A stretch of 63,816 nt of DNA from Nitrospirota bacterium (GTDB lineage Bacteria; Nitrospirota; Thermodesulfovibrionia; Thermodesulfovibrionales; SM23-35), in the NCBI GenBank assembly GCA_014859105.1, contig JACUUX010000010.1, positions 1-63,816 on the forward strand, written 5' to 3'. Positions within the stretch are counted from its first letter, which is position 1, and each line of letters starts with the position of its first letter. The position numbers and the translations under genes were made by a program. The notes under the pieces were generated by a model, which was given only the letters and a program-made list of their open reading frames with translations, did not search any database and was not told the DNA's origin. Of the stretch, positions 1 through 63,816 are shown in pieces.

Positions 1-246
1 CAGGATGCAGTTATGCGTAATATTGAAATCATTGGAGAGGCAGTAAAAAATCTTTCATCTGATTTTAGAAAGAAGTATGCTCATCCGGATTGGAAAAAGA
101 TCGTAGGGATGAGGGACAAAATTATCCATTTCTATTTTGGTGTAAAGTGGGATATTGTCTGGGCAGTAATAAAAGATAAAATACCAACCCTCAGTGAGCA
201 AATTAACAGCATTCTGAATGAATTAAAAAAATCAGATGAAGCTTGA
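1..246 (+). CDS. HepT-like ribonuclease/toxin (DUF86), 5' end outside window
   Basis: The frame is open from base 1 (Q-D-A-V before the first ATG at 13), so the N-terminus lies outside the window and about 82 residues are visible. The segment RNIEIIGEAVKNL and the RDKIIH segment (the R-x4-6-H motif of HEPN RNases, here R-x4-H) followed by FYFGVKWDIVW are typical of HepT. HepT is the HEPN toxin of MNT-HepT toxin-antitoxin modules; it is normally silenced by a neighbouring MNT nucleotidyltransferase, which would have to lie upstream. Its last 11 bases overlap the start of the helicase-nuclease gene, which suggests translational coupling with a restriction-type operon. Confidence 0.8.
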   Translation, partial: QDAVMRNIEIIGEAVKNLSSDFRKKYAHPDWKKIVGMRDKIIHFYFGVKWDIVWAVIKDKIPTLSEQINSILNELKKSDEA

Positions 247-3200
247 AAAATCCCTCGTTCTCAATAAGTATCTTCTCAGCCTTTTCGGATTCGAAAAAGT
301 TAACGATCTATTTGAAAGGCTAAAAGGTGTCAGGGAAGGATATGATACGGACGGGAAAAGCTACTATGCATGTGAGCTTATATTACTTGAAGGCCTGAAA
401 ATACCCATCGGTGATATTCTTAGATATGATAATGCAATAAAGGAATATACTGAAGGACTCGTCAGGAACCGCAGGGAAAATATAAATCTCAAGTATTTTC
501 AATACCTCTCAGTCCTTTTTTCAGAAATCTTTTTAGACAATTATTTTCACCGTCTGAAAGAATTCCTGTCTAATTTAAATGTATTCGTAGATTTTCTGAA
601 TGAAGAGATTCACAGGAAAGAAAATGAATTTCTTTATTTTGAAGAAACAGACCTGAAGAAGCTGGCATACTGGATGGCTACAGGGAGCGGGAAAACACTG
701 ATAATGCATATCAATTACTGGCAATTTTTGAAATACAATAAAGGAAGACTGGATAACATTATCCTTATCACACCGAATGAGGGACTTTCAAAGCAGCATT
801 ATCACGAAATGCAGAGAAGCGGCATCCCCTGCAGATTGTATCATGAAAATACTGGGAGCCTGACACTCTATCAGAACGAAGTCCTTGTAATTGACATCCA
901 CAAGCTGACCGAGGAGAAAAAAGGCTCTGGAGTAAGGGTTGAAGTTGAGTCCTTTGAAGGGAGAAACCTTGTTTTTATTGATGAAGGCCATAAAGGTGCG
1001 GGCACTGAAGAAAAGACATGGAAACGCTTAAGAGAAGGCCTCGCAAAAACGGGATTTATCTTTGAATACAGTGCAACCTTCGGGCAGTCAATCGGGCCAA
1101 AAGATAAAGATTTATTACGGGAATACTCAAAGGCGATAATTTTTGACTATTCATATAAATACTTTTACTCCGATGGGTATGGCAAGGATTTCTATGTCTA
1201 TAATCTGAGAGAAAAGAGCTTTCAGGAAAAATTTAAAAACCTGATTTTGACCGGTAATCTCCTCTCTTTCTACGAACAGATTCTCCTTTACGAGAAGCAT
1301 AGGGAAGAACTAAGTGAGTATCTTATTGAAAAACCTCTGTGGGCATTCATCGGAAGCAAGGTTTCAGGCGCAGGAATAAATTCTGACGTCTTAAAAGTGG
1401 TTGAATTTCTGAAGGAAATATCTGAAAACAAATCATTGCTAAAAAGAAATATAGATATAATCCTCAGCGGGAAATCAGGTCTGATTGACCTACAAGGTAA
1501 TGATGTTTTCAAAGACCGATTTGAGCATATAAGGCGAGAAGGATGTAAGGCAGATGATATTTATGAAAAGCTGTTGAATTGCAGAAGTGGCGCTTTTTCT
1601 TTTTTTGAAATTAAATCCGCAGAGGGAGAAATCGGTCTCAAGATAGGGGAAGGCGAATACTTTGGGGTTATCAATATCGGAGATGTTTCCGGATTTAAAA
1701 AGCTTCTTACAGAAAGAGGTATAGAGGTAAAATCAGACAGTATCACCCCATCACTTTTTGAGAAAGTCAATGAGCATTACTCAAATATCAATATCATTAT
1801 AGGTGCGAAGAAATTCATTGAAGGATGGGATTCGTGGCGGGTCTGCTCCATGGGGCTCATAAACATGGGAAAGGGTGAGGGCCCACAGATTATTCAGCTC
1901 TTTGGAAGAGGTGTGAGACTAAAAGGAAGAGGCTTTTCGCTCAAAAGAAGTGATGAAAACAGATATCGCATCAAGGCTCTGGAAACCCTGAATATCTTCG
2001 GACTGAATGCTGATTATATAAATACATTCCTTGAAACCATTAGACGTGAAGAAGTGGAATACGAAGAAATACAGCTTCCAATACAATTTATCAATGAGAA
2101 GAAATGGAAGAAAAAACTTTATACCCTCAAATCCCCTGAAGATTTTGACTTTTCAAGTTATTTCTTTCAAATAACTGTTAACGAGGATATTCTTGATAAG
2201 GTAAGAATTGATCTCAGACCAAGGGTAAGTCTTGCCCATGGACTGGAAGTGACAAAGGGCGAGAGCGAAGAAAATATTCTTTCTTTAGAAGATAAATACA
2301 TTGACTTGCTTAACTGGGACGGAATTTATTACGAATTACTCAATTACAAGATTGCTATGGGATATACTAATCTGAGTATTGATAAAGATACCCTGACAGA
2401 AATAATCAGAAGTAACGGCTATCAACTCTATGCCTTTTCAGAGCAGGTAATTCCTAAAGGTTTTAGTGATCTGGATAAGCTTCATGAAATTGTGCTGATG
2501 GTGCTAAAGACCTATATAGATAAATTCTATAATGACATGCTTAGAAAAGAAGAATCCAAGAGATTGCAGCCAGTCTATTTAGTCAAAGAAGACGAGAATC
2601 TCGCTTACGGTGAATATACTGTTAAAATTGAAATACCTGCAGATAAAAAAGAGCAGAAAGAAAGACAGAAGTTTATCAAAAAGATTAAAGGATTCGTTAA
2701 AAATATTGAGAAGCTTTATCAGGATGACCTGAAGGAATTCCCGAGAATACATTTTGACAGACATTTATATACTCCCTTACTCCTGTATAAAAAAGACAAG
2801 GATTTTATAAAAACTATACCTACCCAACTAAATGAGGGAGAATTTGAATTTATCGGGTGTCTCAGGAATTATCTAAAAGCGCATAAAGAAAGATTTAAGA
2901 ATGAAGAAATTTTCTTATTACGAAATCTATCCCGAAAAGGCATAAGGTTTTTCCAGAGAAGTGGCTTCTATCCTGACTTCATTATGTGGAGAAAGATAAA
3001 GGATAAACAGACTATAGCTTTTGTTGATCCCAAAGGGATACGACACGTTGAAGATGAAAAGATACAACTTCATGAAAACATTAAAGAACTTGAGAAGACA
3101 ATAGGCAGAGGAGATTTAAAACTGGAATCTTTTATCCTTTCCGTATCCGAATTTAAAAAAATCAAAAAAACCTGTGCTTATTCAAAAAAGGATAAAAAGG

Positions 3201-3274
3201 ACTTAGAACGAGAGCACGTGTTGTTTATGGAAGATAAGGAAAAAGTAATTAATAAACTTTTTGAAATGTTGTAA
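236..3274 (+). CDS. Type III restriction-like DEAD/DEAH helicase-endonuclease (Res-like)
   Basis: A 1012-residue SF2 helicase with a C-terminal nuclease. Visible motifs in order: Walker A ATGSGKT (about residue 150), Walker B/motif II DEGH (about 247), motif III-like EYSATF (about 278), motif VI QLFGRGVRLKG (about 552), and near the C-terminus YPDF...VDPKG (about 910-932), a PD-(D/E)xK nuclease signature. This architecture matches the Res subunit of type III restriction systems, which translocates on DNA and cleaves with a Mod methyltransferase partner. No methyltransferase is visible in the window, so a partner would have to be upstream or absent. The ATG overlaps the HepT gene. It could instead be an orphan helicase-nuclease defence protein. 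Confidence 0.85.
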   Translation: MKLEKSLVLNKYLLSLFGFEKVNDLFERLKGVREGYDTDGKSYYACELILLEGLKIPIGDILRYDNAIKEYTEGLVRNRRENINLKYFQYLSVLFSEIFLDNYFHRLKEFLSNLNVFVDFLNEEIHRKENEFLYFEETDLKKLAYWMATGSGKTLIMHINYWQFLKYNKGRLDNIILITPNEGLSKQHYHEMQRSGIPCRLYHENTGSLTLYQNEVLVIDIHKLTEEKKGSGVRVEVESFEGRNLVFIDEGHKGAGTEEKTWKRLREGLAKTGFIFEYSATFGQSIGPKDKDLLREYSKAIIFDYSYKYFYSDGYGKDFYVYNLREKSFQEKFKNLILTGNLLSFYEQILLYEKHREELSEYLIEKPLWAFIGSKVSGAGINSDVLKVVEFLKEISENKSLLKRNIDIILSGKSGLIDLQGNDVFKDRFEHIRREGCKADDIYEKLLNCRSGAFSFFEIKSAEGEIGLKIGEGEYFGVINIGDVSGFKKLLTERGIEVKSDSITPSLFEKVNEHYSNINIIIGAKKFIEGWDSWRVCSMGLINMGKGEGPQIIQLFGRGVRLKGRGFSLKRSDENRYRIKALETLNIFGLNADYINTFLETIRREEVEYEEIQLPIQFINEKKWKKKLYTLKSPEDFDFSSYFFQITVNEDILDKVRIDLRPRVSLAHGLEVTKGESEENILSLEDKYIDLLNWDGIYYELLNYKIAMGYTNLSIDKDTLTEIIRSNGYQLYAFSEQVIPKGFSDLDKLHEIVLMVLKTYIDKFYNDMLRKEESKRLQPVYLVKEDENLAYGEYTVKIEIPADKKEQKERQKFIKKIKGFVKNIEKLYQDDLKEFPRIHFDRHLYTPLLLYKKDKDFIKTIPTQLNEGEFEFIGCLRNYLKAHKERFKNEEIFLLRNLSRKGIRFFQRSGFYPDFIMWRKIKDKQTIAFVDPKGIRHVEDEKIQLHENIKELEKTIGRGDLKLESFILSVSEFKKIKKTCAYSKKDKKDLEREHVLFMEDKEKVINKLFEML

Positions 3275-3312
3275 AAATAATCGGAAAGGTAATTGATGAA
3301 AATTACACAAAG

Positions 3313-3738
3313 ATGCTTATCAATAAAATCGATTTGAGCCTGAAAACCGTTATATGTCTTGACAAGGTTCAGAAAAGAATAAAAATTACAAAAGATGACT
3401 ACAAATTATTAAAATCACAAAAACTGATTGAAGGCAGATATCCGAAACTTTTTGTTACTGCAAAAATCACTGCTTTAACTGGAGATAAGTCAACCTATAT
3501 TAAACATCGTGCTTTTAATAAAAAATATTATAAGGCGATGATTATAGAATTTATAAGAGAATTCAGGTCAGCCAGCAGACAAGATATTAATAATTTACTG
3601 CTCGATAAACTCCCAGACATATTAAATGAAAAGCAGAAGATAAATAAAATAAATAATCTGCTCTATGAAATGTCGAAAAAGGATGGGTCAATTAAGAATA
3701 CTGGCTCTGATAAAAAACCTTGCTGGATCATTGTCTAA
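3313..3738 (+). CDS. C-terminal fragment of an AlbA_2-type (Schlafen-AlbA_2) DNA-binding/ATPase-like protein
   Basis: The 141 residues resemble the C-terminal third of AlbA_2-domain proteins often annotated as RecG-like or putative transcriptional regulators: a segment like LIEGRYPKLFV, then SASRQDINNLLLDKLPDILNEKQK with a winged-helix look, then a K-P-x-W-x-V ending. The AlbA_2 and central domains are missing. The frame stays open upstream of the ATG into the end of the helicase gene, and homologous-looking residues (VIDENYTK) precede the ATG. This suggests a gene whose front was lost when the restriction-like operon was placed beside it. It has a weak ribosome binding site and may not be expressed. 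Confidence 0.55.
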   Translation: MLINKIDLSLKTVICLDKVQKRIKITKDDYKLLKSQKLIEGRYPKLFVTAKITALTGDKSTYIKHRAFNKKYYKAMIIEFIREFRSASRQDINNLLLDKLPDILNEKQKINKINNLLYEMSKKDGSIKNTGSDKKPCWIIV

Positions 3739-3874
3739 TTTTTAGTTGTAAATAAGAAGTAATTTAGAAGTAAATTGGACATAACTTATTGATAAATAAG
3801 TATATTTAGAAGGATCAATTCATTAGAAACGAATTTATAAAGATGTAAAAATAGATTTTACAGTAAATAGTCTT

Positions 3875-5380
3875 TTATAAAACAGTAACCTCATAGTTTT
3901 CCTGATGAAGATTGCGGCTTTCCCTTATGGTAACCTTTATACTGTATTTGTTTTCTATATCCTCAATACCTGCACGCTCTTCATCAGATAAAAATTCCGC
4001 AACATAAGGGTGAGCTGTCACAATAATCCTTTCTCCGCCATGCCTTGCAAGTCTCTTAATTTTTCTGAAAATTTCATAACATAGGGTCCGGGGCGACCTG
4101 ACAAACCCCTTGCCCTCACAATATGGACATGAGTCACATAGCGTTCTCCCGAGACTCTCCCTGACACGCTTCCTTGTCATCTGAATCAGTCCGAGTTCCG
4201 TGATATGAGATATTGTGTTTTTGGCACGGTCTTTTCTCATTGCTTCAAAAAATGCATTGAATACCCGTTCCCTGTTTTCGGGCTTTTCCATATCTATGAA
4301 ATCAACAATTATGATGCCCCCGAGATTTCTGAGCCGGATCTGATATGCTATTTCCTTTACTGCTTCGAGATTTGTTTTAAGTATCGTGTCTTCGAGCTCC
4401 TCTTTGCCGACAAATTTACCGGTATTAACATCTATTACGGTCATGGCTTCAGTCTGATCTATCACGATATAACCACCGGATTTTAACCAGACCTTTCTTC
4501 CGAGTGCCCTTGATATATCGAGCTCTATTCCATATGAATCGAATATAGGTTCTATGCCGTCGTATAACTCTATTTCCCCGAGAAGCTTCTCGAAGTAGGT
4601 TCTGACAAAATCCTTGATCCTTTCATACTCTTCCTCGGAATCCACAATAAGCTTTTTTACATCCTGTATCATAAGGTCGCGTACGCTTCTGAAGACAAGG
4701 TCGAGGTCGCTGTAAAGTAAAGTAGGCGCTGATACACGATCCTTTTTTTTCTGAATGTTGTCCCATAATAAAAGGAGAAAATCGAGGTCTTTTTTCATAT
4801 CATCTTCCACCGATCCCTCACTTGCTGTCCTTATAATAAGTCCGTAGCCCTTTGTTTTAACTTTATCAACAATTGTCCTGAGCCTTATACGCTCAGATTC
4901 ATCGGATATCCTCCTTGAAATACCTATATGTTCTACATTCGGCATGAGTACAAGGTGTCTTCCAGGCAATGTTACATATGATGTAACCCTTGCACCTTTA
5001 CTGCCTATCGGGTCTTTTGAAACCTGAACAAGGATTTCCTGACCTTCCTGAGTGAGTTCATCTATGGTAAGATCCGGCTTCCCCTTCTTTGAAACAAGTT
5101 CGATAGAATTGACTTTTTCTTCTTCCTCAAGAAAAGGTGCAAATTCCTCCATACCAGCATGGATGTCAGTGACATAAAGGAAGGCAGCTTTTTCGAGCCC
5201 GATGTCAACAAAGGCGGATTGCATGCCAGGAAGAACCTTTACCACCCTGCCTTTGTAGATATTTCCAACAAGGCTTGCATCACGCTTCCTTTCAACATAG
5301 AATTCTACTAACTGTCCGCCCTCAAGAAGGGCAACCCTGATTTCGTCATAAGTTACATTTATCAATATCTCGCTGTCCAT
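3875..5380 (-). CDS. rng: Ribonuclease E/G family protein (RNase G)
   Basis: A 501-residue RNase G-size member of the RNase E/G family, a single-strand endoribonuclease for rRNA and mRNA processing. An S1 domain follows the first strands (GNIYKGRVVKVLPGMQSAFVD, about 40-110). The catalytic Mg-binding aspartates are in VIDVNTGKFVG and IIVDFIDM (about 315 and 357). The Zn-link cysteines are in CDSCPYCEGKG (about 416). The long C-terminal scaffold of RNase E is absent. It lies 10 bp downstream of the B12-radical SAM gene on the same strand, so the two are probably one transcript, a pairing common in deltaproteobacterial and Nitrospirota genomes. Confidence 0.93.
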   Translation of the reverse strand: MDSEILINVTYDEIRVALLEGGQLVEFYVERKRDASLVGNIYKGRVVKVLPGMQSAFVDIGLEKAAFLYVTDIHAGMEEFAPFLEEEEKVNSIELVSKKGKPDLTIDELTQEGQEILVQVSKDPIGSKGARVTSYVTLPGRHLVLMPNVEHIGISRRISDESERIRLRTIVDKVKTKGYGLIIRTASEGSVEDDMKKDLDFLLLLWDNIQKKKDRVSAPTLLYSDLDLVFRSVRDLMIQDVKKLIVDSEEEYERIKDFVRTYFEKLLGEIELYDGIEPIFDSYGIELDISRALGRKVWLKSGGYIVIDQTEAMTVIDVNTGKFVGKEELEDTILKTNLEAVKEIAYQIRLRNLGGIIIVDFIDMEKPENRERVFNAFFEAMRKDRAKNTISHITELGLIQMTRKRVRESLGRTLCDSCPYCEGKGFVRSPRTLCYEIFRKIKRLARHGGERIIVTAHPYVAEFLSDEERAGIEDIENKYSIKVTIRESRNLHQENYEVTVL

Positions 5381-5390
5381 ATTTATAATT

Positions 5391-7949
5391 TCATATTTTA
5401 TAATCTACAATCTGCACTTTGTATTTATTAATGGGACTTGCCCAGCCACCCTTCCATCCGTAAAGTGCTATCCTTGTTACATCAAGGCCTTCTAAAGGAG
5501 CATCCAATAAGAGGGGAAGGATTTCTCCCAGCCTGACTTTTATGTTGCCCTGATCCACAAGTATAACCTTTACCGTATTTTCCTCAACGATCACTGCTTC
5601 CTCAACAAAGCTTCTCAAATTTACAAAATGTTTCTCTCTATGAAATTTTATCTCCTTTTCTGATAAAAAAAATTTTATATTAGACGGCTCTCCGCCTCTG
5701 ACTTCATATTCATATCTTGTTATAAAGCTGTTTAATGATTCAGCGTTTGCCGGTATAACTGCCATATAATTCACATATATGCCTTCAGGCAATACATTGT
5801 TCAATTGTCTTCTGTTCTCCAGCAAATCAAAAGGCGGGATAATTTCCATATCAAAATATTCATTGAGCCCTGCAACCCCAACACTTAGTGGGGGCCCAAA
5901 CGATACCTTCGGACCCGGATGAAAGCCTTTTGAATATTTTAGGGGGAACCCTGCCCTCCTCATTGCTCTGTGAATAACGTTAACGAGTTCAAGATGGGAA
6001 AGATATCTCAATCTCTCTGTCTTGGAAAATTCGACCCTTATACTGACAGGCTTAAATTGGGTTTGGGAATAAAGCGGAGAAACGGCGACCCGGAGATTAG
6101 GAGATAAATTTATATCTTCGAATTTTCTTATCTTTTCCCCTTCTCCGTATCTCCCCTTCTCCGTATTCTTGTGGCATTCAATCCCACAATTGTGGCATTC
6201 TTTTCTGCAATCGATTGTTATACTCTCTGATAGAGCATTATTATATTCTTTCCACAGGAATTCTTTTGTGACGCCGATATCTACTCGCTCCCAGGGAAGA
6301 ACATCTGAAAATTGAAAAGTCTTTTCCGCAAAGTCTGTTACATCCATACCAGTATGTTCCATCGCTTTTTTCCATTTCTCAAAATCAAATGTTTCTGTCC
6401 AGCCATCGAGTCTGCAACCGAGAGACCATGCTTTCTCAATGAGGGGTGCGAGTCTTTCATCACCCCGTGAAAAGGCAGCTTCTAAAAGGCTCATTTCGAC
6501 ATCGTGGCCTTTTATATTAAAGCCCTTTTTTGACAGGAAGTTCTTTATATAAATCTTTTTTCTTCTTAGCTCATCAGCAGGTTCTTGCCCGTACCATTGA
6601 AAAGGTGTATGAGATTTTGGGACAAAAGGAGAAATCCCTACGCTTAAATTGACGAATCTTTTGGTAAACCTTTTTGCAGTTTTAAGTGCCTTCATTGCCA
6701 TTTCAGGAATTGCCTCTATATCTTCTCCTGTTTCTGTTGGCAGGCCTATCATGAAATATAATTTTAGGTTGTGCCAGCCTTCCTCGAATAATATTCTGAG
6801 TGCCTGCTCATAATCCTCTTCAGAAAAGTCTTTATTTATCACCCTTCTCAATCTTCCGGTCCCGGCCTCTGGTGCGATTGTAAATCCTGTTTTTCTGACA
6901 GCTCGTATCTCTTTTAGAATGTCCCGGTTTACGGATGCTACCCTGAGAGACGGAAGGGAGAGGGCAATCTTATCTCTTTCAAATCTCTTATTAAATTCCC
7001 TTACAACCTGTAAAAGGCAACTGTAGTCTCCTGTACTGAGAGAGGTAAAAGCTACCTCTTCATAGCCTGTAGCTTTCAGAGATTTTTCAGCCAAATCCAA
7101 AACTCTTTCAGGACTCTTTTCACGGGCTGGCCTGTATATCATTCCAGCCTGACAGAACCTGCACCCCATTGAACAGCCTCTGGCAACCTCGATGTTTACC
7201 CTGTCGTGTACAATCGAGGTATATGGGACAATGGGTTTATCAGGATAAGAGGCATTATCAAGGGATTTAATGATGCGTCTCTTAACCACTCCATTCCCCC
7301 CTTTGCTGAAGGGGGGATAAGGGGGGGTAATTATCGAACTTTGAACCGATGGCACATACATCCCTTCAATTTCGGAGAGAGCCAAAAGAACAGATTCCCT
7401 TTTGCCGTCTCCCTCTGTTTTCCATGAATAAAATGTTTCGATTATCTCCTTCACAGCCTCTTCTCCGTCACCGATTAAGAATGCATCAATAAAAGCTGAC
7501 ATAGGCAATGGATTAACTGTGCAGGGACCCCCGGCAATTATTATGGGATAAAGGTGATTGAGGGAAGACAAGTTGCGGTCTTCTGATTTAACAGGTATTC
7601 CACCAAGATGAAGCATGTTGAGGACAGTTGTATATGAAAGCTCGTACTGCAGACTGAACCCGACAATATCGAAAGCACTTAAAGGTCTGTTTGATTCTAA
7701 AGATGAAAGAGGAATCCCGTATGCCTTCATCCATGCCTCGAGATCTATCCAGGGAGAGAACACCCTTTCTGCAGCGGCATAGGGGAAGTCATTTATTATT
7801 TTATAAAGAATTTTAAGACCGAGATGGGACATCCCGATTTCATAAATGTCGGGAAATACGAGGGCAATCTTTACGGGTGCGGCTTTATGAATGGTATTGA
7901 TTTCATTATTTATATATCTGCTTGGTTTTTTAAAAGATGAGAGATTCAC
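5391..7949 (-). CDS. B12-binding radical SAM protein (TIGR03960) fused to DUF2344 (TIGR03936)
   Basis: An 852-residue fusion. Residues 20-180 form a B12-binding-like domain (VFPDIYEIGMSHLGLKILY). The radical SAM core begins at CSMGCRFC (about 257-264), which ligates a 4Fe-4S cluster. From about 655 to the end is DUF2344 (RYLSHLELVNVIHRAMRRA, YSKGFHPGPKVSFGPPLSVG). The substrate is not established; the family is often linked to RNase E/G or tRNA/ribosome genes, as here. Two low-complexity inserts interrupt it: a PPYPPFSKGG element at about residues 206-219 and an arginine/glutamate-rich stretch (TEKGRYGEGEK) near 595-610. The start is a GTG. Confidence 0.88.
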   Translation of the reverse strand: MNLSSFKKPSRYINNEINTIHKAAPVKIALVFPDIYEIGMSHLGLKILYKIINDFPYAAAERVFSPWIDLEAWMKAYGIPLSSLESNRPLSAFDIVGFSLQYELSYTTVLNMLHLGGIPVKSEDRNLSSLNHLYPIIIAGGPCTVNPLPMSAFIDAFLIGDGEEAVKEIIETFYSWKTEGDGKRESVLLALSEIEGMYVPSVQSSIITPPYPPFSKGGNGVVKRRIIKSLDNASYPDKPIVPYTSIVHDRVNIEVARGCSMGCRFCQAGMIYRPAREKSPERVLDLAEKSLKATGYEEVAFTSLSTGDYSCLLQVVREFNKRFERDKIALSLPSLRVASVNRDILKEIRAVRKTGFTIAPEAGTGRLRRVINKDFSEEDYEQALRILFEEGWHNLKLYFMIGLPTETGEDIEAIPEMAMKALKTAKRFTKRFVNLSVGISPFVPKSHTPFQWYGQEPADELRRKKIYIKNFLSKKGFNIKGHDVEMSLLEAAFSRGDERLAPLIEKAWSLGCRLDGWTETFDFEKWKKAMEHTGMDVTDFAEKTFQFSDVLPWERVDIGVTKEFLWKEYNNALSESITIDCRKECHNCGIECHKNTEKGRYGEGEKIRKFEDINLSPNLRVAVSPLYSQTQFKPVSIRVEFSKTERLRYLSHLELVNVIHRAMRRAGFPLKYSKGFHPGPKVSFGPPLSVGVAGLNEYFDMEIIPPFDLLENRRQLNNVLPEGIYVNYMAVIPANAESLNSFITRYEYEVRGGEPSNIKFFLSEKEIKFHREKHFVNLRSFVEEAVIVEENTVKVILVDQGNIKVRLGEILPLLLDAPLEGLDVTRIALYGWKGGWASPINKYKVQIVDYKI
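6127..6172. repeat. Short direct repeat inside the TIGR03960 gene
   Basis: CTTCTCCGTATCTCCCCTTCTCCGTATTC contains two copies of CTTCTCCGTAT. On the coding strand it gives a TEKGRYGEGEK peptide that joins the radical SAM and DUF2344 parts. It resembles the Arg/Glu-rich intragenic insert repeats seen in metagenomic genomes, and I read it as inserted sequence in an interdomain linker. Confidence 0.5.
7293..7331. repeat. Intragenic G/C-run palindromic element (PPYPPFSKGG type)
   Basis: CCCCCCTTTGCTGAAGGGGGG forms a palindrome flanked by a G-run and TAATT. It is read in frame by the radical SAM gene as PPYPPFSKGG. It belongs to the same family as the elements in carB, carA and smc. Confidence 0.8.
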
Positions 7950-7978
7950 AGATTAAGAATACCATCCTGTAACTCTCT

Positions 7979-8007
7979 TTGGCAAGGCGGGAGATTTTTG
8001 TTATAAT
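7979..8007 (+). promoter_or_regulatory. Sigma70-type promoter for bamD
   Basis: TTGGCA, a 17-bp spacer, then a perfect TATAAT. The -10 box ends 10 bp before the bamD ATG at 8018, so the predicted start of transcription leaves only a few nucleotides of leader. It sits between the divergent TIGR03960 and bamD genes. Confidence 0.6.
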
Positions 8008-8017
8008 ATACAGAGTT

Positions 8018-8776
8018 ATGCCAAGGAATTTTATTATCATTTTTCTTTTGTTTCTTCTGATAATCTCCTGCGCAGGGAAACCCGCGGTTAAACCCCCGGA
8101 AGAATTCGACCCTGAAAAGACATTTGAAATGGCGAACGAACAATTAGAGAAAAAGGATTACGAAAAGGCAAGGGCGGCCTTTCTTGAGATTAAAAACAGA
8201 GACTTTTCAAGGAAATTTGCCCCACTTGCCCAGTTAAGGATTGCAGACTCTTATGTTAGAGAAGACGAATATGAACTTGCAATCGCTGAGTATAAAAAGT
8301 TTATCGAAGCCTATCCAGAGCACCGGTATGCACCGTATGCACAGTATCAAATCGCCATGGTTTACTTTAACCAGATAGAGGGACCGGAAAGAGGATATGG
8401 CGGTGCGGCTAAGGCACTCGAAGAATTCGAGAAACTTAAAAAAATGTACCCGAGAAATCCCTATAAAGATGAAATAAAACTCAGAATCGAAAAATGCAGG
8501 AATATAATTGCTGAATATGAATACCTCGTCGGAGGTTTTTATTATAAGAAAGGTTCATACAATGCCGCAATCAGCAGGTTCGAGGGCTTACTCGAAAATT
8601 ATCCCGAATACAGGAAAGAGGCCGAAGTACTTTTTTATACCGGCCTTTCCTATAAACACCTCGGTCAAAAAGATAAAGCCTCAGATTACTTTAACCGCCT
8701 TATTGAAAAATATCCGAATAACAAGCTGACAGAAAGAGCAAAGAAAGAACTTGCCAACCTCAAACGTGAAGCATAA
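8018..8776 (+). CDS. bamD: BamD-like outer-membrane assembly lipoprotein, TPR
   Basis: The chosen ATG gives a signal peptide with lipobox LIISC, so the mature protein is a lipoprotein. It is followed by five or so TPR-like helix pairs (FEMANEQLEKKDYEKARAAF, YELAIAEYKKFIEAYPEHRYAPYAQYQIAMVYF). BamD works at the inner face of the outer membrane with BamA to fold beta-barrel proteins. About 252 residues is normal for the family. The longer reading upstream would place non-signal residues before the signal peptide and lies within the promoter, so it was rejected. A CpoB/YbgF-like TPR role cannot be excluded. Confidence 0.8.
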   Translation: MPRNFIIIFLLFLLIISCAGKPAVKPPEEFDPEKTFEMANEQLEKKDYEKARAAFLEIKNRDFSRKFAPLAQLRIADSYVREDEYELAIAEYKKFIEAYPEHRYAPYAQYQIAMVYFNQIEGPERGYGGAAKALEEFEKLKKMYPRNPYKDEIKLRIEKCRNIIAEYEYLVGGFYYKKGSYNAAISRFEGLLENYPEYRKEAEVLFYTGLSYKHLGQKDKASDYFNRLIEKYPNNKLTERAKKELANLKREA

Positions 8777-9440
8777 GGGGAAAAATCCGGACTTATCTGA
8801 ATTAATTACATTTTTTTATCCGGCATTCCTGAACCTTAATAAAAGAAAAGTGGTTGTTTGTGGAGGAGGTAAGGTTGCAGAAAGGAAAATTATCGATTTA
8901 ATAAAAACAGGAGCAGATATAACCGTTATAAGTCCTGAGCTTACAAAAAGAATTGAGAAGGAAAAACAAAAAGATAAAATAAAGCATATTCACCGGCATT
9001 ACAGAGAAGGTGATCTGCAAAGATCTTTCCTTGTTATAGCCGCTACAGATTCTCCTCATGTAAATGAGAAAATATCTGAGGACGCTGACTGTCTCGTCAA
9101 TGTTGTAGACACGCCTCATTTATGTAATTTCATTGTTCCATCGACAGTAAACAGGTGGCCTTTAACTATTGCTGTATCAACCAGCGGTGTCAGTCCCGCA
9201 CTTTCAAGGGCAATCAGAAAAGAGATCGAAAAGATATGCGGACCCGAATTTTCCAAGTACTTGAAATTATTGAAAAAATATAGAATTCTGGCCATGAATT
9301 TGATAAAAGACAAAAGAAAGAGGAGGAGTTTTTTACAGGATGTTGCTTCAGAAAAGGTTATAGGAATTCTAAGAAGAAAGGGTTTGAAAGAGGCAGAGAA
9401 AGTGGTAAAGGATTTATTCGAAAAAGCAAAGAATATTTAA
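8751..9440 (+). CDS. Precorrin-2 dehydrogenase / sirohydrochlorin ferrochelatase domain protein
   Basis: About 229 residues, matching the Met8p/CysG N-terminal family that makes siroheme from precorrin-2 (NAD-dependent oxidation, then iron insertion). It has an NAD-binding glycine motif GGGKVAERK (about residue 38), VISPEL, and the family stretch LVNVVDTPHLCNFIVPSTV followed by STSGVSPALSRAIRKEIE. There is no uroporphyrinogen methyltransferase domain. The start is uncertain: TTG at 8751, overlapping bamD by 26 bp, or GTG at 8766. Siroheme here would serve sulfite/nitrite reductases or a heme d1/alternative heme route. Confidence 0.85.
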   Translation: MPTSNVKHKGKNPDLSELITFFYPAFLNLNKRKVVVCGGGKVAERKIIDLIKTGADITVISPELTKRIEKEKQKDKIKHIHRHYREGDLQRSFLVIAATDSPHVNEKISEDADCLVNVVDTPHLCNFIVPSTVNRWPLTIAVSTSGVSPALSRAIRKEIEKICGPEFSKYLKLLKKYRILAMNLIKDKRKRRSFLQDVASEKVIGILRRKGLKEAEKVVKDLFEKAKNI

Positions 9441-9480
9441 TTTTTTCTATAAATTATATAAGTATGGTAAAATTTCTCAT

Positions 9481-10374
9481 ATGGATATACATCAGTTAAA
9501 AGTATTCACCTCTGTTTTCAAAAACAAAAGCTTTTCAAGGGCATCTGAAGATCTGCACCTTACACAGCCTACAATAAGCAATCATATCAAGGCACTGGAA
9601 AATGAGTTTGATTGTAAATTGTTTGATAGACTTGGAAGGAGTATCATTCCAACCAGAGAGGCAGAGGTTTTATACGGCCATTCAATGGAAATCATAGAGA
9701 AAGCCAATAATCTTAAAGAAGCTATCGGCCAAATGAAGAAGGAACTGACCGGTAAGCTCGTAATCGGGGCCAGTACAATCCCCGGGGTTTATTTAATGCC
9801 CCTGATGATGAAGGAGTTTCAGAAAAGATACCCCTCTATTTCATTTCAGATTGTTATATCTGATTCAAAGGGTATTGTTGACAGCATTTCCAGACACGAA
9901 TTACTTCTGGGAATCGTGGGTGCGAAGCTGGGAGATGAAAACATTAAATACATCTCTTTTGTGGAAGATGGTTTGATCGTTGTTTCCGCTCCTTCTTTAA
10001 TAGAAAAGGATATATTGACAGTGAAAGAGTTGGCTGGATTACCAATGGTCATAAGGGAGGAGGGATCCGGAACAAGGAGGGAGACAGAAAAAATTTTAGA
10101 GAGCAAGGGCATGTCCTTTAATAATTTCAAGATTTCCGGCGTTTTTGGTTCTACAGATGCAGTGAAACAGGCTGTAAAGGCAGGGCTGGGGATTTCCATA
10201 TTGTCAAAGTTTTCTGTAGCTGACGAATTAAAAAATAATATCCTCGGCGAGATAAAGCTCCTGGATACACAGATGAAGAGAAGGTTTTATATTGTAACCC
10301 ATAGGAAAAGGACCCTTCCTTTTGTATATGAAAAATTTTTAGAGCATCTTATGTTTGAATCAAAAAACATCTAA
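9481..10374 (+). CDS. LysR-family transcriptional regulator
   Basis: 297 residues. The winged HTH is at 1-60 (FSRASEDLHLTQPTISNHIKALE), followed by the periplasmic-binding-like effector domain (LVIGASTIPGVYLMPLMMKEF). The pattern REEGSGTRRETEKIL is typical of the CysB-like/CbbR group. A selenium-metabolism-associated LysR subgroup has similar features; with a putative selenoprotein 4 kb away that is a possibility, not a conclusion. A -10-like TAAAAT ends 7 bp before the ATG. The gene lies downstream of the siroheme gene and convergent with bioB. Confidence 0.88.
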   Translation: MDIHQLKVFTSVFKNKSFSRASEDLHLTQPTISNHIKALENEFDCKLFDRLGRSIIPTREAEVLYGHSMEIIEKANNLKEAIGQMKKELTGKLVIGASTIPGVYLMPLMMKEFQKRYPSISFQIVISDSKGIVDSISRHELLLGIVGAKLGDENIKYISFVEDGLIVVSAPSLIEKDILTVKELAGLPMVIREEGSGTRRETEKILESKGMSFNNFKISGVFGSTDAVKQAVKAGLGISILSKFSVADELKNNILGEIKLLDTQMKRRFYIVTHRKRTLPFVYEKFLEHLMFESKNI

Positions 10375-10393
10375 TGAGGCTAAGAGAATCCAT

Positions 10394-11371
10394 CTATGTA
10401 GTCAGACCATATATTTTTATGAGTTTTAAGTCATCTTCAGGGCTTCGTCCAGTTGTTGTAAGATAATTGCCCGTAATCATACCATCGGCGCCGGCAAGAA
10501 ATATCATGGAATTGAACTCACCGAGTATCTGTAACCTGCCTCCGCAAATCCTGATTTCTTTATCGGGAAGGATATAGCGATAGATACTGACGATTTTGAG
10601 CGCTTCAAAGGGATGAAGCAAATCCGCATTGCCCAGAGGTGTTCCCTTAATCGGAACAAGAAAATTTACAGGTACGGAGTCCACACCGAGTTCCCTCAGT
10701 GCAAATGCCATGTCAATTCTGTCTTCCCATGTCTCCCCCATACCGAATATCCCGCCTGAACACACAGAAAGCCCTGCTGATTTTGCTGCTTTTATAGTCT
10801 CGATTTTATCTCTATAACCATGGGTTGTGCATACCCACGGGAAAAACCTCTCAGAAGTTTCAAGGTTGTGATGATAGCGGTCGAGCCCTGCCTTTTTGAG
10901 CATCGAGAGGTCGTCTTCTCTTAACAAACCGAGGCTTGCACAGGGGAGAAGGCCGATGTTTCTTATCTCAGAAAGCATATCTGCAATCTTTAATAAATCT
11001 TTCTCAGAAACTTTTCTCCCGCTTGTCACGATCGAAAACCTTTCAATACCTGATTGCCTAACTCCAATTGCTTTCTGCAGAATTTTTTCTTTGCTCAAGA
11101 GTGGATATGCCTGAATTTCTGCCCTGCTTCTGGATGACTGTGCACAGAAGGAGCAATCCTCGGGGCAGGCACCTGATTTTGCATTTACAATAGCGCATAA
11201 CCTTGCCTTATTTCCTCTGAAGTAGTCTCTTATTTTATTTGCGGATACGAAAAGGTTGAAAATGTCACAACCGGAGATTTTAGATATATAAAAGGCATCT
11301 TCTTCTGATAATAAACCAACATTTAATATCTTTTCTTCAATGTGCTTAATCTCCTCCGTCACCGCCATCAC
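10394..11371 (-). CDS. bioB: Biotin synthase
   Basis: 325 residues. The radical SAM cysteines C69-x3-C73-x2-C76 are in ACPEDCSFCAQS, and downstream are GIFGMGETWEDRI, PVNFLVPIKGTPL and RICGGR, diagnostic for BioB. It inserts sulfur into dethiobiotin using a sacrificial 2Fe-2S cluster. No other bio genes are adjacent. Its start region overlaps the end of the upstream lipoprotein gene by 26 bp, so a slightly later start is possible. Confidence 0.95.
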   Translation of the reverse strand: MMAVTEEIKHIEEKILNVGLLSEEDAFYISKISGCDIFNLFVSANKIRDYFRGNKARLCAIVNAKSGACPEDCSFCAQSSRSRAEIQAYPLLSKEKILQKAIGVRQSGIERFSIVTSGRKVSEKDLLKIADMLSEIRNIGLLPCASLGLLREDDLSMLKKAGLDRYHHNLETSERFFPWVCTTHGYRDKIETIKAAKSAGLSVCSGGIFGMGETWEDRIDMAFALRELGVDSVPVNFLVPIKGTPLGNADLLHPFEALKIVSIYRYILPDKEIRICGGRLQILGEFNSMIFLAGADGMITGNYLTTTGRSPEDDLKLIKIYGLTT

Positions 11372-11912
11372 CGCCTCCGGGGTATCGCAACTTTTCAGCT
11401 GCCGGACTGAGCCTTATCGTTACTTTCACCTTCCCTTCTTCTTTGAGCCAGTAATGGATTTCCATAAGATCAATGAACCCGTAAACGAATGGATAATATA
11501 AAGGTCTGAATTCAAACCCGATTGTATCTCCCTTGCTATCAACGATCCTGCTCAAGTTAAATTTATGGAATGCATGATGAAAGCTTATGAACTTTTTAGC
11601 CTCTTCTATTGCTTCCCGGTCTGGAATACCTTTCTTTATCCTGTAATCAAAGTCAGGAGCGAAAGGTTCAAGATCATACCGGTCTCCTTCGTAATCAAGT
11701 ATTGCAACAGTTTCAATGTCATCCGAGTATCTTCCACCATAAAGTATCAGTTTAAATGTACCGCTTATCTCGGAAATATCTGCTTGCTCTGTCTTTAAAG
11801 GACTCGCCAGAGCCGAGGTTGTATCTGGTGTTTTCTGTCTGGAGAAAGCACAACCTGCAAAGTAAGAGATGAAAATCAAGGAAATAAATATAATATAAAA
11901 GATTTTTTTCAT
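11346..11912 (-). CDS. Predicted lipoprotein of unknown function
   Basis: 188 residues from the ATG at 11912, which has a purine-rich site (AAGGGG) upstream. The signal peptide ends in a lipobox (YFAGC), and the mature part contains mixed strands and acidic patches. A polyglycine/aspartate tail (GGGDGGDGGD) ends the protein and overlaps the bioB start. The longer upstream frame runs into an interspersed repeat and was rejected as the N-terminus. No family recognised. Confidence 0.6.
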   Translation of the reverse strand: MKKIFYIIFISLIFISYFAGCAFSRQKTPDTTSALASPLKTEQADISEISGTFKLILYGGRYSDDIETVAILDYEGDRYDLEPFAPDFDYRIKKGIPDREAIEEAKKFISFHHAFHKFNLSRIVDSKGDTIGFEFRPLYYPFVYGFIDLMEIHYWLKEEGKVKVTIRLSPAAEKLRYPGGGDGGDGGD

Positions 11913-11956
11913 GATAGACCCCTTTCTTTCAGCTAAGCTATTAATTCTCAAAGATA

Positions 11957-12069
11957 TTAAAAGTTGTTTAAGATTTTTTATTGTGTCATTGCCCGACTCC
12001 GATCGGGCAATCCAGAATCTTTCGTATAAGTCGTACTTCTGGATTCCCTGGTCAAGCCAGGGAATGACA
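11957..12069. repeat. Interspersed non-coding inverted-repeat element (TCATTCC type)
   Basis: A leader TTAAAAGTTGTTTAAGATTT is followed by TGTCATTGCCCGACTCCGAT...CAATCCAGAAT and, in inverse orientation, TTCTGGATTCCCTGG...GGGAATGACA. The two halves form inverted repeats. The same leader plus TGTCATTC block recurs at 63764-63816, and the inner unit recurs at 17517, 18903 and 42128. Confidence 0.75.
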
Positions 12070-12225
12070 TACAACCATTGGAACAGAGTTCAGCTACTAA
12101 ATATTTCAGAGCCTGTCTCAGCGGTATTATAAGATAATAAATCGCTCAATTCAGGTCTTAAATATAATAACATGTTTTGTGCATCTGTTGAATTCTGTGT
12201 TTTTATTGATATGTTATAATTTTTT

Positions 12226-12867
12226 ATGACTGTTAAACTTTTAATGTTTGACCTTGATGGTACACTTGTAGACACGAGCATGGATATCACAAATGCCTTG
12301 AACTACGCCCTTAACTTTTACGGCTTTAAGGAATTAACAATCGGAGATACAACAAAGATGGTAGGAGAAGGTATCACAAGGCTTGTAGAAAAATTGCTCG
12401 GCGAATCAAAGAGCCGATTGATGGATGCTGTAATAAAAAGGTTTCTGGATTATTATTCAGAGCATCTTACGGATTATTCAACAATATACCCTGGAGTCAG
12501 TGAGACACTCGAGAGGCTTAATGGTTACAGAAAGGCAGTAATATCTAACAAAAGAGAGTCCCTTTCCACAAGGCTTTTGGAAGAACTAAACCTGAGTAAA
12601 TATTTTGAGCTTGTTATCGGAAGTGACACTGCGCCCAAAAGGAAGCCCTCCCCGGTTCCTGTTATTTATGTAGTTTCTAAACTTGGAATAAGTCCACAGG
12701 AATCTATGATGATCGGGGATAGTAATTATGATATAGAAGCAGGCAAGAAGGCGGGTGTAATAACAGTTGCTGTTACTTACGGTTATAAGGAAAAGGAATA
12801 CCTGAAAGATGCCGATTATATGATAGATGAATTTAATAACTTGTTAGGTATTCTTGACATACATTAA
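12226..12867 (+). CDS. gph: HAD-superfamily phosphatase, phosphoglycolate phosphatase-like
   Basis: 213 residues with the HAD motif I DLDGTLVDT (nucleophile D10), motif II near VISNKR, and motif IV GDSNYDIEAGKKAG. The cap is C1-type and helical. Gph dephosphorylates 2-phosphoglycolate, but HAD substrate assignment from sequence is uncertain. TATAAT lies only 5 bp before the ATG and there is no clear Shine-Dalgarno site. Confidence 0.82.
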   Translation: MTVKLLMFDLDGTLVDTSMDITNALNYALNFYGFKELTIGDTTKMVGEGITRLVEKLLGESKSRLMDAVIKRFLDYYSEHLTDYSTIYPGVSETLERLNGYRKAVISNKRESLSTRLLEELNLSKYFELVIGSDTAPKRKPSPVPVIYVVSKLGISPQESMMIGDSNYDIEAGKKAGVITVAVTYGYKEKEYLKDADYMIDEFNNLLGILDIH

Positions 12868-12927
12868 AATAACCTCATATAATTTCAATTCAAACAAAAT
12901 AAAAGTTGTAACAAATACTTATAATGT

Positions 12928-13004
<77 letters not shown>

Positions 13005-13077
13005 GGCAATTTTAAAGCTGAATTTGTAGTTGTAAGATTTTTTGCTTTATACTAAAAATAATTGCTATTAAAAAAAT

Positions 13078-13154
13078 GGTGAGTGTAGCTCAACGGTTAG
13101 AGCGCTGGACTGTGGCTCCAGGTGTTGGGGGTTCGAGTCCCCTCACTCACCCCA
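13078..13154 (+). tRNA. tRNA-His (GTG)
   Basis: Acceptor GTGAGTG/CACTCAC with an extra 5' G opposite discriminator C, as tRNA-His requires; anticodon loop CTGTGGC; CCA encoded. Confidence 0.95.
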
Positions 13155-13157
13155 GCT

Positions 13158-13178
13158 AAATTCTGCGATGCAGAATTT
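13158..13178. other. Perfect hairpin between tRNA genes
   Basis: AAATTCTGC-GAT-GCAGAATTT, a 9-bp perfect stem with a 3-nt loop just after tRNA-His. No U-run follows, so it could be a processing site rather than a classical terminator. Confidence 0.55.
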
Positions 13179-13269
13179 AGAGTTTGAAGTTGCAGGTTAT
13201 TAGTTATAGGTTGTCAATTCTTTTTTTACTAATAACTAATAACTATTCACTAATAACTGTTGATAAAGT

Positions 13270-13342
13270 GCGCCTGTAGCTCAGTGGATAGAGCATCGGC
13301 CTCCGGAGCCGAGGGTCGGAGGTTCGAATCCTCTCAGGCGCG
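13270..13342 (+). tRNA. tRNA-Arg (CCG)
   Basis: Acceptor GCGCCTG/CAGGCGC, anticodon loop CTCCGGA. The sequence after the discriminator G is CTT, so CCA is not encoded and must be added enzymatically, unlike in the three neighbouring tRNAs. Confidence 0.95.
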
Positions 13343-13353
13343 CTTGATGGTGT

Positions 13354-13429
<76 letters not shown>

Positions 13430-13519
13430 TTTTAAATCATTTTTCCTGCAGCAAATATTCATCCTTGTTTCTTCTCTGTCAAATTATTATATTCTTCAGA
13501 GTATTTATCAAATATATTA

Positions 13520-13855
13520 TTAATCTTGTTCATCATCTTTATTATTACCCCATATTGGGTCACTTCCAAATCTTTTTGCCCAAAACTCATCAGCAGAAAT
13601 ATACTTTTCAATCTCTTCCTTAGAAAAAGAAAATCGATAATGTTCACAATAATCCATTATTATTCTGTATGCATTGATTATTTCAATTGTTTTTTCTTTT
13701 CGGATATCTTCGTTTTCTTTGCATGAATCGGGGTGCCACTCTTTGAGCAATTCTCGATACCTATTTTTAATTTCTTTTACTGTTGCGAACTCATATAATC
13801 CAAGAGTTTTTCGTGCTTCTGTTATCTTTTCATACTTCCCCATAGGTATATCCAT
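13520..13855 (-). CDS. J-domain (DnaJ-like) protein
   Basis: 111 residues. An N-terminal J-domain runs about 10-75: LGLYEFATVKEIKNRYRELLKEWHPDS, with the HPD tripeptide that stimulates DnaK ATPase. The C-terminal tail (FWAKRFGSDPIW) is short and there is no G/F, zinc-finger or C-terminal substrate domain, so it is a small type III J-protein. It precedes the DsrE-like gene on the opposite side of the tRNA cluster; no functional link is evident. Confidence 0.8.
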   Translation of the reverse strand: MDIPMGKYEKITEARKTLGLYEFATVKEIKNRYRELLKEWHPDSCKENEDIRKEKTIEIINAYRIIMDYCEHYRFSFSKEEIEKYISADEFWAKRFGSDPIWGNNKDDEQD

Positions 13856-13966
13856 AATATATAATTTTATCTTCCTTATACAATTTTTAAACCTCCTGCA
13901 AATAAATCACTAATTGACGAGTGATTTTTTTCTATTCCAATAATCATTACTCATTTTTCTTTCGGG

Positions 13967-14278
13967 TTAAAATGTGATCACTTTATCAGCTTCTTTAACT
14001 GATTCATACAGGTCATTCATATAGCCAAGAGGACAAACTTTTGTTCCCACAAGACCGTGGGCTTTCATACAAACCCCTCAGACATACATATTCCCTTTAA
14101 ACTTGTCTATCTGTTCCTTTGCATTAAATTGCTCGTTACTGATTTGTTCAAAAAGGACTCCTTTCCCAAGCATAAAAACATTAACTTCATCCCCCTTTTC
14201 GACAGCCACATTCGCTAATCTCATGGCATTATAGACGGTTTCAGCATCATTTGTAGCAATAATGAAAAGAATATTCAT
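13967..14278 (-). CDS. DsrE-like sulfur-relay/redox protein, probable selenoprotein (UGA codon 67)
   Basis: 103 residues if UGA at 14078-14080 is read through. The N-terminal half (NILFIIATNDAETVYNAMRLANVAVEKGDEVNVFMLGKGV) is a DsrE-type fold. After the UGA the same frame continues GVCMKAHGLVGTKVCPLGYMNDLYESVKEADKVITF to a TAA, which is again DsrE-like. UGA occupies the first position of a C-x-x-C-like motif (YV-U-G-V-C), where I expect relatives to have Cys. A compact hairpin follows the UGA (see SECIS entry). DsrE-like selenoproteins are known from marine metagenomes. The alternative is a nonsense mutation. A good ribosome site (GGGAGG) precedes the ATG. Confidence 0.75.
14046..14077 (-). 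promoter_or_regulatory. Candidate bacterial SECIS element
   Basis: Starting 16 nt after the UGA on the minus strand, CCCAC-GGUCUU-GUGGG forms a 5-bp stem with a 6-nt loop that opens with GG followed by U. This resembles the AGGUCU loop of the E. coli fdhF SECIS recognised by SelB. Stem length, loop size and distance lie in the range for bacterial SECIS. Confidence 0.6.
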
Positions 14279-14280
14279 AC

Positions 14281-14512
14281 ATAGCCTCCCTTTTCAATTC
14301 ATAAATTTTTGTACTGAAATTGATTCTACTATAAAAACTATTTTTAACGGATCAATAGGAGTTCCAACTTATCGTTTTACTATTAATTCCTGCTATTTCT
14401 TTTGCTGACTCACATGACTTACTACATTTTAGTACATCTTCTATATTTGGTGCAGCAGGCGAGAGTATGCTACATTATAAAACTGAATTATGAACTATTG
14501 AAAGGAATCCCT
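14281..14512. other. Gap with unidentified open frame
   Basis: On the minus strand an open stretch reads APNIEDVLKCSKSCESAKEI and ends at a TGA. It looks like the C-terminal tail of an unidentified cysteine-containing protein. It has no start codon or recognisable family; probable gene debris. Confidence 0.3.
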
Positions 14513-14965
14513 GTGGAAATTTTAACAGCCCCTCGAATGGAGCGGTGTATCGGTTGTCATTCATGCTCATTGGCATGCGCGAGACTTGTCCACAAACGGC
14601 TTTCGTGGGACGAGGCAGGCATTCGCATACATACTTCAGGAGGACTATCGACTGGATTCGAGGCAAAGACATGCCTTGCCTGTAATCCGGCACCTTGTGC
14701 TGCGGTCTGTCCAACAGGTGCCTTCAGTCAGAGAAAAGGCGGAGGGGTGGTTGTGAGAAAACGTTTGTGTATCCGCTGCGGGGAGTGCGCAAAAGCTTGT
14801 CCTGTCGATGCAGTGTACCTTGATCCGTCGCAGGAGCCCTTTGTGTGTATTCACTGTGGCAGATGTGTTTCCTTCTGCCCGCACGACTGCCTTGAAATGG
14901 TCGCAAGCCCCGGGGGCCAAGTAAATGAGGGTGTTGAAAAGGAAGTGAAAAATGATACGGGATAA
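14513..14965 (+). CDS. 4Fe-4S ferredoxin subunit partnering the AOR-family oxidoreductase
   Basis: 150 residues from GTG 14513, which has AAGGAA upstream; the longer frame would add an unlikely hydrophobic leader. Cysteine clusters in order: CIGCHSCSLAC, CLACNPAPCAAVC, CIRCGECAKACP and CIHCGRCVSFCP, enough for four 4Fe-4S clusters, like HycB/YdhY/BamC-type electron-transfer proteins. It overlaps the AOR gene by 14 bp, so it probably feeds or takes electrons from that tungsten/molybdenum enzyme. Base composition is richer in G+C than its neighbours. Confidence 0.88.
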   Translation: MEILTAPRMERCIGCHSCSLACARLVHKRLSWDEAGIRIHTSGGLSTGFEAKTCLACNPAPCAAVCPTGAFSQRKGGGVVVRKRLCIRCGECAKACPVDAVYLDPSQEPFVCIHCGRCVSFCPHDCLEMVASPGGQVNEGVEKEVKNDTG

Positions 14966-16703
14966 CTTCAAGGTTCTGGTTATTGATCTTAGCACACGCA
15001 AAGGCGATGTAGTCAAGATGGAAGGAAGAAACACAGAAGCTGGAGGCAGCGGTCTGGCTGCGAAACTTTTTCAAAAGTATGGACATACTGATAAACCATG
15101 GGATGACCCACTGCAACCGCTGATTTTTACGATAGGCCCTCTCACAGGGTATTTCCCTCTCATGAGCAAAACTGTATATGCCTTCAAGTCACCCTACCAC
15201 AACCAGTACACTGAAAGTCATGCAGGGGGACGTTCTGCTCTTTCTCTGAGGTTTGCTGATTATGATGGGATTGTTATCACCGGGAAGGCATCGAGCCCTT
15301 CATGTATTTATGTCGGTTCCCGCCACCTTGAAGTCAAAGATGTACACTACCTATGGGGTACAGATATTCAGACATCAGGCAAGGTGCTAAGGAAAATGTT
15401 TAAGGGTGCTGGCCACAGAAGCATCCTCCGCATAGGGCCTGCAGGAGAAAACCGCTCTGCCATGGCATGTGTAAATGTGGATACATACCGCCACTTCGGA
15501 AGACTCGGCGGTGGCGGAGCAATGGGCGCAAAGAATCTTAAGGCAGTTGTAATTCAGGGAGATGTTTCTTTCGCTTCTCCACCTGATAAAAGGTATCCAA
15601 AACTGTTTCAGGAGGTGTACAAACTTCTTACTTCGACAGAAATGATGAGCAAGTACCATAACCTTGGTACAGCCGGGAACGTTGCTGTTCTCAATGACCT
15701 GAAAGCCCTCCCGTGGAGAAATCTGAAACAGACATCTGACGCAGAGGTCACGGGTATAACAGGTGAAAAGTTTGCTGAGGACGCGTTGCTGCGTAATGTC
15801 GCATGCTCCGGATGCCCCGTTGGGTGTATTCATATCGGATTTGTACGTGAGAAGTTCATGGAGGAGAATCATTATCTCTACCGTCAGGTGTCATATGACC
15901 ACGAACCGATTTTTGCGACTGGCTCCATGCTCGGGGTAACAAGCAATTTTGATGTTCTTGGCATCATAGACGCCGTGGAAAAAATGGGACTTGATGTGAT
16001 GTCTGCGGGTGGTGCATTAGCATGGGCGACAGAGGCATTCGAAAAAGGAATGATTACAGAATCGGATACACTTATTCCCCTTGCATTCGGAGACTCTGAA
16101 GCCTATAAGGTCGCTGTCAGACATCTGGGAATGGGCACAAACGAATTTTACCGGGCGCTGGGCCTCGGTACTCTGCAGGCTGCAAAGAGGTACGGCGGAG
16201 AGGACTTTGCCTGTGTACTCGGACAGGAGATGGCTGGATATGCAACAGGTGAAGTGTTCTTTACCTCTCAATCCCTGGGCTTCAGGCATTCTCACCTTGA
16301 TGCAGCCGGATATTCTTATGACCAGAGGAAAAATGAAAGGGATACAGGGAAGGTGGTCGAGTTCCTCATTCGGGACGAACAGGAGAGGGTTTTTCTTACC
16401 TCTATGGTCGCATGTCTTTTCGCCAGAGGTGTGTATACAAAAGAATTACTCGCTGAATGCCTGCGTTCAGTTGGATACGTAGAGTTAGCAGGAAATATCG
16501 AATCGGTATCGAATAATATTCAGAAATTACGCTGGCAGGTGCGTTTGAAAACCGGCTTTGACCCCTCTAAGGTACGAATCCCGAAACGGTTTTATGAAGT
16601 GAAAAACTGGCATGGCCCCATAGATAAAGATTTCTTCGATGAACTCAGGCGGAGATATCAGGAAGCCATCCTTCGCCTTGCTCAAGAAGACATAATTCCA
16701 TAA
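14952..16703 (+). CDS. Aldehyde:ferredoxin oxidoreductase family protein (tungsten/molybdopterin)
   Basis: 583 residues. The N-terminal pterin-binding region has HAGGRSALSLRFADYDGIVITG and GRLGGGGAMGAKNLKAVV. The 4Fe-4S ligands are C285-x2-C288-x3-C292 (ACSGCPVGCIH) and probably C488 (VACLF), in the positions expected for AOR. The enzyme oxidises aldehydes or reduces acids with ferredoxin. A YdhV/BamB-like role with the adjacent ferredoxin is also possible, and the substrate cannot be told from sequence. G+C content seems higher than flanking genes, so the pair may be acquired. Confidence 0.88.
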   Translation: MIRDNFKVLVIDLSTRKGDVVKMEGRNTEAGGSGLAAKLFQKYGHTDKPWDDPLQPLIFTIGPLTGYFPLMSKTVYAFKSPYHNQYTESHAGGRSALSLRFADYDGIVITGKASSPSCIYVGSRHLEVKDVHYLWGTDIQTSGKVLRKMFKGAGHRSILRIGPAGENRSAMACVNVDTYRHFGRLGGGGAMGAKNLKAVVIQGDVSFASPPDKRYPKLFQEVYKLLTSTEMMSKYHNLGTAGNVAVLNDLKALPWRNLKQTSDAEVTGITGEKFAEDALLRNVACSGCPVGCIHIGFVREKFMEENHYLYRQVSYDHEPIFATGSMLGVTSNFDVLGIIDAVEKMGLDVMSAGGALAWATEAFEKGMITESDTLIPLAFGDSEAYKVAVRHLGMGTNEFYRALGLGTLQAAKRYGGEDFACVLGQEMAGYATGEVFFTSQSLGFRHSHLDAAGYSYDQRKNERDTGKVVEFLIRDEQERVFLTSMVACLFARGVYTKELLAECLRSVGYVELAGNIESVSNNIQKLRWQVRLKTGFDPSKVRIPKRFYEVKNWHGPIDKDFFDELRRRYQEAILRLAQEDIIP

Positions 16704-16709
16704 TCCGGC

Positions 16710-17387
16710 CTAAATCACATTATCTTTAGATAACTTCTTTATGATTACATCAATAAATGATTGTATGATGCTCTTATTGATGCCTCCGTCAAATGTCTCT
16801 ATTAATGTGTCAGAGAGAGCTGACCAGATAAGCTTATCAGTTTTCACATCGTAAAGATTGGTTTCCATGCTCAATATCTCGTCTTCTACTCTATATCCAG
16901 GTGTCGTGATGCACTGATAACAGTCATAATAGTATCCATACCAGCCGTGGTAATATGCAGGAGGGTAAAAATGGGGGTAAAGGCGTGGAGGATGAGAAGG
17001 TGGAACAAAAGTACCTATTTTCTCGGGTGGATAATAGGTTTCGATAGTCCTTTTATCTACTAACCGCGTAATGAGGATGCCATCGAACTGCATTTCCTTT
17101 ACTTTCTTCTGGGCGTACTCTTTATCCTGCATTTTTTCAGATGGAATAACTGCATAGCTCGGCACTGCCTCTATTTTCATTGTTTTCAATTTTTTTACGA
17201 ATTCGTCCTCAAAAAATCTTTTGATAGCAGGCTTATCAGAAACTCCAAAGACAAGGATTTTTTTGATCTGTCCTGCCTTATAATTTTCGTCCTTCCATAC
17301 CGAAGTCAGAGTGGTAGTGGCACAGGAAACCATTGAAAAAAGGAAGAAGACTATTAATAAAAGAAGAAATATTTTTTTAAGTATCAT
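16710..17387 (-). CDS. Predicted lipoprotein, unknown function
   Basis: 225 residues with signal peptide and lipobox SMVSC. The body starts with TTTLTSVWKDENYKAGQIKKILVFGVSD, a pattern seen in outer-membrane-associated lipoproteins of Nitrospirota and Deltaproteobacteria, followed by a Pro/Tyr/His-rich stretch (PPSHPPRLYPHFYPPAYYHGWYGYYYDCY split over 125-155). The C-terminal strand KLIWSALSDTLIE is typical of DUF4136-like folds. Monocistronic. Confidence 0.65.
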   Translation of the reverse strand: MILKKIFLLLLIVFFLFSMVSCATTTLTSVWKDENYKAGQIKKILVFGVSDKPAIKRFFEDEFVKKLKTMKIEAVPSYAVIPSEKMQDKEYAQKKVKEMQFDGILITRLVDKRTIETYYPPEKIGTFVPPSHPPRLYPHFYPPAYYHGWYGYYYDCYQCITTPGYRVEDEILSMETNLYDVKTDKLIWSALSDTLIETFDGGINKSIIQSFIDVIIKKLSKDNVI

Positions 17388-17516
17388 TTCTAAAAGAATA
17401 AAATAAATTAGATTTAAAAAACAAATAAATTTCTAACTTCATAAATATGTAAACAGAACACTACGGAAATGCTCTTCGGAGATAGTGTACTGTCTCGTAA
17501 ATAGGTTTACATATTT

Positions 17517-17584
17517 TGTCATTCCCCGTCAAGCCGGGGAATCCAGAGATGGAAGAATAGATTCCGCATCAAGTGCGGAATGAC
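17517..17584. repeat. TCATTCC-type inverted repeat pair
   Basis: TGTCATTCCCCGTCAAGCCGGGGAATCC and ATTCCGCATCAAGTGCGGAATGAC: two hairpins forming an outer inverted repeat (TCATTCC...GGAATGA), lying upstream of a lipoprotein and downstream of ccdA. Confidence 0.75.
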
Positions 17585-17628
17585 GATATAAAAAGTGCAA
17601 AGAAATGTTAGGGACAGTACATTCGCGA

Positions 17629-18351
17629 TTAAAACTTTATCCCGAAATCCGGTATCAGCCTTGCGAGTACTCTGATCTTGTCGGTGAGGAGCATTACGCC
17701 GAAGATAATAAGAAGTAACCCGCTTATAATCATTATAACCCGCATGTATTTTGCAATCTTAGGTGAATAGCTTAAGAAGGTATTAATAGCAAGTGCAGAT
17801 ATAAAAAATGGAATCGCCAACCCGAGAGAATACACTGAAAGCAGTTTGAGCCCATAAATAGCCGAACCTTTTGAGCCTGCATAAAGCAGGATTGTACCGA
17901 GGATCGGGCCTATGCAAGGAGTCCATCCTGCGGCAAATGTCATACCTATTATAAAAGTACCGATATATCCTGCAGGCTTGCCGCTCAGGTGTATCTTCTT
18001 ATCCTTTAAAAGAAAATCCAGTTTAAGAAATCCTGCTATAAATAGTCCAAAAATTATAACGAGTACCCCGCCGATTATTCTGATCAGGTCGAGGTATTCG
18101 AACAGAAACAATCCTATTGCAGACGAAGATACGCCCAGAGCAATGAATACAAAGGAAAAGCCACCTATGAATGCAAAAGAATTCGTTAATGTGAGGTGTC
18201 TGATCTTTCTTCTGTCTATAGCTGTTGTAAGGTCTTTAAAGGAGAGGCCGGTAATAAAAGATACATAGGAAGGAACAAGCGGGAGAACACAGGGGGACAG
18301 GAATGACAATACTCCGGCGAGAAAGGCTAAAGTATATGATACATCTTTCAT
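17629..18351 (-). CDS. ccdA: Cytochrome c biogenesis / thiol-disulfide membrane protein CcdA
   Basis: 240 residues, about six hydrophobic helices. The two redox cysteines lie in SPCVLPLVPSYVSF (helix 1) and GWTPCIGPILGTIL (helix 4), the CcdA/DsbD pattern. It carries reducing equivalents across the inner membrane to thioredoxin-like proteins, as needed for cytochrome c maturation. It sits just downstream of moaB on the same strand, probably cotranscribed. Confidence 0.93.
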   Translation of the reverse strand: MKDVSYTLAFLAGVLSFLSPCVLPLVPSYVSFITGLSFKDLTTAIDRRKIRHLTLTNSFAFIGGFSFVFIALGVSSSAIGLFLFEYLDLIRIIGGVLVIIFGLFIAGFLKLDFLLKDKKIHLSGKPAGYIGTFIIGMTFAAGWTPCIGPILGTILLYAGSKGSAIYGLKLLSVYSLGLAIPFFISALAINTFLSYSPKIAKYMRVIMIISGLLLIIFGVMLLTDKIRVLARLIPDFGIKF

Positions 18352-18359
18352 CTTTTATC

Positions 18360-18842
18360 TTAACGGGCACATTCTGATGTATCTCCTTTAAGCTTCTCAA
18401 TCGCATGGGGTAACACATCTAAAATAACCGAAAGATTTTCCTTAACAGCCTTTGGGCTTCCTGGAAGGTTAATAATCAGAGATTTTCCTCTCATGCCGGC
18501 TACAGCCCGTGACAGCATAGCCCTGCTTGTTTTTTTTTGACCTTCTGACCTCATTGCCTCTGCAATCCCAGGCACCTGTTTTTCTATTATTTCGATGGTT
18601 GCATCAGGGGTGACATCTCTCGGTGAAAGTCCTGTACCTCCGGTGGTAAGTATTATATCCACCTTTTTACTGTATTCGATAAGTTTTTCTTTTATTTGAG
18701 CTTTTTCATCCGGCAAGATCTCGTAGTATTTAACCTCGGCGTCTATACTTTTCAGCATGTCTGCAATTAAAGGACCGCTAAAATCTTCGCGTTCTCCTTT
18801 GGAACCCTTGTCACTCAATGTTAAAACAGCAACTGTAATCAT
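18360..18842 (-). CDS. Molybdenum cofactor biosynthesis protein MoaB/MogA
   Basis: 160 residues with the signature TTGGTGLSPRDVTPDAT, then PGIAEAMR and IINLPGSPKAVKENL. This MoaB/MogA family adenylylates molybdopterin before metal insertion. A molybdenum or tungsten cofactor is needed by the AOR-family enzyme 2 kb away, which gives a plausible context. MoaB versus MogA cannot be separated by eye. Confidence 0.9.
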   Translation of the reverse strand: MITVAVLTLSDKGSKGEREDFSGPLIADMLKSIDAEVKYYEILPDEKAQIKEKLIEYSKKVDIILTTGGTGLSPRDVTPDATIEIIEKQVPGIAEAMRSEGQKKTSRAMLSRAVAGMRGKSLIINLPGSPKAVKENLSVILDVLPHAIEKLKGDTSECAR

Positions 18843-18902
18843 AAGTTACACAGTTTATCAGGTTTGTTTAGACTCTGCTTATAAATTGTTATTCAAATAG
18901 TC

Positions 18903-19023
18903 CGTCATTCCCCGACTCGATCGGGGAATCCAGTATTTTCAATAGGTTCTGGATTAGGAGCCTGTCCCGTACTTGCCTGTCCTCACGAAAGTGGGGAATA
19001 CGGGAGTCAAGCCGGACAATGAC
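18903..19023. repeat. TCATTCC-type repeat cluster
   Basis: CGTCATTCCCCGACTCGATCGGGGAATCCAG followed by GGTTCTGGATTAGG and, at the far end, GGGAGTCAAGCCGGACAATGAC. Probable composite of two elements in inverse orientation. Confidence 0.7.
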
Positions 19024-19038
19024 AAATCAGTTTTTGGG

Positions 19039-20298
<1,260 letters not shown>

Positions 20299-21450
20299 CT
20301 ACAGTCCCGCCTCTCTCTTTAATGACTCTGCCACATCAGTTTTCTCCCAGGTAAAATCAGGGTCGTTCCTTCCGAAATGACCATAAGCAGCAGTCTTTTT
20401 AAATATAGGTCTTCTTAGCTTCAGGGTCTCTATCAGGCCTTTTGGTGTGAGGTCAAAGTTTTTCCTTATGATTTTTACAATTTCATCTGACGATATCTTA
20501 CCTGTCCCGAATGTTTCTGCAAGTACAGAAACTGGTTCAGGTACCCCTATAGCATATGCCATCTGAACCTGAACTCTATCAGCTATTCCGGCTGCAACGA
20601 TATTTTTTGCAATATATCTTGCCATATAAGAACCTGATCTATCTACTTTCGAAGGGTCTTTGCCCGAGAAGCATCCGCCACCGTGGCTTCCAACTCCACC
20701 ATAACTGTCAACAATGATTTTTCTCCCTGTAAGCCCTGTATCACCCATAGGACCACCAACAACAAAGCGGCCTGTAGGATTTACATAATAATTCACATGT
20801 TCTTCATCAAGCACTTCAGGTGGTATTATTGGTTTTATCACTTTCTCGACAACGTCCTCTTTTATATCTTTCAATGTGACGTCGGGGCTATGCTGGGTTG
20901 AGACAACAACGCTATCAACCCTGACGGGTTTGCTGTTTTTGTATTCAACAGTGACCTGTGTCTTACCATCGGGTCTTAAGTAACCGATAATATCCTTTTT
21001 TCTTGCCTCCGCCAGTCTCATGGCGAGCTTATGTGCAAGCATAATTGGAAGTGGCATAAGTTCCTCTGTTTCATTGCAGGCAAAACCGAACATAAGACCT
21101 TGGTCACCAGCTCCTCCTATATCAACACCCATGGCTATATCAGAAGACTGTTCATGAATAGAAGTAATAACAGCACAGGTCTCGTAATCAAAACCATACT
21201 TTGCCCTCGTATAGCCGATTTCTTTTATTGTTTCTCTGACGATATCCGGTATTTCAACATAACAGCTTGTTGTTATTTCTCCAGCAACAAATGCCAGCCC
21301 TGTAGTTACAAGTGTTTCACAGGCAACCCTTGCAATCGGGTCCTTATCAATTATAGCATCCAAGATTGCATCAGATATCTGATCGGATATCTTATCAGGA
21401 TGCCCTTCTGTAACAGACTCCGATGTGAAAAAATAATTATTCACCGGCAT
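20299..21450 (-). CDS. metK: S-adenosylmethionine synthetase
   Basis: 383 residues from ATG 21450, which has an AGGGGG ribosome site; 13 extra N-terminal residues in the longer frame are unlike MetK. Motifs: [41 protein letters not shown] and the C-terminal [15 protein letters not shown]. First gene of the metK-ahcY pair. I searched the upstream region for a SAM riboswitch consensus and did not find one. Confidence 0.97.
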
Positions 21451-21605
21451 ATTCACCCCCTGAGAGGAAAAAATTCGAATTAAAAACAATTTCTCATCTT
21501 AACATAATTTATATGATAAATAAAAAAATTCGGTATCTATAGTGAAACATTAAAGGCAATGAGCATGGGGATATGTAACAGGGCTATTCAGATAAAAACA
21601 AGAGG

Positions 21606-21743
21606 AAAGCCTTCCGGGTCAGATCCGAAGTGGTTGTTTGCGTCGGCTACCCGGAATTAACAAAGGACAATAAATTGAGAGTGCCAGTATTTAAAGGTAT
21701 AAGAGATGATAAGAGTCAAGAGGAGTGTACGCTGGAAAAATGA
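21606..21743 (+). pseudogene. C-terminal remnant of an ATP-dependent DNA ligase (LigD ligase domain)
   Basis: The frame KAFRVRSEVVVCVGYPELTK followed by DNKLRVPVFKGIRDDKSQEECTLEK ends at TGA and resembles the OB-fold C-terminus of LigD/LigC-type ligases (the VxF..L/RDDK...EEC block). No start codon or upstream ligase sequence exists; metK precedes it on the other strand. Another LigD piece, the phosphoesterase N-terminus, lies at 42917. Confidence 0.6.
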
Positions 21744-21857
21744 TTCAGATTTACCTTTCAAATCAAATTGGTATAAATTGATTTAGTAGTTATTGTGACT
21801 TTATAATAAGCCGGCATTGAAGAAAATTTAATTCAAAATAGGTGAGAAATACAGTAA

Positions 21858-22121
21858 ATGGAAATCTTGATAGACCCTCATACTTTAGAACGATCAGAAG
21901 AACGAGGCACAAATGAAGATGAAATCAAAGATGTAATTGAAGCAGGTTTCTCTATTCCAGCCAAATACAATCGCATTGGCAAAGCCAAGGTTTACGATTT
22001 TAAGCGGAACAGGCATAATAAGTATTATGAGCAAAAGCGGGTGGAGGTCTTTTATCTTATCGAAGGAGATAAGATTATTACCGTGACCGTGTATGTCTTT
22101 TATGGAAAATGGGAGGTGTAA
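21858..22121 (+). CDS. DUF4258 protein, putative toxin
   Basis: 87 residues, small beta-rich protein with IDPHTLERSEERGTNEDEI and the KRVEVFYLIEGDKIITVTVYVFYG hairpin typical of DUF4258. It directly precedes a DUF2283 gene (1-bp gap), an arrangement usually read as a RelE-like toxin-antitoxin pair. The toxin role is an inference from context. Confidence 0.7.
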   Translation: MEILIDPHTLERSEERGTNEDEIKDVIEAGFSIPAKYNRIGKAKVYDFKRNRHNKYYEQKRVEVFYLIEGDKIITVTVYVFYGKWEV

Positions 22122-22122
22122 C

Positions 22123-22332
22123 GTGAACATTATTTATAACGACAAGACAGACTTGCTTTACATTAGGCTTGACGATAAAAAGCAGGATGTAATAAACAGG
22201 AGAGTTTCTGAGGACATCGTTCTTGATATTGGAGAAAACGGCAGAATTATCGGGATAGAAATTCTTGATGCTTCAAAACATGTTTCTCTTGACAGACTTT
22301 TACCTGTCAAATATGAAGTGTCAAAAGCATAG
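22123..22332 (+). CDS. DUF2283 protein, putative antitoxin
   Basis: 69 residues from a GTG with GGGAGG upstream. The pattern IYNDKTDLLYIRL...DIVLDIGENGRIIGIEILDAS is diagnostic of DUF2283. A longer frame starting upstream would overlap DUF4258 by 29 bp and was rejected. Likely partner of the DUF4258 protein. Confidence 0.75.
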   Translation: MNIIYNDKTDLLYIRLDDKKQDVINRRVSEDIVLDIGENGRIIGIEILDASKHVSLDRLLPVKYEVSKA

Positions 22333-22341
22333 AATATATTG

Positions 22342-22560
22342 CCCGTAACTTCGGCTAACAACAGGCCAAAAGCAAAAGACATTCGGAAATGCTTCGCAAG
22401 AAATGCCCTTCGGGCACTTCCGTCAAACGCACCCCACTCCACTTAACAAGCGCACAGGCATTCATGAGACTTTTCCCTTTGCCGTCTGTCATGAGCCTTG
22501 CAAAAGCAGTCGCACCAGCCATCAAACACCGCCCGTGCACAAAACGTTAAGCAAAAGGCT
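22342..22560. other. Structured non-coding region with integron attC-like ends
   Basis: The stretch begins GGCTAACAACAGG and ends ACAAAACGTTAAGC (matching GTTRRRY at the 3' side, near RYYYAAC at the 5' side), with an internal perfect hairpin TGCCC-TTC-GGGCA inside a larger CGGAA...TTCCG pairing. Following a small toxin-antitoxin pair, this resembles a gene-cassette end, but it is longer than most attC sites and no integrase is in the window. Confidence 0.35.
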
Positions 22561-22589
22561 CATGAAAAACTGTTTGAAGACAATAATGA

Positions 22590-25500
22590 CTAAATTTTAG
22601 AAGAGCTTTTCAAGGGTTTCTTAGTTTTATGATATTCCTGTATCGGTCTTATATGGAACCTTTTTTTCTTCAACATCTCTATTGCATCGACCGCAGCTAT
22701 AGCACCTGAAATTGTTGTTGTAAAAGGTACTTTATATTGAAGTGCGCTCTGACGTATCGAGAATGAGTCTTTCTGTGCCTGAGCACCACTTACGGTATTT
22801 ATTACAAAACTGATCTCCTTATTTTTTATTAAATCAACAATATGAGGCCTTCCTTCTGTAACCTTGTTGATTACATCAACTTCAAGTCCGTGGTCTTTTA
22901 GATACTTTGCGGTCCCTCTGGTAGCGATAACTGAAAGACCGAGCTTGAGCAGCTTTTTCACGATTGCAACAGAAGGTGGCTTGTCATCATCTTTCAGGCT
23001 TATGAATATCTTCCCGGTTAAAGGTATTCTATTGCCGGCAGATGTCTGTGATTTTGCAAAGGCAAGGCCGAAGTTCTGGTCTATGCCCATTACTTCACCT
23101 GTTGATTTCATTTCGGGTCCGAGTATTGTATCAACACCATAAAACCTGTCAAAAGGGAATACAGCTTCTTTTACAGCGATATGTCTTATTTTCATCTCTA
23201 TTGTAAGCCCTAATTCTTTTAAAGTCTTTCCGGCCATAACCTTTGCAGCTATCTTTGCAAGCGGTAATCCTGTAGCTTTACTTACAAACGGCACTGTCCT
23301 GGAGGCGCGGGGATTTACTTCGAGTATATATATATCATTATTTCTAACTGCAAATTGAACGTTCATGAGTCCTATTACGTTCAACTCTTTTGCTATTGCC
23401 TTTGTCTGTCTCTTGATTTCCCTGATAATCTCTTTGCTTTGTGAATGCGGTGGAAGTGAGCACGCAGAATCCCCGGAATGAATACCGGCTTCTTCGATAT
23501 GCTCCATTACCCCACCTATAATTACATTTTTCCCATCAGAAATCGCATCTACATCAAGTTCTACAGCATCTTCGAGATATTTGTCGATGAGAACGGGATG
23601 TTCAAACGATGCTTTGACCGCGCGCTTCATGTATTCCTGCAAAGAATTTTCATCATAGACTATCTCCATTGCCCTGCCTCCGAGAACGTATGAGGGTCTC
23701 ACCATCACAGGATAACCTATCTTCCTTGCAACAAGAATAGCGTCTTCAATCGACATTGCAGTGTCACTCGCTGACTGTTTCAGACTCAGTTTTTGAATGA
23801 GCTCCCTGAACAGCTTCCTGTCTTCAGCACGGTCTATGGAATCAGGGGATGTACCTAAAATTCTCACTCCTTGCTTTTCAAGCTGGACAGCGAGCTTAAG
23901 AGGTGTCTGCCCGCCAAATTGTACTATGACACCTTCTGGTTTTTCGGTTTCAGTTATATTCAGAACATCCTCGATTGTAAGAGGCTCAAAGTAAAGTCTG
24001 TCGGCTGTATCATAGTCTGTACTGACAGTCTCCGGATTACAGTTCACCATGATCGTCTCATAGCCGAGTTCTTTTAAAGCGAATGCTGCATGGACACAAC
24101 AGTAATCAAACTCAATGCCCTGACCGATCCTGTTCGGTCCAGAACCGAGGATGACAATCTTCTTTTTGTTGCCGGGATTTGATTCACATTCGACAAATCC
24201 CCCCTTACCCCCCTTTACTAAAGGGGGGTAAGGGGGATTATTGGATTCTGAAGGGAGATTTAAAGTTTTGTTCTCATCTTCTATCTTATAAAACGGTACT
24301 TCATACGTTGAATATAAATACGGTGTATATGCAGCAAATTCCGCTGCACATGTATCGACTATTTTATACACAGCATGCATATCATGCTTTTTTCTTAAAT
24401 CCCTTATATCGGCTTCGTGGACGCTGAGGAGTTCAGCAATTCTTCTGTCGGAGAAGCCATATCGCTTTGCCTCTTTCAGAAGAAGCAGGAAGTTATGAAG
24501 ATCAGAAATTATGAAGTTGAGAGCCTCATTTGATACAACTCCTATCTCTCTCTCAATGTCTGACTTTCTTAACTTCTTAACTTCTGATCGTATTCTCTCT
24601 TCCATTTCAACTATCTGCCTTATATTATTCAGGAACCAGGGAGCTATCAATGTAAGGTCATATATTTCCTGAATACTAATTCCTTCTCTTATAGCCTGTG
24701 CAATATACCATATCCTTTCAGCGCTTGGAGTTTTAAGTCTTGACTTAATTACATTCATATCAGCCTTAATTTCCTCAAGGCCATAGCTGTCTATTTCAAG
24801 ACTTCTTATTGCCTTCTGTAAAGATTCTTTGAACGTCCTTCCTATAGACATTACTTCGCCAACAGATTTCATTTGTGTTGTGAGCGTCGGGTCTGCTTCA
24901 GGGAATTTTTCAAAGGCAAACCGTGGAAACTTTGTAGCTACATAGTCTATGGTTGGCTCGAATGACGCCGGAGTTTCCCTGGTTATATCATTTGGTATTT
25001 CATCGAGTGTAAGGCCGATAGCGAGTTTTGCGGCAATTTTAGCTATAGGAAATCCTGTTGCCTTTGAGGCGAGCGCTGAACTCCTTGACACCCGTGGATT
25101 CATCTCTATAACAACCATTCTCCCATTCTTTGGATTTAGCGCAAATTGAATGTTTGATCCACCTGTATCAACACCGATTTCACGTATTATGGCAATAGAA
25201 GAATCGCGCATCCTCTGATATTCTTTATCGGTAAGTGTTTGTGCGGGTGCAACAGTAATCGAATCCCCGGTATGAATACCCATTGGATCAAAATTTTCTA
25301 TTGAACAGATAATTACAACGTTGTTTTTGTCATCCCTCATGACTTCGAGTTCGTATTCCCTCCATCCGAGCACAGACTCCTCAACAAGCACCTGACTGAC
25401 AGGGCTAAGTTTCAAACCCCTTTCAAGGAATTCTCTGTATTCCTCAAGATTATAAGCTATTCCTCCGCCTGTGCCTCCAAGGGTAAATGAAGGCCTGAGG

Positions 25501-26000
25501 ATTGCCGGGAATCCTATATTTTCAATCGCAATCAATCCTTCTTTGACTGATCCCACATATGCAGACCCCGGGACTTCCAGCCCTATTTTTTCCATGGTTT
25601 TTTTAAATAGCTCCCTGTCTTCCGCCTTCTTTATTGCATCAAGCTTAGCACCTATAAGTTCAACACCGTATTTTTTGAGAATTCCTTTTTCTGACAACTC
25701 TACTGCCAGATTCAAGGCAGTCTGTCCACCCATTGTCGGGAGGATCGCCTGGGGCTTTTCTTTTTTTATGATCATCTCAATGATGTCTGTGGTCAAGGGT
25801 TCTATATACGTTGCATCGGCCATTTCCGGGTCTGTCATGATAGTTGCGGGATTTGAATTGACAAGAACTACCTTGTAACCCTCTTCTCTCAAAGCCTTAC
25901 ATGCCTGGGTACCCGAATAGTCAAACTCGCAGGCCTGCCCTATGATTATAGGTCCGGAGCCAATAAGGAGGATCTTTTTGATGTCTGTTCTTTTCGGCAT
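22590..26000 (-). CDS. carB: Carbamoyl-phosphate synthase large subunit, with repeat insert
   Basis: 1136 residues. It has two ATP-grasp halves: N half ([20 protein letters not shown]... with [10 protein letters not shown]), and C half beginning [20 protein letters not shown], then the C-terminal allosteric MGS-like domain. It uses ammonia from CarA, bicarbonate and 2 ATP. An insert encoding [14 protein letters not shown] lies at about residues 588-602, precisely in the linker between the halves; CarB is usually about 1070. Last gene of the pyrR-pyrB-pyrC-carA-carB operon, but 720 bp separate it from carA. Confidence 0.95.
24196..24239. repeat. Intragenic element [14 protein letters not shown] in carB
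   Basis: AATCC/CCCC-TTA-CCCC runs facing AAAGGGGGGTAAGGGGG form a long palindrome read in frame by carB without a stop codon. Confidence 0.85.
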
Positions 26001-26136
26001 AAAACCTTATTCCTAACCCTTTAAATTCATAAATCCTTCTTTCACAGAAAGACTCACCACCGATCCTCAACGAGGCGAGGACAAGAGCAGGTATGACAAT
26101 GAACCATTGGCTTACAAAGGAACATGAAAATATAAC

Positions 26137-26213
26137 ACCCTCCCCTTCATCCCCTCCCGTCGAGGGAGGGGTATACATATTGATCCCCTCTCCCCCGGCG
26201 GGAGAGGGCAAGG
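26137..26213. repeat. Intergenic G/C-run palindromic repeats
   Basis: Two units: TCCCCTCCCGTCGAGGGAGGGG and ATCCCCTCTCCCCCGGCGGGAGAGGG. They match the pyrC insert type (PHPLPxREG peptides) and lie between carA and carB. Confidence 0.7.
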
Positions 26214-26254
26214 CGCCGCCCTGAGTTTGTCGAAGGGCTGGATTCTTGCTTTCC

Positions 26255-26400
26255 AGGCTGTTGCAGAATAGCTAAAATAAACAGAAATGTCATGCTGAAC
26301 TTGTTTCAGCATCTAATAAAATCAATAAGTTATGAGACCTTGAAACGAGTTCAAGGTGACAAACTACGGTTTCTGCAACAGCCTGTTTCGCAGGAATGAC
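26255..26400. repeat. Inverted-repeat element flanked by AGGCTGTTGCAGAA
   Basis: AGGCTGTTGCAGAA at 26255-26268 and its reverse complement at 26371-26384 frame about 100 bp that contain TCATGCTGAACTTGTTTCAGCAT, itself a hairpin; GGAATGACA follows. MITE-like, no coding frame. Confidence 0.6.
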
Positions 26401-26509
26401 AGTAAAAATTGGTTCTTATCATTTAAAATAGACCATCTTACTACCGGCAAGGTGAAGTGGTATATCTGCTTCTTCCGTGTCATCTCTTCCTCCTTCCCGG
26501 AGGACTAAC

Positions 26510-26721
26510 TTACCAGTTATTCCTAATTTCGTCAAACCCTACACAACTGGTAAGTTTCGTAACTAACTTGATGACATTCTCTTCTTCGAGCAATATCATA
26601 ATATCAATATCGTAAGTCATTCTTGGGACACCATGAAAATTGGCTGCCAGCCCTCCTACCCCGAGGTATCAATTTTCAGTTTATTAAGTTCCCTGAATAT
26701 GCTTCGAAAATCTAAATCCAT
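26510..26721 (-). pseudogene. Decayed nucleotidyltransferase (AbiEii/MNT-type) N-terminus
   Basis: On the minus strand MDLDFRSIFRELNKLKIDTSG reaches a frame break, after which VGGLAANFHGVPRMTYDIDIMILL continues in another frame to a TAA. The GG...D-x-D block (YDIDIM) is the nucleotidyltransferase active site. One frameshift and a truncation mark it as dead. It directly abuts the carA 3' end and uses no carA sequence. Confidence 0.65.
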
Positions 26722-26722
26722 A

Positions 26723-27307
26723 TTATTGGGGCCCCTGAATCATTTCCCTGAATCTCTTAAAGAGGTGTGCGGTATCATTTGGCCCCGGACCTGCCTCGGG
26801 ATGATGTTGTACTGAAAATACAGGCAATTCAACATGCTGCATGCCTTCTTCTGTCCCATCATATAGATTCCTGTGGGTGAGCTTTGCCTGTCCTTTAACG
26901 CTCTCTATATCAACGCAATAGTTATGGTTCTGGGAAGTTATTTCAACTTTGCCTGTGGATAAATCTTTTACCGGATGATTGCCACCGTGGTGTCCGAATT
27001 TCAATTTGTATGTCCGGCCACCCATTGCAAGGCCGAGTATCTGATGGCCGAGACAGATTCCGAAAATAGGTTTTTTGCCCATTAGTCTCTTTGTATTTTT
27101 TATGGCGTATTTAACTGTTTGTGGGTCTCCCGGCCCGTTACTAAGTACAATTCCATCTGGATTCATCTCAAGCACTTCCTCTGCCGGAGTTTGGGCAGGG
27201 ACAACTGTAACATCAAACCCGGCCTCTACAAGATTCCGTAGTATGTTGAATTTAACACCGAAATCATAAACTATAACTCGTTTTAATTCAGTATTAGTAA
27301 TCCCCCC
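26723..27307 (-). CDS. carA: Carbamoyl-phosphate synthase small subunit, glutaminase half (downstream of in-frame stop)
   Basis: In the same frame as the first carA half, this part continues past a [48 protein letters not shown] (nucleophile Cys), HQPEA-like HHPEAGP (His/Glu), 194 codons. It is the class I glutamine amidotransferase domain that supplies ammonia to CarB. It has no ATG or ordinary start before the domain; an ATT follows the stop and a GTG lies inside the domain. Expression therefore needs readthrough or reinitiation, or the gene is dead in this copy. Confidence 0.8.
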
Positions 27308-27343
27308 TTACCCCCCTTTAGTAAAGGGGGGTAAGGGGGGATT
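27299..27343. repeat. Intragenic element in carA carrying an in-frame TAA
   Basis: AATCCCCCCTTACCCCCCTTT and AAAGGGGGGTAAGGGGGG. Compared with the carB copy, one extra C in the first run shifts the phase so that TAA (27308-27310) falls in the carA frame. Both carA halves are still in a single frame. Confidence 0.85.
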
Positions 27344-27928
27344 TGCCAAACTTCTGACTTCTGAATTCTGACTCCTAACTTCTGGGTTAGGATGTTGCCA
27401 CTTCCATATACCTTCACCCCATTCATACTTCTCCTTTGTTGTCACCTCTTTTACAAGATCAAAGGCAGAAATACCAGGATGTGCCCTTACTTTTTTCAGA
27501 AGACTTTCTGGGTCTAAATAAACACTGGAGATTATACCCATCTGTGCTCCATTGGTTCTGAGATATCCTGTCAGAGCCCTTGTATCAATTCTTTCTATGC
27601 AAACTATTCCATTGTCCCTTAAGTAGCGACCGAGAGATGAAGTTGACCTCCAGTTGCCCGGAAAATCAATATATTCTTTTACAACAAACCCTTCTGCCTT
27701 TGGACCATTTAAAGATTCAATATCTTCTTCATTTGTTCCATAATTGCCTATCTGGGGGTATGTCATGGTAACAATTTGTCCTTTGTATGAAGGGTCGGTA
27801 AGGATCTCCTGGTACCCTGTCATTGAAGTATTAAAAACTACCTCACCTATTGTTTCCCCTTCAGCACCAAAGCTTTTACCTTCAAAAACAATCCCGTCAG
27901 AAAGGACTAATAATGCCTTACCATTCAT
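27308..27928 (-). CDS. carA: Carbamoyl-phosphate synthase small subunit, N-terminal half (ends at in-frame stop)
   Basis: 206 residues. ALLVLSDGIVFEGKSFGAEGETIGEVVFNTSMTGYQEILTDPSYKGQIVTMTYPQIGNYG is the CPSase small-chain domain. It ends [11 protein letters not shown]-stop, the insert peptide, with a direct-repeat peptide (EVRSQNSEVRS) just before. The stop is in the linker before the amidotransferase domain. Intact CarA is about 370-385 residues; here the two halves together span 402 codons. The start overlaps the pyrC end by 11 bp. Confidence 0.85.
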   Translation of the reverse strand: MNGKALLVLSDGIVFEGKSFGAEGETIGEVVFNTSMTGYQEILTDPSYKGQIVTMTYPQIGNYGTNEEDIESLNGPKAEGFVVKEYIDFPGNWRSTSSLGRYLRDNGIVCIERIDTRALTGYLRTNGAQMGIISSVYLDPESLLKKVRAHPGISAFDLVKEVTTKEKYEWGEGIWKWQHPNPEVRSQNSEVRSLANPPLPPFTKGG

Positions 27929-29279
27929 ATATTTTCCCTTTGCATATCGTCAAAACAGGGCATCCCTTTAAAAGCCATCCCTCAAAAGGGGTATTTTTAC
28001 CTTTTGAAACAAATTTTTCAGACTCAACTTTAAATTCTCTGTTGACGTCTATTATTGTTACATCTGCATCAGTATCCTGCCTGAGTGTACCTTTTGGGAT
28101 ATTTAAAATAATGGCTGGATTCAATGTCATATTCTTGACTAGTTGAGACATAGAAAGAATTCCTTCCTCAACAAGTCTCAGGCTTAAACTTAATGCTGTT
28201 TCAAACCCTGATATGCCGAACGGTGCCATATCAAACTCTCTCAGTTTTTCATCCATGTGATGTGGAGCATGGTCTGTTACAATAATATCGATTGTTCCGT
28301 CTTTCAACCCTTCTTTTATAGCTTCAATATCACGCTTTGTCCTTAAAGGAGGATTTACCTTTGCATTTGTATCATAACCTTTAACAGCTTCCTCGGTGAG
28401 GCTGAAATAGTGGGGACAGGTCTCGGCGGTTACATTTATACCCTTTGTCTTTGCCTCTCTTATTAATTTTACCGAGCCTTCTGTAGATACATGTGCAATA
28501 TGAAGCTTGCCCCCTGTCAATTCGGCTAACAAAATGTCCCTGAAAATCATGATCTGCTCTGCTTCATCAGGTATACCTTTGAGTCCGAGTGTTGCAGATA
28601 TGATTCCTTCATTAATTACTCCATCTTCAGATAGGGTCAGATCTTCACAGTGAGAGATTATAGGGACATCAAATGCCTTAGAATATTCCAGTGCCCTCCT
28701 CATAATCAGACTGTTCATAACAGGTCGCCCGTCATCAGAAAATGCAATACAGCCCTCGTTTCTCATTGTGCCGATCTCTGCAAGTTCTTCACCCCTCTGG
28801 CCTTTTGTTATTGCCCCGACAGGGTAGACAGTGCAGTAGCCCTCTTGAGACGCTTTACGGATAATAAACTCTGTAACGCTCGCCTGGTCATTAACGGGAA
28901 ACGTGTTGGGCATGCAGCAAACAGTTGTAAATCCGCTTTTAATCGCAGCCATTGTCCCGCTTTTTATCGTCTCTTTGTGCTCAAAGCCAGGTTCTCTGAG
29001 ATGCACGTGCATGTCAATAAGGCCGGGAACGACAAGGAGGCCTGTGGCATCAATAGTTCGGAGTCCGGAGTCTTTACCCCCTCCCTTACCCTCCCCCCTC
29101 GATGGGTAGGGTATTTTTAGAGATTCCCCCTCCCTTTGTGGGAGGGGGTGAGGGGGAGGGGGGACTATGTTCTGTATTCTGATTTCCTTTATCTTTCCAT
29201 CCTCTATTAAAATATCCCCGATTCCGTCAATCCTCAGAGATGGGTCGATAATATGTCCATTTTTAATCAATACGTTCAT
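27918..29279 (-). CDS. pyrC: Dihydroorotase (class I), with repeat insert
   Basis: 453 residues. Metal ligands in [15 protein letters not shown] and later [14 protein letters not shown] and IVTDHAPHH. It makes dihydroorotate from carbamoyl aspartate. An insert of about 30 residues ([14 protein letters not shown], then [14 protein letters not shown]) lies in the N-terminal sandwich part at about 39-68, just before [13 protein letters not shown]. Family length is normally about 425. Operon overlaps pyrB by 4 bp and carA by 11 bp. Confidence 0.95.
29076..29163. repeat. Two intragenic palindromic elements in pyrC
   Basis: CCCTCCCCCCTCGATGGGTAGGG and CCCCCTCCCTTTGTGGGAGGGGG in tandem, same class as the intergenic units near 26140-26213. 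Read in frame without a stop. Confidence 0.8.
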
Positions 29280-30196
29280 CGTTTAACTCCTGCAAGCAGG
29301 TACATCACTGCCATCCTTACTGCAATTCCATTCGTCACCTGATCGAGAATTACAGATCTCGGACCATCCGCTATCTCCGAAACGATCTCTATTCCGCGGT
29401 TCATGGGACCGGGATGCATTACTATTGCATCATCTTTTGCGAGAGAAAGCCTTTCCAGTGACAGCCCCCAGTTTCTGGCATATTCTTCAGTTGAAGGGAA
29501 AAAACCCTTACCCTGCCTCTCCATCTGTATCCTTAGCATAATTAAGACATCAACATTTTTTAATCCTTCTTCCATGTTATGAAAAATTTCAACGCCGAGG
29601 GTTACCATTTCCTTCGGTATTAAAGTTGGTGGTCCTATCAGCCTTACGTTTGCCCCGAGTTTTATTAGACTGTAAATATTTGATTTTGCCACCCTGCTAT
29701 GGGTTATATCTCCAACAATTGCTATCTTTAACCCTTCAATATTACCCTTCTTCTCTTTTATGGTAAATGCATCGAGGAGAGCCTGAGTCGGGTGCTCGTT
29801 TATTCCATCACCTGCATTTATTACGGATGCCTTGAGTTTCTTCGCAAGAAGATGGGGCACGCCGGATGAGGAGTGCCTGATTATCACAAAATCAGCACCG
29901 AGTGCCTGGACTGTAAGGGCGGTATCAATAAGACTTTCACCCTTGACAACACTGCTTGTTGGAACAGAGAAATTTATGACATCCGTGCTTAATCTTTTCG
30001 CTGCAAGTTCAAAAGATGTCCTCGTCCGTGTAGAAGGCTCAAAAAAAAGGTTAACAGCTGTCTTACCGCGCAGAGCGGGAACCTTTTTTATATCCCTTCC
30101 AATGACATCCTTAAATCCTGCAGCAGTATCAAGGATGAGGTTTATCTCTTCTACAGACAGTTCTTTTATCCCGAGGAGATCTTTTTTATTCAACAC
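29276..30196 (-). CDS. pyrB: Aspartate carbamoyltransferase catalytic subunit
   Basis: 306 residues with the carbamoyl-phosphate site [31 protein letters not shown], and the C-terminal [12 protein letters not shown]. It condenses carbamoyl phosphate with aspartate. No regulatory subunit is adjacent; control would be through PyrR. It sits 9 bp downstream of pyrR. Confidence 0.97.
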
Positions 30197-30205
30197 GTTA
30201 TTTAC

Positions 30206-30745
<540 letters not shown>

Positions 30746-30753
30746 TTACACAT

Positions 30754-30789
30754 AAAAAAACCTTCCCTCTCCTTTTGAGCGGAAGGTTT
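30754..30789 (-). terminator. Intrinsic attenuator terminator upstream of pyrR
   Basis: On the minus strand AAACCTTCC ... GGAAGGTTTTTTTA forms a 9-bp stem with a U-run just before pyrR. Its left arm can pair with the AAAAGGTAAAGGAGG region upstream, giving the alternative antiterminator. Confidence 0.8.
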
Positions 30790-30823
30790 CATATAATTTT
30801 TTGCAGCCCACGCTGCCTCCTTT

Positions 30824-30857
30824 ACCTTTTCAGCCTCACAGGGCTATTCTTAAAGGT
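30824..30857 (-). promoter_or_regulatory. PyrR-binding leader hairpin (anti-antiterminator)
   Basis: The minus strand reads CCTTTAAGAATAGCCCTGTG AGGCTGAAAAGG, close to the B. subtilis PyrR-binding loop (ARUCCNGNGAGGYU-type with flanking CCUUU/AAAGG). It places pyr operon control under uridine-nucleotide-dependent attenuation. Confidence 0.8.
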
Positions 30858-30912
30858 AATTTTATTAAAACACAAAAAATAAAATGCTGTCAAATTACCT
30901 GATAAATTACTC

Positions 30913-30941
30913 TTGTCAGTATCCCGAGTATAAGTTATATT
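30913..30941 (+). promoter_or_regulatory. Sigma70-type promoter of smc
   Basis: TTGTCA, 17-bp spacer, TATATT; the -10 box ends 7 bp before the smc ATG, so transcription is predicted to begin at or beside the A of the ATG. Confidence 0.55.
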
Positions 30942-30948
30942 ATTTAAG

Positions 30949-33900
30949 ATGCGCGTCGAAAAACTTGAACTTATAGGTTTCAAATCCTTCGCAGAGAGAA
31001 CCTCTTTCAACTTTCATCGAGGCATCACCTGTATAGTCGGACCTAACGGTTGCGGAAAAAGCAACATTGTTGATGCATTCCGCTGGGTTCTTGGCGAACA
31101 GAGTGCAAAGAGCCTCAGGGGCGAAAAGATGGAAGAAGTTATCTTTAATGGCTCAGCTTCTAAAAAACCAAAAGGTATGGCTGAAGTTACCATGGTAATA
31201 TCAGGATTGAATGGAAATAATTCCCCCTCCACCCCTTTACTAAAGGGGAGTGAGGGGGAATTATTAATCGAAAACGGTGACGGAGTGACAGATGTTGCAT
31301 ATGTAACCAGGAGGCTTTACAGGTCTGGAGACAGCGAATATATACTGAACAAGAATCAATGCAGGCTGAAGGATATAAAGGACATTTTCCTTGATACAGG
31401 ACTTGGAGTAAAAAGCTATTCCATACTTGAGCAGGACAGGATTGCAGAAATTCTCAATGCAAAACCTCAGGACAGAAGATTTTTGATAGAAGAGATAGCG
31501 GGGGTCATGAAATATAATGTCAGGAAGAAAGAGGCCATTGCAAAACTCGAATCATCAAGGATGAACCTGCAGAGGATAAACGATATTATTGTAGAAGTGA
31601 AAAAACAGATTAATTTCCTTGACAGACTTGCAAAAAAGGCAGAGAAATTTAAAAGACTCTCATCTGAAATCGGATCAATAGAGCTAAAAATCTCAAAGAG
31701 AGATTATGAATCCCTGAAACTTTCACTTGGAAAAATACTTGAAGAATCTAACATACTCAGAGAAGAAGAAGCTTTAAAGAGGGCAGAGCTTTCAAAAATT
31801 GAAAGCCAGACCGAGACAAAAAGACTCGGACTCATAGAAAAAGAAAAGACACTTGATCTCATACAGACAGAATTCCAGAATATCGAGAAGGAAATCGCTG
31901 AAATCGAGAAGTTCATAGCTGTTGGAGCCACCGAGAGAGACAATTACACCGAATATCTTGAAAAACTTTACCAGCAGGGTGAAGAATTCCACAAAAAGCA
32001 TTCTGATGCATTAATCAGGCAACAGGAACTGTATAAGACCAAAACCGAACTATCATCTGAAATAGATAATCAGAAGGAGCTTCTAAGTGAAAAAAGTGAT
32101 TTTGTCAGATATACAGAAGAACAATTATTAGAAAAAGAAGATCTGCTTGAAGTAAAAAGGAAAGAGATTTTCAGAATATCAGAAGAACTGAGCAACCTCA
32201 AAAACGAACAGAGTAAACTTCAGTCAAACCTTGAAAGCCTGAATCATAAAGAAGCATCTTCTCTGAAAGATGTAGAAACACTGAAAAAAACCCTTTCCGG
32301 GTTAGATTCCTCACTAAGAGATTTGGAGTCAAGCCTTCTTAAGAAAAACAACGAGCTTGTACTCCTGAGAGAAAAAAGGGAGGTTTTTACAAAAGGAAAT
32401 ATAGCAAATAATGAAAAGATCGAAACACTCCGTGAAAAACTGTCGTCTCTCAAGGAAGAACTTGCATCAAATATTTCCCGTATAGAGTCTCTCAGAGAGA
32501 TTGTATTTGACGAATCAACAAAAGACCTGCTTTCTGAAGGTACAAGTTTTAATCTTCTTGCATCAATTTCTGATGTAATTGAGGTTGACAGTGAATATGA
32601 GAAGGCTATCGAGAGTGCACTTTCTGAAAAGGTGAATTCTTTTATCCTTTCGTCTTTGGACGACATCGAAATCGCTGTTTCAGCCGTTAAAGAGAAGGGG
32701 CTTGGCAGAACAGCTTTTATTCCTGTTAACCTCATCCCTGCTAAGGAACAGGAAGAACTATCCGGCGAAAAGGCAGATGTACCAGAAGGCTCTATGGGCA
32801 GGGCGTTGGGTTTCATCAGAACAGGGGAAGAATTTGCAGGAGTTGCAAAAAGTCTATTTGACAATATATTTATTGTTAAAGACCTGAAGACGGCACTCGA
32901 TTTAATTTCTTCAGGCCAAAAGTTATTTTATGCAACACTTGAAGGTGAGGTTATTGAACCGTCCGGTTTAGTAATCGCCGGAGAAGTAAAAGGAATTTTC
33001 AGGAAAAAAAGAGAAATAAAGGAAATAGAAGCTATTATTGAGAAACACAGGAGCATGATAGATCGTTCACAATCTGAATTAAGCTCGTTACAACAACAGA
33101 GAGAGAGAATAGAGAATGATCTCAGAAATACCGAGTCAACTATTGTAGAAAGAGAAAAAGAAATCTCTCTCTTGAAGCATACAGTAGAAAGTACAAGGGA
33201 AGAAAAAGAAAGAAGGAATAGAAAACTCGCATATTTATCTTTAGAGATTGAACAAACACTGAGAGAAAAAGAGACAGTAAAAAAGCTTCTTGCTGAAAAA
33301 GATTACGAGATTCGGTCTGTTAATTCAAGGAGGGAAACAGTAGAAGAACAGAGTTCGTCTCTTCAGGAGGAAATCTCCAGGAGGCGTTCTGATATCGAGG
33401 AACACCATTCTGAATTGACTGAAATCAAACTCTCGATAACATCTCTTAAAGAGAGGGCTGACTCAATTAATAAAGAACTTGAAAATGTTCTCAAAGAGAT
33501 AGACGAACTTAACCAGAAAAAGGAGTTTCTGGCAGAAGAGATGGCTACTGTAAAGTCGCGAATCCTTCAGCGCGAGACCGGGATAACGACAAATGAAGAA
33601 AAGATTAAATCACTCGTTTCAGTAGCCGATCGATTAAAGGCCGAGATATCTGAAAGAAAAGGAGCCATAGAGACAGAAAACCAGGAGTTATTAGCAACCG
33701 AACATGGATTGAAGTTACTCAGGAACCAAATAGAGTCAATTTCTCATCGCATAGCAGAACTCGACATACAAAGAGCCGAACACAAACTGAAGATGGACAC
33801 GCTTTCTGAAAAAATTCGTCAAAATTATGGTTTTGACATCGCGACAATTAAGGCCGAACCACTTACAGAAGAGGAAGAAAGCCGCCTGGTTGATCTCAGA

Positions 33901-34515
33901 GAAAAAATAGATGAACTCGGACCTGTAAACCTTGGCACACTGGAAGAATATGAAGAACTGCGTAATCGTTACGAGTTTCTTAAAACACAGCACGAAGACC
34001 TTATCAGGTCTACAGAAGAGCTTGAGGAGGCCATAAAAAAGATAAATGCAACTACAAGGCGGAAATTAAGAGAGGCATTTGAATCGTTGAGGACAAAGTT
34101 TACTGAGGTGTTTACCATATTGTTTGGAGGAGGCAGGGCTGAATTGATAATGACAGATGAAAATAATATCCTCGAAACTGGTATTGACATAATAGCCCAG
34201 CCACCCGGAAAAAAACTTCAGAACATAAACCTTCTTTCAGGTGGAGAAAAAGCCCTGACTGCTTTATCCATATTGTTTGCAAGCTTTTTGATTAAACCAA
34301 GTCCATTCTATATTTTAGATGAGGCTGACTCCGGCCTTGATGAGGCGAATACAGAAAAGTTTGCAAAGATGTTACTTGAACTTTCAAAGGATACACAGTT
34401 TATTGTCGTTACCCATAATAGAAATACTATGAGCATGGCTGATTATATATATGGAGTAACAATTGAAGAAGCGGGTGTTTCAAAGGTTATTTCCATGCAA
34501 TTAGTAGAGGCATAA
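30949..34515 (+). CDS. smc: Chromosome segregation ATPase SMC, with short insert
   Basis: 1188 residues. Walker A GPNGCGKSN (about 32-40), two long coiled coils, hinge about 525-650 (ISDVIEVDSEYEKAIESALS), C-terminal signature LLSGGEKALTALSILFA and Walker B FYILDEADSGLDE. It works as a dimer with ScpA/ScpB (not in the window) to compact and separate chromosomes. An in-frame NNSPSTPLLKGSEGE insert lies at about 90-105, in a surface loop of the head between TMVISGLNG and LLIENGD. Followed 3 bp later by an FAD oxidase gene. Confidence 0.97.
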   Translation: MRVEKLELIGFKSFAERTSFNFHRGITCIVGPNGCGKSNIVDAFRWVLGEQSAKSLRGEKMEEVIFNGSASKKPKGMAEVTMVISGLNGNNSPSTPLLKGSEGELLIENGDGVTDVAYVTRRLYRSGDSEYILNKNQCRLKDIKDIFLDTGLGVKSYSILEQDRIAEILNAKPQDRRFLIEEIAGVMKYNVRKKEAIAKLESSRMNLQRINDIIVEVKKQINFLDRLAKKAEKFKRLSSEIGSIELKISKRDYESLKLSLGKILEESNILREEEALKRAELSKIESQTETKRLGLIEKEKTLDLIQTEFQNIEKEIAEIEKFIAVGATERDNYTEYLEKLYQQGEEFHKKHSDALIRQQELYKTKTELSSEIDNQKELLSEKSDFVRYTEEQLLEKEDLLEVKRKEIFRISEELSNLKNEQSKLQSNLESLNHKEASSLKDVETLKKTLSGLDSSLRDLESSLLKKNNELVLLREKREVFTKGNIANNEKIETLREKLSSLKEELASNISRIESLREIVFDESTKDLLSEGTSFNLLASISDVIEVDSEYEKAIESALSEKVNSFILSSLDDIEIAVSAVKEKGLGRTAFIPVNLIPAKEQEELSGEKADVPEGSMGRALGFIRTGEEFAGVAKSLFDNIFIVKDLKTALDLISSGQKLFYATLEGEVIEPSGLVIAGEVKGIFRKKREIKEIEAIIEKHRSMIDRSQSELSSLQQQRERIENDLRNTESTIVEREKEISLLKHTVESTREEKERRNRKLAYLSLEIEQTLREKETVKKLLAEKDYEIRSVNSRRETVEEQSSSLQEEISRRRSDIEEHHSELTEIKLSITSLKERADSINKELENVLKEIDELNQKKEFLAEEMATVKSRILQRETGITTNEEKIKSLVSVADRLKAEISERKGAIETENQELLATEHGLKLLRNQIESISHRIAELDIQRAEHKLKMDTLSEKIRQNYGFDIATIKAEPLTEEEESRLVDLREKIDELGPVNLGTLEEYEELRNRYEFLKTQHEDLIRSTEELEEAIKKINATTRRKLREAFESLRTKFTEVFTILFGGGRAELIMTDENNILETGIDIIAQPPGKKLQNINLLSGGEKALTALSILFASFLIKPSPFYILDEADSGLDEANTEKFAKMLLELSKDTQFIVVTHNRNTMSMADYIYGVTIEEAGVSKVISMQLVEA
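31219..31263. repeat. Intragenic element in smc
   Basis: AATTCCCCCTCC...CCTTTACTAAAGGGGAGTGAGGGGGAATT, a palindrome read in frame as NSPSTPLLKGSEGEL. No stop is created. Confidence 0.85.
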
Positions 34516-34518
34516 TGA

Positions 34519-35901
34519 ATGAACAAACTCTTAGACACATTTTCCGATATAAAGGTCTCAACAAACCCTGAAGACCTCATATGCTACAGCTTTGACGCCT
34601 CAGGTATCGAGGCTTCACCTTCAGCAATTGTCTGGCCAAATAATACAGAAGATGTAGTAAAGATAATGAAATATACCCATGACAACAGCATACCTGTTGT
34701 TCCCAGGGGTGCCGGTACCGGCACCACAGCAGGTGCCGTACCATTAAAAGGCGCAATAATACTGAGTTTTGAGAAGATGAAAAAAATCCTCGATATAGAC
34801 CCGGAAAACCTGAATGTCCTCTGCGAACCCGGTGTGATTAACGGTAAACTACAGCGTGAACTCGAATGGAAAGGGCTATTTTATCCGCCCGACCCTGCAA
34901 GCATGAACTTCTGTACTATAGGCGGCAATGTCGCAGAAAACGCAGGCGGACCAAGGGCAATTAAATACGGTGTTACAAGAGATTATGTGATGGAAATAGA
35001 AGCAGTGCTGCCCAATGGAGAGCTTATAAAAACAGGGGTAAAAACAGCAAAAGGAGTGGTAGGATATGATCTGGCAAGGCTTTTTGTCGGATCGGAGGGG
35101 ACGCTGGCTGTGTTTACAAAGATACGGTTAAAGATACTTCCCCTTCCTGAAGAAGTAATTACCTTACTAGCCATTTTTCAAAATCTTGAATCAGCAGGTG
35201 ATGCTGTATCCAGGATTATATCCTCGAAAATAATTCCAAGGACGCTCGAGTTTATGGACCGTGAGGCTATCCTGGCTGTTGAGAATTTTAAGCCCGTAGG
35301 GCTGCCTGAAGACGCTGAGGCCATTCTTCTTATAGAAATGGATGGCCATCCCGCTGCAATTAAAAAGGAGGCAGAAAAGACACTCGAAATATGTGAACAC
35401 CTAGGGGCAGATATAAAGATGGCAGAGGATGAGTATGCAAGAAATAACCTCTGGGCATCAAGGCGTGCAGTCTCACCTGCCCTTTACCATATTAAACCTG
35501 CAAAGATTAGCGAAGATATTGTTGTTCCAAGAAACAGGATTACCGAAATGCTTAAGCGGCTGAGGAAGCTATCGGAGGAGAGCCGCATAAAGATAGTAAA
35601 CTTCGGACATGCAGGCGATGGCAATATACATGTGAATATAATGGTCGATAAAAATATCAAAGATGAATACGAAAAAGGATTAATGCTCGTCAAAGAGGTA
35701 TTCAGTCATACCCTTTCTCTTGGCGGCACTATTTCAGGAGAACATGGAATCGGCCTTACAAAAGCACCTTATATAGAGATGGAGCTCTCAAAAACAGAAA
35801 GCAATATCATGCGGGCAATTAAAAAAGTATTTGATCCAAAAAATATTCTAAATCCCGGGAAGATATTTCCTGATAATTGTACAGGGCAGCAAAAACCTTA
35901 A
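34519..35901 (+). CDS. FAD-linked oxidase (GlcD/LDH-type, D-2-hydroxyacid dehydrogenase)
   Basis: 460 residues. The FAD-binding PCMH domain includes PRGAGTGTTAGAVPLKGAIILSF, GGNVAENAGGPRAIKYGVT and GSEGTLAVFTKIRLKILPLP; the C-terminal domain ends with GGTISGEHGIGLTKA...FDPKNILNPGKIF. The family oxidises glycolate, D-lactate or similar hydroxyacids. It lies 3 bp after smc and 37 bp before the menaquinone genes; electrons could pass to menaquinone, but no partner subunit is adjacent. Confidence 0.9.
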   Translation: MNKLLDTFSDIKVSTNPEDLICYSFDASGIEASPSAIVWPNNTEDVVKIMKYTHDNSIPVVPRGAGTGTTAGAVPLKGAIILSFEKMKKILDIDPENLNVLCEPGVINGKLQRELEWKGLFYPPDPASMNFCTIGGNVAENAGGPRAIKYGVTRDYVMEIEAVLPNGELIKTGVKTAKGVVGYDLARLFVGSEGTLAVFTKIRLKILPLPEEVITLLAIFQNLESAGDAVSRIISSKIIPRTLEFMDREAILAVENFKPVGLPEDAEAILLIEMDGHPAAIKKEAEKTLEICEHLGADIKMAEDEYARNNLWASRRAVSPALYHIKPAKISEDIVVPRNRITEMLKRLRKLSEESRIKIVNFGHAGDGNIHVNIMVDKNIKDEYEKGLMLVKEVFSHTLSLGGTISGEHGIGLTKAPYIEMELSKTESNIMRAIKKVFDPKNILNPGKIFPDNCTGQQKP

Positions 35902-35938
35902 AGGATATTTTTAAATCCGGGTTAACTGGAGACAAAAT

Positions 35939-37384
35939 TTGATCTTTAATGACCTGAGAGGATTCGTAGACTTTCTGGAAGATAAGAAGGAACTTGTTCG
36001 CATCAAAACAGAGGTTGATCCTTTACTTGAAATAACCGAGATAACTGACAGGATATCTAAAAAAGGAGGACCTGCTTTATTTTTTGAAAAAGTAAAGGGT
36101 TCACATATTCCGTTAGTTATCAATCTTTTCGGCTCTTACAGGAGGATGAGCTGGGCACTTGGTGTAGAAGATTTCGGACATATCACAGAGAGGTTTTCTT
36201 CGCTTCTAAAAGCTACGCCTGATTTAAAGTTGCGGCAGAAGCTGGAAATTTTAAAAGAACTATATAGACTCAGCACCTCCAGGCCAAAAGAAGTAAAAAA
36301 AGCTCCCTGCCATGAGATTGTGAAGAATAATAATTTTTCCCTTTTTGATTTTCCTGTTCTTAAATGCTGGCCCGGCGATGGAGGACGATTTATCACACTT
36401 CCTCTTGTGATTACAAAAGACCCCGAAACCGGTTCCCAGAACGTGGGTATGTACCGGATGCAGGTCTATGATGATAAAACCACAGGCATGCACTGGCATA
36501 CGCATCACGACGGTGCGGTTAATTACCGTAAAACAGCTAAACTCGGCAGAAGAATGGAGGTTGCTGTTGCCCTTGGCGGTGACCCAATAACTATCTATTC
36601 GGCAACTGCTCCTCTTCCATACGGTATTGAAGAACTTTTCTTTGCAGGGTTTTTGAGAAATAAACCTGTTGAAGTCGTGAAGGCAAAAACCGTTGATATA
36701 TTTGTACCTGCAAGGGCTGAAATCATACTCGAAGGTTACGTTGAAACAGGGGAAGAACGTATAGAGGGCCCTTTCGGTGATCATACGGGATATTATTCGG
36801 TTGCTGACAAATATCCTGTTTTCCACGTCGTCTGCATAACCCATAAGAAAGAACCGGTTTACCCGACAACAATAGTAGGAAAACCACCGATGGAAGATTG
36901 CTACATGGGAAAAGCTACTGAACGGATGTTCCTTCCATTCATCAAGATGCAGCTTCCCGAGATTGTGGATATAAACCTTCCCCTTGAAGGAGTTTTTCAT
37001 AACTGTGCCCTGATATCGATAAAGAAATCTTATCCGATGCATGCGAGAAAAGTTATGAATGCAGTCTGGGGACTGGGTCAGATGATGTTCTCAAAATTCA
37101 TTTTTATTTTCGATGAGGACGTAAATGTTCAGAACACATCAGAGGCTGCATGGAAGTCATTCAATAATGTTGACCCTGCAAGGGATATTATGGTGGTCGA
37201 AGGTCCGCTCGATGTCCTTGATCATTCCTCAAACAAGCCGTTATATGGAGCAAAGATGGGGGTTGATGCAACCAGGAAATGGCCCGAAGAAGGATATAAA
37301 AGGGAATGGCCTGAAGAGATAAAGATGTCAGAAGAGATAAAAAAACTGGTCGAGCAAAGATGGACAGAATATGGTCTCGAATAA
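35939..37384 (+). CDS. mqnL: UbiD-family decarboxylase, menaquinone (futalosine pathway) decarboxylase
   Basis: 481 residues from a TTG with CTGGAG upstream. Motifs: GSYRRMSWALGV, GMYRMQVYDDKTTGMHWHTHHD, and the UbiD block GPFGDHTGYYSVADKYPVF. It uses prenylated FMN made by the UbiX protein two genes downstream. In the futalosine route MqnL removes the carboxyl group of the prenylated 1,4-dihydroxy-6-naphthoate. Adjacent mqnP, mqnM, mqnE, mqnA and mqnC support the pathway. Its stop overlaps the prenyltransferase start by 14 bp. Confidence 0.9.
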   Translation: MIFNDLRGFVDFLEDKKELVRIKTEVDPLLEITEITDRISKKGGPALFFEKVKGSHIPLVINLFGSYRRMSWALGVEDFGHITERFSSLLKATPDLKLRQKLEILKELYRLSTSRPKEVKKAPCHEIVKNNNFSLFDFPVLKCWPGDGGRFITLPLVITKDPETGSQNVGMYRMQVYDDKTTGMHWHTHHDGAVNYRKTAKLGRRMEVAVALGGDPITIYSATAPLPYGIEELFFAGFLRNKPVEVVKAKTVDIFVPARAEIILEGYVETGEERIEGPFGDHTGYYSVADKYPVFHVVCITHKKEPVYPTTIVGKPPMEDCYMGKATERMFLPFIKMQLPEIVDINLPLEGVFHNCALISIKKSYPMHARKVMNAVWGLGQMMFSKFIFIFDEDVNVQNTSEAAWKSFNNVDPARDIMVVEGPLDVLDHSSNKPLYGAKMGVDATRKWPEEGYKREWPEEIKMSEEIKKLVEQRWTEYGLE

Positions 37385-38231
37385 GATAAAAATTTATCTG
37401 GAGATGATAAAATTCCAGCACAGTATTTTCGCCCTGCCGTTTGCATACTTAGGTGCTTTCCTCTCTGAGATGAGGATCCCTGATTTAAAAACACTCTTCT
37501 GGATAACCCTCGCAATGGTGGGAGCGAGAAGTTTTGCCATGGCGTTAAACCGTTTGATTGATATGGAAATTGACCGCAGGAATCCGAGAACTGCTGAACG
37601 GGCTTTACCAAAAGGTCTTATTTCTCTGAAGTGCGTTATGGCTTTTTCTGCATTAAGTCTTGGTTTTTTCCTCCTTTCAGTTTATAACCTTGCTACAATA
37701 TGTCGCTATTTATGGCCTTTTGTTATCATACCTTTCGTTATTTATCCTTACACAAAGAGGTTTACCTGGCTTTCACACTTTGTTCTCGGTTTGTGTCTCG
37801 GACTTGCCCCTGTAGGGGCATGGATTGCTGTGACGAATACCTTGAGTGTCGAACCTTTCCTCATTGGAGGAGCAGTCCTTCTCTGGGTATCTGGGTTTGA
37901 CATCTTCTATGCTATTCAGGATATAGACTTTGACAGAAGGAATGGGCTGTTTTCTCTCCCTGCAAGATTCGGGATAAAAAAATCGCTTGCAATTATTAAG
38001 ATACTCCATACAGCTTCAATAACAATATTGGCTTTGCTTGGAATACGTCTTGGTTTAGGGCTATTCTATTATGCCGGTGTTGGAGTAGCGGCTGTACTTT
38101 TATTTTATGAGAACAGTATTATCAAGCATGATGATTTATCACGTCTTAATCTTGCTTTCTTCACTATGAATGGATTTGTAAGCATCATATTGTTCTGTTT
38201 TGTTGCTTTTGAAGTGACTTTGGGAGGATAA
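37371..38231 (+). CDS. mqnP: UbiA-family prenyltransferase (MqnP)
   Basis: 286 residues, eight or so membrane helices. Asp-rich motifs NRLIDMEIDRRNPRT and IQDIDFDRRNGLFSLPARFG bind Mg-prenyl diphosphate. It attaches the polyprenyl tail to 1,4-dihydroxy-6-naphthoate in the inner membrane. Placement in a mqn cluster favours MqnP over UbiA. The start is GTG/ATG-like (gtctcg...) and overlaps mqnL. Confidence 0.9.
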   Translation: MVSNKIKIYLEMIKFQHSIFALPFAYLGAFLSEMRIPDLKTLFWITLAMVGARSFAMALNRLIDMEIDRRNPRTAERALPKGLISLKCVMAFSALSLGFFLLSVYNLATICRYLWPFVIIPFVIYPYTKRFTWLSHFVLGLCLGLAPVGAWIAVTNTLSVEPFLIGGAVLLWVSGFDIFYAIQDIDFDRRNGLFSLPARFGIKKSLAIIKILHTASITILALLGIRLGLGLFYYAGVGVAAVLLFYENSIIKHDDLSRLNLAFFTMNGFVSIILFCFVAFEVTLGG

Positions 38232-38234
38232 GTC

Positions 38235-38819
38235 TTGGCTGATTTTGTGGTTGGTATAACAGGTGCAAGTGGAATTATCTATGGTATAAAGCTGATACAG
38301 GAGCTTTTGAGGGATAATCACTTTGTCAATGTTGTAATAACTTCTGCAGGAAAGAAAGTAATGAAAGAGGAAATCGGGAAAACAGACATTAAACATTTAG
38401 TTCAAACCAAAAAGAGTGGGAAACCAGGTAGAATAAGGATATGGGAAAACGATGATTTTGAAGCACCATTCATGAGTGGCTCCAACACACCTCAAGCTGT
38501 AATTATAATCCCCTGCAGCGTTGGAAAACTTGCAGCAATAGCAAATGGCATATCAAACAACCTGCTCGAGCGAATGGCTGATGTTGCACTCAAGGAAAAC
38601 AGGCAATTGATTCTTGTAGTTCGTGAGACCCCTCTCAGTCTTATTCATCTTGAAAATATGGTAAAAGCGGCAAGGGCAGGTGCACAGATTCTGCCGGCAA
38701 TGCCTGCGTTTTATCACAATCCCCGGACGATAGATGATATGGTGACTTTTATCGTAGGCAAGGTATTGAATCTCTTAAACATCGAACATAAGTTATTTAA
38801 ACCCTGGAGGAAAAATTAA
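38235..38819 (+). CDS. mqnM: Flavin prenyltransferase (UbiX/MqnM)
   Basis: 194 residues from a TTG with GGGAGG upstream. FVVGITGASGIIYG at the N-terminus, PCSVGKLAAIANGISNNLLERMADVALKE and LVVRETPLSLIHLENM are the UbiX hallmarks. It makes prenyl-FMN, the cofactor of the UbiD partner mqnL. Followed by a large inverted repeat, then mqnE. Confidence 0.93.
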   Translation: MADFVVGITGASGIIYGIKLIQELLRDNHFVNVVITSAGKKVMKEEIGKTDIKHLVQTKKSGKPGRIRIWENDDFEAPFMSGSNTPQAVIIIPCSVGKLAAIANGISNNLLERMADVALKENRQLILVVRETPLSLIHLENMVKAARAGAQILPAMPAFYHNPRTIDDMVTFIVGKVLNLLNIEHKLFKPWRKN

Positions 38820-38834
38820 CATCTTTTTGTTAAA

Positions 38835-38951
38835 AAGGTGTAGGGATATAGTGTTTTCGCTCATTCTCGACCTCGATAAATCGAGGTCTCCGGGGCAAAT
38901 TCTTTCGAAGAAAGAATTTAAATCCGCTTAAACACTATATCCCTACACCTT
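38835..38951. repeat. 117-bp element with perfect 22-bp terminal inverted repeats
   Basis: Arms begin AAGGTGTAGGGATATAGTG (38835-38856) and end ACTATATCCCTACACCTT (38930-38951), 22 bp perfect. Inside are two perfect hairpins: GACCTCGA-TAAA-TCGAGGTC (38869-38888) and AAATTCTTTC-GAA-GAAAGAATTT (38897-38919). No coding frame. It could be a MITE or a three-stem structured RNA between mqnM and mqnE. Confidence 0.85.
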
Positions 38952-38983
38952 CAAATGATATTTTTATCTGGAGATATTGAGAT

Positions 38984-40099
38984 ATGAGTAAAGGTACTTT
39001 AAAAGAAATTGCAGAAAAGATAGAAGAAGGCACGAGACTTTCAAAGGCTGACGCTGTAACACTGATAAATTCAGATGACCTTATTTATATCGGTCAACTT
39101 GCAAATAAGGTCAAAGAGAAAAAAACGGGGAATTATGCCTACTTTAATGTGAACCGCCATATCAATCTTACAAATATATGCGTATCAAGATGCAAATTCT
39201 GTGCTTTCAGTCGGGACAAAAATGATAATGATGCATACACAATGACAGTTGATGAAGTTCTCGTTGCAGCCCGGTCTGCAAGGCATTTCGGGATAACAGA
39301 GTTACATATAGTTAGCGGCCTTCATCCCGATCTCCCATTTGATTACTACCTTGGAGTGATTTCAAGGCTCAGAGAGGCTATGCCTGATGTTCATATCAAG
39401 GCATTTACTGCAGTTGAAATCGCCTATTTAGCTAAGATCTCGAATTTCTCAATAAAGGATGTGCTCATACAATTAAAAAATGCCGGGTTAGGTTCTCTTC
39501 CCGGAGGTGGTGCTGAGATATTGAATCATAGAATAAGAGAAGCAGTATGCCCTAAAAAGGCATCTTCTGAGGAATGGCTTGAAGTGATGCGGACAGCTCA
39601 CAACCTTGGCCTTAAATCCAATGCAACCATGCTTTACGGACACATGGAGACCCTTGAAGAAAGGATTGACCACCTTCTACGTTTAAGAGGGCTTCAGGAT
39701 GAAACAGGCGGTTTTCAAACTTTTATTCCCCTGCCTTTTCATCCTCAGAACACACAACTCCCTTATTTCAAAAAGCCTGCCGCATTTGAGAACCTCAAGA
39801 TGCTTGCTGTCTCACGTCTGGTACTCGACAACTTCCCTCACATAAAAGCTTTCTGGATAATGCAGGGCTTAAAAGTTGCTCAACTCTCTCTTCTGTTCGG
39901 CGTTGATGACCTTGACGGCACCGTTGTTGAGGAAAAAATAACACATTCAGCAGGTGCGGATACAGATCAGTCAATTTATAGAGAAGAGCTTCTGGAATTA
40001 ATTTATGCGACGGGAAGAGTTCCTGTTGAAAGAGATACAGTATATAACGTTATAAGGATATACGATCAGGAAAAGAAGGGTGTTTTGATTGAGACCTAA
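38984..40099 (+). CDS. mqnE: Aminofutalosine synthase (MqnE)
   Basis: 371 residues. The radical SAM motif CVSRCKFC (about 67-74), then LHIVSGLHPDLPFDYY and NATMLYGHMETLEERIDHL, distinguish MqnE from its paralogue MqnC. It adds the adenosyl radical to the enol pyruvyl product of MqnA to form aminofutalosine. ATG preceded by GGAGAT. It shares overlapping ends with mqnA (TTG start within the last codons). Confidence 0.95.
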   Translation: MSKGTLKEIAEKIEEGTRLSKADAVTLINSDDLIYIGQLANKVKEKKTGNYAYFNVNRHINLTNICVSRCKFCAFSRDKNDNDAYTMTVDEVLVAARSARHFGITELHIVSGLHPDLPFDYYLGVISRLREAMPDVHIKAFTAVEIAYLAKISNFSIKDVLIQLKNAGLGSLPGGGAEILNHRIREAVCPKKASSEEWLEVMRTAHNLGLKSNATMLYGHMETLEERIDHLLRLRGLQDETGGFQTFIPLPFHPQNTQLPYFKKPAAFENLKMLAVSRLVLDNFPHIKAFWIMQGLKVAQLSLLFGVDDLDGTVVEEKITHSAGADTDQSIYREELLELIYATGRVPVERDTVYNVIRIYDQEKKGVLIET

Positions 40100-40931
40100 A
40101 GTCGGACATATAGAATTCTTAAACTGTCTCCCTCTTTATTACGGGCTTGTAAAAAGCTATGCTCTGCTCGATATTGAGCTTATAAAGGGGAACCCTACAG
40201 AACTGAACAATCTTTTAATAAATGGATTACTTGATATTTCTCCCATCTCTTCAATAGAGTATGCACGTCACCAGGATTCTCTTGTGCTTTTTCCTGATTT
40301 CACTGTAAGTTCAGACGGAGAAGTAAAGAGCATTCTCCTGTTGAGCTGCTTCCCCATTGAAGAATTGACAGGGAAAAAGATTGCCCTTACCAGTACTTCT
40401 GCTACCTCACAGGTTCTGTTAAAACTCATTCTCAGCAGAGGATATAACGTTCAACCAGAATATATAATCCGCCCGCCCGATTTATGCAGGATGTTCACAG
40501 ATGCTGATGCAGCGTTACTTATTGGCGATATTGCTTTGAAATACTATGTTGATGGGAAAGATTTTTATCTTTATGATTTGGGGATTGAATGGAAGAAATT
40601 GACCGGTAAAAAGATGGTGTATGCGGTCTGGGCGGTTAATCGCAGATTTGCTGAGATAAAAAGTGATTTATGTGGATATGTGTTCGATATTTTCAAAAAA
40701 TCAATGCTTTATTCCACTGAAAATCTATCAGAAATCGCTGAATCTGCAGCAAGGTGGGAGCCGTTTGATTCGTCTTTTCTCGAAGCGTATTTTAAGTCTC
40801 TCCGTTTTGATTTCAGCGGAGACTATCAGCAAGGGTTACTTTCCTTTTACAAGATGGCAATGGAGGCAGGAGAACTCAGGGCTGTTCCAGAACTTGAATT
40901 CATAAATCTCCGTTCAGGTATAAGCACATGA
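40089..40931 (+). CDS. mqnA: Chorismate dehydratase (MqnA)
   Basis: 280 residues starting at a TTG inside the mqnE tail. RPKVGHIEFLNCLPLYYGL is the MqnA start, with NPTELNNLLINGLLDISPISSIEYARH and the binding-protein-like fold throughout. It converts chorismate to 3-enolpyruvyl benzoate, the entry step of the futalosine route. It ends overlapping mqnC by 4 bp. Confidence 0.93.
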   Translation: MRPKVGHIEFLNCLPLYYGLVKSYALLDIELIKGNPTELNNLLINGLLDISPISSIEYARHQDSLVLFPDFTVSSDGEVKSILLLSCFPIEELTGKKIALTSTSATSQVLLKLILSRGYNVQPEYIIRPPDLCRMFTDADAALLIGDIALKYYVDGKDFYLYDLGIEWKKLTGKKMVYAVWAVNRRFAEIKSDLCGYVFDIFKKSMLYSTENLSEIAESAARWEPFDSSFLEAYFKSLRFDFSGDYQQGLLSFYKMAMEAGELRAVPELEFINLRSGIST

Positions 40932-41995
40932 ATACCTCGGAAATACTTGAAAAGATCAATAGGAGGAGATTAAGTGTTGAAGAGGCTGTTTTTCTATTCC
41001 GGGAAGCTGACCTGCTTGAGCTTGCTCAGGCAGCAGATGCTGTTTGCAAAAACAAACATCCCGAAAATATGGCGACTTTCCAGATAGACCGAAATATTAA
41101 TTATACAAATATATGTAAAAATCAATGTTCATTCTGCGCTTTCTATAGACCAAGGGAACATCCTGAAGCCTATGTGTTAAACCAGGAAGAAATAGAAGAA
41201 AAAGTTTATGAGGCTGTTAAACTTTCAGCCACACAGGTAATGCTTCAGGGAGGAATTAACCCGGATCTGAAAATGGATTTCTATGTAAATATGTTTAAAA
41301 ATATAAAAAGGAAATTCGATGTAATGATTCACAGCCTCTCACCACCAGAAATTGTTCATATTGCAGAATCAGAAGGCATCAGTATTAAAGAAGCATTAAA
41401 AGAACTCATTAATGCCGGTCTTGATTCTCTTCCGGGTGGAGGGGCTGAAATTCTTGTTGACAGTGTGAGACAGAAGATAAGTCCGCGAAAAATATCCTCA
41501 GTAAGATGGCTTGAAGTAATGGAAGAAGCTCATAAATCAGGATTGAAGACAACGGCAACTATGATGATAGGCACTGTTGAAACTATTGAAGATCGAATTA
41601 CTCATCTTCAAAAAGTGCGTGACCTTCAGGACAAAACAGGAGGGTTCTTGTCCTTTATCTCCTGGACTTTTCAGCCGGGAAATACATCTCTCGGCGGAAA
41701 ACCGGTCTCCTCTTTAGAATATCTGAGGACACTATCTGTAATCCGGTTATTTTTCGACAATTTTGAAAATATCCAGGGTTCCTGGGTAACACAGGGTAAA
41801 GACATTGGGCAGGTCTGTCTTTCTTTCGGTGCGAATGATCTCGGCAGTATTATGATAGAAGAGAATGTTGTCCGGGCAGCGGGTGTCTCGCACAAAATGA
41901 GCGTTGAAGAGATGGTCGATTTAATAAAAAAAGCGGGAAAGGTCCCGGCTCAGCGGGATACGGTATTTAATATACTGAAGGTTTATACTGATTAA
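40928..41995 (+). CDS. mqnC: Cyclic dehypoxanthinyl futalosine synthase (MqnC)
   Basis: 355 residues. Radical SAM CKNQCSFC, MLQGGINPDLKMDFYVNMFKNIK, TATMMIGTVETIEDRITHL and GSWVTQGKDIGQVCLSFGANDLG match MqnC. It cyclises dehypoxanthine futalosine. The hydrolase (MqnB or MTAN) and MqnD that act before and after it are not in the window. Confidence 0.95.
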   Translation: MNTSEILEKINRRRLSVEEAVFLFREADLLELAQAADAVCKNKHPENMATFQIDRNINYTNICKNQCSFCAFYRPREHPEAYVLNQEEIEEKVYEAVKLSATQVMLQGGINPDLKMDFYVNMFKNIKRKFDVMIHSLSPPEIVHIAESEGISIKEALKELINAGLDSLPGGGAEILVDSVRQKISPRKISSVRWLEVMEEAHKSGLKTTATMMIGTVETIEDRITHLQKVRDLQDKTGGFLSFISWTFQPGNTSLGGKPVSSLEYLRTLSVIRLFFDNFENIQGSWVTQGKDIGQVCLSFGANDLGSIMIEENVVRAAGVSHKMSVEEMVDLIKKAGKVPAQRDTVFNILKVYTD

Positions 41996-42127
41996 TTTAT
42001 TGAATTAACTGATGGAAGGCATTTTGAAAGCCGGGCTGAAGTGAGGATGATAAAAGCTCTTGGAGGAGGGAATGACAGAAGTGTGAAGTCATTTATGAGA
42101 CACTACATTAGAATGTATGTATTGTTT

Positions 42128-42155
42128 GTCATTCCTGCTTGTCAGGAATCTTTCT
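42128..42155. repeat. Single TCATTCC-type hairpin
   Basis: TTGTCATTCCTGCTTGTCAGGAATC between mqnC and menG, a truncated copy of the interspersed repeat family. Confidence 0.6.
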
Positions 42156-42187
42156 TTGTATGAACGCCCAATAAAAGGTATTTCTTT

Positions 42188-42910
42188 GTGAACCTCGTTG
42201 ACCATAAAGAGCGTGATACCAAAAAAGTCGAACGGATGTTCTCTCGCATCTCCTCCCGTTATGATTTGCTCAATCACATGTTAAGTCTCGGACTTGATTT
42301 CAGGTGGCGAAAAGAAATTGCTCGCGAAGCCGGCAGGATAAATTGTCAGAGGATCCTTGATGTATGCACCGGTACAGGAGATATGGCGATCGAACTCAGC
42401 AAATTCTGGAGAGGTAAGGTTTATATTGATGCTATAGATTTTTCACGTGAGCTTATTGAAATAGGAAAGAAAAAAGTCGAAAAGACTAATTTTAGTGATA
42501 AAATAAACTTCGGTAAGGCAAATGCTGAAATGCTTCCTTACCAGAATGAACAGTTTGACGCTGTGACAGTCGCTTTCGGCTTAAGAAATATTCAGGACAA
42601 ATTGAAGGCACTCAAAGAATTTTACCGTGTTACAAGGCCGAATGGACGTTTCATCTGTCTCGAATTCAGTCAACCTGTAAATCCACTCTTTGGAAAATTG
42701 TATTTTTTTTACTTGATGAAAATTCTCCCTTACATTTCCCGCCTTGCAGGCTCTGACCTCGAAGCCTATCGGTATCTGGGCAGGACAATAAAAGAGTTTC
42801 TCTCGCCCCATGAGCTTGTAGATTTAATAAGATCAGCAGGATGGGAAAATGTTACATATAAAGTTATGACAGGGGGGATAGTGGCTATACATAAAGGAGA
42901 AAAGAGGTAA
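42188..42910 (+). CDS. menG: Demethylmenaquinone methyltransferase (MenG/UbiE)
   Basis: 240 residues from GTG. SRYDLLNHMLSLGLDFRWR, SAM motif ILDVCTGTGDMAIELS, VTVAFGLRNIQDKLKAL, FSQPVNPLFGKLYFFYLMKILPYISRLAG are diagnostic. It methylates demethylmenaquinone, the last step. It lies about 190 bp after mqnC, separated by a repeat, and is not overlapping. Confidence 0.95.
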   Translation: MNLVDHKERDTKKVERMFSRISSRYDLLNHMLSLGLDFRWRKEIAREAGRINCQRILDVCTGTGDMAIELSKFWRGKVYIDAIDFSRELIEIGKKKVEKTNFSDKINFGKANAEMLPYQNEQFDAVTVAFGLRNIQDKLKALKEFYRVTRPNGRFICLEFSQPVNPLFGKLYFFYLMKILPYISRLAGSDLEAYRYLGRTIKEFLSPHELVDLIRSAGWENVTYKVMTGGIVAIHKGEKR

Positions 42911-42916
42911 CCTTTT

Positions 42917-43054
42917 ATGGCGATATTCGTAGTTCATGAACATCACGCAAAAAGACTTCACTTTGACCTCAGGCTTGAGATGGATGGAGTTCTAAAATCA
43001 TGGGCTGTTCCAACTCGAAACACTCCTTCCTTCTTAGCTTTTTACATACCTTGA
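42917..43054 (+). pseudogene. Remnant of LigD 3'-phosphoesterase domain
   Basis: 45 codons: [20 protein letters not shown] then [12 protein letters not shown] and a divergent tail ([13 protein letters not shown]-stop). The H-E-H-H-A-x-x-L-H-F-D-x-R-L pattern is the active-site strand of the LigD PE domain, which cleans 3' ends in bacterial non-homologous end joining. Only the first third of the domain remains. It starts 7 bp after menG. Confidence 0.75.
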
Positions 43055-43088
43055 CAAACTTTTCTCTGACTACCTATACTTTTTAGCA

Positions 43089-43796
43089 GTGGATAATAAT
43101 ATAAGTGAACTTTATGAATTTGGAACGCAACTTTTCGAGGAAGGTAGATACTCGGAAGCAGAACCTGTATTAAAAGATATCATAGCCATTAATCCCAAAT
43201 ATGCTGATGTACATAACAAACTTGGCATAATCTTACACTCTAAAGGGGAGCTCAAAGAAGCATCTGAATATTTTAAGAAAGCCCTCAAATTAAATTCAAA
43301 CTACACAGAAGCCTCACTCAATCTCGCCATTACTTACAATGACATGGGGGAATTTCAAATGGCTGAAGAAGTTTTTTCACGTGCAGCACAGATAGCTCAT
43401 CCCACTCCGGCTTCTATTGACCCGTTCATTGCAGGAAAGCTTGCTAACGAGCACTATAAAATCGGTAATCTGTATCTTGATTTAGCGATGAATAACGAAG
43501 CCATTGAAGAATACAGAAAGGCATTAAAACTCCACCGTCGACTTCCTGACGTTCATACAAAACTCGGAATAGCATTAAGAAATATAGGGCTTATAGAAGA
43601 TGCTCTCGTTCATTTTACAAAGGCGAAAGAGATTAACCCCTATTATGGTCCTGCATGGGTTCACCTCGGACTTTGTTACTATATGAAAGGGCTGATTGGC
43701 CTGGCTTTCGAAGAGTGGGAAAAAGCACTGGAATATAACCCCGGACTGAGAGAAGCAGAGGCATACCTGAGGCTTCTGAAAAAAGAGGAAAAGTAA
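43089..43796 (+). CDS. TPR-repeat protein
   Basis: 235 residues, about six TPR units (EEGRYSEAEPVLKDIIAINPKYADVHNKLGIIL..., NEAIEEYRKALKLHRRLPDVHTKLGIAL, EDALVHFTKAKEINPYYGPAWVHLGLCYYMKG). No signal peptide is visible. GTG start. It lies 6 bp upstream of the peptide ABC ATPase gene, and may be cotranscribed. Function: probably a protein-protein scaffold; not assignable. Confidence 0.85.
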   Translation: MDNNISELYEFGTQLFEEGRYSEAEPVLKDIIAINPKYADVHNKLGIILHSKGELKEASEYFKKALKLNSNYTEASLNLAITYNDMGEFQMAEEVFSRAAQIAHPTPASIDPFIAGKLANEHYKIGNLYLDLAMNNEAIEEYRKALKLHRRLPDVHTKLGIALRNIGLIEDALVHFTKAKEINPYYGPAWVHLGLCYYMKGLIGLAFEEWEKALEYNPGLREAEAYLRLLKKEEK

Positions 43797-43802
43797 CCCG
43801 CT

Positions 43803-44777
43803 GTGTCCCTCATTAAGATAAGGGACCTCAATATCTATTTCAGAACAAATAAAAAACCCCTCAATGTTGTTTCAAATCTTGATTTCGAAATTAAAGAAGC
43901 TGAGGTTTTTGGCCTTGTTGGTGAAAGCGGATGCGGGAAAAGCCTTACAGCCTTATCTATCATGGGAATACTCCCTCACAATGCTTTTGCAGAAGGTGAA
44001 ATAATACTCAGAGGCAGGAATCTGTTAAATCTCGACAGCGAATCAACAAGAAAAATACGGGGGAAAGAGATTTCTATGATATTTCAGGAACCGATGACAT
44101 CATTAAATCCCGTTCTCACAGTTGGCTATCAAATAGCAGAGGTTCTTCAAACGCATATGGGGTTATCAAGGAAGGAATCAATGTTTAAAACAATAGACCT
44201 TCTCAGGGCTGTAAAAATCCCTTCCCCCGAGGTGAGAATTAAAGAACACCCGCACCAGATGTCAGGAGGGATGAGACAAAGGGTAATGATTGCAATAGCT
44301 ATAGCTTGCAATCCTTCCCTTCTGATTGCGGATGAGCCTACAACAGCTCTGGATGTCACAATACAGGCCCAGATACTTGAGCTCCTTAGTAATCTCAGGG
44401 AACAAAGAAATATGGCTATTTTGCTTATAACCCATGATATCGGTGTTATTGCTGAAAATGCTGATATGGCTGCTGTCATGTACGCTGGGAGGATCATGGA
44501 GACATCCAGGGTTTTCAATCTACTTGAACATCCAAAGCATCCTTATACAATAGGACTTCTTGAATCTCTGCCAAAAAGAAAAGGACTTCCTTTAAAACCT
44601 ATACCTGGCTCGGTACCGAAGCCAGACAGTTTACCACCGGGATGTAAATTTTCTGACAGGTGTCGATATATGATACCTGACTGCCAGAAGGAAGAGCCTT
44701 TTTTACGGGAGATTATACCGGGTCAGTTCGTAAAGTGTATAAGGGCAGAGGAGATAAAGTGGGAATTATTGACGTAG
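43803..44777 (+). CDS. Peptide/nickel ABC transporter ATP-binding protein (DppD/OppD type)
   Basis: 324 residues from a GTG. Walker A GESGCGKS, signature MSGGMRQRVMIAIA, Walker B LLIADEPTTALDVT and the switch His (LLITHD). The C-terminal oligo/dipeptide extension with CKFSDRCRYMIPDCQKEEP (cysteines for an iron-sulfur-like cluster) is typical of the Dpp/Opp family. It powers peptide uptake with the partner ATPase following it by overlap; the permeases are at 57-59 kb. Confidence 0.92.
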   Translation: MSLIKIRDLNIYFRTNKKPLNVVSNLDFEIKEAEVFGLVGESGCGKSLTALSIMGILPHNAFAEGEIILRGRNLLNLDSESTRKIRGKEISMIFQEPMTSLNPVLTVGYQIAEVLQTHMGLSRKESMFKTIDLLRAVKIPSPEVRIKEHPHQMSGGMRQRVMIAIAIACNPSLLIADEPTTALDVTIQAQILELLSNLREQRNMAILLITHDIGVIAENADMAAVMYAGRIMETSRVFNLLEHPKHPYTIGLLESLPKRKGLPLKPIPGSVPKPDSLPPGCKFSDRCRYMIPDCQKEEPFLREIIPGQFVKCIRAEEIKWELLT

Positions 44778-45709
44778 TGGATGCCAAAAAATACTTTCCC
44801 GTAAAGAGAAAGTCTTTTGCGAAGCAAGAGTGGCTTAAGGCTGTGGATGGCGTAACCTTTTCTCTTAATGATGGGGCGGTGTTCGCACTGGTTGGAGAAA
44901 GTGGCTCCGGGAAATCAACAGTAGCAAGGCTTATTTTAAGATTAGTTCAAATAACATCAGGTACTATTCTCTTCAAGGGCAAGAATATCAATGAGCTGAA
45001 AAAAGACACTCTGCGAAGATTCAGGAAATCTGTGCAGATAATATTTCAGGACCCATTTGCTTCACTTAACCCGAGAATGACTGTATTGGATACTGTTGCA
45101 GAACCACTTAAAATACACCGGATAGTTAAGAAGGCAGAGCTTATAGATAAAGTTGTAAGCCTGTTAAGTAGTGTAGGGCTTCAATCAGATATACTAAACC
45201 GCTATCCGCATGAATTCAGCGGAGGACAGAGGCAGAGGATCTGTATTGCAAGGGCACTTGCAGTATCACCGGAGGTAATAATAGCTGACGAACCCCTTTC
45301 AGCACTTGATGTATCAATACAGGCACAGATTCTGAATATCCTTCAGGGGTTGCAGAGAGAATCAAATATTTCTTTCCTCTTCATAAGCCATGACCTCAGG
45401 GTTGTTCAATATTTCAGTGACGAAATAGCAGTCATGTATCTCGGCAAGATTGTGGAATATTCAAAGACAGACGAGCTTTTCAGTAATCCACTTCATCCAT
45501 ATACAATTGAATTGCTATCTTCAGCCCCACGGATTAAACGTGATACTCAGAAAAGACAAGTTCCTAAAGGCGATGTCCCGAGCCCTATAGATATCCCTCC
45601 AGGCTGTCCCTTCCACCCCAGGTGTCCCAAAAAACATGACTTATGTGACAGGGTCGTACCTGAATTAAGGGAGATAAGCGGCAGGCTTATTTCATGTCAT
45701 TCCTTTTGA
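44759..45709 (+). CDS. Peptide/nickel ABC transporter ATP-binding protein (DppF/OppF type)
   Basis: About 316 residues from GTG 44759, which has AGAGGAG upstream; a longer frame from 44735 has no better site. GESGSGKST, FSGGQRQRICIARALAVSP, IADEPLSALDVS, FISHDL and the Dpp/Opp C-terminal GCPFHPRCPKKHDLC cysteine motif are present. Its start overlaps the end of the preceding ATPase by 19 bp. Confidence 0.9.
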   Translation: MGIIDVVDAKKYFPVKRKSFAKQEWLKAVDGVTFSLNDGAVFALVGESGSGKSTVARLILRLVQITSGTILFKGKNINELKKDTLRRFRKSVQIIFQDPFASLNPRMTVLDTVAEPLKIHRIVKKAELIDKVVSLLSSVGLQSDILNRYPHEFSGGQRQRICIARALAVSPEVIIADEPLSALDVSIQAQILNILQGLQRESNISFLFISHDLRVVQYFSDEIAVMYLGKIVEYSKTDELFSNPLHPYTIELLSSAPRIKRDTQKRQVPKGDVPSPIDIPPGCPFHPRCPKKHDLCDRVVPELREISGRLISCHSF

Positions 45710-45783
45710 TATAAACTTGCTAGTCTACTTGTGGGTGACCCTAAAATGCTTTACACAAGTTATCTTTACTGAGGAATAAAGCA

Positions 45784-45954
45784 ATAAATAAAATACTTGG
45801 AGTTATAGGGAGTCCCCGGAAAAAGGGTAATCCCCATATTTTGGTCTCCAGAATACTCGATGGAGCAAAAGCAGAGGGTGCTGATACAGAAATGCTGTTT
45901 CCCGGCGACCTTGATATTCGAGAGTGTGATGGTTGTCCTATCAATCCACTTTGA
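45784..45954 (+). pseudogene. Remnant of an NADPH-dependent FMN reductase / flavodoxin-like protein
   Basis: A start-less frame reads AINKILGVIGSPRKKGNPH then ILVSRILDGAKAEGADTEML and DLDIRECDGC before a stop. This is the N-terminal third of an iron-sulfur flavoprotein-type reductase (the SPR-x-x-GN phosphate loop). Conserved sequence beyond the CxxC start is lost. Confidence 0.65.
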
Positions 45955-46004
45955 AGAGGATAACATCAAAACAGCCGATCTTCTTATCAGATTCTTATGG
46001 ATTA

Positions 46005-46637
46005 TTAATCTTTATCCTTACCTTTGCTTTTACCTTTATTTTTTTCTTTATCCTGTCTTTTATCTTTCGCTTTGTGCTCTTTCCTCCCTTTTTTAATTTC
46101 ATCATTAATTACTACAAAGTTTTTACCCTTCTCTCTCATCTTTATTACTTCCCGGGATGAATATTTATAGTGTTCTGATATAAACTTGAGATTCACGAGG
46201 TTTATGATGTCACTATCTTTAAAATTTATCTTTTTCCATTCCTTTTTAGGTTTATTCATATAATAGCCGTATGCTTTCCCGTAAGGTGGCCCCACTCTGA
46301 CAGGCACGTAATATATTTCAGGGGTCAGGCCGAAATGAAGTGTTATATCCATCCAAGACATGCCCCTGAGTCTTAAGTCTATAACGACTTCAGGTGCAAC
46401 ACGAGATCTGCCGGCAATAAAAAAGACAACCGGAATTTCCTCGTAGGGCATACCTCTTTCCCTGATGATTATTACATCTCTTTGCGGCACCCTGTAGTAG
46501 TCTCCAACCGCAAGATAAAACCCTCTTAATCCTTCATCTCCTATGGATATCCCTAAATCCACAGAAGCTTCCGCCTCAGGTATCGGACTACTCAGCGATA
46601 AGATAATCAGACTAAAAAAGATAAACAGTACACGCAT
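46005..46637 (-). CDS. Exported protein of unknown function
   Basis: 210 residues. Signal peptide (FIFFSLIILSLSSPIPEAEA), then a conserved block YYRVPQRDVIIIRERGMPYEEIPVVFFIA..MSWMDITLHFGL seen in Nitrospirota and Deltaproteobacteria exported proteins. A strongly basic, lysine-rich tail ends it (KDKRQDKEKNKGKSKGKDKD). The tail may bind nucleic acid or the cell wall. Function unknown. Confidence 0.6.
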   Translation of the reverse strand: MRVLFIFFSLIILSLSSPIPEAEASVDLGISIGDEGLRGFYLAVGDYYRVPQRDVIIIRERGMPYEEIPVVFFIAGRSRVAPEVVIDLRLRGMSWMDITLHFGLTPEIYYVPVRVGPPYGKAYGYYMNKPKKEWKKINFKDSDIINLVNLKFISEHYKYSSREVIKMREKGKNFVVINDEIKKGRKEHKAKDKRQDKEKNKGKSKGKDKD

Positions 46638-46820
46638 ACCCCTCCTCCTTTTAATGGTTTACTAATATGTATCATCTGTTATAAAAATTGTAAAGATAAT
46701 AATTTATCTCCGTAGGAGGGGAGGTCAGGTATTATTTCCTACAGTGGACGATTCCCTACATTAACTTAGGAAGAGCTTATCTTGCAGCCAATTTTACGAT
46801 TGAAGACCACGATATAAAGG

Positions 46821-47408
46821 TCATTCCTGCAATTTCTTATTAATTATATTGGCTATTTCCTGTAATTCATTAGCAGAAAACGTAATCTCAATTTTCGATT
46901 TTTTTATGTCAGTAATTTTCTTCACCATTTCAACTAATTCAGAAATTTCATTTCCAGAAATCAAACGTTTTCTCGTTGTTCTGTTTACACCAGACTTCTC
47001 GTAGACGACATCCAACAATTCCTGTAAGTCATCTAATGTGAGCTTCATCTTGAACGATTGAAGTGCAGGGGTACTAAGATATATGCATTTACCCTTTTCA
47101 GAAAAAGTAACCTTCCATGAATCAATTTCCTTAACGAAAATCTCGTCTGAAGACATACTCTGTTTTGACTCAGCGGGTTCATCAGGGACTTTCATTTTCA
47201 TATTTTCATATTTTAGCTTAGGGAGTGCTGTATGGGCAACTATATCACCATAAGGCTCCTCTGCCTCCCGCTCATTCCTTAAGAACATATCTGTTGATGA
47301 TGTTTCGACAGACTGCTTTCTAACACTTTCATCAGCAAAAAAACCGCATTGGCAACTCGGAAATGTATCATCGTTCTGAAAACCGCAGAGCGGACATACC
47401 CAGGGCAT
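46821..47408 (-). CDS. Zinc-ribbon protein of unknown function
   Basis: 195 residues. An N-terminal zinc ribbon CPLCGFQNDDTFPSCQCGFF opens it, followed by a region with KMKLTLDDLQELLDVVYEK and a predicted helical C-terminal segment. No known family. Cytoplasmic. Confidence 0.55.
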   Translation of the reverse strand: MPWVCPLCGFQNDDTFPSCQCGFFADESVRKQSVETSSTDMFLRNEREAEEPYGDIVAHTALPKLKYENMKMKVPDEPAESKQSMSSDEIFVKEIDSWKVTFSEKGKCIYLSTPALQSFKMKLTLDDLQELLDVVYEKSGVNRTTRKRLISGNEISELVEMVKKITDIKKSKIEITFSANELQEIANIINKKLQE

Positions 47409-47869
47409 ATCTACCTTCTACATATAATAGAAATATTTAATTTTATATGTATACATTATAGCATTTTTTGCGGTTAAGACAAGAGAATAAATACACTAAG
47501 ATATAAAGGGGACTTTAAAGAATCTGGGGCATGTTGTTTTAGCTTTCCTGGATTTTTGCCTCAGTCTATTTATTTACACCTGAGGGAATGCATCTCATCG
47601 CTAATATGGTTTATGATTTTATAAAAGACCTTTCTTATCTTAACTAACCCAAAAATTGCAATTAGATATCCATAAAGTCTGAAAAAGATTCTCCTTTCGT
47701 ATTAGGAATCAATGAGTCAGGAAACACCTCTTATATATTCTGAACAAGATTTCACCTAATATCTTTGGGGATTGCTGAAGTCGCCAGAGGCGAAAAACTA
47801 TGCCCCGCAAAATCGGCAACCCGTGTGTTTAAGTAACTGCTCTGCTTTGGAAATTACTAGTTTTTAGGG
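47409..47869. other. 461-bp intergenic region
   Basis: No gene of useful length. A small hairpin CGCC-AGA-GGCG at 47782-47792 lies in GAAGTCGCCAGAGGCGAAAA...TGCCCCGCAAAATCGGCAACC, which superficially resembles parts of a cobalamin riboswitch but does not match its consensus. Confidence 0.3.
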
Positions 47870-48559
47870 CTACATAACTTTTTTCTCATCAATTTCCTTC
47901 GCAAATTCCTTTAATTTTGAGAGCACTTCGTCAGCAGTATATATTTGTCCGTTCTGAAGTTTATACCTTTGAGGTTGAATCATCGCAGGAATTAAGAATT
48001 CCCTTTTGGAATTCTCTACGTATAGAAACTCCGCATATAGAGATGGTATTTTTACAAGCATTGTTTTGTATAGTGCTGTTATCTCTTTGGATTCTAACAG
48101 CATCGGAAGTTGATTTTTTGCCATGGTTATCTTCCTGACAACTTTAACTCCACCAAATTCTCCTGCAATCCATTTGCCGTCTTTTTCAACAATTTCCATT
48201 TTAGTGCGTGTCTCGCCTTTTACCATTACAGGAAACCAGAGGGTTCTTGCATCTATTAATAATGCCTTTGCACCCGTACCTGATTTATAACCCTTAAGAT
48301 TATTCAGTCCAATAATCATCACCGGATACGGGTCTCCGAGACGGGCAATTTTAGCCTCCTCGAGGCTTTTAAACCCAAAATTTGCAAAGTTCCTCTCGTT
48401 AATAATATTCTTGACATATTCCGTAAGAGAATGTTGTGCGAACTCCATCTCTTGTTTCTGAATCATCTCCTGAGAATATGCAGTTCCCGTTAAAAGGACG
48501 ATCGAAACCCAGACATTAACAAGAAAGAAAACTTTATGATATCGATTTGTGATATTCAT
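47870..48559 (-). CDS. Exported protein of unknown function
   Basis: 229 residues with a signal peptide (FFLVNVWVSIVLLTGTAYS) and a mixed alpha/beta body containing DPYPVMIIGLNNLKGYKSG and IDARTLWFPVMVKGETRTKMEIVEKDGKW. It lies 24 bp downstream of the secreted papain-like lipoprotein gene, so the two may be coexpressed. Family not recognised. Confidence 0.55.
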   Translation of the reverse strand: MNITNRYHKVFFLVNVWVSIVLLTGTAYSQEMIQKQEMEFAQHSLTEYVKNIINERNFANFGFKSLEEAKIARLGDPYPVMIIGLNNLKGYKSGTGAKALLIDARTLWFPVMVKGETRTKMEIVEKDGKWIAGEFGGVKVVRKITMAKNQLPMLLESKEITALYKTMLVKIPSLYAEFLYVENSKREFLIPAMIQPQRYKLQNGQIYTADEVLSKLKEFAKEIDEKKVM

Positions 48560-48583
48560 AGCCTCCTCCTGATGTATTTACGT

Positions 48584-49261
48584 TTATGATCCAATATATT
48601 TAAAAGCATAAAAACTGTTCCCCCACTGATGGACTCCGTCGTTGACGAAAGCATCATAAGTCGAGACTACATCTTCTCCGCCACCAACCGGGTTGCATAC
48701 ATTACCGGGGGGGTCAGGTCTTTCACAGTCTGGTGGCCAGGGGTTCATATAGGAAACCCATCGCTGTCCCCCTGCTTCTGCATAACCGTATGCTACGACA
48801 ACATGTCCACCACCACCCGTCCACCACCAGACAACATATATAGGACTTTTTTTGCAATATTTAGTGGGAGAGATGGTATCCTTGACGTCATCCTTATCGG
48901 CGTCTTCCCAAGGCAAACTCGACGCGACATACTTATACTCGAAATTCCAGTGAGTCCAGTTATTCTGAATATCACTGATTGTTGCACCCCAACCTGAACC
49001 CCAGCATGGGCAAATACCAGTGCAACCGGTGCAGCAGTCTGGTGGAGTGCCATGGACATAGTTTGCTGAATCACACTGGGCAATTCTGTGTCCGTAATAT
49101 TCAGAGATCATTTCAGTGGACGCAGCCCAGCACCACCAGTCCCTTTCTTGTGGATGAAGACTGAGGCCAACACTTGCAATCCCTGGAGGATGGCAACATC
49201 CGGAGGCTAAGGCAAGCAACGCAATAACCGCTATTATTAATGGAATCGCTTTTCTTCGCAT
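48584..49261 (-). CDS. Papain-fold (C39/C70-like) cysteine protease lipoprotein
   Basis: 225 residues from ATG 49261 with GGAGAA upstream. The signal peptide has lipobox LASGC (Cys22). The papain-like domain has the nucleophile C44 in RDWWCWAASTEM, His153 in GGGGHVVVAYGY and Asn173 in YMNPW, an AvrRpt2/C70-like triad. Cysteine-rich (CTGCTGICPCWG) between. Exported and lipid-anchored; it could process envelope or extracellular proteins. Confidence 0.75.
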   Translation of the reverse strand: MRRKAIPLIIAVIALLALASGCCHPPGIASVGLSLHPQERDWWCWAASTEMISEYYGHRIAQCDSANYVHGTPPDCCTGCTGICPCWGSGWGATISDIQNNWTHWNFEYKYVASSLPWEDADKDDVKDTISPTKYCKKSPIYVVWWWTGGGGHVVVAYGYAEAGGQRWVSYMNPWPPDCERPDPPGNVCNPVGGGEDVVSTYDAFVNDGVHQWGNSFYAFKYIGS

Positions 49262-49432
49262 AATGTTCTCCTTTCTGTAGATACGGGCAAGCCCGTGGAA
49301 CTCTGATAACGTATTGGATTTAATAAACCTTGAGGATATCATGAAGCCTGTAAATCGTTATCTTTATGATAACACCTCCTTTCAATCTTTACAGAGAGGG
49401 AACAATGACGTTTTCCCTCTCTGTGCCTACAA

Positions 49433-50308
49433 TTAGAATCCGAACTGTTTTGTGGGGACATATTTTTTCTTAAGGAGTGTCCACCAGTCTCTGGCCATTC
49501 CGCTTAAAACATAGTCATATGGCAGCCAGCCATAGCCGCCATTCCCCCATGCTGTACCCCATGAGTTTCTGATCAGAATGGCTCCGGCTGTCTCTTTCCC
49601 ACAAATGGTATTCTTGATAGTGACAGCATCATCATATCCTATGGCTACAACGGCATGACCACCGAGTATTCGTTCACCGGGGCATGGAAATGGAATTTTC
49701 CCTGTGGTTTTTGCCTGTCCTATGGAACTGAAAACCGTAAATCCAAACATTGAAGGTAATTTAGCTGCCAGGTATGCCTTGACCCTCTGGAGCAGGGTTG
49801 CCGCCGGAGTCACAGGAGGATCAAGCCTGTAATAATTTATGGCTTGATAATTCTGAGCAAAGGCATAGCAAAAAGCAGGTGGCTCCTTATCGAAATCCGC
49901 TATTACATAGGACCAGTACCCTTCAGGAGGAACCCCAAAAAGTACCATTGCCCCCATTGTGGAGCGTATAAATGCCCCTGTATCACCTGTCCAGCCTAAA
50001 AGGTCTCGGGTTACTTTATAGAGAAAGAGTCTGGATGCATCAATATGGGTTCCAAAGGCTTTTCTTTCATAATATTCTATCAGTCCCGCCCCCGCCTGGG
50101 CTGTACATGAGCCCAGTGAACCTTGATCCTCAATCTCTGAGCACCATTGCCGCAGGTCTACAGAAGGCGGAAGGCTTACCTTCTCCGGCTCCGTCAGCCT
50201 TATCTCCTGTAGCATGGGCTTAATCTTTTCATGCTCCGGCGAGTAATCCCTGTAATCGGGGAGGTCTGGTAACCATCCCATTCCCAACTTATCATTTATC
50301 TCTGCCAT
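49433..50308 (-). CDS. C1-family papain-like cysteine protease, no signal peptide
   Basis: 291 residues. Oxyanion Gln62 and Cys68 in EDQGSLGSCTAQAG, catalytic His (about 217) in GGHAVVAIGYDD, Asn (about 249) in IRNSWGTAWGNGGYGWLPYDYV. It lacks a signal peptide and a long inhibitor pro-domain, unusual for C1 enzymes. Lies 186 bp downstream of the 749-residue protein gene and upstream of the lipoprotein protease. A truncated copy of its C-terminus survives at 52812-52934. Confidence 0.85.
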   Translation of the reverse strand: MAEINDKLGMGWLPDLPDYRDYSPEHEKIKPMLQEIRLTEPEKVSLPPSVDLRQWCSEIEDQGSLGSCTAQAGAGLIEYYERKAFGTHIDASRLFLYKVTRDLLGWTGDTGAFIRSTMGAMVLFGVPPEGYWSYVIADFDKEPPAFCYAFAQNYQAINYYRLDPPVTPAATLLQRVKAYLAAKLPSMFGFTVFSSIGQAKTTGKIPFPCPGERILGGHAVVAIGYDDAVTIKNTICGKETAGAILIRNSWGTAWGNGGYGWLPYDYVLSGMARDWWTLLKKKYVPTKQFGF

Positions 50309-50494
50309 ATTTTCACTCCTTTTTTAATGTTTTATTTCTTAATAATTATCCTTTGCTGTCATTTCCAAACCGCAACTATATGATGTATTCGTATATCGCC
50401 TCCTTTCTTTTCTTTCAGTTTGGAAACTGCGTCAAACCGCATCCATCCAATAAGGCGGCAGGCAATGCCTGCCCCCGCAAATGTTAAAGAGATA

Positions 50495-52744
50495 CTATTT
50501 TTTTTCAAGCAAACAGAACCCTACGGAAGCACTGTTTCGATTCCCCTGCATATGGTTATTCACAATGGTTCTATCCCAGACATGGAGATATATAACGTAA
50601 CCGCATGGTTTCATCCCAGATGTATCTAATTCAAATGTCCCGTTTGTTATTCCGGATGCAGGCAGAGTCGGGTATGCAGGTTTTTCCCCATGTGTATATA
50701 CCAATGCCGGAAGCGGCCGATGTTTAAACTTATCGTTAGTGGATGGACCATACGGCAATACCAAAATGCTGTAGTACCAGAAATGCTGATCCGTAGCTTT
50801 GAATTTTCCTGTAATTTTAACGCCGGGTGTAGTGAATTCACATGGCCCTGCATCTAAGGATATTTCGGCATCCGGTCTGGTATTGTCGACCTTAACCTTC
50901 ACAACGTTACTTGATATGTGATCTGCTGGAACTCCGGGAGATGGCAATGCACCAAGTTTCCGCAACAATACCCTGATTTCATATAAACCGTCTCCTTCTG
51001 CAACCGGTGTATGCCATTGGGTTAAAACGTTTCCTTCGACAAATTGCTGTACAGGCGGGGTTAAATCTTCTTCATATTTATAATATCCTGCTAGAGCAGT
51101 CTGGTCTTTATGGCTCATGCTCCATGATACGCCATCCCATGTACTTATCCAGATCCTGAATTTATTTGTTATATCCTTCCACCCTGGGTCACCCGTCTTT
51201 CTGTACTGTACTTTGTATTCCAGCTTATGATTATCATCCGGAGGATCATTGGGCGGATTGGAAATATGTCCGCATATTGCTATGACGCCGCCGAATGGAC
51301 TTTCAAGAGCACTATACCCCCCATAAACACTGGGGCCGTTTGCATAGCCATCTCCGATAACGCTTGGTAATACAGTGTATGAATTACCCGAAATGCTTTC
51401 TACTGCCATTCCGCCCACTACACTTATAAATGGTATCTGTTTTCCATCAGTAGGAGTACCAGGCTTAATCTGAATCAATGCATCAACTTTATTCCCCCAT
51501 ACGGGATTGTAGTTCGGCTCATTTTTAGGAGGTGGAATTTGCCAGGACAGTATCCCGCGAATTTTTAGCACCTTGTGTTTACTGCATATATCCTTAAAAT
51601 TTGATAAGCTAACAGGAAGATTCACTGCATATTGCAGCCCTTCCGGAGGGATATTGGGAATATCGTGAACATTCACGCTTGATGTTCCAAGATACTTCCA
51701 ATAACACATCTGCTCGATCTGATCCCAAATGTATGCCCAGAATGCAACGTACTCATAACTGCCCTTTGTGCATAGATTACCGCTATATCCATAAGGAAGT
51801 TTCACTTTTAGTGTGGCTACCAGTGTATCAAGGTCATAGTTCAACCCTACACAATGCAGTTCTTCGTATCTTATGTTCGGCTTTTCTGCGAGGATGACGT
51901 CAATATTCTCTATAATCTTACTGAACATAGGATCAAGTTTATATTTGACCATCAGATTAGGATCCAGCTTGACGCTTTCTGTTACCTTATGTATCTCTGC
52001 GAGATTGAAACGATGTTCGGGAACATCCTCGTCTTTATAGATCTCTTTTAGCTCTACAGGAAGGAGTTCTTCAGTTTTTGAAACCGGAATATCAAGGTCA
52101 AGCATTTCAGGTTCAAGCTTTAGTTCTTTTAAATCAGCAACCTTGATAATATCTTTCAAGAAAAAGTTAGCCGGTTTTATCTGTATCCATTTATCTACTA
52201 CATTTCCCCATACAGGGATATAGTTTGGATTCCCTGCGGGCGGTGGCACATCCCACGATAAGATAGCTCTTACCTTTACCAGATTCGGACTGGTACATAC
52301 CCGTCTCTTAGAATCGATTTTAACGGTGAGGGCATAAGAAAGAGGTTTAGTTTTATCAAGGCATACCTTGTCGCCATCAGGTATATCATGTACATTCACA
52401 CTGGTAATCCCAACATCTTCTCCAGCATCCGTGAAATCTCCATCCCCGTTCCAATCTATAAAAAATCTTACATATTCAAAAGAACCGGGAGAGCAGAGAC
52501 TCCCTTTGTAGCCATACGGTAACTTTACATCAATTATTGCCTCCAACAGATCGCTTTCAGGGTAAAATCCTATACACCTGAGTTCTTCATATTTTGTGTT
52601 GGCCTTCATAGGTAGAACCGGCTTGATTTTGACCTCAGGGAAGGTGCCAAAGTAGTTTGGATTTTCGATTATCAGTTTTTTAAACTCAGCCCTTTCCTTT
52701 TCAACTTTTTCGATAACCCTTTTTCCCTCTTTTTCCTTTTCCAT
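50495..52744 (-). CDS. Large tandem-module protein of unknown function next to C1 protease
   Basis: 749 residues, no signal peptide, charged N-terminal helix (MEKEKEGKRVIEKVEKERAE). Two related modules: about 45-200 (YEELRCIGFYPESDLLEAIIDVKLPYGYKG...DWNGDGDFTDAGEDVG...VNVHDIP...WDVPPP...VWGNVVDKWIQIKP) and about 285-430 (YEELHCVGLNYDLDTLVATLKVKLPYGYSG...VNVHDIP...WQIPPP...VWGNKVDALIQIKP). The C-terminal third looks beta-rich (KVKVDNTRPDAEISLDAGPCEF). The EF-hand-like DWNGDGDF may bind Ca. A substrate or partner of the adjacent protease is an attractive inference only. Confidence 0.7.
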   Translation of the reverse strand: MEKEKEGKRVIEKVEKERAEFKKLIIENPNYFGTFPEVKIKPVLPMKANTKYEELRCIGFYPESDLLEAIIDVKLPYGYKGSLCSPGSFEYVRFFIDWNGDGDFTDAGEDVGITSVNVHDIPDGDKVCLDKTKPLSYALTVKIDSKRRVCTSPNLVKVRAILSWDVPPPAGNPNYIPVWGNVVDKWIQIKPANFFLKDIIKVADLKELKLEPEMLDLDIPVSKTEELLPVELKEIYKDEDVPEHRFNLAEIHKVTESVKLDPNLMVKYKLDPMFSKIIENIDVILAEKPNIRYEELHCVGLNYDLDTLVATLKVKLPYGYSGNLCTKGSYEYVAFWAYIWDQIEQMCYWKYLGTSSVNVHDIPNIPPEGLQYAVNLPVSLSNFKDICSKHKVLKIRGILSWQIPPPKNEPNYNPVWGNKVDALIQIKPGTPTDGKQIPFISVVGGMAVESISGNSYTVLPSVIGDGYANGPSVYGGYSALESPFGGVIAICGHISNPPNDPPDDNHKLEYKVQYRKTGDPGWKDITNKFRIWISTWDGVSWSMSHKDQTALAGYYKYEEDLTPPVQQFVEGNVLTQWHTPVAEGDGLYEIRVLLRKLGALPSPGVPADHISSNVVKVKVDNTRPDAEISLDAGPCEFTTPGVKITGKFKATDQHFWYYSILVLPYGPSTNDKFKHRPLPALVYTHGEKPAYPTLPASGITNGTFELDTSGMKPCGYVIYLHVWDRTIVNNHMQGNRNSASVGFCLLEKK

Positions 52745-52811
52745 GATTCCAAGCTCCTTTCTTAAAAAATCGATTTGTTAATACCCCTTACTCGAATGCC
52801 TGATAGAGGAA

Positions 52812-52934
52812 TTACACATTAAACACCACTGTATCCACCCATTCCTTCTTCAATATTGACCAGAAGTCTTCGGCAAGTCCTTTTAGAACATATTCATAGG
52901 GCAACCAGCCGTAGCCTTCTTCTCCCCAGACAAT
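52812..52934 (-). pseudogene. C-terminal remnant of a second C1 protease copy
   Basis: The frame IVWGEEGYGWLPYEYVLKGL then AEDFWSILKKEW ends at a TAA and matches the C-terminus of the intact C1 protease (GNGGYGWLPYDYVLSGMARDWWTLLKKKY). Catalytic residues are absent. Lies upstream of the 749-residue gene. Confidence 0.75.
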
Positions 52935-53029
52935 CACTATTTAAAACATTCTATTAAGATATGCATACCATATGAGACGGGCGGGTGTACACCCGATTTC
53001 GTCAAAAAAAATCCGGCTTTTGTCAGTTT

Positions 53030-53821
53030 TTAATCTTCAGATTTTTTAGGCGGGATACCGAATGATTTTTTGAAGGCTTCAGAAAAATACTTTTGGGTGT
53101 AGCCTACATGTTCAGCTACATCACTGATCCGCAGGTTTTTGTTTTTAAGAAGTTCTCTTGCCATCTTGAACCTTTTGATAGTGAGATAATCCTTAAATGT
53201 ATAACCGGTGATAAGTTTAAAATAATGGCAGAAGTAGGTTCTGTTCATACCGGCTTTTTTTGTTAGTTCAGAAATATGAATACTGGAAATGTAGTTTTTG
53301 TCAATATAATTTTTAGCTCTTATTATTCCATTTAAAATATCTGAGGGTATTCCCTTTAATGTGTTTTCGACTCCTTCGGTCAGCGTTCCGATGAATACAG
53401 GTTGACGGCGTTCCAATCCTTTATTGTGGATCTCCATTAGAAACTCAACCTTTGCCTTGATTTCGGCTGTGCCAAAGGGCTTCTTTATGTAATCAATAGC
53501 CCCTAATCTGAATGCCTTCTGACACACGTCTTCAGTTCCATACCCTGTAATTACGATTACAGAAATTGGAGGATAGCGTGTTTTTATTTCTTTCAGGATA
53601 TCAAGACCGCTCTTGTCAGGGAGCATATAATCAAGAATGACAATACTAATATCCTCAGAGAGCATAGCCAGCCCTTCAGATGCGGTCGCTGCAAGAAGTA
53701 CCCTGAAGGTGTCTTTAAAAAGAAGACATAGTCTCTCTGTTGTTACCTCGCAATCCTCTATTATTAAAATGCTCTTTTTTGCTGGCTTGTCATTTTGCAT
53801 TTGTCCTCCTAAGTCTCTCAT
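53030..53821 (-). CDS. Response regulator with AraC-type DNA-binding domain
   Basis: 263 residues. Receiver 17-130 with phospho-acceptor D64 (VILDYMLPDKSG), T92-like ITGYG and K113/K114 (YIKKPFG). The C-terminal HTH_AraC (about 160-260) has AKNYIDKNYISSIHISELTKKAGM and ISDVAEHVGYTQKYFSEAFKK. The cognate kinase is not in the window. Start may be the internal ATG (MQNDK, residue 8). Lies 15 bp downstream of a second, receiver-only regulator. Confidence 0.9.
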   Translation of the reverse strand: MRDLGGQMQNDKPAKKSILIIEDCEVTTERLCLLFKDTFRVLLAATASEGLAMLSEDISIVILDYMLPDKSGLDILKEIKTRYPPISVIVITGYGTEDVCQKAFRLGAIDYIKKPFGTAEIKAKVEFLMEIHNKGLERRQPVFIGTLTEGVENTLKGIPSDILNGIIRAKNYIDKNYISSIHISELTKKAGMNRTYFCHYFKLITGYTFKDYLTIKRFKMARELLKNKNLRISDVAEHVGYTQKYFSEAFKKSFGIPPKKSED

Positions 53822-53835
53822 CCAATGATCTTTCT

Positions 53836-54210
53836 CTATGCTTTATTGTTTAAATGCCCCTCTATAGTTCTTATAAACTTTTGCAGTTTGGTCGGCTTTT
53901 CTATATAATCGATAAAGCCATGCTTAAAAAACCCGTCTCTTCCTTCTTTCAGACTGTATGCTGTGAGAGCTATTGAGGGTATGTCTTTTGTAGACAATTC
54001 AGATTTTAAAACCTGTATTGCCTCAAACCCATCCATAACAGGCATTTGAATATCCACAAGAATGAGGTGAGGCTTTTCTTCTATGGCAAGTCTGATACCT
54101 TCAACCCCATTATTCGCTTCGAGGGTTTCATAACCAGCAGACTTCAGCACTATACTGAAAAGATTCAGATTCTGCTCATTATCGTCTATAATTAGTATTT
54201 TCTTGGTCAT
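53836..54210 (-). CDS. Single-domain response regulator
   Basis: 124 residues. D9/D10, phospho-acceptor D53 (LVDIQMPVMDG), T (SIALTAYS) and K (YIEKPTKL) of the CheY fold; no output domain. Probably signals through protein contact or phosphotransfer with the adjacent AraC-type regulator. The start ATGA overlaps an upstream AraC-fragment frame. Confidence 0.9.
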   Translation of the reverse strand: MTKKILIIDDNEQNLNLFSIVLKSAGYETLEANNGVEGIRLAIEEKPHLILVDIQMPVMDGFEAIQVLKSELSTKDIPSIALTAYSLKEGRDGFFKHGFIDYIEKPTKLQKFIRTIEGHLNNKA

Positions 54211-54332
54211 CTTTCCTGTAAACTAAAGTTGCTCCTGCAGGCCATGCGCGCAAGTTTATGAAGCGTCAGGCCTTTTAAATACTTTTCTTCAATATGTTTG
54301 GCTATGATATTGCCTGTGGCCTCGCCAAAAAG
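54207..54332 (-). pseudogene. Fragment resembling an AraC-type helix-turn-helix
   Basis: A start-less frame reads LFGEATGNIIAKHIEEKYLKG then LTLHKLARMACRSNFSLQER-stop. AKHIEEKYLKGLTLHKLARMA aligns well with AKNYIDKNYISSIHISELTKKAG of the neighbouring AraC regulator. It could be the decayed start of a second AraC HTH. Short, so moderate certainty only. Confidence 0.4.
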
Positions 54333-54654
54333 CTATTTATTTAAGCATATGCTTTAATTATAAACAAAAAAATAAGAATGTAAAGAAAAATGGAGGAGAT
54401 GAAAAAGTAGATATAATCTTTTATGATTTAACGGGAACATTATAGATACTTATTTTCAACTACCTTTTTCCAGTTCTTCATCAAAGACGCATACTGAAAA
54501 CTTTTAGCTGGTTACTTGTTGAATCTAAGAAGAAAATTTTTTGATAGAGAAGAAAAAATGATATAAAGTTGAAAAATGGCTCGGTGATAAGCTGATGCGT
54601 CGAAGGCAACCGTCAGCTTCGTCTGCTTATGAGGCGTCGTAAGGTATCCGGACA
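54333..54654. other. 322-bp non-coding region bordering the GC-rich gene
   Basis: A 7-bp stem AAGCTGA/TCAGCTT (54589-54619) lies near the change from low to high G+C at about 54590-54640. No promoter or gene recognised otherwise. Confidence 0.3.
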
Positions 54655-56142
54655 CTACCGCCGTGATCCGCCGAGTATGCCGCCCAGCGCACCGCGCAGG
54701 ATCTTCCGGCCTATCTGGCTACCGACGGTGCGTGCGGCCTGCTTAGCCATGGTTTCGACCAGGCCCTGGCGTCGCTTAGTGCCCCAAATCAAGTCGCCCA
54801 AAGACCCGCTCCCTTTAGATTGTTGCTCCGGCTGGGCTTGGTCTGGCTCTGCCACCGGCATCCCCGCCGGCACAGTCAGTCGGCTCAGGATCTCGTAGGC
54901 CGACTCGCGGTTCACCGGGGAGTCGTACTTGGCGCCTACCGGGCTACGCGTCCGCACAACCATTCGCTCTTCGGGCGTGAGCGCTCCCATTCGGCAGCGC
55001 GGGGGACAGATCATGGTGCGTTCCACCGGCATGGGGACACCCTTTTCCTGGAGAGTTGACACCAGGGCCTCGCCGACACCGAGCTGGGAAATGACCCCGG
55101 CGACGTCAAGCTTGGGGTTGGCTACAAAGGTTTCGGCAGCAGTGCGCACTGCCTTCTGGTCCCGTGGCGTGTAAGCACGCAGGGCGTGCTGGATGCGGTT
55201 CCCGAGCTGGCCGAGAATCTCCTTCGGAACGTCATCCGGGAACTGCGAACAAAAGTATACACCCACGCCCTTGGAGCGGATGATCCGGATCACCTGCTCT
55301 ACCCGCTGGCGTAGTGCCGGCGTCGCGTTTTCGAACAGCAGGTGAGCCTCGTCGAAGAAGAACACGAGCCGGGGTTTATCGAGGTCGCCCACTTCGGGAA
55401 GATTCTCGAACAGTTCCGACAGGAGCCACAGCAAGAAGCTCGAATACAGACGCGGTTTCAGAATAAGCTGGTCGGCAGCGAGGATGTTTACGATGCCGCG
55501 ACCACTGAGGTCGGTGCGCATTAGGTCGCCGAGTTCAAGCGCTGGCTCGCCGAAGAATGCTTGGCCGCCTTCCCGCTCCAGCGACAACAGGGCTCGCTGA
55601 ATGGCAGCGACCGATTGTGTGCTGACCAGGCCGTACTGAGTCGAGATTTCCTTGCGGTTGTCGGCGACGAACCCAAGCAGGGCGCGCAGATCATCGATGT
55701 CGAGCAATAGCAGGCCTCGATCGTCCGCCATTTTGAAGGCAACTTCGAGTATCCCGGTCTGGGTGTCGTTGAGCTCAAGAATCCGGCCAAGCAGGGTTGG
55801 GCCGATTTCACTAACCGTGGCACGTACCGGATGGCCCGCCTTACCGTACAGATCCCAGAACAATACCGGACTAGCCTCCTGAGCGTAGTCCTTAATGCCG
55901 ATCTGAGCGACGCGTTGCCGAATTTTCTCGTTCGAGGTACCGGCCATAGCCATGCCAGCAACATCACCCTTGACGTCAGCAATGAAAATGGGTACGCCTA
56001 ATCGCGAGAAGCCTTCAGCCAGCACGATTAGCGAAATGGTCTTGCCTGTACCAGTGGCGCCAGCGACTAAGCCATGGCGGTTACCGTACTTGGCAAGCAA
56101 TTGGACAGGCTTCTCTCCCTTGCCGATGAGTATCTCGTTCAC
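54655..56142 (-). CDS. HerA/VirB4-like ATPase (DUF853), GC-rich, probably transferred
   Basis: 495 residues from GTG 56142. LLIGKGEKPVQLLAKYGNRH-like start, then Walker A GATGTGKT (28-35), Walker B-like RLVFFFDEAHLLF, and the arginine-finger region QVIRIIRSKGVGVYFCSQFPDDVP. DUF853 proteins (YjgR) form hexameric HerA-type helicase/ATPases. G+C is far above the surrounding genes (near 58-60% by eye), while neighbouring genes are AT-rich, so recent transfer is likely. Its start codon GTG overlaps the stop of a truncated DUF4197 gene. An upstream 19-residue extension in low-GC DNA was rejected as N-terminus. Confidence 0.85.
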   Translation of the reverse strand: MNEILIGKGEKPVQLLAKYGNRHGLVAGATGTGKTISLIVLAEGFSRLGVPIFIADVKGDVAGMAMAGTSNEKIRQRVAQIGIKDYAQEASPVLFWDLYGKAGHPVRATVSEIGPTLLGRILELNDTQTGILEVAFKMADDRGLLLLDIDDLRALLGFVADNRKEISTQYGLVSTQSVAAIQRALLSLEREGGQAFFGEPALELGDLMRTDLSGRGIVNILAADQLILKPRLYSSFLLWLLSELFENLPEVGDLDKPRLVFFFDEAHLLFENATPALRQRVEQVIRIIRSKGVGVYFCSQFPDDVPKEILGQLGNRIQHALRAYTPRDQKAVRTAAETFVANPKLDVAGVISQLGVGEALVSTLQEKGVPMPVERTMICPPRCRMGALTPEERMVVRTRSPVGAKYDSPVNRESAYEILSRLTVPAGMPVAEPDQAQPEQQSKGSGSLGDLIWGTKRRQGLVETMAKQAARTVGSQIGRKILRGALGGILGGSRR

Positions 56143-56429
56143 TCGCCCCCTCCGTTTGAAAATACTGTTGGTGCAGCCAGGATAATCGGGCAAAGCCAAC
56201 CAGCATTTAGCCTGATTCCTCCCAAACCATCCACCTGAGAAACATTTTTCACGGCATTTTCAGTTCCGATAGAGAGAGCTTCCTTCAGCCCTGAGGCAAT
56301 CGTCCCTTCATCAGTGCCTTCCGAAGGCGTTTGGCTTATCACTTTTATAATATTATCAAGCAATCCTGCATGTGCCCATGTTGAAAAAAGAGTTAACATC
56401 AATAATGGTAAAAATAGTCTCTGCTTCAT
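56139..56429 (-). pseudogene. Truncated DUF4197 gene (exported, N-terminal part only)
   Basis: 96 codons. Signal peptide (LPLLMLTLFSTWAHA), then EGTIASGLKEALSIGTENAVKNVSQVDG, which matches the start of DUF4197; beyond this the sequence is unrelated (LGGIRLNAGWLCPI...) and ends at TGA overlapping the DUF853 GTG. DUF4197 proteins normally run to about 220 residues, so the downstream part has been replaced by the transferred gene. Confidence 0.7.
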
Positions 56430-56491
56430 CAGTTTACCCCTCTATATGATAGTTTTATTCTGGTAATAACATTAACATGGTGTAACAAACT

Positions 56492-56947
56492 TTATATGCC
56501 TTTAAGGTCGGCAGTACAATGTGCACATCGTATAGCCTTTAAGGGAATAACAGAAAGACAATAAGGACATTCCCTGGTCATTGGTTCTGCAGGTGGTGTC
56601 TCCTTCTCTCTTTTGAGTTTGTTTATATAACGAACAACCAGAAATACTGAAAAGGCAACAATCAGGAAACTGATGATTGTATTGATAAATACTCCGTAGT
56701 TTAATGTTACCGCACCAGCTGCTTTTGCCTCATCAAGTGAGGGATATGGCGGTGGAATATTCCCTTCTTTCAGGATTATATGGAGATTGGCAAAATCTAC
56801 ATTTCCCAGAGCAATCCCTATGGGCGGCATGATAATGTCTGCAACAAAAGAAGTTACGATTCCACCAAAAGCCGCCCCAATGATTATACCCACAGCCATA
56901 TCTACGACGTTCCCCTTTACTGCAAATTCCTTGAATTCTTTGAACAT
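56492..56947 (-). CDS. mscL: Large-conductance mechanosensitive channel MscL with zinc-ribbon tail
   Basis: 151 residues from ATG 56947. [40 protein letters not shown] is the TM1/gate region, with the second helix about 80-105 ([26 protein letters not shown]). The C-terminus carries [18 protein letters not shown], a four-cysteine zinc ribbon common in Nitrospirota and Deltaproteobacteria MscL proteins. A longer frame adds 12 residues without a good start. Confidence 0.9.
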
Positions 56948-57097
56948 ATAAACACCGCCCTTGTTGAATCTTTTCTGGCACATCTCTGTTTTATTTATAT
57001 AAAAATACTATCGCAATTATATATTTTGTCAAGCAAATAGTTTTAATATGCGGGATACAGGTTGTTCTTGTAAGCTGTACGGCAGAGTTAATTCTTA

Positions 57098-57214
57098 TTG
57101 ATCGAAATCTTCACTATTGTTGATGACATTGTTACAACGGGTAAATCTAGCATTGAGGCAATAAATAGAGCGAGAGAAGAAGGTCTGGAAATAGTAAAAG
57201 TTATTGCTCTCATA
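57098..57214 (+). pseudogene. Remnant of a phosphoribosyltransferase (orotate-PRT type)
   Basis: The frame FTIVDDIVTTGKSSIEAINR AREEGLEIVKVIALI has the PRPP-binding motif VDD(V/I)VTTG-x-S of PyrE-like enzymes and is cut off by the peptide permease 3' end. pyrE is otherwise missing from the pyr operon here, but a fragment alone is not the operon copy. Confidence 0.65.
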
Positions 57215-58066
57215 TCAATCCTCCTCCGCTCCCCACAATCTCGGGTCAAGTGCATCTCTCAAACCTTCTCCAACCAGATTATAGCTTAAAACCGTTATCA
57301 ATATCGCAAACCCGGGATATAATGATAGCCACCATGCGACCTCAATATTGTCCTTTCCCGAGGTTAAAATATTTCCCCAGCTCGGGTCAGGCGGCTGGAC
57401 ACCGAGTCCAAGAAAAGAGAGACCGGATTCAACAAGTATCGCTCCTGCAACACCGAATGTTGCAGCAACAAAAACAGGAGAGAGCGCGTTTGGAAGAATA
57501 TGTCTGAATATCAGCCTTCTGTTACTTACGCCGATTGCCCTTGCTGCATCGACAAAATCCCTTTCTTTTAAAGTAAGGAATTCAGCCCTTACAAGCCTTG
57601 CAACATCCATCCAGCTCGTAATACCGATTACAGCCATTATAGTGAAAATGTTCGGTTCGAGTATTGCGATGATTGCAAGAATGAGAAAAAAAGTAGGGAA
57701 TGCCAGCATTATATCAACAAATCTCATCAAGACAGCATCCATTTTACCACCGTAAAAACCAGCTATTGAACCAATGGTTATGCCTATGATCAGGGCGATA
57801 CCAACTGCAACAAAGCCGACCTTTAATGAAACCCTGCTCCCCCATATTATTCTTGAAAGGAGGTCTCTTCCCAGTTCATCTGTTCCGAGCAGATGAGCCT
57901 TGCATGGTGGCGAAAGCACATTATACACGTCTATCTCTGTCGGATCATAAGGGGATATAAACGGTGCAAATAAAGATACGGTTATAAGTGTAAGAACCGT
58001 TATTCCGCCTATAACAGAAAGCTTGTTCTTTGAGAATCTCCTGAGTATTATCTTTAAGAGCCTCAT
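57215..58066 (-). CDS. Peptide/nickel ABC transporter permease (DppC/OppC type)
   Basis: 283 residues, six helices. [20 protein letters not shown] near the N-terminus, and the EAA-loop [29 protein letters not shown]. Ends with the DppC-like [14 protein letters not shown]. It overlaps the upstream permease by 4 bp (ATGA). Its ATPases lie at 43.8-45.7 kb; no substrate-binding protein is adjacent. Confidence 0.93.
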
Positions 58067-59034
58067 TGTTTCCTTACCCTTGGATCAACAACGGCATAGG
58101 ATATATCGGCAATCAGATTTCCAATTAAAGTAAGCACAGCACCTATCACAAGGATTCCCATTATTGTTGGATAATCTCTTGCCATTGTTGATGCATAAAA
58201 AAGCTGTCCCATGCCGGGTATGGCAAAGATTGTCTCGAATATTACGCCACCGCCAATGAGCCCCGGGACAGAAAGCCCGATTATCGTAATGATCGGCATA
58301 AGCGCATTTCTGAATGCATGCCTGAAGATAACCGTTGATTCCGGTAACCCCTTTGCCCTTGCTGTCCTTATATAATCCTGTCTTATTACCTCGAGCATAC
58401 TCGAACGGCTGTACCGGCTTAACCCGGCAATACCTCCGAACGCAGAAACGCTGACCGGAAGTATAAGGTGCTTGATCCAATCTGTTATTCTCTCAAAAGG
58501 CCCCATATCAGAAACATCTATACTTTGAATACCTGATATAGGAAGAATTCCCATATAAACACCAAAAAGTATCATCAGCAGAAGCGCAAGCCAGAACGCA
58601 GGAGTCGAGAATCCTATGAAAACAAATACTGTTGAGAGCTTATCAAATAATGAGTACTGTTTTGTTGCAGAGAGTATTCCGATCGGGATCGCCACAATAA
58701 AGATTAAAATTAAAGCAAGGATATTGATAGTTAATGTTATAGGGATCCTCTCTATAATCTTATCGATTACTTTTCTCCCGTCAACAAATGACTTGCCGAA
58801 ATCAAGCTTTATAAACCTCTTAAGCCAGTCTATGTATTGAATGTGCAACGGCTTATCGAGCCCGTAGAGTTTTTTAAGGTTATCCCTTGCCTGTGCCGAT
58901 ACCTTGAGTGACATCTCTGTCTGAACCTCTACAGGACCGCCAGGAGCAAGATGGATTACAATGAAAGTTATCAGGGTAATACCGAAAGTGAGGGGTATCA
59001 TTAAAAGAAGTCTTTTTGCTATATATGGAAGCAT
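58063..59034 (-). CDS. Peptide/nickel ABC transporter permease (DppB/OppB type)
   Basis: 323 residues, six helices. [31 protein letters not shown] and the EAA loop [29 protein letters not shown] are DppB-like. ATG after a purine site. The pair DppB-DppC forms the channel through which peptides pass. Confidence 0.93.
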
Positions 59035-59145
59035 ACGATAATTATATATTCTATAACGCTAAAAAAACTGAGGCAAGGATGTCCCGTCTATTTTTGTATC
59101 ATCAATTTGACATTTTTACAATTATGACTCACATTAAAAATAATT

Positions 59146-60441
59146 ATGAAATTTTATCTCATAAGCCTTGGATGTGCCAAAAATCTTGTTGACAGTGAAA
59201 AAATAACCGAGCGTCTTCAAAAAGAGAGTTATTTCATAACCGATGATATAAATGAAGCATCTTTTATTTTTATAAACACCTGTGGTTTTATCAAAGAGGC
59301 TAAACAAGAGTCGATTGATACCATTTTTACAGTCCTTGAGGAAAAGCCTCAACATGCAAAGATACTTGTATATGGCTGTCTTGCACAGCGTTATCTGAAA
59401 GAGCTTAAGAAACTTATACCCGAAATAGACCTGTTCTTACCCCTTTTGCCACATGATGAACTGATAAAAGAGATAAAGCGACATGTTACGGCTCAAAGAA
59501 AATTAAGATGTAAATTGCAAAAAAGGATAGTCTTCACTCCGCCCTCATATACCTATATCAAAATATCTGAAGGATGCAGTAACTCCTGTTCGTACTGCGC
59601 GATACCCGTGATAAGAGGACATTTAAAGAGTTGCCCTGTAGAAAACATCATCTCTCAGATTAAAAATGCACTTGATAAAGGCTATTATGAGATTAATCTT
59701 ATTGCTCAGGATATCACTGCTTATGGAACAGATTTATACGGCAAGCCATCGTTAAATGTCCTTCTAAAAAAAGTCCTTTCAATTAAAAAAGATTTCTGGC
59801 TGAGACTCCTTTATCTCCACCCATCGAGGATATCTTCTGAACTGGTAAAAATTATCATGTCTGATTCAAGGATAGTGAAATACCTGGATATCCCCATACA
59901 ACATGTAAACAACCGGATTCTTAAGCTTATGAACAGGTTTTATACAAAAGACCTTTTGATTGATAAAATAGGAATGCTCAGAGAAAAAATACCATCAATC
60001 GCCCTGAGGACATCGCTGATCGCCGGGTTCCCGACAGAAAATGAAGAAGATTTTCAGGAACTGCTGGACTTTGTCCGTACTATTAAGTTTGCCCATCTGG
60101 GTGTATTCGAATACTCCCGTGAAGAGGATACGAAAGCATCTTCATTGAAACCCCTGGTGCCAACGGCTGCAAAGGAAAAGAGAAAAAAAATTATCATGAA
60201 GGCCCAGAAGGACATTGTCAAATTAAATAACAAAACTTTACAAGGCAAAGTCTTTCCATGCATCGTTGAACTTCCAGTAGATGAATATGGCTGTATATGG
60301 ACAGGCAGGATATATTCACAGGCACCGGAAGTCGATGGTCTTGTTTATGTGACCGGATACGAAAAAACAATGGGCAACATCACAAATGTCAGTATAAAAG
60401 GCTTCAAAGATTATGATTTAACAGCAGAATGTATAAGATGA
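59146..60441 (+). CDS. rimO: Ribosomal protein S12 methylthiotransferase RimO
   Basis: 431 residues. MTTase N-terminal Cys in LGCAKNLVDSEKI, NTCGFIKEAKQES, and GCLAQRY; the radical SAM CSNSCSYCAIPVIRG; the TRAM domain at the end (GKVFPCIVELPVDEYGCIWTGR). RimO adds a methylthio group to Asp of S12. It ends 31 bp inside the 3' end of uvrA (convergent overlap). Confidence 0.95.
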   Translation: MKFYLISLGCAKNLVDSEKITERLQKESYFITDDINEASFIFINTCGFIKEAKQESIDTIFTVLEEKPQHAKILVYGCLAQRYLKELKKLIPEIDLFLPLLPHDELIKEIKRHVTAQRKLRCKLQKRIVFTPPSYTYIKISEGCSNSCSYCAIPVIRGHLKSCPVENIISQIKNALDKGYYEINLIAQDITAYGTDLYGKPSLNVLLKKVLSIKKDFWLRLLYLHPSRISSELVKIIMSDSRIVKYLDIPIQHVNNRILKLMNRFYTKDLLIDKIGMLREKIPSIALRTSLIAGFPTENEEDFQELLDFVRTIKFAHLGVFEYSREEDTKASSLKPLVPTAAKEKRKKIIMKAQKDIVKLNNKTLQGKVFPCIVELPVDEYGCIWTGRIYSQAPEVDGLVYVTGYEKTMGNITNVSIKGFKDYDLTAECIR

Positions 60442-63269
60442 TTTCGATATTCTTTAACATACCTTCCTGTGTAGGATTCCTTGTGTTTAATTAGCTTTTC
60501 AGGCGTGCCCTCGAATATAATTCTGCCACCTCTGTCTCCACCTTCAGGACCCAAATCAATTACCCAATCTGAATACATAATAACATCGAGGTTGTGTTCA
60601 ATAATAAGCACCGTATTACCCATATCTACCAACCTCCTGATGATGTCGAGTAATTTCTTGATATCTCTGAAGTGCAAGCCTGTTGTAGGTTCGTCGAGGA
60701 TGTAGAGATAGCCCTTTGTAGAACCCTTGCTGCCAGCTTGTTTAAAAAATCCCCTCTCACATCCCTTTTTTACAGAGGAAATGTGGGAATTCATGTAGCA
60801 TAAAGGTATATTGGTCATTTCTGCACAGATTTTGAGTCTCTGTGCTTCTCCGCCTGAAAGTGTTGTTGCGGGTTGACCCAGCCTTAGATAGCCGAGGCCG
60901 ATATCCTTCATCAAAAGTAACTTATTTTTTATATTAGGGACGTCTTTGAAAAATTCAACAGCTTCATCCACTGTTATACTCAGAACTTCGTCTATATTCT
61001 TGCCATGATATGTTACCCGCAATGCCTCGGGTTTATATCTCTTTCCATTGCATTCTTCACATTTAACATAAAGGTCTTCAAAAAAATACATCTCAAGTTT
61101 CTGATATCCGGCACCCTTGCATGTCTCGCACCTGCCACCGGGCACATTAAAGGAAAAAAAGCCCGGAGTGTAAGCATGGGCTTTTGCTTCCGGCTGTTCT
61201 GAAAAGAGCTTCCTTATTAAATCAAAAATCTTTAAATAGGTAACGGGATTCGAGCGGGGGCTTCGACCTATCGGTGTCTGGGAAATAAGCTTAACGCCCT
61301 TTAAGTTCTGAATACCCTCGGTCTTATTATAGGGTAAAGGAAAGTCATATCGAATCTTAAATTCCCTCGCAAGTGCCCTGTAAAGTGTTTCTACGACCAG
61401 GCTGCTTTTCCCAGAACCTGATACCCCTGTTAGTGTCGTTAATGTATGTAAAGGTATCTCGAGGTCAACGGATTTCAGGTTATTACCTGAGGCGCCATAG
61501 AGTTTTAATTTCTTATTTCCTGCTTTTATATGTATATCTCTTACCGTACCAGAAGGAGGCTCTATTTTATCGATGCCTCTTATGTAGCGTGCTGTTAGTG
61601 TACCGGCAGTTAAAAACTCATCCTTTAGTCCTGAAAAAACGACATTTCCTCCAAGATGCCCGCCGCCCGGACCCAACTCAACAATCCAGTCAGCAGATTC
61701 TATAATCCTCCTGTCATGCTCAACAACAATAATGGTATTGCCATGTTGTGAAAGGTCAGACATAATTTCTGAAATTATGTCCGTATCCCTTGCGTGCAGC
61801 CCAACTGTGGGTTCATCCAGCACATATAAAGTTCCGGTCAGGAATGACGAGAGCTGATTGGATAAATTTACCCTCTGGTATTCACCACCTGAAAGTGTGC
61901 GTCCATCACGGCTGAGGGTAAGGTAATCAAGTCCCACTCTTTTCAGGAATCCCAGTTTTAGGTTTATCTGTCTCAGAAGCTCTTTTGCCATATCCCTCTT
62001 ATAAGGAGTGATATTCAGGTTTGCAAAAAATTTTATAACCTCCGTCACAGGCATGCTGACAAGTTCTGCTATATCCAGACCTGAAAGCTTGTAGGCAAGA
62101 GATTCCGGTCTTAATCTTTTCCCTTTACACTTTGAACAGATAACTGGTTTTCTGTACCTACTGAGAAAAACCCTTATGTGAAGCTTGTACCTTCTGCCTT
62201 CCATCTCCTCAAAGAAATCGTCGATCCCGTAAAAGCTATTCCCGCCTTTAAATAACATGGTTTTTTCTTCTTCAGTAAATTCAGAGTAAGGTTTATTAAT
62301 GTCCATACCCTTTTTCCCTGCGTTTTTGATTAGTTGCTGTTTCCACCATCTGTATGCTGGCTTATTCCAGGGGTCTATTGCGCCTTCTAAAAGGGAAAGA
62401 CTTTTATCAGGGATTATTATATCCTCGTCATACTTAAGGATATTGCCAAAACCTTTACACTCAGGACACGCACCAACGGGATGATTAAAAGAGAAAATGA
62501 GCGGGTATGGCTTTGGTACTTCTATGTTGCATTTATCACACATATTCTCCGAGGAAAAACTGTATTGTTTAAAATGGGGACTAAGATCTGAATTTATAAT
62601 GACAACCTTCATTTTCCCTTCCCCCTCTTTCCATGCCATCTCAACCGAGTCTGACAGCCGGGGGTCATCCCTTATAACAAGTCTATCGAGGACGATGTCG
62701 ATAGACGGGGGACGACAGATGGGGGACGATATATCTACTATCTCCCCATCAACCCATGCTCTGTAAAAACCCCTCTTCTTTAATTCATCTTCAGAATCTT
62801 TGGACTCAAAGATAATAATAGCCTTTTCTCCTTCGTGTTTTTCATTAAGTTCGGAAATCACCCTTGATGCGTCCCATATTTTTATTTCTCTCCCGCAAGC
62901 CGGGCAGTACGGAGTAGCAATCTTTGAATATAAAAGCCTGAAGAAATCGTAAATCTCTGTTAATGTCCCTACTGTTGACCGTGAACCACGGATAGGGTTC
63001 TTCTGCTCAAGCGCTATCGCCGGTCTTATATTATGGATTTCGTCAACTTCAGGCCTGTCAAGTTTTTCGAGAAAAAGTCTTGCGTATGTAGAAAGTGACT
63101 CTATAAACCTCCATTGCCCCTCGGCGAAGATTGTATCAAAGACCAGAGAGGACTTTCCCGAACCTGACAAACCTGTTACAGCTATTACTTTGTTATGGGG
63201 CAGGCTGAGTTCTATGTTTTTAAGATTGTTCTGCCGGGCACCCTGAATTAAGAGTCTCTTTTGGGACAT
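60411..63269 (-). CDS. uvrA: Excinuclease ABC subunit A (UvrA), with insert
   Basis: 952 residues. Two ABC modules: Walker A GLSGSGKSS and GVSGSGKSS, signatures LSGGEYQRVNLS and LSGGEAQRLKI, and CPACG/CDKC-type zinc modules. It loads UvrB on damaged DNA. Between the second signature and the Walker B (YLYILDEPTTGLHF) an in-frame segment of about 30 residues (NIPLCYMNSHISSVKKGCERG...) replaces the normal short linker, and derives from a repeat element. A second small repeat (SSPICRPPSIDIV) lies in the N-terminal part. Confidence 0.95.
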   Translation of the reverse strand: MSQKRLLIQGARQNNLKNIELSLPHNKVIAVTGLSGSGKSSLVFDTIFAEGQWRFIESLSTYARLFLEKLDRPEVDEIHNIRPAIALEQKNPIRGSRSTVGTLTEIYDFFRLLYSKIATPYCPACGREIKIWDASRVISELNEKHEGEKAIIIFESKDSEDELKKRGFYRAWVDGEIVDISSPICRPPSIDIVLDRLVIRDDPRLSDSVEMAWKEGEGKMKVVIINSDLSPHFKQYSFSSENMCDKCNIEVPKPYPLIFSFNHPVGACPECKGFGNILKYDEDIIIPDKSLSLLEGAIDPWNKPAYRWWKQQLIKNAGKKGMDINKPYSEFTEEEKTMLFKGGNSFYGIDDFFEEMEGRRYKLHIRVFLSRYRKPVICSKCKGKRLRPESLAYKLSGLDIAELVSMPVTEVIKFFANLNITPYKRDMAKELLRQINLKLGFLKRVGLDYLTLSRDGRTLSGGEYQRVNLSNQLSSFLTGTLYVLDEPTVGLHARDTDIISEIMSDLSQHGNTIIVVEHDRRIIESADWIVELGPGGGHLGGNVVFSGLKDEFLTAGTLTARYIRGIDKIEPPSGTVRDIHIKAGNKKLKLYGASGNNLKSVDLEIPLHTLTTLTGVSGSGKSSLVVETLYRALAREFKIRYDFPLPYNKTEGIQNLKGVKLISQTPIGRSPRSNPVTYLKIFDLIRKLFSEQPEAKAHAYTPGFFSFNVPGGRCETCKGAGYQKLEMYFFEDLYVKCEECNGKRYKPEALRVTYHGKNIDEVLSITVDEAVEFFKDVPNIKNKLLLMKDIGLGYLRLGQPATTLSGGEAQRLKICAEMTNIPLCYMNSHISSVKKGCERGFFKQAGSKGSTKGYLYILDEPTTGLHFRDIKKLLDIIRRLVDMGNTVLIIEHNLDVIMYSDWVIDLGPEGGDRGGRIIFEGTPEKLIKHKESYTGRYVKEYRNHLIHSAVKS
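60750..60796. repeat. Degenerate intragenic element in uvrA
   Basis: AATCCCCTCTCACATCCCTTT and ACAGAGGAAATGTGGGAATT form an imperfect palindrome read in frame as NSHISSVKKGCERGF. Confidence 0.6.
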
Positions 63270-63515
63270 TCAAATATTTTAACACTTTTTATCAATATAT
63301 ATAATTATGTGCAGGAATGCCTTTATAGCTAATCTACTCGACAGAGTATGAAAATTATCTTATGCTTTTTGAGTTATTTTATGAATTTATGCTATTAATT
63401 ATCAAATGTCTCAAAGATTTTTTAATATAATGGGGGGCAAGGGTGAGGGGGGTATTTTCGGGTCAATGACACCTATTGGAACAGAGTTCGTTATGAATAA
63501 TTGTATAATGTGATA
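63270..63515. other. Region downstream of uvrA start, non-coding
   Basis: A half-element GGGGGGCAAGGGTGAGGGGGGTATTTT at 63430-63459 matches the G-run arm of the intragenic repeat family. Otherwise AT-rich with no gene recognised. Confidence 0.4.
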
Positions 63516-63531
63516 TGTTCCACGTGGAACT
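63516..63531. promoter_or_regulatory. parS-like palindrome
   Basis: TGTTCCACGTGGAACT, near the bacterial parS consensus TGTTNCACGTGAAACA (mismatches in the right half). Flanking AATTTTGAC at 63533-63541 is inverted relative to GTCAAAATT after the second copy. Confidence 0.55.
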
Positions 63532-63553
63532 TCAATTTTGACACTCTTTAAAA

Positions 63554-63569
63554 TGTTCCATGTGGAACG
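63554..63569. promoter_or_regulatory. Second parS-like palindrome
   Basis: TGTTCCATGTGGAACG, a weaker copy 38 bp from the first, forming a pair inside a larger inverted arrangement. Confidence 0.45.
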
Positions 63570-63763
63570 TCAAAATTTTTGCACGGAGAACAGGCAAGGA
63601 TAATAGATGTGCTGAAAGGATCTCTTGTGAGTGAATCCATCGGAGAACTCTTCAACCGTCAGGAAGCACTGAATATAATGAAAGATTTCAAAAAGATATC
63701 TTGTCCCCCGCACAGGCTTGAGAAAGAAAAGCGAATCATCTATGCTATAAATCATCAAAGGTC

Positions 63764-63816
63764 TTAAAAGTTGTTTAAGATTTTCAATTCTGTCATTCTG
63801 GCTTGTCCAGAATCTT
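63764..63816. repeat. Copy of the TTAAAAGTTGTTTAAGATTT / TCATTC element, truncated by the window end
   Basis: TTAAAAGTTGTTTAAGATTTT followed by CTGTCATTCTGGCTTGTCCAGAATCTT. The same leader occurs at 11957. Confidence 0.7.

Follow-up and report, generated by a model that had tools for sequence, protein, structure and literature searches.

The window analysed here is a stretch of 63,816 nucleotides of contig JACUUX010000010.1 from a Nitrospirota bacterium, and its minus strand carries, at 13967..14278, a gene for a predicted DsrE-like selenoprotein that is conserved in 50+ genomes and runs from ATG to TAA with one UGA read through. The frame opens at the ATG at 14278, which is preceded by a Shine-Dalgarno-like GGGAGG (14285..14290, minus strand), reaches the UGA as codon 67 (14080-14078) and closes with the TAA at 13969-13967. 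When this UGA is translated as selenocysteine (Sec, U), the product has 103 residues, reads ...GNMYV-U-GVC-MKAHGLVGTKVCPLGYMNDLYESVKEADKVITF around the Sec position and ends in ...KVITF. A preliminary description of the sequence had traced this frame, and its start, its UGA and its continuation all lie where that description put them; the translation also bears out that the UGA stands for the first residue of a CGVC-like motif (U-G-V-C). The DsrE-like sequence that had been seen on both sides of the UGA is recognized by the PF02635 (DsrE) profile, which matches residues 1-103 with 42.7 bits (cut-off 22.7; profile positions 1-116).

None of the NCBIfam models searched covers the DsrE-like Sec group, so standard annotation would probably end this gene at the UGA. 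Membership of the YedF family was considered, since YedF proteins are SirA-DsrE fusions whose C-terminal DsrE domain has a CGxC motif like that of the window protein, and was rejected because the latter scores 16.7 bits with the YedF model TIGR03527 (cut-off 110) and has no N-terminal SirA domain. A separate YedF-like SirA-DsrE protein is encoded elsewhere in the same genome (contig C54), and this was the only other PF02635 match found there.

Transcribed in the same direction and beginning ~110 nt past the stop codon, the gene that follows encodes a small J-domain protein (13520..13855, minus strand; PF00226, 42 bits) and is a possible operon partner; J-domain genes also lie near the homologues at three other loci (L051, L128 and L134). 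Just beyond the J-domain gene are four tRNA genes on the plus strand (12928-13426). On the other side, divergent from the selenoprotein gene, a ferredoxin-type Fe-S protein and a protein of the aldehyde ferredoxin oxidoreductase family are encoded at 14402-16703, a pair that was not noticed beside the homologues. Farther along, the window contains a PyrR binding site (30752-30860), which at 55.8 bits barely exceeds the gathering score. No genes for Tso proteins, sulfide:quinone oxidoreductase (SQR) or DsrF/DsrH (TusC, TusB) were found adjacent to the selenoprotein gene within the window.

Decoding of the UGA

The genome to which the window belongs (3.16 Mb in 148 contigs) contains matches to selA (615 bits), selB (364 bits) and selD (381 bits), plus one tRNA-Sec above the cut-off (71.7 bits, anticodon TCA), so the search for the selenium machinery that the preliminary description had called for returned a set of selA, selB, selD and tRNA-Sec(UCA). 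The first two genes share one contig with the tRNA-Sec, which was absent from the immediate surroundings of selA and selB and lies ~23 kb from selB. Close to its N-terminus the selD frame has one in-frame TGA of its own (...RAAGUASK...); selD is a selenoprotein gene too (G000 C6:57115-58041, L009). When the homologue loci drawn from the genome_contigs set were traced to their genomes, selB was matched in all 13, above the cut-off in 12 and partially in the other. This gene is nevertheless near-universal in the sample (136 of 149 genomes, mostly of the window's order), so the presence of selB alone is not discriminating.

Other frames of this genome also contain in-frame TGA codons. One is thioredoxin-like (FDG-U-AGC; G000 C137:1105-1449, L147) and is probably another selenoprotein. 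A second encodes a rhodanese domain with the TGA at the active-site position (IIY-U-ASGVRS; G000 C16:8766-9041, L148), followed by a ferritin/rubrerythrin-like stretch, and is a probable Sec-rhodanese. Five of the related genomes (G004, G008, G012, G014 and G018) each carry two or more selB-like genes that exceed the cut-off.

Conservation of the UGA was followed across 149 relatives, most of them from the same order as the window's genome. Close homologues (75-99% identity) occur in seven genomes including the window's own, with TGA at codon 67 in every case and no sense codon; besides the window gene these comprise five full-length homologues and one that is interrupted further upstream and keeps the UGA, all from the same order. 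More distant homologues within the order have Cys at the UGA position (FACGTC, LACGKC and IIGCQKS in alignment A1), as the preliminary description had suggested an alignment with DsrE proteins might reveal. A scan of species genomes recovered additional homologues, some in records labelled Nitrospirota and others in 10 Desulfobacterota-type records, again with the UGA in all (loci L044-L046, whose contigs match L017, L016 and L018 in length and sequence and are apparently identical to them, were counted once). Among 395 Desulfobacterota-type genomes (the phylum of locus L053), 73 gave a match, at 82 places in total. An in-frame TGA was present at 69 of the 82, and at the same codon in the loci that were fetched; one or more such places occur in 65 of the 73 matching genomes. 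A TGA-containing DsrE gene is thus common in the sampled Desulfobacterota (65/395 genomes).

Substitution patterns provide a separate line of evidence. Between the window gene and its homologues, dS greatly exceeds dN on both sides of the UGA; in the comparison with L015, for example, dS and dN are 1.66 and 0.07 upstream and 1.11 and 0.04 downstream. Therefore, judged from these sequence comparisons, the stretch after the UGA is very probably translated.

These observations bear on two explanations that dispense with selenocysteine. One holds that the UGA is a real stop codon, a sequencing error or the mark of a decayed gene, and it is in keeping with the point at which standard annotation would end the frame. 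It is contradicted by recurrence of this UGA across phyla, in dozens of independent genomes, by purifying selection downstream of the codon, and by the presence of both Sec machinery and a SECIS-like element; we rejected it as having almost no chance of being right. An equally negligible chance attaches to the proposal that UGA is a sense codon throughout this genome, for which no support was found: TGA serves as an ordinary stop, ending 9 of the 43 open frames of at least 200 codons in the window, and both SelB and tRNA-Sec(UCA) are present. This proposal was rejected as well. The preliminary description had named in advance three findings that would speak against insertion of Sec at this codon, namely a genome lacking the selenium genes, homologues lacking Cys at the position, and a sense codon in neighbouring strains; what was found instead is a genome with the Sec machinery, homologues with Cys, and neighbouring genomes with UGA. 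We are accordingly confident that the product of the gene at 13967-14278 is a DsrE-fold selenoprotein, whose Sec would be specified by codon 67 (14078..14080, minus strand).

A conserved hairpin downstream of the UGA

A SECIS-like stem-loop, CCCAC-GGUCUU-GUGGG, with a stem of 5 bp, occupies 14046..14061 on the minus strand. It begins 16 nt after the UGA, at the place given in the preliminary description, and its loop begins 21 nt after the UGA. Across 17 distinct sequences, 92.9% of the cells in the stem are paired, 12 of them as compensatory cells, a result reached in none of 500 shuffles, and sliding the hairpin to other offsets lowers pairing to 19-53%. RNAalifold, run unprompted, predicted four of the five stem pairs. 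In 5000 resamplings of synonymous codons, pairing averaged 62.5 +/- 3.3% with a maximum of 76%, and perfect stems, which occur in 12 of the 17 real sequences, averaged 0.85 (maximum 5); because the observed pairing is so far above this null, coding alone is insufficient to account for the hairpin. Among 23 Cys homologues, the corresponding positions are 36% paired and form no perfect stem. The strongest change within the stem, from CAC/GUG to CGU/ACG in Desulfobulbaceae-type sequences, keeps the stem while altering the encoded residues from His to Arg and from Val to Thr.

All the hairpin sequences have GG as the first two nucleotides of the loop. The preliminary description had compared it to the GG-U loop of the fdhF SECIS; what the sequences show is a hairpin that is conserved and covaries and whose GG is invariant, and the likeness to fdhF itself is one of resemblance. 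When a 61-nt segment covering the UGA and the sequence downstream is folded freely, a competing hairpin is preferred and stability is not significant (z -0.95), but leaving out its first 12 nt (the UGA plus 9 nt), the stretch that the ribosome would cover, makes the SECIS-like hairpin the minimum-energy fold. The claim for a SECIS element is one that rests on comparative evidence, not on folding energy. Such comparison supports a model in which SelB, bound at the hairpin (14061-14046), would deliver Sec-tRNA-Sec to the UGA and the ribosome would insert Sec at codon 67 to yield the 103-residue protein.

Relatives of the protein and neighbours of their genes

Selenoproteins of this type have been described before. 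DsrE-like UxxC selenoproteins of PF02635 were listed from the Sargasso Sea in 2005 (PMC1088965) and one from Desulfovibrio vulgaris in 2006 (PMC1794560); the GOS survey of 2008 distinguished two forms, DsrE 1 and DsrE 2 (PMC2398784), and reviews of 2022 and 2026 include them as well (PMC9312934; PMC13188914). As the D. vulgaris entry shows, the family is not confined to the marine metagenomes mentioned in the preliminary description. These listings, as such, assign the proteins no function (PMC1088965; PMC1794560; PMC2398784; PMC9312934; PMC13188914). To the extent that the published listings permit comparison, the window protein shares with the listed ones the PF02635 domain, Sec in a UxxC motif, Cys homologues and a downstream SECIS, and differs in coming from a Nitrospirota-type metagenome-assembled genome. 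The family is thus already known, and the window gene is a well-supported additional DsrE-like UxxC selenoprotein.

Among 93 proteins placed on a tree, the window protein belongs to a group of 46, all of them Sec proteins from Nitrospirota and Desulfobacterota; this clade has no Cys member and is supported at 100/100, with the Nitrospirota-type sequences nested among the Desulfobacterota ones. Six changes of the Sec/Cys label are required on the tree, and at least three of these are forced by well-supported branches; the deeper forks are weak because the alignment has only 105 columns. Across the wider family U is constant and the second Cys is variable, the motif being UGVC or UGKC and also UGKL, UGKS or UKKA; within the window's clade, every member sampled has C70. 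A further cysteine, Cys82, is invariant in alignment A1 and absent from the UGKC/UGKL group. Remote DsrE-like matches at 33% identity, each with one internal TGA, were seen in two genomes of the window's order (G072 C38:22814-23107 and G089 C46:25034-25324) and may represent a further Sec subfamily.

The genes adjoining these homologues were surveyed at 76 loci, some of which are short, so a missing neighbour in those says little. ArsR-type regulators similar to TsoR were the most frequent of the neighbours noted (25 loci), followed by TsoA (15), an SQR-like flavoprotein (7), TsoC (3), a DUF5714 (MbdU-like) protein (3) and TsoY (2), and sulfite-exporter-like genes lie near two loci. In Desulfobacterota the gene often sits beside an ArsR-type regulator plus TsoA, or beside the SQR-like flavoprotein. 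These Desulfobacterota homologues often adjoin genes resembling those for TsoA and TsoR of the three-selenoprotein Tso operon (TsoA/B/C, TsoR, TsoX, TsoY), whereas there are no Tso genes next to the window gene and no TsoB match in its genome exceeds the cut-off. One locus (L056) presents a Cys-DsrE, a Sec-DsrE and an SQR-like gene in succession, and two Cys homologues (L073, L075) are accompanied by ArsR, SQR-like, DsrF-like and DsrH-like genes, the last two assigned by sequence resemblance. At L107 and L125 a Cys-DsrE (LACGTC) and a divergent Sec-DsrE without the second Cys (U-K-K-A) stand in tandem, and at L122 and L125 tandem Cys- and Sec-DsrE genes are found beside ArsR, TsoA-like and DUF5714 genes.

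Possible functions of the selenocysteine

The sulfur-relay fold proposed in the preliminary description is supported by an AlphaFold2 model (mean pLDDT 78; 52 around residues 71-80, just after the Sec), against which structures of the DsrE fold rank first: 3mc3 (Z 12.0), YchN 1jx7 (Z 11.6), TusBCD 2d1p (Z 10.6) and DsrEFH 2hy5 (Z 10.3), with the first unrelated entry at 7.0. A profile alignment, whose match is only 28 bits, places U67 on Cys78 and C70 on Cys81 of the CxxC motif of Escherichia coli YchN (1JX7). In Allochromatium vinosum DsrEFH, sulfur binds Cys78 of DsrE and then passes to DsrC, and Cys78 of TusD is essential in E. coli (PMC3397948). From the predicted fold and the YchN alignment we infer that U67 is the equivalent of this DsrE/TusD cysteine. 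The window protein thus shares the fold of YchN and DsrE/TusD, but it has Sec in place of Cys and its gene has no adjacent genes for DsrF/DsrH or TusB/TusC partners.

The selenol would therefore stand where proteins of the DsrE fold keep their reactive cysteine, and, like Cys78 of DsrE/TusD, it may carry or reduce sulfane sulfur. It is possible that the selenolate takes over such sulfur in the form of a Se-S intermediate, with a polysulfide, a persulfide or an SQR-type enzyme as donor, after which the sulfur would be handed on or released; resolution of the Se-S bond could fall to Cys70 and Cys82, which lie nearby. On the basis of fold and gene neighbours, a role of the window protein as such a carrier, with Sec handling sulfane sulfur or polysulfide, is a plausible reading that we hold tentatively, at somewhat under even chances.

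Two other functions have to be weighed against sulfur transfer. The protein could be a thiol-disulfide redox enzyme that uses U67 and C70 as a UxxC pair, a role that is conceivable though we would not call it probable. The motif itself, the placement of the family among thiol-redox families (PMC1088965), retention of C70 in all sampled members of the window's clade and the presence of a CxxC in YchN all fit this role. Loss of the second Cys from the UGKL, UGKS and UKKA subfamilies, in which U stays, does not, and the known DsrE/TusD mechanism is single-cysteine chemistry (PMC3397948). Metal or organometal chemistry, which has been proposed for some selenoprotein clusters, provides the other candidate; here an ArsR-type regulator would exert control and the selenol would bind a soft metal or metalloid. 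We consider this unlikely. The ArsR-type and TsoA neighbours (25 and 15 of the 76 loci), the matches to the TsoR, TsoC and TsoY models and the DUF5714/MbdU-like neighbour at three loci speak for it; regulators of the ArsR type sense sulfur species too, however (BigR is among the weaker matches), the SQR-like and DsrF/H-like partners are indicative of sulfur, and no such cluster lies beside the window gene.

What this analysis adds to the earlier listings is the covariation of the SECIS-like hairpin with its null test, the size of the Sec clade, its Nitrospirota-type members, the constancy of Sec as opposed to the variable second Cys, and the Tso, SQR and J-domain neighbourhood. Extended to the family, sulfur transfer would make Sec-DsrE a sulfane-sulfur carrier (Se-S-H) whose partners, in a sulfur relay of sulfate reducers and related anaerobes, are the Tso selenoproteins and an SQR-type enzyme, and for which the second Cys is dispensable; this broader proposal is speculative and, taken whole, rather doubtful. 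A conserved Sec at a sulfur-carrying position, together with the SQR-like and Tso neighbours of the homologues, nevertheless provides a direct, testable hypothesis, that in these bacteria selenium may carry sulfur.
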